DNA of 64,000 nt. Source: Ceratodon purpureus. Its lineage: Eukaryota > Streptophyta > Bryopsida > Pseudoditrichales > Ditrichaceae. This document shows, one piece after another, positions 1 through 64,000 of this stretch. Position numbers and translations under genes: made by a program. The stretch's first letter is position 1; every line of letters starts with the position of its first letter. Under the pieces are notes generated by a model that saw only the letters and a list, made by a program, of their open reading frames with translations, ran no database searches and had not been told where the DNA came from. Location of the stretch: the NCBI GenBank assembly GCA_014871385.1, contig CM026427.1, forward strand, positions 2,786,068-2,850,067. The letters run 5' to 3'.

Positions 1-2
1 TC

Positions 3-1144
3 GCCAACGGCGGCTACTTCACCGCTTGGATTGACTATTACAAGACGTCGGAGATTCTTCAAGTGTTTTTGGCCAGTGGCTCCTTGGATGACATCTCAAA
101 ACCGCTAAAACCTTTGATTGAAGCTAATATTTCCAAGTTCATGCCGTTGGCAAATCTTGTAGACGAGTTCATGTATGTTGGATTCAGTTCGGGTACCGGA
201 GTACATTGGGAGGTTCACGAGATCAAATCTTGGACATTCACAAGCTCCATGACGCAGCAGGAAACCGTTGTTTTATCAGGTTCTCCTCCTCCCTCCGATT
301 GTTCCTTTAAGTTCTCCTCTCCTCCCCCGGTTGTTTCTCACTCGAGTCCTCAACCAGTTTTGTTTCCCTTCCAGGAGATCAATCATCAGGGAGCCCAGTG
401 AAACAGATAATTATTGGAGTCAGTGTTGCAGGTGGCATATTATTGCTTGCCAGTTGGAAGGTTTTAGGAGGCCCTCTCAAAACTCCCACTTATTCACAGA
501 CCTCTTTTGAGCTTCAACCTTTGACTCAAGGATTAGAGACTTTCCGTATCTTCATATCCCATACAGGTGGACCGAATGGCTCTGAAAAGAACTTCCCAAT
601 CAACCTCTCTAAAGCACTGAAAGACTATGCCGAGGAAAAAAAATGTAATTATGAAGTTTTTATTGATCGGAAAATGGAAAAGGGCACAAAATTTCCAGAA
701 GAAATCTTACGTCAAATAGCAATGACTCACCTGGGGATAGTGGTTGTTACTAAAGAATTTTTCAAAAACAAATGGCCAATGATAGAATTGGCGAAGTTTG
801 TGGAATTGTACAAACCTCCAGAAGTGTTGATTTTGCCTTTGTTTTACAAGCTGAAGCCAGCAGAAGTTAGGAGTCATCTGGAGAAAAAATTCTGGGAAAG
901 ATTTTGGACAGAGATGTCCTCTCCAAATCATCCTATTGATTTGGAAAAGTATAGAAATGCAGTTGAGACCCTCTGCAATATTAATGGTGTTGAATATAAT
1001 TTTTGGAACGACAGTTATGATGCAGAGTACATAGAACAGATTTTGAAAGAAGTGGATAAGATATACAATGATGGGAAGAAGAGCAAGTCTAGTCAAGAAA
1101 ACCAGAGTGAGTTAAGAGTCTGGTGGGGAAAGTGTTGGAGATAA
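3..1144 (+). CDS. L-type lectin / transmembrane / TIR receptor-like protein (5' end outside window)
   Basis: Two exons are visible, 3-279 and 375-1144, joined in phase 1 across a 95-nt GT-AG intron with a pyrimidine-rich acceptor. Exon 1 reads as the C-terminal part of a legume-lectin domain: WIDYYKTSEILQVFLAS, then EFMYVGFSSGTGVHWEVHEI and KSWTF. Exon 2 opens with a short linker, one hydrophobic segment (IIIGVSVAGGILLLASWKVL) and then a TIR domain. TIR landmarks are RIFISHTGGP, YEVFIDRKMEKG and KWPMIELAKF. The Glu after the Trp (codon 130 counted from position 398) lies where TIR NADases carry the catalytic Glu. Known L-type lectin receptors carry a kinase here, so a lectin ectodomain with cytosolic TIR is unusual. 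I infer a surface carbohydrate sensor signalling through TIR, possibly by NAD cleavage. A GTGAGT at 1107 could be a further donor, so the C-terminus at 1144 is uncertain. Confidence 0.8.
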
Positions 1145-1943
1145 TGCCACTACACAGGGGTAGTGCAGAGAGCTACAGGCCCTTTATTGGTGGACTCATT
1201 TCAAAATTTCAACCCCTCACTAAGATCGAACACCTGAATTCTGAATCATTACCTTTGATCGTCCATATCATATCTCATTGAATAGATGGAGTTGGCTTTT
1301 GATCGTGGGCTCATTGGAAAGATCCTTTCGAGCACTGTAAGATGCATACATTACAAGGAAGATTTGAGGAAGTATCTGTGAAGATGTGAGTGTTGTAATA
1401 AAATTATAAGCACTTGGAGCTTGGCAGTAATTGGACAGAAGCTAGACTCTACATTTTGGAACACAGATGTTCGTGGGATAAGTGATCCAGGCTCTATGAT
1501 GGTGCTGAGTGGCGAGTATACACGTTTGTTAATACCAGCATCAACAAGCATATTCAGCAAACTTGCAACATCAGTTTCTTCACAGTAAGGTAATATTGAG
1601 AAGGAAATTGCCATCACTGGAATTGGCTTCGTCAATTCTAGTGCAGAAACAAAAGCCTTACAATCAGGGATGATCTTTGTTCGCTGTATTTTTTACAGTT
1701 TTTTATAGTTTTGTTATCGTTTAGTGACTCGCTAATGGTTCGTGGATATAGTCAGATCTTCACTAGATGCTATTAAATACAAACAAATGTGATTTGTAAA
1801 CATGGTTAAGGCGGTAAACTGCCAAGATCAGATGTACATTTTTTGGTGAATATTAGGTTGAGAAGAATTATCTCTTCTTGAAAGAAAAAAATCAATTAAA
1901 CATAAATTAGTCACTTCAAACATCCACTTCCAACGTGATATAT
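1145..1943. other. Intergenic / 3' flank of lectin-TIR gene
   Basis: I see no convincing exon, RNA gene or repeat here. The stretch is moderately AT-rich and probably holds the 3' UTR of the lectin-TIR gene. If the GTGAGT at 1107 is a real donor, a short last exon could hide here, but no acceptor with a sensible reading frame stood out. Confidence 0.4.
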
Positions 1944-2091
1944 TCAATGTCTAAGCTTGAGAGCACTACATTCAGGCAAGGCTAAGTCATCTACAAAATC
2001 TACTTCACCATCACTAATAAACTTATTAACTTCTTTTGGGTTAATACCGTAGCCATCGAAAGGTAGAAAAGATGAATCTTGAGGAAGCTGA

Positions 2092-2886
2092 TCATGGAAT
2101 GGTCTCCACTGCAACTTTACAGGAGAGCCGCAGCTCATCGAAGAAATGGGGCTCGGCCCAGATCTCAGGAATGAACTCTTTCACATTGTGGATGCTTGCA
2201 ATAGAGTAATCGGCTCCTTCGCACTTAGTCATACTACCAACCAACACAGTGTCCAACCCCGCAGTCTTCCCACCGAAGATATTTCTGGCACTATCATCGA
2301 AGAACAGTGTCTTGGAGGGGTCAATTTGCAGCACTTGAATGGCCTCCTGCATACACGCAACCGATGGTTTGCACACAATAGGAACAGACATATCAAGTTT
2401 CACGGCTTCATCCCCACTCTGCCGTCTCTCCTTCGCAACAGCACAGCGACTATTAAAACTCTCAAAGCAAAGTACGTCGTTGAACAGATCCTCCACACCA
2501 AGCTTCCTCAGCACCACCTCGGCATGAACCTTGTCCGCGTTAGTGAAGATGTACTTGGGTTGAGGCATGCTTTGTAGTAAACTCCGAAGCACAGAGTCGG
2601 GTCTCAGCAGATGGTATGGAAGACGCCCGTGCACATACTTGTGAAAATCATCGTGGTCGACATAGTATCCCTCAGTCCAGAGTCCGGCCATGCTGGTGCC
2701 GTGACATTTGTAGAGCCTGGCATTCAACTCCATTACGACTGTAGGATCGATACCCAGATTCTCCACCATATATGCCTCAATATTCAATTGGCAAGCGTCG
2801 GCCAAACCGCTGCTCCCAGGGTACAGACAATCGTCTAGATCAAATAGAAGCGTTTCGTAGCGTGCCGGGGAAGGCGTCTCCTCCAT
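2092..2886 (-). CDS. HAD-superfamily hydrolase, pyrimidine 5'-nucleotidase (Sdt1-like) type
   Basis: This is a single uninterrupted 264-residue reading frame whose ATG is followed by MEETPSPARYETLLFDLDD. HAD motif I is LLFDLDDCLYP, with the nucleophile and acid/base aspartates at D16 and D18. Motif II is YIFTNAD, a motif III lysine is probable in VCKPS, and motif IV is FFDDSARNI. The alpha-helical cap between motifs I and II matches the HAD_5NT group of yeast Sdt1/Phm8 and the plant HAD proteins related to it. Members hydrolyse phosphate from small metabolites such as pyrimidine mononucleotides; the substrate here is inferred only from family. The protein has no signal peptide and is probably cytosolic. 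It ends CKVAVETIP, close to the usual family length. The lack of introns differs from the surrounding genes and might point to a retrocopy, although no poly(A) scar is obvious next to it. Confidence 0.85.
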   Translation of the reverse strand: MEETPSPARYETLLFDLDDCLYPGSSGLADACQLNIEAYMVENLGIDPTVVMELNARLYKCHGTSMAGLWTEGYYVDHDDFHKYVHGRLPYHLLRPDSVLRSLLQSMPQPKYIFTNADKVHAEVVLRKLGVEDLFNDVLCFESFNSRCAVAKERRQSGDEAVKLDMSVPIVCKPSVACMQEAIQVLQIDPSKTLFFDDSARNIFGGKTAGLDTVLVGSMTKCEGADYSIASIHNVKEFIPEIWAEPHFFDELRLSCKVAVETIP

Positions 2887-2983
2887 AGCTCCCCATTAGG
2901 GGAAAAATCAGGTCTCCAACGGGCCTTGTAAGACAGCCCGGATTAGGTGAGCTTCCTGCCCGCTGACACTTCTCTTCGAAATC

Positions 2984-3175
2984 TCATTGGTCGATATCCT
3001 GCCCGCTGACAACAAAATTCGCCTCGTTGACAGCAGGATTCGCTGACAACAGGATCCGCTGACAACAGGGTCCGGTACTGTCCAATGGGGTGATAGCAGT
3101 GGGCACACGGTCGGTGACAGTGTCATTACTGCTTATATTGTCCAATGGGGGGGTGGGGTGGGGTGGGGTGGGGAA
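2984..3175. repeat. GC-rich short repeats and a G-tract upstream of the HAD gene
   Basis: The unit GCTGACAACAGGATCC and variants recurs four or five times between about 3008 and 3075. The words TGTCCAATGGGG at 3079 and 3139 flank a second stretch. From 3147 to 3173 a run of GGGG blocks separated by single T residues forms a textbook G-quadruplex motif on the plus strand. The block lies in the likely promoter region of the minus-strand HAD gene. Confidence 0.6.
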
Positions 3176-3962
3176 GGGAAGCGATTGGCTGGACCCCCCA
3201 AATGCCAACTGCTGTCACTGCTGGCAGCATTTGGCGACCTGCTGGCACAGTTGGTGCCAGCAGGTAAAGTGCACGGGCATGGCAAAAATTTTGGCACAGA
3301 AAACATGGAAAAGGCCCGTTGGAAACCCCAAACTTCTCCTAATGATTGTGTCCTAATTTCTTTGCCACAGAACTGATTCAATTAGCACTCGACTTGGCTC
3401 CGAACTGATCGATCACCGTCAAAATAGAGCAAGGTCTTCAGGAAAACAACAACAAACATGAAATGTTTGATGTGAATCTATCTACCACATTGATTGGTTT
3501 ATTGGAAAACATATGTGTTGTAGAAATGTCTAATGCGCCATGTATTTAAATATTCAACTGTCTTTTAATTTGTTGATACATCCCAGAAATGTAAAAAAAA
3601 AAAAAAAAAAAAAAAAAAATGGAAAACGGTTAATAAAAAGTAAAAGTAAATAAAGTGACTAACAATGAAATTGAAAAAGTAAAATATATACCTACCACAT
3701 TCACATATGTTTCGTCTAAATTTTTGAGAGCGCAATTTTTCAATATGCCAGCTTTTCTGAAATCTCCACATTTTGACGAGATTTTTTCAATTTGTGTCCC
3801 AGAGCTAATTGAATCAATTCTGATTGTTGCAAGTCCTACAATCAATTCCACCTCTAGAGCTCTATAAGGTGAAATTAAATTTATTAACACGTTATAATTT
3901 CTTGACAATTGAGAACACTCTTCGTGAGGGAAAAAAATGTGTCTATGGTGCTTCCACACACG
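3176..3962. other. Intergenic with homopolymer tract
   Basis: No gene is supported. An uninterrupted A run lies at about 3592-3619. Reading frames through it give only low-complexity peptides. Confidence 0.5.
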
Positions 3963-4377
3963 TTAAGGTATAAGCACCCATAATCGATAACACACCCATC
4001 ACAGATAACTAGGCTTTTTGGATACAAAACAATGGAAAACCAATAGTCAATACTTGATGAACAGTAGATTCCGGATGCATCCTCTAATAGGATGCGTGTG
4101 TGACTCAGTGATTGTTATGAAATTAAATAGTCTTATGTTTGTTCACTACTCTTGTTGTTGTCGGTCATGGGTGAAGCTATATATTAGTTATGGGCTCTGA
4201 CCAACTTTTGAACAAAAACATTTTTAGTAATTCTAATTTTACTTAATTAATTTTGGAAAAATCCTCATTCTTCATGAACCTTATTTTCTTACGCACAAAA
4301 CATTACTCCTTATCAATAACCCAAGCTTTGATATGCTGAAATGCTTAAGTTATCGGTTATGGGTGCTTATACCTTAA
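3963..4377. mobile_element. MITE, TTAA-flanked, TIR family with GCACCCATAAYCGATAA
   Basis: The element starts TTAAGGTATAAGCACCCATA and ends with the near-perfect reverse complement, TATGGGTGCTTATACCTTAA. That gives roughly 29-bp terminal inverted repeats on a 415-bp element. TTAA at both edges may be the target duplication. The interior is AT-rich and non-coding, so it is non-autonomous. The TIR core (CACCCATAACCGA) recurs in elements at 51365-51770, 62769-63174 and 56349-56638, and more distantly at 38521-38828. Confidence 0.75.
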
Positions 4378-4592
4378 ACGTGAAACTGTTTTTTAGATGT
4401 CGAACTGTTTTTTAAGATGTTGAAGGTTACATGAGTCTACGTCAAACCACAATTAGGGAACATGTGGCTATGACGTGATAGTCATTTCCCCCACCCTACT
4501 CAATTTTTACTGAGATTCTGTTTCCTTTCTTTGTTGTAATCGCGGTGCAGTCTCTAGAGTTGCTCAAAATGCAAAATTTCGTTTCAGTTTTG

Positions 4593-4920
4593 AGATGCTC
4601 AAAATGCAAAGATTTTATTTTATGTATTTGATGTAATCGTAGTGCGATTTCTAGATGCTCAAAATGCAAAGATTTTATTTTATGTATTTGATGTAATCGT
4701 AGTGCGATTTCTAGATGCTCAAAATGCAAAGATTTGATTTTATGTATTTGATGTAATCGTAGTGCGATTTCTAGATGCTCAAAATGCAAAGATTTTATTT
4801 TATGTATCTGATGTAATCGTAGTGCGATTTCTAGATGCTCAAAATGCAAAGATTTTATTTTATGTATTTGATGTAATCGTAGTGCGATTTCTAGATGCTC
4901 AAAATGCAGAGATTTTGTTT
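4593..4920. repeat. 60-bp tandem repeat (minisatellite), about 5.4 units
   Basis: A unit beginning GATGCTCAAAATGCAAAG and containing TGATGTAATCGTAGTGCGAT repeats with an exact 60-bp period, starting near 4593, 4654, 4714, 4774, 4834 and 4894. Units differ by only one or two bases, except the decayed outer ones. Because 60 is divisible by three, both strands give artificial repeated open frames; I do not regard these as genes. Confidence 0.9.
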
Positions 4921-5143
4921 TTCTTTAGATTTTGTGTCCACTTCAGATTTTGTTTCCTCTCTTTGTTGTAACTCGGGTGCGGCTCAAAATGCCAAGGCAT
5001 AAAAATCACATAGAACTTCCAAAATTGTCTTCAGTTTCATTTATATGACAAAATTCTGCTATTGAGATGAGCCCACATCTAATTTCATTTTAAGTTTTTG
5101 GGGTTCTATTGAACCGTTTGTACCACCAAAAAGATTGCCAAAA

Positions 5144-5225
5144 CGTCAACTGCAGGGTTCGAACCTGCGCGGGGGAACCCCAACAGATTTCAAGTCTGTC
5201 GCCTTAACCACTCGGCCAAATTGAC
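5144..5225 (-). tRNA. tRNA-Ser (anticodon UGA)
   Basis: On the minus strand the 82-nt gene starts GTCAATTTGGCCGAGTGG. Its acceptor stem GTCAATT pairs with AGTTGAC (one G-U), with G as discriminator. The anticodon stem ACAGA/TCTGT closes the loop CTTGAAA, giving anticodon TGA. The long variable arm (GGGGTTCCCCC) is typical of class II tRNA-Ser. A-box and B-box (GGTTCGAACCC) internal promoters are intact. A TTTTT terminator follows about ten bases downstream, seen as AAAAA at about 5130 on the plus strand. No intron is present. Confidence 0.96.
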
Positions 5226-5709
5226 ATGTGCTGAATCATCGCGAAGGACATGCTACGAATCGGAAACTCCCTCACTAGCTTCACTTCCGGCACACTTCAC
5301 CCTCATCTCCGTTGCTTTTCGTTAGTCGATAAGTGACTTTCCTCAAAGGTCCCGCAACCTCGGCGTCTCCACCGAACGCCGCCGAGTGCAGATACATCGT
5401 TCATTCCAGCAATCCATACTACGTGGATCTCTAGGTTCAGATTAATGGCCTTCGACCATTACGAATGTTGTGAGAGTACTTTGGATGATCAACTATAGGA
5501 AGAGTAAACCATCCACGTTCTCTCAATTCACTTCGATCTGTGCCTCTATGACAGGATTCTTCGAAGAAGGATTGCTTTGAGAATCAGAGTTGAGGCACAT
5601 CTTACATAACGTTCAGTATGACATGTGATTCTAGAGAGAGTAGTTAATGATTATGAGCACAGCTTGAGTTTCAGGGTTTCAGAAAGATTTAGGAAGAATT
5701 TTTGAGTGT
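5226..5709. other. Spacer between tRNA-Ser and snoRNA cluster
   Basis: No protein gene is evident. On the minus strand the 8-bp pair TGTGCCTC ... GAGGCACA closes a hairpin of about 60 nt near 5532-5598, followed directly by ACA. This could be an H/ACA-type hairpin in the same cluster, but I could not fit a second hairpin and H box, so it stays a weak candidate. Confidence 0.3.
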
Positions 5710-5787
5710 AGCCTTCAGGGTCTGCTGTTTGTCAACAATGCCGGAAGGCATTCAGGTCTCAAAGATAATAGACGGCATCACCAGGCT
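5710..5787 (-). ncRNA. C/D box snoRNA predicted to target 18S rRNA near C38, copy 1
   Basis: On the minus strand the ends AGCCT and AGGCT form a terminal stem. A C-like box (GTGATGC) follows the 5' stem, D' CTGA lies at 5752-5755 and box D CTGA at 5715-5718. The ten bases before D' (TCTTTGAGAC) are complementary to the start of 18S rRNA (GTCTCAAAGA). The D+5 rule points to the C of GTCTC, about position 38 in plant numbering. Between D' and C' an AATGCC/GGCATT stem is kept in both copies although its loop differs. The sequence before box D (ACAAACAGCAGACC) matches no rRNA stretch I can recall. Confidence 0.72.
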
Positions 5788-5934
5788 TGAACTCTGAACT
5801 GCAGAAAAGAATTCTGGATTGCACATTTACTACCCTAAGAGAGTTACTAGTGCGGACGAAGCTTGTTATCAGGTACTTCTGATAGTGTGGACAGTCAACA
5901 TCTGCAGTTTTCGTAGGAGGCAGCTTATTTCGTT

Positions 5935-6109
5935 GATTCTCTCAGACAAATGCCTCGTTTATGCTTCAGAGCAACTGGCAAGCCAGCGGTATGCAGGCTC
6001 CTGCAGGTTCGCATAGCTATGTGATAAGACATCACATAGTTAGTTCCGCTGCATTCGCCTGCGACCTTAAACTCAGATTCGTCATCTAAAGTCGTCATCA
6101 CCGAGAATC
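5935..6109 (-). ncRNA. U15 (SNORD15-type) C/D box snoRNA, copy 1
   Basis: This is a 175-nt C/D snoRNA on the minus strand. Its ends GATTCTC and GAGAATC pair over 7 bp. Box C (TGATGA) is at 6095-6100 and box D (CTGA) at 5942-5945. The 3' guide ACGAGGCATTTG directly before D is complementary to the conserved 25S/28S segment CAAATGCCTCGT. The same GAGGCATTTGTCTGA string ends human U15, and the 5' part CGGTGATGACGA also resembles it. U15 guides 2'-O-methylation of an adenosine in that helix. The interior contains a perfect CTATGTGAT/ATCACATAG hairpin (6017-6039) and a CTGGC/GCCAG hairpin. Confidence 0.88.
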
Positions 6110-6218
6110 GAAAACATTAATACAGTAGTTAATGCACAAACCTAATTAATTCATTCAAGGAACCACAAATGAAAATTTTTGAACTTAAATGTGCAGGGCA
6201 ATAAGCTCCTTGATGTGT

Positions 6219-6295
6219 AGCCTTCAGGGTCTGCTGTTTGTCAACAATGCCAAAGGCATTCAGGTCTCAAAGATTATAGACGACATCATAAGGCT
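6219..6295 (-). ncRNA. C/D box snoRNA predicted to target 18S rRNA near C38, copy 2
   Basis: This is a 77-nt paralogue of the snoRNA at 5710-5787. The terminal stem is one pair longer (AGCCTT/AAGGCT). The D' box and the TCTTTGAGAC guide are unchanged. The C box has drifted to ATGATGT. The AATGCC/GGCATT stem survives with a three-base loop. Conservation of the guide, boxes and stems with drift elsewhere is the pattern expected of a functional duplicate. Confidence 0.7.
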
Positions 6296-6451
6296 TTCAA
6301 TTTAAAATACACTTCAGGTTCGTTAAGAAAGTGATTCCGAGATGACTAGCACAGCCAACGCTCTAATGAACATGGTAATGACGTTTCTCAACAAGTGCAG
6401 TCACTGCCAGACAAACCTAAGAAACTTGAATATAAAAGATCGACTTTCGAT

Positions 6452-6626
6452 GATTCTCTCAGACAAATGCCTCGTTTATGCTTCAGAGTAACTGGCAAGC
6501 CAGCGGCAGGGAGGCTCCTGCAGGTTCACATGACTAAGCGATAAAACATCGCAAAGGCAGTTCCGATGCATTCACTCGCAGCCCTAAACTCAGATTCGTC
6601 ATCTAAAGTCGTCATCACCGAGAACC
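6452..6626 (-). ncRNA. U15 (SNORD15-type) C/D box snoRNA, copy 2
   Basis: A second U15 of the same 175-nt length lies about 517 bp upstream (in the direction of transcription) of the first. Boxes C and D, the terminal stem (one G-U change), the 5' CGGTGATGACGACTTTAG block and the ACGAGGCATTTG guide are all kept. The internal hairpin has changed from GTGAT/ATCAC to GCGAT/ATCGC, a compensatory base-pair substitution that argues for selection on RNA structure. Confidence 0.88.
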
Positions 6627-7140
6627 CGCAGTGCTTATACACACATCAAGTCGATGCGGCACCTTGACTATCCTAAATGAAAAGACTACAGAATATAGAG
6701 AACTACACTCCCTCTGGCACATGGTAGAGCAGCTTAATCCATACACTCAGAACTGACCAGAGTGCATTGTCCATCACTGCTGGCATGGGTGAACAAGGAC
6801 CAGATAAACCTACAACGCACAACCCTATCAACGTCATGCAAACCATAAAAGCCTCATCGATCTTAGTGGTATTGTGTTTAATCAGCTGGCCGAAACCATC
6901 AAGAGTAGCAAATACATTTTTAATCATAGGCTATGCAAATCCAGTGTCGCAAAAATTCAACCTATACATCCAGTTCTGAGGAGCAATACATATGATGGAA
7001 GATACAGATTGACAGGAGCTTGCTATCGACGGACAACCACAGCACGAAGATCAAGAGAAAAAGAAACATGTTTCGAATGCGTGGACATCACTGAGAAGGC
7101 CGCTCAAAGTTCAGGATGGTTTGAGAGGAGGCGTCGGCTC
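6627..7140. other. 5' part of the snoRNA precursor or unannotated spacer
   Basis: No gene is recognised. A 74-codon minus-strand frame at 6703-6927 has no family match I can name. The stretch lies between the snoRNA cluster and its probable promoter, so it is most simply leader sequence of the polycistronic precursor. Confidence 0.35.
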
Positions 7141-7157
7141 GTATTTGTGAGCAAGAA

Positions 7158-7329
7158 TTAGGGTTTCCAGTTGCCTCCAAGCGGGCCCGTCAGATGGCCA
7201 ACATCGACGGTTTGGACGAACGTCGCCGGGATGAGATGAACATGTGTAGATGACTTTGGTTTCGTCCGGGTGTTCAGCTATATAAAGCGGGAAAGCTTTA
7301 TGTAGCCTCTTCTTATTTGAAACCCTAAT
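7158..7329 (-). promoter_or_regulatory. Probable promoter of the minus-strand snoRNA cluster
   Basis: A telo-box (AAACCCTAA) lies on the minus strand at 7158-7166, and another on the plus strand near 7320. A TATATAG box on the minus strand lies at about 7278-7284. Telo-boxes are typical of plant ribosomal-protein and snoRNA promoters. The region is upstream of the cluster in the right orientation, but the start site is inferred and the TATA element is palindromic. Confidence 0.4.
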
Positions 7330-7344
7330 CATGTCCAAAAAAAT

Positions 7345-10300
7345 CAAATTACTTGATTTTTTTCCAAATTATGGCTTTGATAACAATAAGAAATGATACC
7401 TTCTTTTTCTTTTCCTTTTCAAGTAATGCAATATTTGAATAATGCTTACTACTTTAGTGTAAGATTTAGAAAAATAAAACCTTAATTTATTAAAAAATAT
7501 AATGAATACTAATAGTTTATTCCTACGATGTTTTGGGTCTATATCCATAAGGCTAAAACAAGTAATTATGTGCATGAACATAACGCGACAGGGCTTGGCA
7601 AAGCTACGGAGGCCTTCCAAGCGACGTGGCTGACAAGTATCGTGTTCTGCACCGGCCATGACGAAAGGATTCGTTGGACTTCCGTAGGCCCCCAGGGGTT
7701 TTTTTTTTTTATTAGTATATGCACCAGATGGTTTCGTCTTAGCGGTTGTTACTCGTGCTCTTCACTCGCCAATTCGGACCCTAGGCCCGGACTTGGTTCA
7801 TTGAGTGCTTTTGTTTCTTATGTTAATTCTCATTGGTCCATTTGTCCAAAAAAAAAATTAAAAAAAAAGTAAAAAAATAATTATTGTACATTATGATAAG
7901 GTGTTTTTATAAGTTTAAAATTAAAACTTTCATATTTATATGTTTCAACATGTTTTCAACTTACTTCAAAAAGAAGAATCCTCATGATCTCTTAAATTCA
8001 TTTCAATTTCATGGATAAAGAATAAAGTTAATACAATGTTCAACAAATATACCATATAGATAGTTATCTTGTTGTTTACTTTCCACCTCAAGAGAATGAT
8101 AATTTGTGAAATTTGTAACGTATATAAACTAAATCATTTGATAAGTGTGTTGAATATATTAAATTTTAAATAAGTATGTAGATATTTATCCTATATAATT
8201 AATTTATATATATATATGGTTTTTGGTAATATTTAATCAAAGCATGTGATAAATGTTTATGATGAATAGTCATTTTACTTGTTACTTTTCAACTAAACTA
8301 AATGGAAAATTAAACAAAAGATAAAGAAAAGCTTTTGATAAATATTGTATTAGTTTTTAATATTTCATGTTTCAAGTACACTTTTATTGTTTCATAGCAA
8401 TAAAAAAATATTCATGGAGTCATGTTCAATCAAATAATCTTCCAAATGATGATGAAGCTAGATGTTTTGACATGATATTTGTTCTATTTCTAGGAGAATT
8501 GGTGGATGTAAAAATATCTTTAGACTTTCATAGTAGTCTTTGCCATTTTTTCTTGAATAAATGCAAAGAACTAGCATAAATTTTTAATATTATTTTCTTT
8601 TATGCAATAGAAGGAGCATTGTATTTGCTCCCAATCCTTAAAAAGATTGTGATGGTGGATATAACTGTAGATGATCTACTTCAACTCTATATGTACGTCT
8701 TTGACCATTCGAATCTGGTACATGGCCTATAACACTAAAATTATAGAGGTTATTTTTTAATGTATTGGATTCGATGTCTTGCAATCTTTTGTTTGTATAC
8801 CTCGCTCACAACTCATAGAAATCTATAAAAGACTAAAATGAATGTGTATTTAAGAGCTCTAGAGCTCGAGATGTTACATACTTTGGTTATTTGAAATAAT
8901 CATTTACAAATTGAAGATAACCAATATTTCTTTTTGTTTGAATCTCTAGCATTTTAAAGTGGACCCTGTGGGCACTTTGAACATGATAAAGGAACTTGAC
9001 ATTAATCTATAGTGTAGTCTAGTTGCTTATGTCTTTCACACTGAATCCATAAACATTATACAATTGTTCTTGTTCTACATATCTAATTTCATCAAGTCTT
9101 TAATAATAAAGGGATTTTGAAGGTTTGTCAAATTTTCAACTAGTATTTTAAATTTAGAACCTCATAGCTTTAATTTGTAGATTTGATTAACAACGACTAT
9201 TTGTAATAGCACATGTTGGCTACAAATCTCTTTTAGCGCTTTTTCTGATCTTTTGTTACCTAAAATGTTGCATACATGAACCTAAATTGGATTTTGTAGT
9301 TGAGGTAAGTGTGCTATATAGGAGATTGTTGTACTAAAGATGTGATGGTTGTGCTTTCTTTTAGTTTTTCTAATCGATAAGATAGGTTCCACATGTAGAA
9401 AATCACATTTCACCTTTTATAGATGATATGCATGCACTAGCTATATTTTGAGTCTTTTTCATTTTTTCATAAAATGCAATTCAAAAAAACCATATTCATT
9501 TATAATATCCAAAATTTAAAATTTAGAAATTTACAACATGATATACAACAAATCACCCGTGAGACATTTTTTAGAAAATTCCTTGATAAAAATATTAACT
9601 ATTACAACAAAGTCAGTTACTTTTTAGATGCTTCATTCACTCTAGAGGTTGTTTAGCACAGAGATTGTTTCTTTAGTCATGCTTACATAGTCATAAAAAA
9701 TACTATGATGTAGATATACTATCAAGGATAAAGTAATCATATTTGAAATTAAAACTAAAATTGTATAATTATAGTATTTTCAGAATACTTTCTCAAATTT
9801 TAAGAAGAATTTTAAAATGATATTTGAATTTAAAATCTAAATCTATATAATATTATTCAAGATAAAATAACAATTATTTATAGAGATTTGAAAAAATATT
9901 GGGCTTTAAATGGTTGAGTAAATACATCAATTGATATAAAATTCATAAATGCCCTTCATTTTGTGGTGTATGCATTGTATTTTCATCCTTTCTATGATTA
10001 TTTTAAAGCATTCAAACTTGTATAATAATCGATAGTATTGCTACATTACAATTATATATAACTGTATGCAGTTTTATTATAATATCATAAAAAATCTTTG
10101 TTAAAAATGTTTTGGGAATGGTTAGGACAATAAGAAAAAAAAAACAATATTATTATGGTTTCTCAGCAATCATGAGGCAATAGTAAACGGTTATTCTTGG
10201 AAAATTGTAAATACTGCTCTCAAATATGTATTTTTTCCTACTCACTATTGACCTCATTTTGTGTGTGTCTTTGTGAGTTGTATTCTTTAGAATTACCGTC

Positions 10301-10560
10301 CTTATGAATGACAATATGGATAGTCTTCAATCCTTAGTCTTGTAGACACTAATACTTAAAAAAATAAGTAACATACAAACACTTATTTTACACTGTCCCT
10401 AAAAGGCCCGGATTTCTTAAAATGTAAATATTCTGGGTTGTTAACCTACCAATGTATTCAGAAATCTTGGTAATATTTATAAAGTGAAACAAATCTACCT
10501 CAGCGAAAATACCGCTGCAGTAGTAGGTGGGGGTAAATTAACAAGCGAGGGCTCTGAACC
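7345..10560. other. AT-rich gene desert
   Basis: No protein gene, RNA gene or intact transposon could be supported across 3.2 kb. An 11-bp inverted repeat (AAAAAAATCAA/TTGATTTTTTT) lies at about 7336-7362. Long runs of AT-rich sequence around 7850-10450 suggest old, decayed transposon DNA, but no terminal repeats were found. Confidence 0.5.
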
Positions 10561-11954
10561 CAATCACGGGTACCAAATTACGGCCCGTGATTAACTTTAA
10601 CCCCAATCAAGCACGGAACCATCGAGAACAACTCCGCGACCCGGCCAAGCAGCGGGCGAGCCGACGTTTCGGCGGGGCCAGGAAGGCGGGGATCCTGCGG
10701 GCCCGCCTGCATCCCCCGTCCAGGCTGGCCGATTTGGCCCCCGACTGCAGCAGCGCGCCACTCCCAATCAGCGCTCCAATCCCCCCCCACCCCAAAAACC
10801 GTCACATCTACCATCTACTTCCTCCCAACATTTACCAGTCCAAAGTCTTCTGTCACTGTAGATATTGTGTGGTTTAGGGAGTTGCGCCTAAAGGCAGGCC
10901 AGAGGGCCCAGGGGTGAGATTGAATGGGGTGAGTCCAGGCTGCCGGTGCGCCTTGAATGCATCCCCCTCGGATCCATGCTAGGAGTACCATGCAATGCCC
11001 GTTCCAATCGAGGCCTAGCATCCGAGGTTTGTCTCCACTCCCAGAGTCCCACCCATTTCAATCCTCATGTGGTGTCCCCCCGCCATGGCCTGCGTTTGAT
11101 TTCCATGCTCCCTTCAATTCTGCTTTTCTACAGTTTGGCCAGTCGGGTTGGGTGACTTGGGGTAGGGATGCCTTGGGTGGGGGTTTTCTGACGAATTTTT
11201 GAGTCTGGTGTAGCGAGGGGTGGAGTTTCGGTTTCGTTGAGTTGGGGTTGGTTGTTTGGGTGGGTGAGGGAAGTGGGTTTTGTTGCTGGTGTGGTGATAC
11301 GGCTTGTGAAGGGGAGTGGTGGGGTTTAAGGAGGGGTTTTAGGGTGTGGGTTTGGGTGGTAGATGGGGAGGGGCTTGAATCTTTCGTCGAGCTCGGTTTG
11401 GATGCCGTGTGTGAGTTTTATGAGCCTAGATTCTTGGATCTGGAGTTGTCGCATTGCTGCGTTATTGATCTTCAAGAGTCGCTGGCTCTTTTAGGGTAAG
11501 CGTCAGTTGCATTACAAGCTGGGCTATTGGAGAAAGGGATGATGGGAAGGAGGTGATGCATCATGGGGGGAGCTCAAGGCGGAGGAGAATGCTATGTAGA
11601 GTGTACGAGCGGAGAACATGATACTGCACATGTGAGATTTTTGCTTGTTACCCTAGTTCTTTGAGTTCTCTCATTTTTATGACATTGTCCAGTGTATGTG
11701 TGGAAATATCAAATGCGGTTTATGGGACCGGTGATTGACTCTAGGACCTGCGTTTGCATCCGCAGGGCAGAAGTTTGATTGAATCAGAGGATTGTATCGA
11801 CATTGCAATGTGTCAAGGATTCTAGAGTGCTTTGAATTTACCATTAGCCCGTGGAATTGTGGTGGATTTTTTAAATCTTCAACAGCATTGTTGTACGGAT
11901 TCTGGAATTTTGCGTTCCACATTTTCTCGAATTTTGAATTTCCACCTTCTCTCA
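10561..11954 (+). other. GC-rich promoter and 5' UTR region of the PP2C gene
   Basis: Composition shifts sharply to GC-rich at about 10580-10800, then to a G/T-rich stretch at 11140-11400. No coding exon is convincing. Frames in this block are compositional by-products. It most probably contains the promoter and leader, possibly with a leader intron, of the PP2C gene. Confidence 0.45.
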
Positions 11955-13789
11955 ATGGGGTGTATGAGCTCAAAGAAAGCCTCACGTGACGACAACTCCA
12001 AGAGCAAAGCCTCTGGGCGTGTGTACACGCCAGCCAGCCATGACACGGACGATTGGGGAGCGCCAGTGCTCACTCGTCCTAAGACACCCAAGGCAATGTC
12101 TGGCCCTGTTCCTCCAGTTTCCGCACCTCCGAAGCGGAAGGATGGTGTAGGCAGTGGACCTCTTCCTGGTCGCCTCTCAGGAGCGACGGGCGCATCACCC
12201 GGGAAATATACTCCTGGAACACCAACAGGAAAGTCTCCGACTTATATTATTGACAGGGCCCCGCCGAACATTCATATTCCTCTCCCTACCCAACCTAAAC
12301 CAGTCTTTGTGCCGAAGCACAAAGCGCCTGACCCCAAGCGGTCGTCCAAGTCTGGAATCCTTTATCAGGATACACCGTATTCCAAGAGCGCTGAAGGTGG
12401 TGCACCTCCCTTGGTGGTGGAATCTACTCTGAGTGATCAGAACCTCCCTACCTCGGGCTCAAAGGTAGTGAAAGTACCAGATGGGAACTACGAGCTGAAT
12501 TTCTCAGTGTTGTCACAGAGGGGCCATTACCCTGACCAGTTGCGCAAGGCCAACCAGGACAGCTTCACGATTCACACTTCCTTCGGAGGAGATGCCAACG
12601 ACCACTTTTTTGGAGTCTTTGACGGGCATGGCGAGTATGGGCAGCACTGCTCCGACTTTGCACGCAAAAATCTCTCCAGTAATCTGCTGAACGACCAGCA
12701 CTACCCCAACGACGTGGTTCGGGCTTTCCATTCCGCCTATTTGAATACGAACGCACAATTGCACAAGCACAGCCAGTATGATGATTCTATGAGCGGAACG
12801 ACAGGGATCTCCATACTTGTTCGTGGTCGGAAAGTGTACGTTGCAAATGTGGGTGATTCGCGTGCTGTTCTAGGGGTTCGGAAACAGAAAACAGTTGTTG
12901 CCAAGGACTTGTCTTTCGATCAGACACCATACAGGGAAGATGAGTGTGAGCGTGTGAAAAAATGCGGAGCACGGGTGATGACTCTGGATCAGATGGAGGG
13001 CTTGAAGAGTGAGAGCGAGGAGATTTGGAAGAACGACGATCACGACGATGGGGACCCACCTCGGCTCTGGGTGCAGGACGATATGTATCCAGGCACAGCC
13101 TTCACACGGAGCATTGGAGACTCTGTTGCAGAGAAAATCGGCGTGACCGCCGTCCCGGAAGTCTTGTGTTTGGAGCTCCGGCCCCGACATCCTTTCTTCC
13201 TTATTGCCAGCGATGGTGTCTTCGAGTTCCTTTCAAGCCAGGCCGTCGTTGATATGGTCCGTCTCATTTCCTCCCAGCGATGGTTTTCCTGAAATTCTCG
13301 TAATTCTAGGATTCGAACACCATTTGCATGTTTTCATCTGCCTCCAGATGTTAGAAGTAAAGTTCCATGTTACAGATTAGACTAACCGTGTACTTACTTT
13401 GATTGGGTGAAGGTTGCACTATATCAAGATCCAAAGCAGGCTTGTCTTGCAGTGGTGAAGGAAGCTCAACGTCTTTGGCTTAAGTATGAAACCCGGACGG
13501 ACGACATCACCATCATTGTTGTGCATGTCGACGGTCTCAAAGACGTACGTAACACTGGTTTCCTTGTGGTGTACATTCACTTGGCATTTGTTTAGTGTTT
13601 TGTTCAACGCGTTTCATTAATACCGGTTCTTGGTGCTAGTTTACTAATACTATATTTATTCATCAACAGCCTAATAAACCTCGACGACAACGACCCGAGA
13701 CAGAAGATGAACTAGAGCCATCAAGGGCTGTTCGTCCCGTCCGGACTATGTCTCGCGCGAGGATGCGCTCCAATGAGGACGCTATATAA
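11955..13789 (+). CDS. Protein phosphatase 2C with N-myristoylation signal
   Basis: Three exons, 11955-13256, 13413-13544 and 13670-13789, give a 517-residue protein. I chose the ATG at 11955 because it starts MGCMSSKKAS, a strong N-myristoylation plus Cys palmitoylation signal; the longer open frame upstream lacks one. A Pro-rich linker occupies about residues 20-170. The PP2C domain follows, with DGHGEYG (metal-binding D223), NVGDSRAVLG, TRSIGD (D388), ASDGVFEF (D420) and TDDITIIVV (D464/D465). All metal-binding aspartates are present, so it should be an active Mg/Mn-dependent Ser/Thr phosphatase at a membrane. The sequence NYELNFSVLSQRGHYPDQLR resembles the phosphatase half of the plant PP2C-cyclic-nucleotide-binding-kinase fusion, but here it stands alone. 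The C-terminal tail is basic, with RMRSNEDAI at the end. Confidence 0.9.
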
Positions 13790-16700
13790 GCTTTTTCTAG
13801 TGTTGATCTTTCAAAGAAGAAGGTGTTTATCTTCACCATATAGCTGGAGTTATTTCTTGTGAAACAGTCAGCTTGAAGCTTTTGGAGTCCTTTCGTCTCA
13901 GCTTTTCTAATCATTTACGCAGCACAAAGTAGAAATAGCTGAGTGGTGTCTTAGTTTTCTAGAATTTCCCTTGGCGTCTTAGGTTCACACTGCTGCACCT
14001 TTCAAGAATAGTCTCTGAAATCTTTGAACGATGCTGCTTTGGTCTGTAACTATAGAATTGTTTTGACTGACGATGGTGCGTTTTACTGTTATTGATTGCA
14101 CAGAGACTGTTCTCTTCGAGAGAGGTAGTGCGATTGGTAAACATACAGGTGTTTCAAATCAAGGGCCAGCAACCCTTCAACTCCTGGTCTTGGCGTAGCT
14201 GCCAAGTATGCTGCTGTTGCTGAGCGTTGTGAGGAGGCCCTTTTCGACTTATGTTATTGATACATCTGTAGTGCTCTAATCCAACGGTTAAACTTTTCTT
14301 GAGGTGATTCTTGACTTATCCTTCTGTGAACATCTTTTCTTTAGGGTGGATTTGTTCCTATACCTTCATAAGGTGGTACATAGTGATATCCGTGCGTGAA
14401 AACTTATTATTCCTTTTGTTTTTGAATGCAAGATTTATCAAATGTTCCGTTTGATTTCTCATTGTATGATCTGTGTGTCTTCCAGTAACTGCACTCCAGT
14501 AAATGGTTTTGTTCCTGGCCCAGCTCGTCTCTCAGCGGTCAGACAGACATATGCGATGTACATTACGAATCCTTCATCATATAACCTCGGTTTCAAGTGC
14601 CTGTACTATCTGATTATAAAAGACGGACACTGGGGTTTAGACTGGTATTTAATTTCACTCTACTTATGTTTTTTCCGTTATTTTTGATCTCTTGATTTAT
14701 TTATAGGAGCAGTTCAGATGTCCTTTTTTGAGAGTATTGGAGCTGGGCGTCTTCGTTGGAATCTTTGCACTTACAGAACATCACTTATGGTTTGGTTTTC
14801 TAGGTGGATCACGGACCGTTTGCTGCAATGTCTTCTCAACCCGCTCTGCTGACAGAAGCTGCTGATAGTAGATACCCAGGGATACTTTGGCCACTTCTTG
14901 AAATGCTGCTCCAAAGCTGTATCATTCCTTTTTCCCAAGTTCGGCCATTCATTGTTATAAGATACTGGATTCATGGAAACATGTAATATTATTGTTACCA
15001 AGATTTCGTCGTTGGTGTTCTAGTTAAACTTATGATGTTTAGTTGCATATGTAGGAAGAGCCAGAAGTCAATTTCTGATTGAAATATTTGCAATGAATGT
15101 ACTAATGAAGAGAATCAGTTTTCTCTTGAAATATTAATCTTTTAAAGAAGAAAAGAGAAGATACATGCAAAATATGGTATACTATGATATCGCAAACCGA
15201 ATTTTTCAAAGCCAGAATGAATGATAGGAATTATGAGTTAGGAAGAGAAATCAATTTGTTGATCTTGAAAACTAAAAAGAAAATCATGTTGATTGTGATG
15301 TTGGGGTCTTTTGCGATGAAAGTAATCATGATGATGAAGAAACAATTAAAAGTGGTATGATGGAAAAAGTAGCAACAAGGGAGTGTGTTGAAGGTTGAAT
15401 CCAGTTTGAAGATTCTAGATGTGACTGTCAAAAGGTTTTCTATGTGCTAAAACAAAAAAGTATCATTTACAAATGACAATCATTAATGTTGAGAAGTTAA
15501 GCTAGAAAGGAGACAATGAATATAAATGCATAGAAGTCAAGAAAGTGGTGGATTAATGTTGATTAATGATTGGTGTTATCTTGATGAATCATAATTGCAA
15601 ATGTTAGTAAGTTGGGGGTAAAAAATATATATCTAGATTTCATTGTAAGAATAAGATGGAAGAATTGAGCGATTCCAGAGGTATTGCCTACATGAGTATG
15701 TATGTTTGGTATCAAAATTTTAATATGGACAAAAACATTGTAAGTAGAACTTTTAGAGTATGAAGTGGCTAGAGGATCATTTATATGTACACCATACACT
15801 GATAGTAGATTCATTTATAAATATTTCAAAAAAAAAAAAAAAAAACACGGAAATTTTAAGGATGGAAAAGTGAAAATATGAGAAGTTATTTTATGTAATA
15901 TTTGTCTATTCTAAATCCATCTAAGGCTATTTTAAAATTTTAAAAAATAAAATCTAAAAAATTGAAATGTCGGAGGGCAAACCTCATTCTTCTAAAAAAT
16001 TAATTGCTTGTTTAAGAATGCACGAACCTACAATTGATGTATGGTAAAATGATGAAAATATAAATGAATAAAGGTGAATATACATAAAATAAATCATGTA
16101 AATACATGATGGACATAATTCAATTTCATTCAATGTATACAACTGTCTATAACCTCATTTTCATCCAAATAATACACATCAAAGTCAATTTATTAAAGAA
16201 ATGATCATATTTTGTTATAAATTCTCTTCATATCAACACTTAACATTTGTCACTACATATTTTGAATTCTTCAAAAAGTGCAATTTTCCATGCCACACAT
16301 GTGATTTTGAATTCCTAATTTTATAAATCTTCTCCACCTTCTCCCCTGTCATTGTTCTCTCTATCTCTCCCCTTCTCTTCTCAATCATATCCAAGTCAAA
16401 CTACTTTGACCTACAACACGGAGTAACTTTCCCTTTTCCACAGCAATGAGGTTGAGAACTACCACTTGATAATCAAGCAACTCTGGCCATAGCTTTTACT
16501 TTATCTTTACCTTCATAATATATACTAACAAAAATATTTTAATCTTAATTTTAATATACAGACCGACGGGGTTTGGTGCAGTGAGGGAGTTGGGCGGAGT
16601 GAGGGTTTTGGGTATGCACCCCTGAACCCACATCATAATTGTGCCGCAATGCAACTGTGAGGGAGCCTTGACCAAACCTCAAGCTCTGCTTCGCAAATTC

Positions 16701-16911
16701 CTCGATCGAGGAGAGGCTCGAGTTGTCGAACAAGACCCGACTGATCCACATCGGAGCCGGGACACAGCTCGCAGTGCACTCGCCGGATCACACAGACCTC
16801 GCATCGCAACTGAACGCGGTGGTGGAACTTCCTCATCTGTCATGGAGTAGCTTCTCCACAGCAGGCAAGCTTTCGATTGCCAGGTGCATGCGTTGAAGTG
16901 GGTGCGTCGCC
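13790..16911. other. 3' flank of PP2C and intergenic region
   Basis: Positions 13790 to about 15050 probably include the 3' UTR and non-coding sequence; 15050-16540 is AT-rich without recognisable genes. Short frames here (for example 14442-14687) show no family features. From 16551 the sequence becomes GC-richer and forms the promoter and leader of the next gene. Confidence 0.45.
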
Positions 16912-17651
16912 ATGGATTCCACTGCTACCAAGGCCGATAAGCCAGTGGAGGTCGTGGTCACCAAGAAGGCTTTCAATCTGGTAAGCTGCTGCTCGTCGTT
17001 ATATTGCATCTCACTTGACATGGGTTTCAAGGTTTAGGGTTTAGTGTGGGCATGGATGGGTATGGTGTGTGAGCTTATGATGATGGTTGTGGTTTGCAGG
17101 CATGTTCGTGGGTGCAGAGTATGAGTGGAGGAGCTGATTTTGATGTGGTAGCAGAGACCAAGGGTTTGCCTGAGGATGATGGTGCGCATGCTCGGCCCAC
17201 GAGGTAACTGCATTTTGTTATAGGTTTTTTTGTTTGGTGGATTTTGGAGTTGAATTCCGGGGCCCAACTGTTAAGTTTGATCCTACTTTTGTATGTGAAG
17301 AATTAGCTTGCCTGATTGGTGTGGTGATGTGTTTCTAGGTTGGGATTGGGAGCGAAGTACCTCTCACATGCACAGGCCAGTCGTGTGAGTACGCAAGTAG
17401 ATAAGAAGCTTAGGGCGAAGTTGGTTCCTGCAAAGACAGGTACGGGTTACCAGGGAGGTCGAAGAGATGGTAAAGGGAGGGAGAATTATGAAGAGGAGGC
17501 GGTTCAAGGTGGTGGTCATGGTGAGGATGAGGATGAGGAGGACGACAGCCGTGCTTCAGTTTTTAAGAAGAGAACGAGTGCATTTATTAGGCCTACTCTG
17601 ATAGTTTCAGAAACAGCGGGCTCCAAAAAGAAGAAGAGGAAGGGCCCATAG
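16912..17651 (+). CDS. Small conserved basic/acidic nuclear-type protein (RLGLGAKY motif)
   Basis: Three exons, 16912-16980, 17100-17203 and 17339-17651, encode 161 residues starting MDSTATKADKPVEVVVTK. All junctions are GT-AG and the frame stays open. Residues about 58-70 read RLGLGAKYLSHAQ, a motif I associate with a small conserved eukaryotic nuclear family (possibly DUF3245; not confirmed). A Gly/Arg and acidic stretch (EDEDEEDD) follows, then a lysine-rich C-terminus KKKKRKGP that looks like a nuclear or nucleolar localisation signal. No catalytic domain is visible. The composition suggests a nucleic-acid-associated protein, but I cannot assign a function. Confidence 0.72.
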
Positions 17652-18839
17652 GGGGGTTTCTACTCTTTTGTGGCATGCCTTTGCATCAGCGTAGTTGTGT
17701 ACATTATACATCATTTACTTAGCGACTGCAGCACGAAGTGCAGCAGTTTTTCTTCTTTCAGATTGGATGGGCATGTGTGCACGTGCAGGATTTGGTTCTG
17801 AGGATCATTCCTGTGGTATGTGAATGAATACTGTTGTGGATTTGGCTGGTTCCTGTGCATTTGGCCGGTTTCTGTGCATTTACATTGTGTAGAATCTATC
17901 GTCAAATGCTAAGTTAGGTATCGGTATTAGGAAAGAGTCATTACGTAGCTGACAGCAATGGCGTCTTCTCCGTTATGGAGTCATGTAACGAGGGAGCTCG
18001 GATCTCCGAGATGGAAATTGCTCGTCTTGTTCCAGGTTTGTCATATGTTCCAGGTTCCTCGCTGAGCAACCCCCAACAGGACTTGGAATCAACCAAGGCA
18101 GTGCCGCAAGTCTAATGTGGCATTTCAGAGCTAACGCCATCCCAGAAACAACTAAGTTTAAATCCAAGCAGACTAATCTCAAAGAAAAAACGCAGATGTG
18201 AAGATGCTTCCACTGTCAGGCTCACTGAGAAACGCGAGTTTTGATGAGGCACACATGTGGGTGAGGTTTTTTCTGAGGTGCCAGCTACGGTGCAGGCTCG
18301 AGATGCGAGTCGGGGATGGAATGGAGCAGTAAGCACGTTCCGAGACCCGCCAGTAAATCCCTCACCATACCCGGGGCAGTTACTCTCTTCCGTTAATCCA
18401 CGATTCCATGCCCAACTTGCACAGTATTTTTAGTAGAATCTTCGCAAAAGTTGAAAATCTGAGTTGAGTCAAATGCATAGTGTACCGCCAGAGAGAGTCA
18501 GCAACAGAACACAGTCTCTATCCTGCGAGAGTTGGTGCATGTTAACTTAAGATAGTCATGGTCTGCATCTGCATTATTATTTTGCGAGTCTGCAACCTCG
18601 CAGCATGATGCTTCCGGCAATGTGACATCGCCTTGCACAGCTGCTCTGCTTCCGAAACCAGTGTTTGTAGAGAGGTAAACCCAATTGTGGACGTTAGTAG
18701 CAGCCTGGGCCGTCTTTCGAGGACTGCGACAGATTGTGTGGGAATCTGCATTTGTCAGTTTAGGGTTTTCCTTTGAACTGTGTCCCTTCGCCTTTCTCAA
18801 AGGCGAACGGTCTGCAGCACGCGTATCATGCGCCTGCAG
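17652..18839. other. Intergenic
   Basis: No supported gene. A short block at about 18712-18780 (CGAGGACTG ... GTTTAGGGTTTT) resembles the block at 25035-25110 upstream of the DCAF8 gene. It therefore belongs to the same shared promoter-like family as the duplication that follows. Confidence 0.4.
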
Positions 18840-19770
18840 TAAGCCCATGAGTACTTTCGGTGGTGTGATGTGATACTCTCATGTGGGGTTGCAATGCCTT
18901 TTGACTGATGTGGGTGTGCGTTTGACTGGGCTAATTATGGTCGAAGTTGATGCCAGATAGTTCGAGCTGCATTGCTGCCAGTCGTAGATTATCTGGTGGA
19001 GTTTCGAGGGTGTTGTCTTTTGTTATTATGATCGGATACCTTGTTGGGTTCGTGGAATGATGGAGCGCTTGTTAGTGGACAGGGAGTTGCATTTGTGGTA
19101 CATTGTTGTGAGCCATCGGTGACATGCATCGGTAGGTGCATCGCCGAAGGTGAGCGGTTTAGAGTTTAGACGCTGGAAGTTGCCGACGATTAGTGTTCAT
19201 TGAGCCTGCATTTCCGAGGTTAGGGTCTTGTCTTGAAGCGAAGCAGGGGAAGTTAGCGTCTCCGGGCTTTTCTAGAGGACAAACGGTCTGTGGGGTCTCT
19301 CTGACCTCGATCTGGTCTGTGCAGGATGGTTGTACAGGTGGTGGTTAGCCTGAGTTTGCAGGATCAGCTTGAAGAAGTCTAGTGAAGGGTTTCACAGTTG
19401 CAGTAACCCAGAAATTGGTTTCCAGGAGCTAGTGGGTTTGACGCAGAGTTCGTTGAGATGGGGGCATTATAGGTGATACATGGGTGGACTTCAATGTGTG
19501 TATCTCAATCTCTGTCAAGCTCAACTACGATGAGGCGTTGATGGGGCAAATTTGAATTGTTAAGAAGAGAATGTGAGGCTTGAAGAAGGAAATGCACATT
19601 GAACGATAAGGTACAGGTTTGAAGGAGATGTATCGGACAAAGGAAATGTGTAGGTGTGGGTTAGACCAGCTGTTGTCGTCTCCAGAGTGGGGATGTGAAA
19701 CATACTGCCTCTGCTCACCAGATCGGAAGCTGTGAGGTATGGAAATTGTATTCTAAGAAATGAGCATTGA
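18840..19770 (+). repeat. Segmental duplicate (copy A) of the DCAF8 promoter and first exon
   Basis: This stretch aligns in order with 24530-25662. Shared blocks include CTCATGTGGGGTTGCAA, TGTTGGGTTCGTGGA, CAGGTGGTGGTTAGC and the end TGTGAGGTATGGAA. Indels make copy A about 200 bp shorter. It lies some 430 bp upstream of the LRR kinase start codon and may serve as promoter and leader for that gene. Confidence 0.8.
19628..19736 (+). pseudogene. Decayed copy of DCAF8 exon 1
   Basis: This 109-nt stretch is homologous to the 108-nt coding exon at 25519-25626. It keeps the ATG, the ATGTATCG start and the GAG|GTATGG donor. It has one net extra base and many substitutions, so the reading frame shifts after about a third of the exon and ends in TGA. 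It may still act as a non-coding leader exon for the LRR kinase, since the donor site is intact. Confidence 0.75.
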
Positions 19771-20195
19771 CCGGTTCCTACAAGTAGAGGTTTGGTTACC
19801 AGAGCCGAGGATTTTGGGCTGTGAAGTCTTCTGCTAGTAGCGCTTGGAAAGTGTTGGAGTCAACTATGGTGAGGGCATATTCTTGTCTGAAGGTTTGCTG
19901 TCGGTCCCACCCAAGGGGGCGGTTCGTCATCACGATTCGTGAACCTTAGTTCTTGGGCTGCTACAATTGCAGGTGCGTTGTGGCGCGTCTATTTCTACTT
20001 ATTGATGTTCATGTTTGTCGTTTATGTTGTACTATCAATTCTTCAAAGTTGTGATGTGCTTTTGAAGTTTTTCGAACTTAAGTAATGGTGAGCTGTAGCC
20101 ACTTGAAGGAGTGGCACTTTGTAACCTTTTGGTTTATGTGCTCAGGCAGGAAGTATATACATTTGGGGAGTGTTTGAGGCGGCAGATGTGCTAGA

Positions 20196-23055
20196 ATGTC
20201 AGGGGATACGTGGCATTTGTTTCTGGTTATTTCTGCGCTTCTGAGTTTGTATCAAGCTGCAGTTACAGCCACTCCACAGGAAGGTGATTAAAGATCAATT
20301 GAGTTTAACTTGCTTCTAGGTTGCCATATGTGTCCTCACGTATTCGTCCCGAGGTCTTGTGGATCTCAGATGTTGTTTATGTGATTTTACGTTCTGATTT
20401 TGAGGAGTCCTTTGCTTGCTGCTTTTCACTGATATCATTAAGATTTGTGCTTTTGGATGTCATACTTAGCAAATTAAATCTCTGTTGATTCTGAACAGTA
20501 TATTTAATTTCCCTGCAATGGACAAATAAACAATGAGTTGTAGACTGCGTCTGTGTGCGGACTTATTTTGTATTGCTTGCATGATGTGGATTATTGTAAA
20601 AAACATAGGGCTCCTGAGGTGGCGAGCCGTCAGCCTCTCAGGATAATTGATCTAGAGGCAATTGAGTACTGACTATTGTGGAATTGCTTTGCACCAGCTG
20701 CTATGTTGGAACAACTGAAGGAAGTCTGGTGCAGACCCGGCAACAAAGTGAGCCGCTGGAATGAGAGCGTGGATGCATGTAGTGGGCCTTGGCCTGGGAT
20801 CACTTGTGCACTCAAAGATGATGTTACAGTTCCAAAACTATGTCTTATCTCCAACATTTCCTGCACAGTCACCCAATTGTAAGATTTTTTTTTCTTGCGA
20901 ATCGGTCGAAAGGCATTCAAATTTGATCATGTCTTTAACTCTAGGAAAGCATGTATGATGGTTGTACTCAATCTGTAGTAGTATGTAACCATGCATTGAG
21001 ATGAGTGCTGAGTCTATTTTTGCGATGTTTGACTACAGGGATTTGTCGCACAGCAACCTTACTGGGGAGATTCCTTTCATCCTTGGAGGCTTGTCTAACT
21101 TGCTGTCTCTGTAAGCTTGCTCTCTTATACGTATACCTCGTCTTATCTCATAAGATAGAAGTGTCGCATTTCTATTTGAGAGGGGGTTCGTTCTCATTGC
21201 TGATTCCTTGACATCCAATCCTCTCGTGTAGTATTATGTGAACTACTTCCTTTCTAGAAACTAAAATTTTGATTATTTCGCTGCAGATTTTAGACGTTTG
21301 ATATCCTCATTCTGTCTAGAATACCTGGACTTCAGGGGCTTACGCATATATGGGGAGGGGTTAAGCAGTAATTGGTTGTTTCTCTAAGAACCACTTTTCA
21401 CGTGGAACTTGCTGTGTCCTCGTTTTTCGAAAAGGATTTTTTCTAATGGCTGAATTTATGTGGTTATCATAGGGATTTACACAGTAATCAACTTCTAGGC
21501 GAGGTTGCTACCCAGCTTTTTGATGGCTTCCCACACCTCCTCCACGTTGATTTCTCGCTCAATTACTTCAATGACACCCTTCCAAAGATAGATCGTGCTG
21601 AATTACAAAATTCAAACTGGAAGTATAACTGTTTCTCTGAGTACGGGGCATGCCAACTACTACCAGAGATGCGTCCCCTTTCGGAGTGCCTAAACGTTTC
21701 TACAATGCTGCTCCCTGCCTGCCCATCATGGGTTCGACAAAACCCCATCGCTTTGTACATTTTGGTGGGCGTGATTCCTTTCAGTGTCATCCTCTGCACC
21801 TTTCTCATTGTAATGCTCTGCTGCTGGCGGAGGCAGCCAAAGAATCAAATCACCAGAAGCAGGACTTGTTCGTCAAAGATCCCGTCAATTGAATGCAAGC
21901 TATTCACATATCAAGAGCTGGAGACGGCCACAAACAAGTTTCATGATAATCGGTTACTTGGTTGTGGCGGCTCTGGAAGTGTTTACCAAGGCAGGTTCGC
22001 AAATGGCTCATGTTTTGCTATTAAGCAACTGGTGAAGGCTACAGATTACGTGGACAATGACTTTTGGAAGGAGGTCTTAACTATTGGCTCTATTCAGCAC
22101 CCTAACGTGGTGCCACTGCGTGGGTATTGTAAAGAATCCAGAGGTCCAGAACGTCTTTTAGTTTATGAGTACATGCCCAATGGCTCTGTTCTAGATGCCT
22201 TGCTCAGTGATGATGTCCATTTGTTGCCTTGGAGTCGGAGGTACAGTATTGCTCTGGCAACAGCTTGCGGGTTGGAGTATCTCCATGAACACTGCTGCCC
22301 ACGTATCGTCCACAAAGACGTCAAGCCCAGCAACATCCTCCTTGACAGGAATTTCACTGCCCGGGTTGGTGACTTTGGTCTTGCAAAAATTGGCCTTGCA
22401 GAGCAGACTCATGCAAGCTCTCAATTCTTTGTGGACCCGGACTATGCAATGACTGGGAAACTCACTGATAAAAGCGATATTTTCAGCTTTGGAATGCTTC
22501 TGCTGGTCCTCATTCAAGGCCGACAGTTTCTTGAAACTCAAGGTGAGGTTTCTTATCTCTCGTGAAACTGTATCGACGTCAATTATGAAGTGTAGTAATT
22601 GGGAAAGGTTCCTGATATGTGCAATCCTGCCAATCTGATAAATTTATCTGAAACAAGTATTTGAAACGTGCGCAGGTAAAGCGCAGCTTTTCTCGACCAT
22701 TCAAGTGCTTGCAAAAGCTGATGATCCCTCGGAGTTTGTGGATTCGCGGCTAAGGGGCGTCTTCGACAAGAGGCAAGTTACACTTTGCGCACAGATTGCA
22801 CTTCTCTGTACGAGAATCCTTCCAGATCTCCGTCCAAACATGGGTGAAATACGACGGATTCTGGAGGGAACTGCTAGAATACCCTTGACAACGAGTATGA
22901 TCAACAGTCCAACTTCATCCTCCCGCGGCAGCTTCGTCTCTGAATGCCAAACCCCTTCCGTTGGCAGCTGCTACGGACACCGTGCTGGAAGCTTCATTTC
23001 GGACTGCTACAATATGTCCACCAGCAGTTGTCACGGACGTGAGGATAGCGAGTAA
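20196..23055 (+). CDS. LRR receptor-like protein kinase
   Basis: Five exons (20196-20283, 20698-20878, 21039-21110, 21473-22542, 22676-23055) give 596 residues. The start was chosen for its signal peptide, MSGDTWHLFLVISALLSLYQ. An LRRNT-type region has SVDACSGPWPGITC. The third exon is exactly 72 nt, one 24-residue LRR (LDLSHSNLTGEIPFILGGL), flanked by partial repeats. A transmembrane helix spans about 205-232. The kinase domain begins near FTYQELETAT: Gly loop GCGGSGSV, K298 (AIK), catalytic loop HKDVKPSN (H394/D396), GDFGLAK (D414) and DPDYAMTGKLTDKSDIFSFG. All residues needed for catalysis are present, but the loop has HKD instead of HRD. A Ser-rich tail follows. The ectodomain is short (about three LRRs), typical of small plant RLKs. 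Ligand unknown. Confidence 0.88.
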
Positions 23056-24529
23056 TGGTTCTCAAAAACATGCATATGATTCTGGGACAACCAAATCATT
23101 TGGTAACAGTGATTCGTCACTGAAAGTGATCCTTTGAGCTCTCAGCAGGGATCGGCGGTACTTGAAGTTCCCGCATCTGTCGACGTCTGTTTTTTCCAAT
23201 TGGGGAGTTAAGGCCCTCGATTTTCAGCATCCGATCACAGGTGATGCCCTCTCAAAGTCCTCATGGGCTGACTCTATGTACCAAACGCAATGCGCGGGAG
23301 GAAAGTCTTGACGCATGTCCTTTTTTTAACCACGAGAAAGGTGTTGCCTTTAACGTGCGATTCGAGTCCATGAAAGTTTTGCCTGGGACTGCGGTCCTGC
23401 GTTTTTAGACATCGTTGCTTTGCTCTTACATCTAGGCCTATCCAGAACGCTGTTGGTTTGGTAATGAAAGACTCTTTAGACGAGTTCTGTGTGGTTCTGT
23501 CGGTGGTTATGATGGCTAACTCTTGTAAATAAACGAGATACCGTATATGATATTCATCTGCCTTCGCCACCTTCTCTGGCATGTATGGTTTGCACTAGCA
23601 CTACCCCCAACAGACTTTAGATTCTCGCTGGTTGTTTTGGCTAGAGTTAACTCTTATTCTTCTCACTTGCACAGCTCTACCCTGTGGCTGGGTATTCTCG
23701 GGTTCTTATCTGCATGGGACTTAGTCGATGTATATTGATCTGACAGTCCAGTATCAATCATGGCTTGGAGACAAGTTTGCATCTCCTCTCTCGTTCAGAA
23801 TTTTCTTCGTGTTCTAGTTTTCAAATTCAACATCCACAGCTTGCTGTTACCGATCCCTTCTGCCGTGAACCAAGCTCTTTCTCCCCAGATGCAGGCCCAA
23901 GCGAGCTTCACAATCTCTGTTTCCAGGATTGGACCACATAGAACACTGGTTATCAACACCGACTATTCTACAAGCTGGTACCGAAACTGACCATATCTCA
24001 ATCTTTGTAAACCACAATACCAACTAAAACGTTGATCGAAACAACCATGTAGAGTCTAGACTAAACAGCAAAGTAATAAGCACCTGCACAACTGCTCTCT
24101 ACGGCCACAGAAACTGCAACTCCAATGAGTAATAAAAGCAATCTGAATAAATGACCAACAGAGACCGGATTCGAGGAGGAAAGACGTGTGGGTGAGAGGA
24201 TAAAACTGAGGCTGATGCGGACGCGGCTCCCGATTCGAGACACACTGTGCACGTGATGAGAACCGCCAGGAACCAGTCCACACACACATACCCGGGCCAG
24301 GCACTCAAACCATGCCATAAATTTCTAGTCAAATTTTCACTAGAAAATCTTTGTTCGGTTCACTGAATGCCGCTTGGAATACCGCCAGACAGTCGGCAGC
24401 AACTAAAAAAAATCAGTCCTGTCCTGCAAGAGCAGGCATCTTCATGCCAGAACTTCTGCCCCAAATGCTCTCGTAACTTAGATCCTCTTCCAAGGTTGGG
24501 GTTTGTTGCATCTCCGGAGTGGGCTGGGC
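23056..24529. other. 3' flank of LRR kinase and intergenic
   Basis: No further gene is supported. Short frames on both strands (for example 24056-24332 minus in three frames) overlap one another and show no conserved features. Confidence 0.5.
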
Positions 24530-25662
24530 ACTGTTTGGGCATGAGGGTAAGCTCTGAGTCAGTCTTCCCGGTGATGTGATCGATATTCTCGCATGTGGGG
24601 TTGCAAACGGCCATGTGACAGATGTGGGTGCGTCCATTTGACCGGGTCCCGGGGCGGTGATCAGGCCATGCCTAAAGTTTTGTTGATGTCAGATAATTGG
24701 AGCTCCATGGCACCCACTGAGTCGTAGATTGTCGGAGGTGAACTGTAGAGAGTGGGATCGCTTCTTATCTGTGTCTCAAATGATCACACCTCTTGTTGGG
24801 TCCGTGGAGTCATGGAGCGCTAGCTAGGTAGACTGTCTCCACAAGGATTTGCATTTTGTGGAAAAATATTGGTAGAGAGCCATCTCTCATCTCTCGGTAG
24901 GTGCATCGTCGTCGAGGCGTTGTCTTAAAGGGTGATCATTAGATTAGAGGCTGGAAGAGCTGACGATGTGCTTGTCTTTTGCGTTACAAAGTTGTGCTGA
25001 AGCTTGTGAAATGAGAGGCAATTGTCTGCGAGGTTGTTTTTTCGAGGACTACTGTAGATTGTTTGGGAATCTGCTGGAGTCTGCATATGGGAGTTTAGGG
25101 TTTACTCTCTTGGAGGGAAGCAGGGAAGTGTGTCTTTGTGCTTCGTGCTTTTGTAGGAGACGAACGGTTTGTGTTGTTTGATTAACTTGGATCGGGTTAT
25201 GTGTAGGATGAATTGTACAGGTGGTGGTTAGCTTGAGTTTTACAGGATCCGCTTGAAGAAGTCAAGTTGGCTACGAGCGTTTCGATCCTTCGACAGCTTC
25301 AGTGTTCCGACAGTTGCTGAAAGGAACGGGTCGGTTTGACGTTGAGGAAGGGGCATCATCGGGGAGGTGATACTTAGATGGACTATAATGTGTCTGCTTC
25401 TATGCTTGGCAAGCTGAAACATCGATGAGATATTGAAGGGGGCAGATTTAAGCTGTGTAGAAGGAGAATGAGAAGCTTGTAAATGCGCATTGATTGTTAA
25501 GGTACAGGGGTGGAGAAGATGTATCGTCCAAAGGAGTTATATAGGTGTGGGTTTGGCGAGCACTGGCGTCGCCAGATTGGGGATGTGAAACCTATTGCCT
25601 TTGCTCGACATATTGGAGGCTGTGAGGTATGGAAGTTATACTTTAAGGACTTGGCCTTGAAC
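24530..25662 (+). repeat. Segmental duplicate (copy B): native promoter, leader and exon 1 of DCAF8
   Basis: This is the partner of copy A (18840-19770). It contains a telo-box-like GTTTAGGGTTT at about 25096 and runs through the true first coding exon of the WD40 gene. Because exon 1 is intact here and broken in copy A, this is most likely the source copy. Confidence 0.75.
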
Positions 25663-28453
25663 ATTTGTTTGAATGTTTATTAATTGAAGTGAATTTTCTA
25701 GTCGTTAGTCATGTCTATGTGCAATGGATTCGAGTAGAATTGGTGTTCGTTTTCCTTGAGTAGTGTATCTTGACCTAGCAAATTTTTTTCATTGTTTGGC
25801 TTCGTTACCTACATCTGGAGTGTCTGGTTTTGCAGGATCTCATATACCGTCTTGTCAACTATGCGGAATTGGAAGCACATAGAGGGTGTGTAAATACAGT
25901 GTCTTTTAACCCATCTGGTGAGCTCCTAGTGTCTGGTTCGGATGACCAGGACATAATGGTGTGGAAGTGGGCAAGCAAGAAGCGGGTTTTATCCTATGAT
26001 TCAGGTCATGAAGCCAATGTGTTTCAGGCTCGGATGATGCCATATTCCGATGACCGAATCATTGTTAGCTGTGCAGCTGATGGCCAGGTCTGCTGAACCT
26101 TAATATTTCCTGGTTTTATCAATTAAAGCTTGTACGAGAGAACGTTTTCAAATAGCGACTCTGACTTACATTTGGAAATACTTAGTACGATTAGGTGGGT
26201 CTGGGTTGTTGCTTCGGAGGGCTTATGGCATTTTTCGCTGCAGTGATTCTCAAAATACGTACTTCTCATTTTTCTTGTGCCCACTATGTTTTATAGTTTC
26301 AATACTGAGAGGCTCAGCTAATCATGTGTTCATGGGGATAGGTGAGATATGGGACCATTCTGGAAAATGGATCGGTCAGTACAAAGAACCTTGCGAAACA
26401 CGGTAATCGTGCTCATAAGATGGCAATTGAGCCTGGCAGTCCTCGCATTTTTTACAGCTGTGGAGAAGATGGCGTGGTTAGACATGTATGTATCTCCGTC
26501 CTACTTTCCTTTAATCCCATCTAAGAAACATTGCGAATGCTACAATTTGATGGTTCGGTTCAGGTTACAGAACGTGTTCTTAATCAGATGCTTGCACCGT
26601 GGGTTGATTGCACGAGCATAGTGCTAAATATGAATCCAAGTCCTAGAGCTATCTATTAGCGATCTCTGCAGTGCGAATTATTACAAAATCTACACCATGA
26701 TAAGTTTCCCTCATCTGCAGTTAGGAATCATGTTTTAATTTGGCCCTGTTTCCTATTTCTTTCATCTCTGTGAATCTGCAGCTTAAGAATTCTACGCCTG
26801 TGTCAAGAGGTGATTCACCTCGTTTCTCTACTCAGAATCTGCCATTCCTTAACTAAGTAAACGTCACTTGTCTTTTTGTTTCTTCTGTCTCACAGAAATT
26901 GTTGTTTCCAGTTTGACTTGCGGGAGGAGAGGAGTACGAAGATCCTTACTTGTCATCAGTTTCGATCCAGCAGTGGCAAACCAAGCCGGTCAAGGGTGGT
27001 CCGGCTAAATGCCATTGTCATGAACCCGAGAAACTTCAACCACTTCGCAGTGGGAGGTTCTGATCAATATGCACGCGTTTATGACATTCGCCGGGTCACT
27101 GCGAATGGGTTCGAAATGGAAGATCAACCCGTTGAATGCTATGCTCCAAAACATTTGCAAGGGCCAGGCAAGTCTCTTGTTACAAACATCCAATGCGGTT
27201 GTCATTCCTTATCATAGTTTAATCTACAGAATTATGCTCTATTTGTCGTAAACAAGTTTCCAGAATACCAATCTTAAATAATCTCTAATCCAGGTCTAGA
27301 TGGTCTTGTCCCTGTTTGTCCTGAAGGTGAATGAAACTTGTATGTTGTTTGGTACTTCTCCCTGATTACACATATTTCTTAGTTTTAGCCTTTAAACGTT
27401 ATGCTGGCTTTCTAGTGAAGCTTAATTGCTTGTAATTATGCTTGATTAGCGTTTGCTGATAGACATTGATAAGCGTTATCCTTGAAATGTGCATGCGCAG
27501 GCCACGAGGAACACATAACATGTGTTGCATACTCACAGCAAGAGGAGCTTCTAGTTTCCTACAACGACGAGCTGATCTACCTGTTTGACAAAACCATGAG
27601 CATGGGCTCAGGGCCGCCGAGAACAACAGAAGACGATGAGAAGGTAGAGGACGATGCTGAGGCCTCTCAACCGGAAGCTATAAAACCGCAAGTGTACGAG
27701 GGGCACCGAAACCACCACACCGTGAAGGGGGTGAACTTCTTCGGTCCAAACACAGAATACGTCATCAGTGGATCAGACTGCGGGAGAATCTTCATCTGGA
27801 AGAAGAAAGGTGGAAAGCTTGTTGCTCTCATGAAAGGAGACAACAAGGTTGTGAATTGTCTGGAGCCTCATCCTTCTGCCACTGTTCTGGCCACAAGTGG
27901 TATCGATTACACCATCAAAGTCTGGGCTCCAATCTCGGACAAAATTCTCGATCTTCCACCGGACGCTGAGAGAGTACGTCACTCTGAACGCTCAAACCTG
28001 GCTTATCCTTAATCGATTTTGTTGGTAGGATGGTAGTAGTCATGTCTTCATGATTATTCGAGATTTGTCAAATTCAACTGTGAGATTTTCGTATGTCAAA
28101 CTGCAGTTTCTGATGGTATGGCTTCGATTTTTGGAAGTTTTTATCAACAACTTGTGGATGACCTGATGGAATGATCTTCACTTGAGTTGCAGATCATGAA
28201 GATCAATAAGCGAAGGAGGGAGAGCCATGCTGCGAACATCCCACTGACTGCAGGTCTTGTGAGAACGTTGTTGCTCCAACGGCATCTGCAAATCCCCACA
28301 GACAGCGAGGGTGGCACTTACACTCGCGTTTCGTTCGAGGGTGGAGCATTTGAGGGAGGAGGACACATAGCCGTCCTCGACTCTGACTTCGACGGTGACG
28401 ACTCCTCCGACGATGAGAGCACCGGAAACCCGCGTGAGTGCATCATAAGTTAA
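25519..28453 (+). CDS. DCAF8-type WD40 protein (DDB1-CUL4 substrate receptor)
   Basis: Six exons (25519-25626, 25836-26087, 26342-26485, 26912-27167, 27501-27973, 28193-28453) encode 497 residues. Exon 1 (MYRPKELYRCGFGEHWRRQI ... FARHIGGCE) lines up with the N-terminus of plant DCAF8 homologues. WD40 repeats follow: HRGCVNTVSFNPSGELLVSG, GHEANVFQARMMPYSDDRI, AHKMAIEPGSPRIFYSCGED, LNAIVMNPRNFNHFAVGGSD, HEEHITCVAYSQQEELLVSY, KGVNFFGPNTEYVISGSDCG and NCLEPHPSATVLATSG. DCAF8 proteins are thought to recruit substrates to the CUL4-DDB1 ubiquitin ligase, in nucleus and cytoplasm. Intron 4 is a GC-AG intron (donor CCAG|GCAAGT after 27167), which the protein alignment requires. The C-terminus is acidic (DSDFDGDDSSDDES). 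The gene lies head-to-tail between the LRR kinase and AlaRS. Confidence 0.9.
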
Positions 28454-30403
28454 ACTGAGGCTCTCGAGTAGGATTCTCATAAATATTTCCGCACATTTGT
28501 AGAGAGGTTTTACGTTACCCGAATTATGTACAAAGATAGGGACGATGATCACCGTGGGCAAGACAGCTTGCCAACCGTCGTAAACCCCCCATGTATCCAG
28601 AAAAAAACCCCTACTCACTCCACTGCGTTACCTTACAAACACGCAGCAGTTTTTCCAGAATGTATGCTTGTGTTCACCCAGAGATTTCCATAATGAAGAA
28701 AACTCAGCTTCCATTATGTCCACTGCAGATCGAAAAACCACAAACATGATGTCCAGTTTCACATCCACACATCTTCCAAGAGCTATGTCACTCGTGCAGA
28801 TGCCATCACACAAAGAATCGCAAAGAATCCTAAACCCTAAACCCAAACCCCAATCTCCGAACCAAACCAAACTAAACCTCTGCCATACACCATGCAACCG
28901 GAAATGGCTGAACTCATCTCCCATCCCATCTCCCATCCTCTCAACAATATACAACACTTCCTTAACTCCAACCTGCAACTCTCAAGATGATGAGACATCC
29001 ATTGAAACGTTGAAAAGCTTTGCCGATCTGTCCAATGCTCAAGAAAACGGTGACGATTTCATGGCTGAGACAAAAGAAAGGCCAGAATATCTGGCACTTT
29101 GGGGAGACGAGGAGCTTCACCGACCTGGAGACGGTGTCATGTGAGTTTCGGAGGCGGTTTGGGAAGAAGCTTTGCCGTTCTGGACACGAGACAAAAGTGT
29201 TGGGTGATGGCTTTTCCCGGGTATGGCTCGCAACTGGCGGTTCTCAGCACACTCATCTCTTGAGCACAATCTCGGCCACAAATTGCTGCTCACCGCTGCG
29301 TGCGTGCCGCCTCTGGCGATGGAGATGGAGCCCATCAACCTTTCTCATCGAGATCAGATCGCTTCTGTGGACGTGGGAATGAACCTCCATGTGCTCCCCT
29401 GCGGACGTGTCATCCCAGTGCTCGGATTTTCGAGGTTTATGAGGTTTTGAGGACTGGTTGACGGATCGTTACTGGTGAGCTTTGAGCTCAGACTGCAAGC
29501 GAGCTTCAGTTGGTTGCTCAAGTAAGTTAGCAATGCAGTTGGGTTCCTTGGATGGGTTGTTCTGATACCATTTCTGAAGTTTCAGTTGAATTCCAAACGG
29601 TTCTATGATTGTAGAATTTTTCTGGAAGCAGTCTGTTACTGTTTAGTCTCGGAGTAATTTTTATCTCGGCAGCTGGGGTGGCGAGGTTTTTGGGATTCGT
29701 AGTGGAAAGAGTTTTACAAGAGATTTTGTCTCCGTTTTAGATTGGGTGAGGTTGCCTTCGTCGTGGGCTTAGCCTTCTTCACAATTGACTGCTTGCCTTT
29801 GATGGGTTTGACAGGGAGGGACATCTTTGGTGAATTGCGGTGTTGCGGAGCAGATTTTAGTGGTGGCTTTGAATGGGTGTAGCATTGTTCCTGTGATAGC
29901 GAGCAGTTGTTTAAGGGGTGGTTAAGAGGTTGGAAGAGTTGGCAAAGCGCGTGGCTATTTTGTTTCATAGTTGCGGTTATTTTGCGAGGTATTAGTGTTC
30001 ATAGAGGCAATTGTGCTCGTCTATAGGTTGTGAATGAGAGCTGGTTTTTGCGCGAAGCTACGTATGTGAGTTTAGGGTTTCTCTTTAGAGCGAAGGAGAG
30101 TGGGATTATGTGTCTGTGTCTACGTCCTGCGCTATTACACGAACGGTGTACTCTATATTCGAAATTCTCTCAGGATTTACACACGAAGTTTGAAGTGTAG
30201 GATTAGGAAATAGAGATGATCGTTTGTATGAACATTTGTGTTCCGTGACGCAGATGATGAGCTAGTTCTGAGAGTGAGACTGATGATTCGGTGGTTTGCT
30301 TTGCAGGAGGAATGGTTGAGCTGATTATGAGTATGATATAAGTAGGATCTGCGTGGTCAATTCGTCGTGCACTGGTCTACAGGGGGTCGATCACTCTTCA
30401 GCT
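28454..30403. other. Intergenic and AlaRS promoter/leader
   Basis: A telomere-like CCTAAACCCTAAACCC tract lies at about 28829-28846. Around 29985-30150 the words ATTAGTGTTCAT, GAGTTTAGGGTTTCTCTTTA and ACGAACGGT recall the leader blocks of copies A and B, in the same position relative to the next gene. The 158-codon frame at 28668-29144 is Ser/Thr/Pro/Asn-rich without recognisable domains; I treat it as non-coding. Confidence 0.4.
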
Positions 30404-33400
30404 ATGGCGAAGGCGGTGCAGGCCACGCATGCCCTGGCTCTGCCTGCCCTTTTGAAGGTATCGTCACTTCCGTCCTACTACCTTAGTATTTGTCAACGTC
30501 TGTTCTGCAAGCCTACAAACGATCCCTTCCCTTTGTGAGTTTTCATTTTATCTGATACATTGATGTGGTTCTACAGGGAGCTCTGACGAAATCTGGGAAT
30601 CGAGTAGGTGCATATGGCTCTGTCCGTCTTTATCACATTGCTCAGTTAAACAGCTCAAATGTGCACCATGTTTCGGGTAAGTGATGTGGCTGGTACTCCA
30701 ACTTGATGGTCTAGATTTACTCCTTCCATTAGGTCGAAGTTGATAGAAATATAGCTGAATGCCCATTTCATTTAACCACCAATTTTTTTAGTTTAGTAGC
30801 ATATGAAGGAACCCCCAAACAATACTGTTCGTGACTTTGAGTGTCCTTATTTTTCGCAGGGAATGAAAGCACTTTGGGATGTTTTCGAGGGAGCACGTTA
30901 TTCCTCAATTCGAAGAAATTTGTAGTAGCATGCGACCGCCTTTCGATCAGCACATCATCATATCGTAGGTCGTTGCCTGCTATCTGCAGTATGTCAGGTA
31001 ATCGGCCCTGATCCTCCATCGATTGCCTCACTTACGTAACAGTACATCCGTACCTTCCTCTGGTGCTGAGTACTTCGCATTTACGACTGCATTAGTTTTT
31101 GGCAAATTGATACTGCTTGTTTATTATTGAGGGAGAGATATGAACCTGGCAATCTAGAGTATGTGTTGGTGAACCAAGCCTACTTTTTATGCAAGGAGAA
31201 GTATGAGATTGTCATTCAAGGTTTAGGTTATTAGTGGAGTTTGTGGTTGACAGTTATATTCAACCGAGGATTAAAATCGACGGGTTGAGGCGAACATTGA
31301 TTCTTAGGATTGCTTCCGTTCACTGTCCACACTTCCGAATTAATTCATTAAGTCGTTTTGTGGTGCTCTCACAGCTCTTACGGAGACAGTCAAGGAAGGA
31401 ATGGTAGATACACTTAAATCGGTTGATCCCGAAATCAGAGGTGATTCAATCCGCAAGCGGTTTCTCGATTTCTATGCTGCCAGGGGGCATAAGCTTCTTC
31501 CGAGTTCATCCTTGGTCCCTGATGACCCGACCGTCCTGCTGACCATCGCGGGAATGCTGCAGTTTAAGCCCATTTTCTTGGGTCAGGTCCCAAGGTCGTA
31601 TCCTTGTGCAACCACCACTCAGAAGGTTGTAAGAACTAATGACATAGAGAACGTCGGTCGTACTGCACGCCATCACACTTTCTTTGAGATGCTCGGAAAC
31701 TTCAGCTTTGGAGACTATTTCAAGCAGCAAGCAATTGCTTGGGCATGGGAGTTGGCTACCAAGGAGTAAGTACTCTTTGATTCAAATCTGCTTGTTTTGC
31801 ACTAGAGAATCTAGGCCTTCCCTTGAAGAATTTTCATGAATTCATAGCACTTTTTGTCTACATTTCGGATCAAAACGATGATAAATTTGGAAGCAATGTC
31901 TTTAATTCAGAAAATTGTTTCACCTTGTAAACGTCAATTATTGTACAGTACATTAGTTTACGTGAGGTTTGACTCGTAAACTTTAAATATCTAGACATAA
32001 ATAGGATTTCTGTACGTTTCCTGAACTGAGGAATTTCTTCTTTTTCTGGGCAGGTTCAAGCTCCCGGTGGAGAGGGTGTGGGTTAGCGTTTTTGAAGACG
32101 ATGACGAGGCTCTTGCCATTTGGCGGGACGAGGTATTTTGCTCTGGCCATTTGCTGAAAGTTATGCTCACTCTAGCTGATGACATTGAAAACATAGGACA
32201 AGAGGGGTATGATTGTCCTGCGTTGTTCTGTGGAACCGTTTTTCACTGTTGAAATTAGGAGTTTTTACCTGCCACAACAATCTGCTCTGTCGGTTTGACG
32301 CTTAAATGTTTTAATGTAAGGTGGGAGTTCCTGTTGAAAGAATAAAAAGGATGGGTGCTGAGGACAATTTTTGGTCGAGTGGTGCAACCGGTCCTTGTGG
32401 ACCATGCTCAGAGATGTATTTTGATTTTCATCCTGAGCGGGGTACAGACAACGCGGTATGGTTTCTAGAACGCCCCACATTTATGCAATATGTTGTTCGT
32501 TATTTTGCTTCACTCTGATCTTTTAGTCGATTCCATTTCGTTTTCCTCTATGCACATTTCTTTATACTTATCGTGGTAGTTGTTATAGCCTTTGCTATAA
32601 TTCTGAACGCATTAGTTACCACTTACATGTTTTTCCGCATTTTTTTGTATAGATTAGAATATCCTTCTCAATATTTTTGTTGTCGAATACTAGCATGGCT
32701 GAAAGCTTGGATTGTGATTAAACAGGATCTTAATGATGACAGCCGTTTCATCGAATTCTATAATTTAGTATTTATGCAGTACAACCGTACTGACGACGGA
32801 CAGCTTGAGCCGCTGAAGAATAAAAATATTGATACTGGCCTTGGTTTAGAACGCATGGCGCAGATCCTTCAGCAGGTGTGTAATCTGTCAATGCCATGCT
32901 AAATATCATTGCAAACCACCTTAGTTGATGAAATCGATACTCTCATGACTTTGCATTCGGTATATTAGAGACATCAAAGAAGATAATTATTGCTTCCATC
33001 GACCTTCTTCTTTAACACTGCCCTTACGACGCACAACAAACTGGATTGATGCAGGTTCCAAACAATTACGAAACAGATTTAATATATCCTATAATAGCAC
33101 GTGCTGCAGAGCTTGCAAATGTGAACTATCAAACAGCTGACGATCACGTCAAAACATATCTTAAGGTTTGTACGCCCTCCCTCTTTGGTTTTCTTGCGCA
33201 AGCACGAGCACAGGTATCATAGAAAATGTAGCATAATTTCCCATGCTAAGCATGATGTAGATCCTTCTTTAAGACTTTCTACTTCGAACTTTGTATGCGA
33301 GTAGTCATTGAAGTATTTAAGTAGGCCATATAAAATCTATCCCGTTTGTAATGCATGTCGTACTTGTATTTCTACCAGTTTCACAACGTACAACCTACAT

Positions 33401-36110
33401 CAAGTTTTGTCGAATCAAATTACTATCTTCTCTTATTGCAGTCGATTCTTATGAATTGGTCCTTCTCTTTTTGACAGGTCATTGGAGACCATACTCGGGC
33501 TGTAGTGTATCTTATATCTGATGGCGTATACCCATCTAATATAGGACGCGGTTACATAGTTAGGCGCCTTATTAGACGTGTCGTACGCATGGGTCGTCTA
33601 CTCGGAATTCGTGGCGATGGACGAGGAAACCAAGAAGGGGCTTTCCTACCAACAATTGCTGAGGTTGCGGTTGGAATGAGCGGGGACGTTGACCCTAATG
33701 TTCAGCAACAGAAAACCAAGATTTATAATGAATTGAAAAGAGAAGAGTTACGATTTGTTCAAACTTTAGAAAAGGGAGAAAAGTTATTGGAAGAATTGCT
33801 GACAGAAGCGTTAGAAAAGCCCGTGAATGACAAGCCCTGTTTGAATGGCAAGGATGTTTTCAGGCTTTATGACACATTTGGATTCCCAGTGGAGATAACT
33901 GAAGAAGTTGCTTCTGAGCGGGGAGTGGCTGTTGACCTAGCAGGGTTTGAAGCAGAGATGGATGTTCAAAGAAAACAATCTCAGGCTGCCCACAACGTTA
34001 TAAAATTAGCAGTAGGTGGGGCTGCCCAGGAAATGATTGCGAGAGTTCCGGAAACTGAGTTCCTAGGTTACAATGAGCTGTCTAGTTCTTCATCGGTCCT
34101 TGCAATCTTGGCCAATGGTGAATCACTCGGTGAAGCTAGAGAAGGAGAGGAGGTTGAGATAGTCCTGGACAGAACACCTTTTTATGCCGAATCTGGAGGA
34201 CAGGTTGGTGATCATGGTTATCTCCGAGTTTTTGGCAGCGATAGTGAAGCGGTGGTGAAAGTGAAAGATGTTGTTAAAGAAGCTGGCAGATTTCGGCACA
34301 TTGGTGTCGTTCAAGATGGATTTGTGAGGGTTGGTTTGGATGTGGATGCAGAGGTTGATTCTACACTAAGACAGCGCGCACAGGTATGAGAACGTTTTAT
34401 CTCCCGACTTACTTTTATGTGATATGGCTTCTAAAGATCCTGCCATTTTGCCTCTTTGGGAAGAGAATATTAGTTTTGTGTGTTAGTTTCTGAAAGGATG
34501 ATTATTAAGCTCATTTTTGACAATGATGTGGTGATTTTGGAATGCAGGCTCATCATACAGCAACACATTTGTTGCAGGCAGCTCTCAAGGATGTCTTGGG
34601 TTCTGATGTTTCCCAGGCCGGATCTCTGGTAGCTTTTGATCGACTTAGATTTGACTTCAATCTTCCGAGGGCGATGACAGAAGCCGAAGTTCTCAAGGTC
34701 GAATCGCTTGTCAATGAGTGGATTGGTATGGGAGTATCAGTTACTTCTGAAGAGATGGCTATTGGTGTTGCGAAAGAGAAGGGTGCCATTGCGATGTTTG
34801 GGGAGAAATATGGAGAACAGGTATGCATTTATATCCTCTCGTATACTTTAATCTATGTTCCACATCACATTCAAGTACTCGTATTGATGAAATTCTCTAT
34901 TTCTGTCGATGCAGGTCAGGGTGGTCTCTGTACCAGGAATTTCTATGGAACTCTGTGGAGGCACTCACGTGGGGAATATAGCTGAGATACGGGGCCTGAA
35001 AATTGTGTCTGAACAAGGAATTGCATCGGGTGTGAGACGGATTGAAGCTGTAGCTGGTAACTCTTTCATCGAGTATATCAACGCTCGAGACGCTGTAGTG
35101 AAGCAGCTCAGTTCTTTCCTCAAGGTATTGAGTTACTTAAGTACTAATAAATATAGTTACAGCCGTATATCTCAGAAAATTTGCTTTTACACGTATTTTA
35201 TACATGTTTCTGATAGATCCTACATGCTACTGTAGCTTGTATTACGTCTAAAATATTATCGATGCTAATGGTTCTTGCTGTTGCCCAGGTTAAGGCAGAT
35301 GATTTGGCTGGCCGAGTGACAGGCTTGCAAGAAGAGGTACGAGCAGCAAGAAACGAAGCTTCTGCTCTGCGTGTGGAGCTTGCAGTAGCCAAGGCAGAGG
35401 CTTTAATACCGACGGCTGTCTCTATTGGTGACTCTAATACCAGGTATTTTCCTCGGGTTTCTGACTTTTGCAACCATAACATTACAAGAAGTCCTTAATC
35501 GAATCGTATTGATATATGTAGATATCTCCTTGGAAACAAGTCAAACTAAGTAATTAGGTGAGGAGGAAGGCAGTTGGTGGTGGACTATGAATTTTGTGAT
35601 TACAGAGCATGCAGAAAATCTCAAAATCTTCGAACTACGATTGCAAAGCATCGAAAGAATGATATCATCTAGTTCCTACTTTTATGATATTAGTAACCAA
35701 CACTTTATTAACGATATGCATAATCTCTTGTGTTATAAATTACTATATTCTCATACGAAACGTTTGTTGCATGCAGGGTTCTGGTAGCCTCTTTGGACAA
35801 AATTGATGCAGAGTCGTTAAAAGCTGCAGCTGAGCATCTCCTTTCACAGTTGGGTGATCCAGCAGCAGTTGTTGTCGGTTCTTCTCCTGGAGATGGCAAA
35901 GTGAGCTTAGTGGCCACTTTCAGTCCCAGTGTTGTGAAACAAGGTATTCAGGCAGGAAAATTCGTGGGCACCATTGCTAAAATTTGTGGAGGGGGTGGTG
36001 GTGGACGACCCAACTTTGCCCAAGCAGGTGGCAGGCAACCCGAGAAATTGCAGGAAGCACTGGAAAAGGCTAAAGAAGATCTGAAGGCCCAGCTAAGTAA
36101 GTCTTCATAG
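30404..36110 (+). CDS. Alanyl-tRNA synthetase, organellar (bacterial-type)
   Basis: Thirteen exons add up to 3036 nt, or 1011 residues: 30404-30457, 30577-30676, 30860-30997, 31375-31765, 32054-32132, 32321-32455, 32726-32875, 33055-33165, 33478-34383, 34548-34820, 34915-35124, 35289-35443 and 35777-36110. About 100 N-terminal residues are Ser/Ala/Arg-rich, fitting a plastid or dual plastid/mitochondrial transit peptide. The class II core follows: [37 protein letters not shown] (motif 2), [13 protein letters not shown] and [13 protein letters not shown] (motif 3). The editing domain has HHTATHLLQ and CGGTH, the metal ligands that clear Ser- and Gly-tRNA(Ala). The glycine-rich [16 protein letters not shown] marks the C-Ala domain. 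It should charge organellar tRNA(Ala). Arabidopsis has an equivalent essential gene (EMB86). Confidence 0.93.
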
Positions 36111-36879
36111 GTATCTTATGATTCTGTTGTATAAGGTTCAAGCATCTAAGAACAGATATCATTATGTAAGGTACTCATTTCAATTGCACTGAAGTGGGTA
36201 TTCCTAATTGGGTTTTAGAGAATAGATCACAAGATTTAGTGCTGGGAATAGGTGCCTCTACCTTAGTTCTGTGAAGCGGTAGGTCGATTTTTGGGAAGCT
36301 GTAGAGGACTGAAAGTATTCCCTTCTTTGTACCAATATGTAATCTAGCCATTATTTTACCCTAGACTTTTTGCAAATATTGAAAAACTGCCAGGATTTGG
36401 AAGCTATGTTTTTAAAGATTTGTGCGGTATTTCATGTGGCATAAATTGTGTTAGTCTTCTTTTTTGTCTTATCATCTTTGTTCAAGCTGAACAGGACATG
36501 CTTATTGAAGTCTCAGTCTATCAGCCAGTGACCTTTTATCCCACAGTACAGAATGCAACCATCAAACAAAACAAGTTGAATAAATTATGTAGTACCTCTT
36601 TGGACTCTTCACAATTCATCTACATGCAGCCTCTTAGTACTATATGTCCTTACTCTATGGAGGTTGTTGTATGGACAAAAAACAAACCAAAATTAGTATC
36701 AATATGTTTCATAAAGTTGAATGCATCTTTTTACTGAACCTAAATAACCCAAGTTAGCATGACATTACAATGTTTGAAGACCCTTTGAATACCTCCTCAA
36801 TGATAAGAAATTTTAAGGTATCATTCCTGTCTACCGAAAGGAATGAAGGCTATGAATGGAGCCACCTCCATCAATCTCA
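36111..36879. other. 3' flank of AlaRS
   Basis: Probable 3' UTR and AT-rich spacer. No gene is supported; the 105-codon frame at 36420-36737 shows no features. Confidence 0.5.
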
Positions 36880-38193
36880 TTAACCCCTAAAGGACAATCA
36901 TCCACATTTGGGCTTTTTTGGAATTTGGGCATGTACCTATGAATGCAATTTACATCGGGATTTTCTGAAATTTTTATTGAAGGTGGGCCGTTCGAAGATC
37001 CTTGTGTAGGTATTTTTATTTTTCAATTCCGACATCGGGATCAAAAGTTATGAAGGTTTAAGTGTCAAACGCTGCTCGTTGGGCAGCTGCTGAAATTTTC
37101 TAAGCCACTGTGAGTGCAGCAAATTCTGCCAAAAACTGCCCAAAACTGCCCAAATTTGCGAAAATCTGCAAAAATCTGCCCAAAGAAGAAACTTTGAAAT
37201 TCCACCAAAAATTGAGATTTTGATATTTTTCAAAAATAAAAATTTCTATGTATAGAGAAGGCAGTAGAGCATGTTCCGACCGTTTGGATTTTTAATCCAT
37301 TTTTTTTTCATATGCTATTCTTATTGTCCAAAAACGGCCTTTGTTTGTGAATTTCAGTATACCCCCTAGTAGAAAATGATTTTTTTGGAAATCTTCCACA
37401 ACTTTTTGGAATATAATTTTTTTTAATACAATTAGCTAACTTAGTCTTCTTTGACGTGCATCAAAACCACCAAAATCCATAATGCAAAAAAATGGTTTTT
37501 TGGGCCTTCAAAACTCTGCTGTTCCCTTTTTTTGCAGTGAAAAAAAATTTGTTTTTCTACTTTGAACGTTATGATCTTGCAATTGGTGAAGAATGAGTGT
37601 TTGAGATTTGGTGGACATGTAGACATGGAAATTAGCTACAAGATCTTACGGTTAGATGTACCAAAAAAGACCCCAAGTTTGCAAAATCCGCCTTGCTTTG
37701 AAGATGGGCTGTTTTGAGGCAGTTTTGATGAAAAATACCCTCAGAATTTTAGGGGTTAAATTGCTTTGCTAATTGTTTCTATACACACCACAATTCAATC
37801 AACATCTAATTTTCTTGATTTTCTCTCTAAATTTTCTTGATTTTCTCTTGAAAAATTCCACGGACATATTCCTAACTCATCTAGGAACAAGAATTTGAAG
37901 AGCCTCACATCTAGTTTGCTTTTGAAATTGGTATTTTGGCTCACAAAATACTTGAAACCCATTTTGCAACAAGAGAAAAAAACTTTTCTTTCAACTCAAA
38001 ACGTTATGATCTTGCAAACGGTAAGGAGTTTGAATCTAATATTTGGGATACATATACATGTACAATAAAGGTACTAGATTCTATGGTTATTTCCTCCAAA
38101 ATACATCAAAAATTAAAAAACTACACCTTGTATTGGAAAAGTCTAATTTTGAGGGTTTTTGGCAGTTTGAGGCCTATCAACTTTAGGGGTTAA
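36880..38193. mobile_element. Non-autonomous piggyBac-like element with TTAA target sites and a doubled right end
   Basis: A perfect 15-bp inverted pair, CATTAACCCCTAAAG on the left and CTTTAGGGGTTAATG on the right, brackets the element. Written as TTAA-CCCCTAAAG ... CTTTAGGGG-TTAA it has the TTAA target duplication and C-run ends of the piggyBac superfamily. There is a third end, TTTTAGGGGTTAA, at 37747-37759. Before both right ends stands a diverged repeat starting AACGTTATGATCTTGCAA (37565 and about 37999), so the right end looks duplicated in tandem. No transposase frame is present. Confidence 0.7.
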
Positions 38194-38520
38194 TGCAAGA
38201 TATCTCTGACCATCTTCCACAAATTCACTTTAAAATGATAGATAGTGTATAAAAGAAATCCAAATTGTTATATGATCTTAATTTTATTTATTTTTTCACT
38301 ATTCCGAAGTTAAAGTACACTTCATTGCAATTCTAATACAATTTATGGTATCAAAATTGGTTCATGTGTGAGCATGCTAGAACTTCCTAAACATTGTTGA
38401 ACTTTTAAATGAAAACATGATTTAAAAATTTGTAGGCATGTTGTACTTGACTATACATTCCATGATAGATGTGGCACTAAATTTCGAAGCTTGACATGTG
38501 ACCTCAATGACATGCCACAG
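38194..38520. other. AT-rich spacer between transposable elements
   Basis: No gene or clear repeat seen in this stretch. Confidence 0.5.
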
Positions 38521-38828
38521 ATAAGGTAAATGACCAGTAACCGACCATTTAAGCAATTTTGGAGGTTATTTTTCAAAGTATGATGTGGCAGAAATTTTTT
38601 CCATGTAGGAAGATAAGGTATTTGTGTGTATAGAATTTTTTAGAATTTTCCCTCAAAAATTGAAATTACTGTAAATTTTAAGGAGGCAAAAGTGCAGTGT
38701 ACTAGTAACCTATCATTGTAGATTTTCACCCAAAGTGTTCGGGAAAGCAAAGATTTTATAGTAGAAAATGAAGATTTTGCCCAGTGGTTGCTTACTGGTC
38801 ATGGTCGGTTACTAGTCATTTACCTTAT
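38521..38828. mobile_element. MITE with ATAAGGTAAATGACCAGTAA termini
   Basis: The left end ATAAGGTAAATGACCAGTAA followed by CCGACCAT is matched in reverse complement at the right end (one mismatch over about 28 bp). The element is 308 bp with a non-coding, AT-rich interior. The AAGGT start and ACCGA core resemble the MITE family at 3963-4377 and 56349-56638, suggesting a common superfamily. Confidence 0.75.
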
Positions 38829-39546
38829 ACTCTCTAGTCCTCACTCTTTGGTATCACTTTCTTGCGGCCTCGAGAACACAGGATGGAACTACATCATGCT
38901 AAACAAGTTATCACTCTAACAAACATTATCACTACTATTATTGCGAGCCATGCAACAACCAGAGCAACTTTATGGTATTGATAAACAAAACAAATGATTG
39001 TTTGGAGCTTTCTTCGTCTAACTTCTATAAGGCCAGCTTGACTACTTAATCACAATGAAAATGTCCTTCCAGCGTCCAGGGCTCGTGCATGACTCAATGA
39101 AGGTGATGACAGCATTTTGGTTAATAATCCAGTACAAATTCTACAGGCTGTAGACATTGAGGTAATTGCTGTTTATATTGTTGTACATATAATGTCAATG
39201 GAAGACAATTGTAAATCAAGAGTCAGTTTGAAGTGAAGCAATTAATGTAGTTCACAGAAGGAAGTACCAAGTTTGTTACTTTACTTGCTGAAAGGCTTAA
39301 ACCTTATCACATTTGCTTAACATACACAGTAACAAATCAAACTGTGGTGGATTGGAAAACAGTCCATGACTTTAGATGAGTCGTTCAACAGCCGCGAGTC
39401 CTGGATGCTTGTTGTTTGCCATAAGCAATGTGCTTCATTCATGCAAAATTCAGTGCAAACTGACTGGTGGCCCAAGTAGCGCGCATGTACTTTACGTGCA
39501 GATAAATTCCCCCATTCTTTGTAAGATTATTATTGTATAGTCTAAC

Positions 39547-39855
39547 GGGTCTCTCTATTTACCCCCGACGAGAGGTGCAACCAAACCACAACCGCTGGTT
39601 TGGTTGCTAGGCTCGGTGGGTTCCATTTTTCTGCCCCTCCCCGTTTTGGGGTCTTGGGGTCTTTTTTTGGTTTTTTTTTTTACAAATTTGGGGCCGTAGG
39701 TCCCAATTTATCCTAAGGTGGTCCCCATGTGATCACTAGGACCCCCACTCAAGGCAAATAATAGGGGCAGAGATTTGCCCCCTCCCCTCCCCACCCCGAG
39801 CCTGGCCTCCGACCCACCCCCGAGCACCGCTCGTCGGGGGTAAATAGACAGACCC
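39547..39855. mobile_element. Mutator-type MITE with 9-bp target duplication
   Basis: Inverted ends GGGTCTCTCTATTTACCCCC-GACGAG and its reverse complement match at 25 of 26 positions. They are flanked by the identical 9-mer TAGTCTAAC at 39538-39546 and 39856-39864. A 9-bp duplication is characteristic of Mutator-like elements. The 309-bp interior contains poly(T) and G/C-rich runs and no gene. Confidence 0.88.
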
Positions 39856-39974
39856 TAGTCTAACTCCTCCATTGAGCATGGCTTGGAGCACAGGCTCGGG
39901 AGTGGGTGGGATGGGTGGGGCAAAATCTTACCCTGTTATTATGTTGGAGTGGGGACGCTACCTGACCACGAGGG

Positions 39975-40361
39975 TGTTGTATGAGTATACAATACAACTG
40001 TACAGCACGGTGCTACTGACGTCTATGGAGGAGGAACGTCCAGCTAGGCCAGTAAGGCATTATGATGCCTTCTTGTTCTTGTTCTTGCCAGCTCCCGACT
40101 TAGTATGTATTAGAGCCACTACTGTTCAGCTCCCTCTCTCTCTCTCTCTCTCTCTTAGCGTACGCTTGTCTGTCAGTGAAAAGTTAGCGGAGGGCTTCTT
40201 GGAGCCTTCGGTGTTAGCTCCAGTGTCAAGTGTGAGAGCTGTGCACGAAGCCTTTGGTACCAGCAGATGTATGCAGCATGCTTTATGCAATACAGTATTA
40301 TTGGTATTAAGCTTGGTTGACTGTGTCATGGTTTACTTTGTATCGTTGGTATAGTACAATA
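39975..40361 (+). repeat. 5' LTR of the Copia element
   Basis: It matches 44920-45304 almost exactly and contains a short CT microsatellite whose length differs slightly between the two LTRs. Promoter and polyadenylation functions are inferred from the family only. Confidence 0.93.
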
Positions 40362-40522
40362 GGTTATGGGCCCTTTACACGTAAGTTTTGTAAAGCTGCG
40401 TCACTATTTGCTTCAGTACTGTTAGCATCTTTACTGCTTCGAATCTTGTTCGAACCTTAGTTACGTCATCCCAGCCTTGGAAATAGTGCTTAAATCAGGT
40501 CTGTACAGTCCATCGCTACAGC

Positions 40523-43500
40523 ATGGACTCCTCTCGTGACCTGGGGAACATTGATCGGTTCAATGGTCAAGATTTTCATTTATGGAAATTTCAAATGCAA
40601 GCGGTATTCCTTGGCAAGGAACTTATGGGTCATGTCGATGGCTCAGTACCGAAGCCAGATAATACCATTCCCGCAGATCTTTCCGAGTGGATCAAGAAAG
40701 ATAGTCAAGCATTCAGTCTTTTGTGTCAAGCCATTGACAAGAAGTATTTGAAGAACGTGAGCAGCTGTACGACTTCCAATGGAATTTGGACGAAGCTTAA
40801 GCTCCTGCATGAGCGAAATGCTTCTGAAAACATACATGCTCTGCAACAGTCGTTCTATAAGTGCCAGCTAGGTTCCGATGGCAACATAGCTGCATATCTT
40901 GGTGACATCGATGTCATCATCACCCAGTTAACCAGTCGCGGAGATCAAACGTTCAATGACAATGCTGTCATAGCAAAGATTCTTTGCAATCTTCCTGCCA
41001 GTTACGATCATTTTTTGTCTAACTGGAGTATCATGCCAGCCGCTGATAAGACGCTTGACAATCTGACTCTCCATCTTCTCACAATAGAAGAACGCCTCAA
41101 GGGTCGTGTAGACGCTGAAGCAGCAACTGCCGCTGCCTTCGTAGCATCCTCTAAAGGCAAAAGTGGGAGTAATTCCACTTCTGAGCACACAGTGGCAGAG
41201 CGAGCAGCGAGGCGTAAGGAGATAAGTGATCGCAAGTTGACTACGGAGTGCTGGGCTTGCGGGAAGATTGGTCACTGGGGCCGCGAGTGCCCGGCTAGTG
41301 CTGAGGAGAAGAAAGCGCATCAAGAAGCCAAGAAAAATCTCAAAGAGGCAGGACAGACCAAGGCAGCAGCATCCACCTCTTCAACTGACACATACAAGGC
41401 GTACATGGCAAGCATCAGCAGCATTCCCTGTGAGTCTACATACTGGTTTGTCGATAGCGGATGCACCGAGCACATGTGTCAAGATCGCACATCTTTCTTT
41501 ACTTTCACAGATATCTTGCATGAACGTCGACATGTTCAAGGAATTGGAGGAGCGATGCTGCAAGTGCATGGTATAGGCGATATCATCATCAAGATTCAAG
41601 GCGCCCAACAGACCACACACGGCATCTTGAAAGGTGTGATCTACGTTCCTGATCTTGGTCGCAACCTTTTCTCCACCTATGTAGCAGCTCAAAGGAAGAT
41701 GTACACCTTGCACACCGACACTAGGTGCCAGCTGCTCCAAGACGGGAAGCTTGTAATGCAAGGTGCAGTGCATTGCCGCCTGTACCGCATGCTATTTGAA
41801 GTTGTGAAACCCACGGAGAGCAGCACTGCCTTAATTGCCAATTCTTTCGGCACCGAAACCAAGGCAGCAAGCAAGCAAAGTCTTGATACGTGGCACAGGC
41901 GCTTGGCCCATGTTAGTCACTCCACCATTCGCACAATGGTGTCTCGCTGCATGGTAGATGGCATGCTCTTGGAAAACGGTCGTCATACCTTTTGTGCAGG
42001 ATGTGCTTATGGAAAGCAGCATCGGAACCCCTTTCCAACAAATGAACCGAGGACCAAAGCTCAACTACCGGGCGATCTGATTCACACCGATCTGTGTGGT
42101 CCTCTTCCCATAGCCTCAGTGGGAGGTTCATTGTACTTTGCTCTGTTTAAGGACGATAGCACAGGATATAGAGTAATCCATTGCATCAAAACCAAGCCTG
42201 ACTCTCTTCGATGCTTCAAACTTTTCTGTGCTCAGCTTCACCGTGAAACGGGTAGCATTGTGAAAGTTGTAAGGAGCGATAGAGGATCAGAGTACGTGAG
42301 TCGTGAGTTTCGCGCCTATCTTGACGAGAAGGAGATTGCCCAAGATCTGACCACCGTGTACACGCCAGAACAGAACGGTGCTGCTGAGCGAGACAACCGG
42401 ACAATCCTCGAGGCGGCGCGGAGCATGCTCTTCGCTGCCAATATACATGAGCGGTTTTGGGGAGAAGCGTCAAATACTGCGGTGTATGTCCTCAACAGGA
42501 CTGCTACAAGGACGCTTGATGGCATCACCCCATATGAAGCTTGGCACAAGGTAAAACCCTCAGTTGCACACATCCGGATATTTGGCTGTGATGCGTATGT
42601 GCATGTGCCGAAAGAGCTACGCCACAAGCTCTCCCGGAAGAGCAAGAAAGGCGTCCTGGTTGGCTACTCAACAACCAGCAAGGCATACCGGATTTGGCAC
42701 CAAGACACCAGGACGATTGTCGAAAGCAGAGATGTTCTCTTTGACGAAGATGGATCTGCGGATCCCACTGCCGATGGAACAACACATGAGCGCATATGGC
42801 TGGATGACACATGTAACCTTGGCCAGATAGCTCCCAGTTCCCCGGCTCATATTCGACAGCCAGTGGGAGCAGTATTCCCACTACCCGCACTAGCTGGACC
42901 AGCCCCTGTCGCTCACCAGCCGCAGCCTGAGGAGCCCAGCAGCCCTCTCCGTCTCAGCCTACCTGATAGTCACAGCAATGACCCAGATGATATAGAGCCC
43001 GGTCATCAGAACAGTGACGGAGATGATGTCAGCCAAGGGGCGCCCATTGTACACTTGGGCGACACGGTGCATGAGCCTATATTTCAGCCTGCCGAAGACC
43101 CACTTGCCAATTGGGAATCGGTTACTGCAGTTGACGTGCAACCCGAAGTGGTTGTTGTTCAGGAAGACCAATCGCCACCACCAGCGACCCGTTCACGGAA
43201 CCCACCTACCCGGTTTGGCGATTGGATTTACCCAGTGGATCGCAACACGTATGCATGCATTGCCACTGCGGCACCTGATGTATTACCGATTGAGCCAGCC
43301 ACTTATTACGAGGCCATGGCCAGCCCTGAGAGGTCACAATGGCAAATTGCCATGCAGGAGGAGTTCGACTCTCTCATGCTCAATCGCACATGGGATTTAG
43401 AATCACTCCCACCTAACAGGAAGACTGTTAAATGCAAATGGGTGTACAAATTGAAGCTGGGAGTTGATGGAGGTGTTCAACGCTTCAAAGCCCGTCTATG

Positions 43501-44845
43501 CGCCAAAGGATTCACACAGAGGCATGGCATTGACTACACAGAGACCTACAGTCCCGTTGTTAAGTTTGACTCCATTCGGAGCATACTTTCTATTGCTGCC
43601 GCCAATGACCTTGACATCATTCAGTTCGATGTCTGTAGTGCATTTCTCAATGGAGAAATAGATGAAGTCATCTTCATGGATCAGCCCCTGGGTTTCGAGG
43701 ATAACAACGCTGGACCTAGAGTATGTCGCCTCCGCAAAGCCCTATATGGACTCAAGCAGTCATCCCGCGTCTGGAATCGCAAATTTGACTCCTTCCTCAA
43801 GACTTTCACTCTGCAGTCCACGACAGCTGATTGTTGTATATACGTGAGTCACTCCGACCCCAAGCTCATACTTGCAATCTGGGTGGACGATGGTATTGCA
43901 TGCAGCCCTCGATCTGAAGCCGCACAGATTGAGCATATCCTCAACTTTATGAACGGCGCTTTCAAGATCACCCAGGGCCTCGCCGAAATGTACGTAGGTT
44001 TACACATCACCAGAGACCGAAGCAAGAGGACCCTCACGGTGGATCAGAGCACATATATTGAGCGGGTGCTCAAACGGTTTGCACACGAGTCATGCCACAC
44101 CGTTGCAGTACCGGTCGACCCCAGCAGTGCCGCCGACCTGAGCATTCAGATGAGCAGCAACGCGACTCAGTTTCCATACAAAGAGGGCGTAGGTTGCCTC
44201 CAGTGGGCAGCACTTGGCACTCGACCGGACATCTCGTATGCCGTGAGCAACGTTGCTCGTTTTAGCAACAACCCCGGCCAGCCACATATCCAAGCGTTTA
44301 AACGCATTCTCAAGTATTTACGTGGCACAGTCAATCTGTGCATCACATATGGAGGGCAGCATATTGACAATCGCCTCACTGCCTATTGTGACGCTGATTA
44401 TGCAGGTGACGTTGATGATCGAAAGTCCAGGTCAGGCTTCATTCTCCTCCTGAACGGCGGTCCTGTCTCGTGGGGGAGCAGGAAGCAGACTTGCACCGCA
44501 TGCAGCACAACGGAATCCGAATACATCGCAGGGCACCTAGCCAGCCAGGAGACGACGTGGATGCGCACACTGCTCGCAGACCTCGGAGCTCGCCAGACCA
44601 TCCCGACCACACTCCACAGCGACAACCAGTCGGCTATCAAGCTCGTTAAGAACCCAGTTTACCATAAGCGCACGAAGCACATTGACCTGAAGTACCATGT
44701 CATCCGAGAGTGCGACCAGAAGGGCATCATCTCTATCACCTATGTTTGCACAGCAGATCAAATTGCAGATATACTCACCAAGCCGCTTCCACGGGACAAA
44801 TTTGAACGCATGCGTCAGATGATTGGTCTCACTGCACGGGAGTAA
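40523..44845 (+). CDS. Copia gag-pol polyprotein
   Basis: One continuous 1,440-residue frame. The N-terminal gag (UBN2-type; MDSSRDLGNIDRFNGQDF) is followed by a CCHC zinc knuckle, CWACGKIGHWGRECP, near residue 243. The protease motif WFVDSGCTEHM is near 308. The GAG-pre-integrase HRRLAHVSH and the integrase core (HTDLCGPLP, VRSDRGSEY, QNGAAERDNRTI) follow. The reverse transcriptase has KARLCAKGFTQRHGIDYTET and the catalytic WVDDGIA. RNase H has YCDADYAGDVDDRKSRSG and STTESEYIA, and the frame ends with KTKHIDLKYH-type integrity features of Copia RNase H. The length is usual for plant Copia. It is part of the retroelement, not a host gene. Confidence 0.95.
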   Translation: MDSSRDLGNIDRFNGQDFHLWKFQMQAVFLGKELMGHVDGSVPKPDNTIPADLSEWIKKDSQAFSLLCQAIDKKYLKNVSSCTTSNGIWTKLKLLHERNASENIHALQQSFYKCQLGSDGNIAAYLGDIDVIITQLTSRGDQTFNDNAVIAKILCNLPASYDHFLSNWSIMPAADKTLDNLTLHLLTIEERLKGRVDAEAATAAAFVASSKGKSGSNSTSEHTVAERAARRKEISDRKLTTECWACGKIGHWGRECPASAEEKKAHQEAKKNLKEAGQTKAAASTSSTDTYKAYMASISSIPCESTYWFVDSGCTEHMCQDRTSFFTFTDILHERRHVQGIGGAMLQVHGIGDIIIKIQGAQQTTHGILKGVIYVPDLGRNLFSTYVAAQRKMYTLHTDTRCQLLQDGKLVMQGAVHCRLYRMLFEVVKPTESSTALIANSFGTETKAASKQSLDTWHRRLAHVSHSTIRTMVSRCMVDGMLLENGRHTFCAGCAYGKQHRNPFPTNEPRTKAQLPGDLIHTDLCGPLPIASVGGSLYFALFKDDSTGYRVIHCIKTKPDSLRCFKLFCAQLHRETGSIVKVVRSDRGSEYVSREFRAYLDEKEIAQDLTTVYTPEQNGAAERDNRTILEAARSMLFAANIHERFWGEASNTAVYVLNRTATRTLDGITPYEAWHKVKPSVAHIRIFGCDAYVHVPKELRHKLSRKSKKGVLVGYSTTSKAYRIWHQDTRTIVESRDVLFDEDGSADPTADGTTHERIWLDDTCNLGQIAPSSPAHIRQPVGAVFPLPALAGPAPVAHQPQPEEPSSPLRLSLPDSHSNDPDDIEPGHQNSDGDDVSQGAPIVHLGDTVHEPIFQPAEDPLANWESVTAVDVQPEVVVVQEDQSPPPATRSRNPPTRFGDWIYPVDRNTYACIATAAPDVLPIEPATYYEAMASPERSQWQIAMQEEFDSLMLNRTWDLESLPPNRKTVKCKWVYKLKLGVDGGVQRFKARLCAKGFTQRHGIDYTETYSPVVKFDSIRSILSIAAANDLDIIQFDVCSAFLNGEIDEVIFMDQPLGFEDNNAGPRVCRLRKALYGLKQSSRVWNRKFDSFLKTFTLQSTTADCCIYVSHSDPKLILAIWVDDGIACSPRSEAAQIEHILNFMNGAFKITQGLAEMYVGLHITRDRSKRTLTVDQSTYIERVLKRFAHESCHTVAVPVDPSSAADLSIQMSSNATQFPYKEGVGCLQWAALGTRPDISYAVSNVARFSNNPGQPHIQAFKRILKYLRGTVNLCITYGGQHIDNRLTAYCDADYAGDVDDRKSRSGFILLLNGGPVSWGSRKQTCTACSTTESEYIAGHLASQETTWMRTLLADLGARQTIPTTLHSDNQSAIKLVKNPVYHKRTKHIDLKYHVIRECDQKGIISITYVCTADQIADILTKPLPRDKFERMRQMIGLTARE

Positions 44846-44919
44846 TCAGTTTTTTCAGCACAGTGCTGAGTGGGAGACTTGTTTATTCTTCACAGTACCA
44901 GCACCGTGCTGAGTGGGAG

Positions 44920-45304
44920 TGTTGTATGAGTATACAATACAACTGTACAGCACGGTGCTACTGACGTCTATGGAGGAGGAACGTCCAGCTAGGCCAGTAA
45001 GGCATTATGATGCCTTCTTGTTCTTGTTCTTGCCAGCTCCCGACTTAGTATGTATTAGAGCCACTACTGTTCAGCTCCCTCTCTCTCTCTCTCTCTCTTA
45101 GCGTACGCTTGTCTGTCAGTGAAAAGTTAGCGGAGGGCTTCTTGGAGCCTTCGGTGTTAGCTCCAGTGTCAAGTGTGAGAGCTGTGCACCAAGCCTTTGG
45201 TACCAGCAGATGTATGCAGCATGCTTTATGCAATACAGTATTATTGGTATTAAGCTTGGTTGACTGTGTCATGGTTTACTTTGTATCGTTGGTATAGTAC
45301 AATA
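44920..45304 (+). repeat. 3' LTR of the Copia element
   Basis: Near-identical partner of the LTR at 39975-40361, preceded by the polypurine stretch and followed by the GAGGG target duplication. Confidence 0.93.
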
Positions 45305-45469
45305 GAGGGGTCTCTAGAGGTTAATTTGGGGCCATAGACCCCAATTCAACAAAAAAAAAAATAACCAAAAAAACTCTAGAACCCTGAAACAAGCGGGCCA
45401 GAAAAGTGGACCCAACCAAGCATGAGGTTTGGTGCAACACTTGTTGCGGGAATATAAAGAGACACCATT
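45305..45469. mobile_element. MITE remnant related to the 39547-39855 element
   Basis: Read on the minus strand, 45467 backwards starts GGTGTCTCTTTATATTCCCG, then GTTGCACCAAACC, a poly(T) run and TTGAATTGGGGTC. This parallels the order in the MITE at 39547 (GGGTCTCTCTATTTACCCCC, GTGCAACCAAACC, poly(T), GGTCCC). Its other end, GGGGTCTCTAGAGG, is where the Copia element inserted. No matching 9-bp duplication was found, so it is old or partial. Confidence 0.55.
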
Positions 45470-47684
45470 ATTATCACCAATGAATACTACAGCAAATCTT
45501 ATGGCCCTTTTGAATTTAAGACAGACTGCAATATTTTAACACTTCTCTTTTTTCATAAAACATTCAGCAGCAAAATGAACTGCCCTTGATTTGACAGTGA
45601 CTCAAATCTGACAAAAATTTATAAGTTGTTCATGCAGAATTCAAAAGAATTCATGAGGACACCTTTTCACTTTCCAGTTCTTCCATATGCATGATACATG
45701 ATCAGTTCAGCAACCACTTATCATCAATTCTCCTTCATGCTCTGTGAAACTACCACAAAACAGCCCCAATGCATAGTGATTGTTGTCTTTTAGATCTCCT
45801 TGGAACCTCTGACTCACACACATTGCATGTGAACTCAGCTACTCCAATCATGAACACTAAATCTATGCCCAAACAGCTAAATCATAATCCATGAATGGTG
45901 ATTACTGACATTCCCTGACTCTCACCCTCATCAATGTTAAAGCACACAAATCCACAGACTCTAATCTCTTGAGGTTTTCCCATCATCCCCATGAACTGAT
46001 GACCCAGCTCAACACTTCACCAAAGGAAGCAAATCCTTCCCAATTGTTTTAGTTTGTTCAAAAACAGTGCCATACTTCATGTAAGCTTAGCTCAGGTGGA
46101 AAAACACAGAGTTTAGGAGGAAAATAGGTGTAGCAATAGTACAAGATTCTCACCAAACCACTGACTTCGAAATGATTCAGCCTACTGTGAATCAAAATTA
46201 ATCTCCAAGTTCCACTCCAGTGACTCCACACTGACACCTCCAGCGTAGATGTCCGATGAACTTTTACTGAATTCCAGTGGTACTTCACAACTGAGTTAAT
46301 GCAGATTTAATTCCTGTCTGTCTGTAGTACTGTCTGGATCGTAGACAGAACTGTGCCATGGGCTGCGAATGTCAGTTCGTCATTGATTTCCCTTCTCAAG
46401 GAAGCCTCTCCTCTGCTGAACCTGACTCCTCTCTCGCTATGTTCGGTGAATAGTGATTGGAAGAAGAAGGTAAGTTAAATCATGGAGCTAAGTTAGCAAC
46501 AGTTAGAGAATGACAACGGCACACTGGGATGGCAATATGGCAGGACATCAAGGTGCTCCATCTGAAGTTCGTTGATCATCACATTGACAAGCAACAGTTA
46601 TGCCTCGACAATGACGGTACACGAATTTATGAAACACTCTTGAACTCTGTCGTAAGCCTCGAGCCGATTCATTCGGGTGTAAGTCTCCGGACAAGCGCCG
46701 CGTACGGGCATGCAGCTGCTCGTTGCGAGTTTAGAACGTGTGTAATCTGTACATGCTAACATAACTCCCCATCGTCGTCATCGCCATCGACATACCCTCG
46801 CCATGCTTATCGACAACCATCGTGATTTAAGGGCGCAGGAGAGGAGCTGGCTGCTGGCGCTGCAGGCTGTCGTCGGGTGCAGCTGCGGCGTCGCCGTCGC
46901 CATTGGTGTCCGTCAACGTTACTTGGGCGTGCACTCGATCGGTGTCGTGCAAGCAGGGCAGTTTAATTAGTCACCACTTTCTGACTGGAAGATGTGGCAC
47001 CGCTGTCAAGTGTGTCTCCACAAGTTCATCCCCAAGTCGGTTGATTCAAGCTAGCTGGTGTCTCGCTGGTGTTTTGACGTCGTTGTTGCAAGTGGGTACG
47101 TGTACAATTCTCTCACTTCCAGATGTTTCCAGATTCTTGGATTTAGTCTCTAGGTAGCGGACAGAGTCATGGCGAGAGCACTCTTCTGATCTATAGTATT
47201 CGTGCCACAAGTTTTTCCTCGAGTCTGATAATTCGAGGTAAGTTCAGTTAATTTGATGTCGCTGTTGTGAGCTCGTACGCTGTACAATTCTCTCACTTTC
47301 AACTACTTGGATTCTTGTAACTATGCCTTCGGTAGCAGACAGTCATGGCGTTCCGATCTTGACTTGGGTTGAGTAAAACAAAGTTCTCTTACTATTATCT
47401 TCTAGCATGCAATATTGGTGCGGGAGCTAGGGCGTACGTTCTCCTTGGAATTCGAGAAAACGTTTGGATTGATAATGACTGAAGTTGGGATTCTCACCTT
47501 TTGGTAGATCAGTAGATGTTTGCGATGAGCTGGGAACTGAGACGTTAGAATTGGCCATGGTGTTGAAGTCAGTGCGGTCACGCCACCGCCATGGGGTAAA
47601 CTTAACGCTTTGAGGAAGCTGGCATAGAATTAGATTTGATGATATGCACATTGATGTCAGACCCCGGTTTCGATTGCCTCAGAT
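45470..47684. other. Intergenic and promoter region of the alcohol oxidase gene
   Basis: No gene is supported in 45470-46990. Positions 47015-47170 and 47200-47350 are two diverged tandem copies of a roughly 180-bp unit. They share CACAAGTT, TGTACAATTCTCTCACTT and ACAGTCATGGCG-like words, and lie a few hundred bases upstream of the start codon. Confidence 0.5.
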
Positions 47685-50545
47685 ATGGAGAATGGTGGAG
47701 GACCATCTGCTGCAATTCCTAGTATTGGCGTTCATCCAGCGGCCGAGAACGGTGTGAGACCCGAAGAGAGGGAGAATGGAGCTGGTGATGGCCCGAAGTC
47801 GAAGCTGGCGATGGCGAAGCCAGTGATACACGCCCATCCTTCGCTTCTGAAATGGACACCTCCTCGCAAACACACACTCAACCCCGCCCAATTCGAAGCT
47901 CTGACCGCAATCTGCGACACTGTCGTGCCTTCACTAGCGCCTCCCTTCCAAGACGGCAAGACGTATGTGCCCATGTGCCAAGGCGTCATGGCAGAGGACG
48001 TTGCCAGGTTCTACGAACTGAAGGCATCCGATGAAGACGTGATAGATGTTGTACGTTTCCTCCTCTATCACACTATGCATTGTGAATTCCACGTTATTGA
48101 ACAGTTGCTAGATTTGAAGACTCTAAAGAATTAGGTCTTCCACAACCCATAAAGAGGACATAACTGTATGTTGGGTGGGGTTGATGAACTAATGCCGCCT
48201 TGTGAGAATCACGCAGTGCGCTGCCGCTCTCTTGTTGTTGATGAGGCCTCCTGTGGCGAAGTCCGTGCTCCTAGTGCTGCAACTCCTCGGTACAGGGTGG
48301 GGTACATGTCTTCTCGCATCGTTTGCCAGAGTGAATACAATCACTCCTCAGTGTGCTCTCTTGCGGAAGTTTTCAAGTCTAACCGTGCGAGAGCGAGAGA
48401 GAGTGTTGCAAGGCTGGCAATGCAGCCCACTCCCGCAGTTCCGAAATCTGTTCAAGGCGTTGAAATCTGTTACCGGGTGGGCTTTATACTCCAAGGTCAG
48501 CTTTCACACATTAGCATACAAGTAATTGAAAGAATTTTCGACTTGAAAAATTGTACCTAATAATCTTTCTTGAATGATCAGCTAGACGAAGAAGGACAGG
48601 GTGTAGCATGGAAGGCAATTGGGTACTCGGGCATGGATTCAGCGGTGAGAGATAGGGTCGAAGCTGAATATACGAAACCACGGCCACTCGGAGACAATCA
48701 CATTGACGCCATGAATCCTGGTCTTAAGTCGATGCTCGTCTCGAAGGGCTTCTCCATCGGGGACGAGATTCACGACTGCTTCAAAGCACAGGCAAAGAAG
48801 CTCGGCTATTCGAAGAACGACAATGACATCAACCTCGAGTGCGATGTTGTGATCGTCGGCTCTGGATCTGGAGGGGGTGTCATGGCCGCGGCTCTCGCCC
48901 AGCAAGGCTTTAAGGTAGTGGTTCTAGAGAAGGGCCAGTACTTCGCTCCTCAAGAGATGGCGACCACCGAAGGCCCAGCAATGCTAAATATGTTTGAGAA
49001 GATGGGGACTCTGTCCACCGATGACGCAAGCGTGGCCCTCATCGCCGGAGCGGTCGTGGGCGGAGGCACGGCCGTCAACTGGTGCGTGTCGTTCAAAACG
49101 CCGGAGCATGTGCGCAACGAGTGGGCCAACGACCACGGCCTCGACATGTTCAACAGCGAGCGATACGACCAGGCCATGCAAGCCGTGTGGGAGCGCCTCT
49201 CGGTGCAACCAAATGTCGACAAACACAGCCTCCAGAACACGGTGCTCCAAGAGGGCTGCAAGAAACTCGGGTACCATCACGGAACCTTGCAGCGCAACTG
49301 CGCCTCCGACCACTACTGCGGCTGGTGCAGCTACGGCTGCCCCTCCGGAAAGAAGCAATCCACAGCCGAAACATGGCTCGTCGACGCTGTCAACACCGGC
49401 AACGCCGTCATCCTATCCAACTGCACAGCCGAGCATGTCTTCCATAGCCCAAATCCTAACGGTAAGAAGAAACGAAAGGCGGAAGGACTCATGGCCACGA
49501 TCGGCAACGGACCCAGCCGGATCTTCATCAAGGCAAACGCAACTGTGGTGTCATGCGGCGCGCTCATGACACCAATTCTCCTTCTCAAGAGCGGCCTCAC
49601 AAACTCCAACATCGGCAAGTACCTCCGCGTGCACCCCGCCAGCACCACCTTCGGCTACTTTCCCGAAGGAGTTGGGCCCGAAGGAAAGGCATACGAGGGG
49701 GGCATCATGACAGTCTACTCACCTGTGACATCGCGCAAACCCACCGAGTATGGAGCCCTACTCGAAACGGGCGTATTCCACCCCGCAGTCTTTGCCGCAT
49801 TCCACCCCTGGCGCTCCGGTAATCTCCTCTCATCTACCCTGATTCCACCCCTGCATGCTCACATGCAAAACGCAGATGGCTAACCCACTGGTGCTTGCAA
49901 TATACAGGAGCGGATGGCAAGGAGCGTCTCCTCCGCCACAGCCGAACTTGCCACATAACCATCGTCACCCGCGACAAAGGCTACGGGTCTGCGAAGATCG
50001 ACAACAAAGGCTTTCCCGTGTTCAATTACCACATCTCGTCCTATGACGAAGAGACTCTAATTGCAGGAATGGTGCAGAGCTTGAGAGTGCTGATCGCAGC
50101 TGGCGCAGTCGAAGTCGGCACACAACAGTTGGATGGAGAGCGGTTCAAAGTCGAAGGTAAATTCATATTCCATTTCCCACAAAGTTCAAAAAACTAGGCA
50201 AAACCTCGACAGTTTGATTGAATGTACACTGGTGGATGTTGATGATCAGGTGCATCCAGTGAAGAGATCGAAGCGTATTTGGCGAGGGTGAAGAGGCGAG
50301 GCGCGAAGGGGTCCTCGTGTCAGCTTGCTTCGGCTCACCAGATGGGTAGCTGCAGGATGGGCTCAGGCCCTGCGTCGTCGGCGGTGGATCGCAGAGGCGA
50401 GACCTGGGAGGTGGAAGGGCTGTTCGTTGCCGATGGGAGTGTGTTTCCGACGTCGTCCGGGGTGAATCCCATGGTCACTATCCAGTCCGTCGCTTATTGC
50501 ACGGCAGAGCACGTGGTGCAATTTTTGAAGCAACAGCGCATGTAG
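47685..50545 (+). CDS. Long-chain fatty alcohol oxidase (GMC oxidoreductase family)
   Basis: Five exons (47685-48050, 48217-48495, 48582-49818, 49908-50156, 50250-50545) encode 808 residues. After a variable N-terminus comes HTLNPAQFEALTAICDTVVP, typical of plant FAO proteins. Next is a hydrophobic helix region around CAAALLLLMRPPVAKSVLLV, consistent with membrane anchoring. The FAD-binding fold follows (VVIVGSGSGGGVMAAALAQQ), then AGAVVGGGTAVNWCVS and the cysteine-rich CASDHYCGWCSYGCPSG. The C-terminal GMC half has SAHQMGSCRMGSGP and SGVNPMVTIQSVA, containing the active-site region. The enzyme oxidises long-chain alcohols to aldehydes with O2, giving H2O2, in lipid omega-oxidation or wax turnover. 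The exon 2 acceptor (after 48216) was chosen for frame continuity and is the least certain junction. Confidence 0.9.
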
Positions 50546-51252
50546 GAGTAGCATTCTATGTTGTGAATAATGTATCATTGAGTTTTGGTCGGAGCTTGCA
50601 GTTTACAGAATCTGAAGTTAATCTCACCAATTGAACACGCCTGGTGGGCCATTCCACTTAGCAATTGTTGCAACGGATATCCTTCCAATTTGGCTTCGAT
50701 TGCAGTATGGAGCGTTCGTTATCGTTACTGTAGCAACTATCATTGTCTCTTACTAAAGTTCTACCACTCACGCTCGTCTGCAAAAACTCTATTTCTGTCG
50801 AATTTACCTTACGAAATTCTAGTTTATCTTAAGAATCTGAATGTAATTTAAAATACAGAAGGTCATAAGAACACACATACATGATGGTTTCAATTCCGGA
50901 GCGAGGGGTGTCAAAACACGGTGGAAGTATCATGAACAGCATAAAGGTTGCAAAGTACACCCACATTCTCAAGGATGACAACCTAATAAACTGAAATACC
51001 AAAGGGAATTCTGCGGATTCGGATGCGGTTTCTGCGCCCATGCATATCCGCAACAAATTTTCCAGTAGAATATATAATCGCGGAAGTCTGGAACATTTAC
51101 ATGTCACAGGAATGATCGCCGTGTGCAATACCCGATGGAGAGAAATAATGTCAGGATTTCACCATCAACAATTGCAACGGGTCGAGCTCAAACAAAAACT
51201 AGTTTGAAGGATAAGCCAGCACTCGCAGACTTGCCTACTTGGTATTCGAATA
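50546..51252. other. 3' flank of alcohol oxidase gene up to the palindrome
   Basis: No gene seen. At 51174-51250 lies a sequence (AACAAAAACTAGTTTGAAGG ... CTACTTGGTATTCGAATA) that is a diverged direct copy of 51801-51875 inside the left arm. The palindrome's outer edge begins immediately after it. Confidence 0.5.
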
Positions 51253-51364
51253 CCTTGTCCCTGCCAAAGGTTTGTAGATTGTAGAGCATTCTGCCAGTAC
51301 CTGCAACAGGAGCGAAGCAACCTGAAGTACATGCAGTTTCATTCAGACTTAGTGTTCTCGGTGA

Positions 51365-51770
51365 CTAAGGTTGACGCACCTATGACCGACCAGTTAAGAG
51401 ATTTGCCACTGAGATTGAAGGTGTATAAGTTGAGGGAGATTTTCCCTTGAAGGGAAAATAGGTTTAAGGAGGAATGTAACTTTAAATGTCATGTTTACTT
51501 CTATATTTAATTCCCTATGAATTTTAAAAGACATTTTCACCTAAAACCGACCACCATGACACTAGAACGTGAGCACTATGCTACTACCAAAATATCCCTA
51601 TATGATTCCCTTCGATTCCCTTTCTACCAATCATGCTTGATACTTTCTTCGAGGTCTCCCAAGATTTTGAATTTGAAAACTGGCCGGAAATGGAGGCAGG
51701 TAATAGAGAAGTCTACTGACTAGTCATGGGTACCTCATCGGCTATGGGTGCGGTCTCAATAGCGCGAGAC
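51365..51770. mobile_element. MITE in left arm (CACCYATARCCGA family)
   Basis: The left end CTAAGGTTGACGCACCTATGA is mirrored by CATCGGCTATGGGTGCGGTC near 51735-51756. The same TIR core is found in the spacer MITE and at 3963-4377. The right end has lost the CCTTA terminus. An exact mirror copy lies in the right arm. Confidence 0.55.
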
Positions 51771-53140
51771 ATCATTCAGATAGTTTTAACAAAGATGAAT
51801 AACGCGTCGAGTTCGAACAAAAACTAGTTTGAAGGAGAATGCCAGCATTCGCAGACTTGGCTACTTGGTATTCGAATGCTCCACCTATTTAGTATGTACT
51901 TAAAATGTGAACGCATTATCAAATTACAGTGTCTGTTACTCCTATGACCTACTATGTCAGCAATGCATTGACATGATTCCGTATCTTAAAAGCTCCAATT
52001 TTAAGAGAACGAAACGTGCAGTGAGTGCTTCGTTGTAGTAGATATCCTGATATTATGGTTATGATTCGGGTTGGGGAATTGGAAGGTAATAACACTGGCT
52101 GTGGAGCGATAGCTTTCATTAAGGGGTTCACAGTAGAGAAATGTCTGAAGAGATATAATCCCTGTTGTGCCAATGATCAGGTAAGGGAACGGACTCACAA
52201 TCAATGTGTAATCAACCCAGCATCAAAGCAAATGCAACCCGTAATAACTACACGTTGCTTCTGTCAGGAAAAAATTAGAGTATTTTGCAGTAATCATACA
52301 CCCAAGGTGTCATACGCCGATGAGTGTTCATCATCCAGAAGCTTCCAACAACTCACACGAACTAAACCCCATTCCAACACATGGCCTCAGAAATCCTGTG
52401 TCATGAAAACATCATCTCTTCCCCTCGGGAAGTTCAGATGGAGCTCATGAATCTCTCATCATCGGTCCCAAACACACAATCCATCCCCGATCAACGCTCA
52501 GTGGAAGAAGAAGTCGTTTTGATTATTCGCCCACAGTCCTCCGTTGAGCACTTCGCGATCTGCCTCACGGCCTTATCATCATCGCGCTGACCGGACACCA
52601 TCCAACCAAACCCACACAAAACTTGTAGCCCCCGCTTCGCTCAGACCAAGGTGATCGGCTCCCCAGAGCCCGCAAGGCCTGCCTGAAGCAGTGACACGCC
52701 CACAGTGCTTTCGCTCTGCCAGCCCATCCGTTTGTGAAGAACAACTAACGAGGAAGGCCAACGACGTCCCAACCTCTACTCTAATATCTTCACATCAACC
52801 AGAACCCCGTACACATACACAGACTGTGTGGAACGCGGTAAAGCGATATGCTCATTGCCTGAGCGCACGCCCTTAATGCTCCATCCTTCCTCTTGCTACA
52901 GCCGTCAAGGCATAGGTACCACACCCACACACGGGCGCACACCTTGAGTACATTTGTAGCAAACCATGGCACCCTAATCACATCGACACATATATGTTCC
53001 CTCAGATCAGCGGGTTAACTATCATATGGGATGCGAAACATATGCTTCTATCCCCGTATCAAGTCTGTTGAGCTTGACGAAATTTTCTTGTCATCACAGA
53101 GATTTCTTGTGCCGGTACCTACTTTCAAAACTCGCGTCCG

Positions 53141-53638
53141 CAGCTCAGTCTCTGACCAGTTTCTCATTCACAGATCTCAGAAGCAGAACTGGCATTAGAC
53201 TGGTGTTTGGATTCATCACAGCTCGACGTCACAACCGAAGAAAACAATCTCCAGCAAGTGATTGTTACTGACAGACACGGAACGTCTGCCTAACTGCCCA
53301 CTCACCGACCACTCTAGCATAATCCACCATTCAATCACTGCGCAGAGGGCAGCAGCATTGTACACACGGGAATGCTTCATAAACCCTTCATAGGCCACAT
53401 CCACAGCTCAGTCTCTGACCAGTTTCTCATTCACAGATCTCAGAAGCAGAACTGGCTTTAGACTGGTGTTTGGATTCATCACAGCACGACGTCACAACCG
53501 AAGAAAACAATTTCCAGCAAATGATTGTTAACAACAGACATGGAACGTCTGCCTAACTGCCCACTCGCCAAACACTCTAGCATAATCCACCATTCAATGA
53601 CTGCGCAGAGGGCAGCAGCATTGTACACACGGGAATGC
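53141..53638. repeat. Tandem duplication, 263-bp period, left arm
   Basis: The segments 53141-53375 and 53404-53638 both run from CAGCTCAGTCTCTGACCAG to TACACACGGGAATGC and differ at only a few positions. The offset is 263 bp throughout. The mirror copies are at 60901-61135 and 61164-61398. Confidence 0.9.
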
Positions 53639-55152
53639 ACGACGACACATCAACCCTAAACCCTAGAAATTATCAAAAACGAAAGAAGGCTTCGTGAAGG
53701 ATCAGTTTTTCTGGCTTGGCCCTTCCGGGCTAGTTAGCACAGTTGGAATCAGCGTCGATCATCCGGGGAAAGTATCCTCATCTCCACTCACAAACACACA
53801 ACTCTAGAAACAAACAAATAAACAAACAAACGAGACCATGCAAACCCTAGAAGAGAAAGAGATGAGTGTAAACTCTTGAATAGTAGGGCAAGCGCACGGG
53901 GCAGCACGAGCACCGTGGAGGGAGTTCTACGGTTGTCTGGCCGCTGCCGCACCACGAATCACGACGGATAGTGGTGCGACGGTCGCTGTGGGCAGAGCGC
54001 CGTGCGGAAGTGGTCTCAGAGCGGAGACCAGACCGGCCTTGGGACGACGCAGTGCCAAAGATGTCCACCAAACAGCAGAGCAAATAAATCGAGGTTGGGA
54101 CGCTTCGGCAACAGCACCTACAACTAGTAATTAGTCCACCTTGAAGCCGGGAAAGAAAGTGTGTGTCTGGATTAGAGGAAGAGCTCCTTCAGGCGACGCT
54201 TGCTTATGCTTATGGTTTTTAGTGTCACTGCTGCTCTTTTCTTTTACCCTTTTTAGAGTAATCTTATGATGTTTCAATATCAACAATATAAGGTTTAAAA
54301 TTTGATTGTCAAAAATGTGATGTTGAATTTTTGTCCAAATATTTTCATGTTTTTATATGCTATCGCGAGTGTTTTCAAAAACTTCATTATTCTCTGTATA
54401 ATTTATCATCAGCAAACCGTATACGCATGTCCAACACTGCACATGTTCTGAAGCCAATAACGCATGCAGTTAAACAAGGGATTCATATAAAAAGGCAATT
54501 GCAACATGTCCCGTTAGTGGAACGACCTTTACGTGCATGCTTTACTTGCTAGGTTAAAAATACTTAGTTTTAATTACAACATTAAGTGAAGGTTCAAAAT
54601 GCCCAACAAAGTAGAATACAAGCTATTATGTATGGCTAGAAGCTGGGATGTTCGAGTAGACATCTTAAATGCTCAAGGAAACATCAACGCCTTTGACCGA
54701 ACGTCTTCTTAGACGCTTCTAAAATTCTCGTGTTGTTCATACATCATGTACTGCCTCACTTGAGTCCAATTCGGGCCATCATTATATGGTACAAAAAGTC
54801 GTTCTCCGTCTCCATAAGACATCACCAAATACGGGGTTTTCTTACAGAAATGACTAGTTTCCATTCTCTAAATTGTAAGGGTGATATTTATGGTGCATAG
54901 AGGCAAAAGGTAAGAGAAAAAATGTTTAAGGATTTAGACTCTAGAATCTTATCAAGTAAACTTTATGCACATGTAAACCAATCAAAATTTGATTCTAATT
55001 CATGCGTATGGACTCAAGTAGCGACAATCCGTAAAAAATTATCCAGATTGAATAAGTTGTACTTAAATGGTCTCATGTCTTGAATATAGACTTGGCTTTT
55101 GTTCTTCAAAATCTGTAGACACCTTCTACTATAATGAAGTGATCATCTATTA

Positions 55153-55279
55153 GGTAATGGTTTTCTTAGAACTGTTATTGGTGCAGAACCGGTTCTGTCG
55201 AGGTGGCGAGTCTGCGAGGGCGAGCCAGCTGGATAGAACCTCTTCTGCACCAATTACTGATTCCAAGAAAACCATTACC
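55153..55279. repeat. Foldback/short MITE in left arm
   Basis: GGTAATGGTTTTCTTAGAAC followed by TGTTATTGGTGCAGAACC is mirrored at the other end (about 41 of 47 positions pair). This leaves a short loop and gives a 127-bp hairpin-forming element. Its mirror is at 59260-59386. Confidence 0.75.
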
Positions 55280-55788
55280 GGACGTAACTGGTGGCCACTT
55301 TGTTGAGCCGCGACCCTAATCCTTGACAGTCGGCCGCCTGTCATCTTCTTCAACGGTGTCGTCTCCCTCGAGCATTAGAGAAATGAGCGCCACTGGAGAT
55401 TAGGGTGTTGCTTTGAGTTTCAAATTTTTGGGCGCTGCAGTTTGAGTATCAAATTTTGCAGCTGTAATCTGTTAGCATTCTCGTAGACTTGCATGATTTG
55501 CTTTGTTTTATGGCTTGTAGTTTTAATTTGTGCATGGTGCTTGCTATTTTCTGCATGAGCTTGAGGGTTTCCGGGTGCGCTTAGGATTTTTGCATGGGCT
55601 TGAGGTTTACAGCATATGCTTGCATTTTGAAGTTTTATATGAGGGTTTTATGTTGTTGTCGTATCAGTCTTGACGTTGTGTCGACTGCGATGTTGTGTCA
55701 AGGGTGTAGGTCAAAGCGTCGGTGATGCTTGAGATTAGAAAAAACTCTACTCGTGAGGACTTCATTGTTGCCTTCTTTTAATTTTGGG

Positions 55789-57305
55789 ATGGATTTAACG
55801 TCTCCAGAGTCAGTTTCCATTTCTCCAAATGTTTCAAAGCGAGCAAAATCGGAGAAACGAGTTTCAATAGCCAAACCTATAGGTGTTGTTAGTGATGTAC
55901 GTTGTAGGTCCATTTCAGAGATTTACACATCGTCGCAGCTGACGTTGATTGAAGTTCCTTGTCAAGAGACAGAGACAAAGGGTTTGAGTGATCATGTGGA
56001 AAATTGTTTCGGTGTTGTGCACTATGCAAGTTCTGGTGTTGGAGGTTCTACAAGTGAATATGAGAGAAATTATTGTGCCGATGTTTGTTCTTCAAGTTAT
56101 GTTGTTGAAGAACCTTTGGATGCTGACGTTCACTTACCTACAAGTGATGGTAGAGATAATGTTTTTTTTTTAGGAATACCTGTTTCTGAAATATTTGTGG
56201 ACCACAAGATGGCATGCAGGAGGGCTTGATGAGATCGGACTTTCTATCATTGATGAACCTTTTGATTATCGTAACAATGAGAGAATGCAGTTGAGTGAGA
56301 GATCTGATGTGCTTGTGGAGGTGATCAACAAGTCTACTCTTGTATCCATTAAGGTAGAAACACCTATAACCGACAACTTAAAGCAGTTTAGCATATCAAA
56401 GCTTGGGTTATCGACAAGGAGATATTTTTGGTTCATAGGAAAATAAGGTTCATGAAGAATGAGCATTTTTTCATGAATTATCTCCCAATATTGAAATTTG
56501 TACAATTTTTCAAAGTGAAAAGTACTTCCGACCCAATAACCGATATGTACAAATGAGGTACATCTGTTCTTTCATAATCTAGGAATTAGAATATATCGGC
56601 TATTGGTCACTTGTCGGCTATGGGTGTCTCAACCTTAGTACTGATCATTCTATGGTAGTTGAGTCTCCTCGTGATTTTGTTAATGAAGCAGGTTTTGACA
56701 TATCTGATGAAGCTTCTTTTGACAAAGAAATGCGCTGTAACCAAAAGAACGATACAACGAAGAGCAACTCCCAGGTGAAAAACTGGTTTAATGCATGGAG
56801 TGAGTCTTCAAAATTAGATACCTCAGTGCCGTTGGAGGAAATTCCTCTTCGTGAATTGTCAGAGTTGTTTTGTAGGTTTTTTTTGTGCTTGAAGAACAAA
56901 AAAGTGAAGGACTATCCTAGTCAAAGTGTTATGCAAATCTACAAAGGTTTCAACCGGATATTTTGTGGCATTCAAAGAGAGAGGATCGATTCTAGAGGGA
57001 TTAACAAGAAACCTTTTTTCATGCACACTCATCCTATCTTTGGTCGCACAAGCAAGTCAGTTCTTCTGGCGATGGAGAAGTCAATCAAGGCTGGTGCAAA
57101 CAAAGCTAGGCGTAAGGTTGATTTCTTCACTGATGAAGATGAGCGTAAAATTTTAGCACATCCTTTACATCAACCTAATTGTGCTTACGAGGTGCAGAGG
57201 AGATTTGTTCTCTTCGCTACATTTGTTTTCTTCGTAAGAGGAAACACAGAGTTCTGGAAGTTGCGTGCAGTCAATTTTTGTCTCGGCACTGATAAGCGTG
57301 GCTAG
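55789..57305 (+). pseudogene. Crypton-like tyrosine-recombinase gene, broken
   Basis: An ATG at 55789 opens MDLTSPESVSISPNVSKRAK and reads into the inner edge of the left arm. After a frame change near the T-run at 56162-56171, the reading continues as DEIGLSIIDEPFDYRNNERM up to a MITE insertion at 56349-56638, then resumes at 56640. The part at 56652-57305 reads VPLEEIPLRELSELFCRFF, KNKKVKDYPSQSVMQIYKGF and KPFFMHTHPIFGRTSKSVLL. It ends with RRKVDFFTDEDERKIL and FVFFVRGNTEFWKLRAVNF. This order matches the SAM-like core-binding domain and the start of the catalytic domain in Crypton/DUF3504 recombinases (as in ZMYM2, QRICH1 and KIAA1958 proteins); the Arg of VRGN would be the first catalytic residue. 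The frame stops before the H-x-x-R and Tyr region, so it cannot be active. Confidence 0.65.
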
Positions 57306-58368
57306 AAAATGCTGCGGTGAGTTGAAAAGCTCAACCTTCTCTATTTATAACTTTTAAGTAGTCTATTTTAAATAGATGTTGATTGCACTTGAGGCACTTA
57401 AGCGAATGTGAGCTCTGAGCTCCAGTACGTTGGTTTCAGTGATCTAATTGATTGCATCCCTTACTGCTCTTAATTCTGAGCATCTGGTCTCGTCTCAGAT
57501 GTTAAAGTGCACTTGATATTAGTGAAAGTTGCGGCAATTTTGGAACACACTGAAGTTGTATAGTATATATGTTTGTTCACCGCATGCACTAGTAGCATGA
57601 TTTCAACGTCGATCACAAGGTTTGGCAATAGCAATTTGGTTCAGTTATCTTCCCGATTAGTTGCCTTTGAAATCTTGATTAGTTTCCAATTGTATGTGTG
57701 TTCACTGTTACAATGATCAGCATATGATTTGCAATTTGCACAAGTTGTGTGCTTGCTTGGATTCACATTGTATATGATCTTCATTCTACTCAAGTCTACA
57801 CATGTGAATAGACAAACATGAAGTAGTGCAACATGGTCGAGAAACTGAAGCAGTTCCAGTGGTCGTATTTTATGTGAGTCTGTTCATATTTAGTTCCACT
57901 GGTCGTCATTTGGGTGTGATATATTGAGCTCCTTGGCTATTATATCTCTGAGAATCTCACTAAGTTTGTAAGTGCATATCTCGAATTTTTGGTTGTTGGT
58001 TCTGACTTGAGTAGTTCAGAATTGCTTCGAGCTCGCCGCCTTGTGCACTTCTATCAGCTCGTATTCATATTTGAGTCCTGGATAGAGATGCCATTTGTGA
58101 GTATTTAGAGAAGTTTTTGGATGTACTTGTTTGTTAGGCTCGGATGTTTGAATGCATTGAGTTCATGTTCATTGGGATCACATAGTGTTTTTTGTAGTCT
58201 TTCACGTCCACAGTTTTTACCGACTTTTTGTAATTGAAGAAGTTTTGCATTATTAGTATAGTTATGATAAACGATTGCAAAATTCGGCCATAACCATATG
58301 GCAGGGCCTATTTTGCTTGACGAGGAACTAGCTGAAGTTACAAGAGGACATGATTGTGTGATACGTGC
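56171..58368. other. Unique spacer of the palindrome
   Basis: This 2,198-bp stretch is not repeated. It holds the C-terminal part of the Crypton-like gene and one MITE. From 57306 to 58368 no domain was recognised. The reading frame that enters from the right arm continues only a short way (to about 58328 in one frame and 58105 in another), without family features. Confidence 0.7.
56349..56638. mobile_element. MITE inserted in the Crypton-like gene
   Basis: The left end TTAAGGTAGAAACACCTATA followed by ACCGACAAC is mirrored by GTCGGCTATGGGTGTCTCAA followed by CCTTAG. The element is about 290 bp. It separates two parts of one Crypton-like coding region, so it inserted after that gene arrived. 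TTAA/TTAG at the edges fit the target preference of the 3963-4377 relative. Confidence 0.75.
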
Positions 58369-58750
58369 AAAAAAAAACATTATCTCTACCATCACTTGTA
58401 GGTAAGTGAACGTCAGCATCCAAAGGTTCTTCAACAACATAACTTGAAGAACAAACATCGGCACAATAATTTCTCTCATATTCACTTGTAGAACCTCCAA
58501 CACCAGAACTTGCATAGTGCACAACACCGAAACAATTTTCCACATGATCACTCAAACCCTTTGTCTCTGTCTCTTGACAAGGAACTTCAATCAACGTCAG
58601 CTGCGACGATGTGTAAATCTCTGAAATGGACCTACAACGTACATCACTAACAACACCTATAGGTTTGGCTATTGAAACTCGTTTCTCCGATTTTGCTCGC
58701 TTTGAAACATTTGGAGAAATGGAAACTGACTCTGGAGACGTTAAATCCAT
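58369..58750 (-). pseudogene. 5' fragment of Crypton-like gene, right-arm copy
   Basis: Mirror copy of 55789-56170, starting MDLTSPESVS. It stops being homologous at the same T-run where the arm ends and then runs into unrelated spacer sequence, with a stop shortly after. It lacks the recombinase domain. Confidence 0.7.
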
Positions 58751-61700
58751 CCCAAAATTAAAAGAAGGCAACAATGAAGTCCTCACGAGTAGAGTTTTTT
58801 CTAATCTCAAGCATCACCGACGCTTTGACCTACACCCTTGACACAACATCGCAGTCGACACAACGTCAAGACTGATACGACAACAACATAAAACCCTCAT
58901 ATAAAACTTCAAAATGCAAGCATATGCTGTAAACCTCAAGCCCATGCAAAAATCCTAAGCGCACCCGGAAACCCTCAAGCTCATGCAGAAAATAGCAAGC
59001 ACCATGCACAAATTAAAACTACAAGCCATAAAACAAAGCAAATCATGCAAGTCTACGAGAATGCTAACAGATTACAGCTGCAAAATTTGATACTCAAACT
59101 GCAGCGCCCAAAAATTTGAAACTCAAAGCAACACCCTAATCTCCAGTGGCGCTCATTTCTCTAATGCTCGAGGGAGACGACACCGTTGAAGAAGATGACA
59201 GGCGGCCGACTGTCAAGGATTAGGGTCGCGGCTCAACAAAGTGGCCACCAGTTACGTCCGGTAATGGTTTTCTTGGAATCAGTAATTGGTGCAGAAGAGG
59301 TTCTATCCAGCTGGCTCGCCCTCGCAGACTCGCCACCTCGACAGAACCGGTTCTGCACCAATAACAGTTCTAAGAAAACCATTACCTAATAGATGATCAC
59401 TTCATTATAGTAGAAGGTGTCTACAGATTTTGAAGAACAAAAGCCAAGTCTATATTCAAGACATGAGACCATTTAAGTACAACTTATTCAATCTGGATAA
59501 TTTTTTACGGATTGTCGCTACTTGAGTCCATACGCATGAATTAGAATCAAATTTTGATTGGTTTACATGTGCATAAAGTTTACTTGATAAGATTCTAGAG
59601 TCTAAATCCTTAAACATTTTTTCTCTTACCTTTTGCCTCTATGCACCATAAATATCACCCTTACAATTTAGAGAATGGAAACTAGTCATTTCTGTAAGAA
59701 AACCCCGTATTTGGTGATGTCTTATGGAGACGGAGAACGACTTTTTGTACCATATAATGATGGCCCGAATTGGACTCAAGTGAGGCAGTACATGATGTAT
59801 GAACAACACGAGAATTTTAGAAGCGTCTAAGAAGACGTTCGGTCAAAGGCGTTGATGTTTCCTTGAGCATTTAAGATGTCTACTCGAACATCCCAGCTTC
59901 TAGCCATACATAATAGCTTGTATTCTACTTTGTTGGGCATTTTGAACCTTCACTTAATGTTGTAATTAAAACTAAGTATTTTTAACCTAGCAAGTAAAGC
60001 ATGCACGTAAAGGTCGTTCCACTAACGGGACATGTTGCAATTGCCTTTTTATATGAATCCCTTGTTTAACTGCATGCGTTATTGGCTTCAGAACATGTGC
60101 AGTGTTGGACATGCGTATACGGTTTGCTGATGATAAATTATACAGAGAATAATGAAGTTTTTGAAAACACTCGCGATAGCATATAAAAACATGAAAATAT
60201 TTGGACAAAAATTCAACATCACATTTTTGACAATCAAATTTTAAACCTTATATTGTTGATATTGAAACATCATAAGATTACTCTAAAAAGGGTAAAAGAA
60301 AAGAGCAGCAGTGACACTAAAAACCATAAGCATAAGCAAGCGTCGCCTGAAGGAGCTCTTCCTCTAATCCAGACACACACTTTCTTTCCCGGCTTCAAGG
60401 TGGACTAATTACTAGTTGTAGGTGCTGTTGCCGAAGCGTCCCAACCTCGATTTATTTGCTCTGCTGTTTGGTGGACATCTTTGGCACTGCGTCGTCCCAA
60501 GGCCGGTCTGGTCTCCGCTCTGAGACCACTTCCGCACGGCGCTCTGCCCACAGCGACCGTCGCACCACTATCCGTCGTGATTCGTGGTGCGGCAGCGGCC
60601 AGACAACCGTAGAACTCCCTCCACGGTGCTCGTGCTGCCCCGTGCGCTTGCCCTACTATTCAAGAGTTTACACTCATCTCTTTCTCTTCTAGGGTTTGCA
60701 TGGTCTCGTTTGTTTGTTTATTTGTTTGTTTCTAGAGTTGTGTGTTTGTGAGTGGAGATGAGGATACTTTCCCCGGATGATCGACGCTGATTCCAACTGT
60801 GCTAACTAGCCCGGAAGGGCCAAGCCAGAAAAACTGATCCTTCACGAAGCCTTCTTTCGTTTTTGATAATTTCTAGGGTTTAGGGTTGATGTGTCGTCGT
60901 GCATTCCCGTGTGTACAATGCTGCTGCCCTCTGCGCAGTCATTGAATGGTGGATTATGCTAGAGTGTTTGGCGAGTGGGCAGTTAGGCAGACGTTCCATG
61001 TCTGTTGTTAACAATCATTTGCTGGAAATTGTTTTCTTCGGTTGTGACGTCGTGCTGTGATGAATCCAAACACCAGTCTAAAGCCAGTTCTGCTTCTGAG
61101 ATCTGTGAATGAGAAACTGGTCAGAGACTGAGCTGTGGATGTGGCCTATGAAGGGTTTATGAAGCATTCCCGTGTGTACAATGCTGCTGCCCTCTGCGCA
61201 GTGATTGAATGGTGGATTATGCTAGAGTGGTCGGTGAGTGGGCAGTTAGGCAGACGTTCCGTGTCTGTCAGTAACAATCACTTGCTGGAGATTGTTTTCT
61301 TCGGTTGTGACGTCGAGCTGTGATGAATCCAAACACCAGTCTAATGCCAGTTCTGCTTCTGAGATCTGTGAATGAGAAACTGGTCAGAGACTGAGCTGCG
61401 GACGCGAGTTTTGAAAGTAGGTACCGGCACAAGAAATCTCTGTGATGACAAGAAAATTTCGTCAAGCTCAACAGACTTGATACGGGGATAGAAGCATATG
61501 TTTCGCATCCCATATGATAGTTAACCCGCTGATCTGAGGGAACATATATGTGTCGATGTGATTAGGGTGCCATGGTTTGCTACAAATGTACTCAAGGTGT
61601 GCGCCCGTGTGTGGGTGTGGTACCTATGCCTTGACGGCTGTAGCAAGAGGAAGGATGGAGCATTAAGGGCGTGCGCTCAGGCAATGAGCATATCGCTTTA

Positions 61701-63286
61701 CCGCGTTCCACACAGTCTGTGTATGTGTACGGGGTTCTGGTTGATGTGAAGATATTAGAGTAGAGGTTGGGACGTCGTTGGCCTTCCTCGTTAGTTGTTC
61801 TTCACAAACGGATGGGCTGGCAGAGCGAAAGCACTGTGGGCGTGTCACTGCTTCAGGCAGGCCTTGCGGGCTCTGGGGAGCCGATCACCTTGGTCTGAGC
61901 GAAGCGGGGGCTACAAGTTTTGTGTGGGTTTGGTTGGATGGTGTCCGGTCAGCGCGATGATGATAAGGCCGTGAGGCAGATCGCGAAGTGCTCAACGGAG
62001 GACTGTGGGCGAATAATCAAAACGACTTCTTCTTCCACTGAGCGTTGATCGGGGATGGATTGTGTGTTTGGGACCGATGATGAGAGATTCATGAGCTCCA
62101 TCTGAACTTCCCGAGGGGAAGAGATGATGTTTTCATGACACAGGATTTCTGAGGCCATGTGTTGGAATGGGGTTTAGTTCGTGTGAGTTGTTGGAAGCTT
62201 CTGGATGATGAACACTCATCGGCGTATGACACCTTGGGTGTATGATTACTGCAAAATACTCTAATTTTTTCCTGACAGAAGCAACGTGTAGTTATTACGG
62301 GTTGCATTTGCTTTGATGCTGGGTTGATTACACATTGATTGTGAGTCCGTTCCCTTACCTGATCATTGGCACAACAGGGATTATATCTCTTCAGACATTT
62401 CTCTACTGTGAACCCCTTAATGAAAGCTATCGCTCCACAGCCAGTGTTATTACCTTCCAATTCCCCAACCCGAATCATAACCATAATATCAGGATATCTA
62501 CTACAACGAAGCACTCACTGCACGTTTCGTTCTCTTAAAATTGGAGCTTTTAAGATACGGAATCATGTCAATGCATTGCTGACATAGTAGGTCATAGGAG
62601 TAACAGACACTGTAATTTGATAATGCGTTCACATTTTAAGTACATACTAAATAGGTGGAGCATTCGAATACCAAGTAGCCAAGTCTGCGAATGCTGGCAT
62701 TCTCCTTCAAACTAGTTTTTGTTCGAACTCGACGCGTTATTCATCTTTGTTAAAACTATCTGAATGATGTCTCGCGCTATTGAGACCGCACCCATAGCCG
62801 ATGAGGTACCCATGACTAGTCAGTAGACTTCTCTATTACCTGCCTCCATTTCCGGCCAGTTTTCAAATTCAAAATCTTGGGAGACCTCGAAGAAAGTATC
62901 AAGCATGATTGGTAGAAAGGGAATCGAAGGGAATCATATAGGGATATTTTGGTAGTAGCATAGTGCTCACGTTCTAGTGTCATGGTGGTCGGTTTTAGGT
63001 GAAAATGTCTTTTAAAATTCATAGGGAATTAAATATAGAAGTAAACATGACATTTAAAGTTACATTCCTCCTTAAACCTATTTTCCCTTCAAGGGAAAAT
63101 CTCCCTCAACTTATACACCTTCAATCTCAGTGGCAAATCTCTTAACTGGTCGGTCATAGGTGCGTCAACCTTAGTCACCGAGAACACTAAGTCTGAATGA
63201 AACTGCATGTACTTCAGGTTGCTTCGCTCCTGTTGCAGGTACTGGCAGAATGCTCTACAATCTACAAACCTTTGGCAGGGACAAGG
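58369..63286. repeat. Right arm of the 12-kb inverted repeat (4,918 bp)
   Basis: Mirror image of 51253-56170 with the same length and no visible difference where compared. Its outer edge is 183 bp from the alpha-tubulin stop codon, so its distal part may lie in the tubulin 3' UTR or terminator region. It carries mirror copies of the MITE (about 62769-63174), tandem duplication, foldback (59260-59386) and the 5' part of the Crypton-like gene (58369-58750, minus strand). Confidence 0.95.
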
Positions 63287-63468
63287 ATGGGGGTGCAACT
63301 TTAGTTGGACCAGCCAATAACCTTAGTGTGCCTTGAGCATTCTCCAAGTTTGAGAACTTGGTTACACAATCCTTGGGTCTAGAAGATTCATAATATGGGC
63401 ATGACCCAAAGATGGGCAGGCAGAGTGCCTGGAGAGAGGTGTAAAAGCTGCTTCAGTGATGTTGTTCA
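63287..63468. other. 3' UTR region of alpha-tubulin
   Basis: A short stretch between the tubulin stop codon and the palindrome edge; no other feature seen. Confidence 0.6.

Positions 63469-64000
<532 letters not shown>

Follow-up and report, generated by a model that had tools for sequence, protein, structure and literature searches.

The plus strand of the analysed stretch of Ceratodon purpureus DNA (contig CM026427.1 of assembly GCA_014871385.1, positions 2,786,068 to 2,850,067, forward strand; 64,000 nt, in the following termed the window) probably carries a plant gene for a single-pass membrane receptor, which combines (i) a legume-type lectin ectodomain, (ii) a transmembrane helix, and (iii) a cytosolic plant-type TIR domain. 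The gene is cut by the window start and only its 3' part lies within the window (Table 1). The presence of both domains is certain and their arrangement as lectin, helix and TIR in a single gene is likely; the product is predicted to be translated from a single transcript, to reside at the cell surface and to function as outlined further below. Among the readings considered, this arrangement fits the sequence best, mainly because the TIR frame itself lacks an ATG ahead of the domain. A preceding sequence-only reading had proposed the same architecture, joined over a standard intron and representing a receptor class in its own right. Its domains were recovered here, whereas neither the standard character of the intron nor the status as a class was upheld.

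Table 1 Features of the lectin-TIR gene (positions within the window)
Feature	Position	Strand	Basis or remark
Exon 1 with the final third of the legume-lectin domain (5' end lies before the window)	3..279	+	PF00139 and PDB matches
N-glycosylation sequon NIS	126-134	+	Motif; one in exon 1
Either a putative intron of 95 nt (strong acceptor, weak donor) or a Pro/Ser-rich stalk, stop-free in the lectin frame, needing a frameshift	280..374	+	
Exon 2: hydrophobic helix, juxtamembrane stretch, TIR, short tail, stop codon	375..1144	+	
Predicted single transmembrane helix IIIGVSVAGGILLLASWKV	407..463	+	Kyte-Doolittle scan
Plant-type TIR domain, nearly full length	542..1111	+	PF01582 and PDB matches
Putative catalytic Glu (exon-2 residue 137)	785..787	+	Aligned with Roq1 chain residue 86
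Gly near C-terminal end of TIR (exon-2 residue 204)	986..988	+	Aligned with Gly of Roq1 'anisg'

Lectin domain and transmembrane segment

Translation of positions 3-278 yields 92 residues of the lectin, that of positions 377-1141 yields 255 residues containing the TIR domain. The former match the legume-lectin profile PF00139 far above its cut-off (E 3.7e-14, 53.3 bits versus 26.3; profile positions 163-242 of 250, window positions 9-263), confirming the suggested end of a legume-lectin domain in exon 1. In the PDB, sequences of legume lectins are matched from E 5.9e-08; NCBIfam yielded no match for this exon. The start codon, the signal peptide and the N-terminal part of the lectin, including the metal- and sugar-binding residues expected there, would lie upstream of the window, and assignment as a lectin rests on the last third of the domain. 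The domain is predicted to bind sugar. Joining of the exons over 279/375 results in a single open frame of 348 residues; PF00139 and PF01582 are matched in their separate exons as well as in the joined protein.

A hydrophobic segment between the two domains, proposed earlier as the transmembrane helix of exon 2, is indeed present, starting about 11 codons beyond the proposed exon junction. When the 348-residue protein is shuffled, its 19-residue Kyte-Doolittle mean of 2.0 is reached in 81 of 2,000 cases, and the hydropathy peak by itself is moderate evidence for a transmembrane segment. Lysines flank the C-terminal side of the helix (WKV, then GGPLK), which by the positive-inside rule fits a cytosolic location of the TIR domain.

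The TIR domain

Exon 2 matches nearly the entire TIR profile PF01582 (E 1.5e-15, 57.9 bits versus a cut-off of 21.3; profile positions 2-175 of 179), and its stop codon ends 33 nt beyond this match, at position 1144. The best PDB matches of the domain are plant TNL and TIR-only proteins, with Roq1, RPV1, an ADP-ribosyl cyclase/hydrolase (7xoz) and RPP1 at the top. Of the 21 PDB matches at E ≤ 0.01, plant NLR or TIR proteins account for 16 and bacterial proteins for 5, as classified by molecule name or known origin; none is an animal Toll-like receptor (TLR) by name. A TIR domain of bacterial or animal type was rejected, with plant sequences scoring highest in the PDB search. NCBIfam contributed three matches for exon 2 at 17.2-20.6 bits, compared to cut-offs of 130-600. 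Two single-sequence AlphaFold models reached mean pLDDT values of 42.6 and 42.4 and did not confirm the fold.

Upon alignment with Roq1, the position of the putative NADase glutamate of the sequence-only reading was counted by hand: E137 of exon 2 is placed opposite Roq1 chain residue 86, presumably the catalytic glutamate. Likewise, G204 is assumed here to correspond to the self-association glycine discussed in PMC9806590. According to that paper, the glutamate occurs in each of the four TIR groups shared among plants, and the glycine in every one of them except the TNPs.

Two points may be raised in favor of a real architecture with a TIR domain that acts as a non-enzymatic scaffold, or of a non-functional chimeric gene: the frequency of the glutamate need not track reported activity, according to PMC7075850, and the third-position GC content differs between the lectin exon (0.55) and the TIR exon (0.39), as a recent fusion might bring about. 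However, the aligned glutamate and glycine are retained and the frames are open, and a contrast in GC content between short exons is weak evidence. Either version is considered unlikely.

Dependence of the TIR frame on the upstream exon

A stop at position 308 precedes the open part of the TIR frame, in which the first ATG is found only at 674, i.e., at codon 100 of exon 2 and inside the TIR domain beginning at codon 56. Translation of the TIR domain from an ATG of its own was thus ruled out within the window's frame. Considering GT donors and the acceptor at 375 only, seven pairs of ATG and donor feed this acceptor with an open frame; they originate from three ATGs, and all seven are in the lectin frame. 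Given the missing early ATG and the uniform frame of these pairs, the TIR domain seems to depend on an exon further upstream, for which that of the lectin is at hand. Both domains are encoded on the same strand, and one gene for lectin and TIR is likely.

Without joining, the lectin frame reads through 40 codons and ends at a stop at 399 (399-401). A secreted or truncated lectin terminating there with a Pro-rich tail, next to a separate TIR gene having its 5' exon elsewhere or a non-ATG start, would account for this stop. The locus is cut by the window start, such that an exon upstream of the lectin is conceivable, and three near-cognate codons precede the TIR domain in its frame (GTG 398, TTG 443 and TTG 521), which leaves initiation at a non-ATG codon as an unlikely possibility. 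Yet the 95 nt between the exons offer scant room for a promoter plus a 5' exon, the TIR frame is devoid of an ATG before the domain, and the read-through lectin would be without a transmembrane helix even though one begins shortly past the proposed junction. Two genes at this locus are considered improbable.

The segment between lectin and TIR

The intron at 280-374 is the weak point of the gene model. Its properties were compared to those of nine introns from two neighbouring genes, encoding alanyl-tRNA synthetase (8 introns) and a GMC oxidoreductase (1 intron), with anchors picked using prior knowledge of these proteins. Eleven junctions were tried, two of which (ala9, gmc1) had no solution and were left out; a tie at ala8 was settled by taking the second solution.

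The donor (CAG|GTTCTC) agrees with the consensus at 3 of 7 positions and at none from +3 to +6. Scores of the calibrating donors range from 3 to 6, with a score of 3 in one of the nine and a purine at +3 in eight. Base composition of the putative intron is likewise atypical: its GC content (0.516) exceeds that of all nine calibrating introns (0.323-0.404) and its A content (0.095) lies below their range (0.226-0.344); the pyrimidine content amounts to 0.779 (0.473-0.617 in the calibrating introns), and the T content (0.389) is within their range. The acceptor at 375, on the other hand, is strong, with a pyrimidine fraction of 0.82 at -20 to -4 (0.35-0.82 in the calibrating introns), equalled in quality by 40 of the 7,991 AGs on both strands of the window, and is preceded by the branch-point-like motifs CTCAC and CTCAAC (detected by eye). 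The in-frame join was dropped as evidence, since 228 GT/GC-AG pairs in the region connect the lectin and TIR frames openly in the same way. Thus, of the claim that the exons join in frame over a standard intron, the GT/AG borders, the frame and the strong acceptor stand, whereas the weak donor and the atypical GC and A contents speak against 'standard'.

The main structural rival dispenses with the intron. Positions 280-374 would then encode a Pro/Ser-rich stalk, and a frameshift, due to mutation or assembly error, would have occurred at about 311-398, where the lectin and TIR frames are both open. The ancestor would have been a lectin-stalk-helix-TIR protein, and the present copy would be a pseudogene or reflect a sequencing error. 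In the lectin frame, the segment contains no stop and is Pro/Ser-rich, and reading 3-401 through in this frame gives a match to Extensin_2 (E 0.0051, 17.3 bits) below the cut-off of 20.8; the weak donor and the deviating composition also agree with a coding stretch. A CT-rich run, however, is poor in stops through composition alone, the strong acceptor is located precisely where an intron would require it, together with the branch-point-like motifs, and no other damage is seen in the frames of lectin and TIR. The matter is not decided by codon log-odds: the segment scores 0.09 in the lectin frame and 0.16 and -0.09 in the others, while the best frame of the calibrating introns reaches at most -0.23 in eight of nine cases and 0.06 in the ninth; but the lectin frame is not the top-scoring one, and the score was trained on the same introns and hence is not independent. 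Taken together, a stalk with a frameshift is regarded as rather unlikely. The encoded order of lectin, helix and TIR is the same whether the segment is an intron or a frameshifted stalk; the difference is whether this copy works.

Provided that the receptor gene is spliced as proposed, the combination of a weak donor with a strong acceptor and the open 40-codon read-through to the stop at 399 could also represent a regulated choice, in that splicing would yield the membrane-bound lectin-TIR protein and retention a soluble lectin ending at 401. Such a switch is compatible with the preferred lectin-helix-TIR gene; as a weak donor is equally expected of a sequence that is no intron, it appears to be a long shot.

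Genomic neighbourhood

No further copy of the gene is apparent within the window (best other tblastn match at E 0.076). The next recognisable gene downstream is a frame for a HAD-family hydrolase at 2092-2895 on the minus strand (PF00702, E 3.5e-12). It is followed by a tandem array of ~60-nt units at about 4590-4910 around 'gctcaaaatgcaaagattttattttatgta' (identified by eye in the raw sequence), a tRNA-Ser (anticodon TGA; 5143-5226, minus strand) and a SNORD24 match (6850-6932, minus strand). Pieces of a leucine-rich-repeat receptor kinase are found at 20673-23055, some 20 kb away from the lectin-TIR gene, with an LRRNT_2 match just under cut-off and a kinase exon at 21447-22565. A PP2C gene is also present in the window. 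The receptor kinase, the PP2C, the SNORD24 match, and the Copia element and snoZ103 matches described below agree with a nuclear genome of a plant.

A Copia retrotransposon at 40487-44845 comprises an unbroken frame of 1,452 residues with gag, integrase and reverse transcriptase matches and is perhaps young, judging from this uninterrupted frame. The window also contains an inverted repeat (51253-56170 and 58369-63286), the 4,918-nt arms of which are 100% complementary and 2,198 nt apart. Both arms include a snoZ103 match as well as a 252-nt tandem pair, and the spacer between them contains an ORF of 240 aa (56583-57305) for which Pfam gave no match up to E 1. The repeat may have arisen very recently, or else it is a palindrome created by the assembly.

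Proposed function

In the proposed receptor, the lectin would bind a glycan or another ligand in the wall space. Binding or clustering would assemble the TIR domains beneath the membrane, and the assembled domains could then cleave NAD+ via the conserved glutamate, releasing nucleotide signals with a presumed immune or developmental output. Signalling by the NADase activity of the TIR domain, in a layout like that of TLRs, is considered the most likely mode of action.

In the best-studied plants, surface receptors signal by way of kinases, and TIR enzymes mostly occur in NLRs or as TIR-only proteins (PMC9806590, PMC7282519). If true, a lectin-helix-TIR receptor would couple outside sensing and TIR signalling in a single molecule, as in animal TLRs. 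A precedent for TIR activity in such plants is reported in PMC11218826: of 20 TIR domains taken from nonflowering species, 11 brought about moderate-to-strong cell death in N. benthamiana, an effect that was lost in E-to-A mutants of one fern and one Ginkgo TIR domain. Seed-free plants are described in the same study as lacking EDS1; PMC10834447 likewise reports EDS1, PAD4, SAG101, NRG1 and ADR1 to be confined to seed plants, and close but rare EDS1 homologues are reported for some ferns (PMC12512272). Should the host be seed-free, the gene would bear on TIR signalling where EDS1 is reported absent. One may speculate that Toll-like receptors of the cell surface evolved independently in a plant lineage, with a glycan-binding lectin outside and an NAD+-cleaving TIR domain inside, perhaps in a plant without EDS1 and including a splicing switch that could release a soluble lectin instead; this far-reaching scenario is tentative and, as a whole, doubtful.

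Comparison with known systems

A protein composed of a legume lectin, a transmembrane helix and a TIR domain was not found in searches of the main text of open-licence PMC papers. PMC6362431 covers lectin architectures of algae, bryophytes and other organisms; the term 'TIR' is absent from its main text, the architectures being given in Supplementary Table 3. In PMC10834447, receptors are sorted by kinase only, for which reason a TIR tail could pass unnoticed among the L-lectin receptor-like proteins of that study; similarly, proteins of the present type could be contained in the about 1,000 green plant TIRs left unclassified in PMC7075850. Pattern searches for relatives of exon 2 gave 7 matches in viral_contigs and 32 in genome_contigs, those for exon 1 gave 8 in viral_contigs, and none was confirmed; this absence says little, since the collections searched are not of plants. 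A tblastn search of plasmids with exon 2 was not informative; its 11 records, with a best E of 1e-3, were for the most part annotated as DUF1883 or as TIR proteins. With one partial gene and no relative confirmed in non-plant collections, the distinct receptor class of the sequence-only reading is unproven, and the gene is best described as a new combination of known parts.

L-type lectin receptor-like kinases and L-lectin receptor-like proteins likewise have a Lectin_legB ectodomain followed by a transmembrane helix, but possess a kinase (or, in receptor-like proteins, none) where the present gene has a TIR domain. Exon 2 runs to its stop without a match to a kinase domain and thus sets the gene apart from the receptor kinases. 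The joined model, with its L-lectin ectodomain and one transmembrane segment (by hydropathy only) but no kinase, may be compared to the definition of receptor-like proteins with one or two transmembrane segments in PMC10834447.

TIR-NLRs (TNLs) and TIR-only proteins of plants share the sequence type of the TIR domain and the aligned glutamate with the lectin-TIR protein; here, in contrast, the TIR domain is C-terminal, behind the lectin and the membrane helix. No Pfam match to NB-ARC or LRR was obtained in exon 2, distinguishing the gene from TIR-NLRs. By the definition in PMC9806590, TIR-only proteins are shorter than 400 aa and lack any further Pfam domain, whereas the joined protein, conditional on the join, contains the lectin match.

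Lectin-type and TIR domains are also united in single proteins of other plants. TIR-Nictaba proteins are known from Arabidopsis (PMC5485960), among which PP2-A5 belongs to another lectin family and carries the TIR domain N-terminally and the PP2 domain C-terminally (PMC12355970). A soybean GNA-TIR-NB-ARC-LRR sequence, again with a lectin of another family, comprises a signal peptide followed by GNA, S-locus, PAN, TIR, NB-ARC and LRR (PMC6272470).

Animal TLRs have the order of ectodomain, single helix and C-terminal cytoplasmic TIR domain in common with the lectin-TIR protein (PMC7075850). They differ in having an LRR ectodomain, whereas here a legume lectin adjoins the helix (sequence further upstream being outside the window), and in the type of the TIR domain, which is that of plants in the present case. 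Within the window, neither an LRR ectodomain nor a TLR-type TIR domain belongs to the gene. The analogy to TLRs drawn by the sequence-only reading thus applies to the layout and does not extend to sequence kinship, and the resemblance probably arose by convergence instead of descent.
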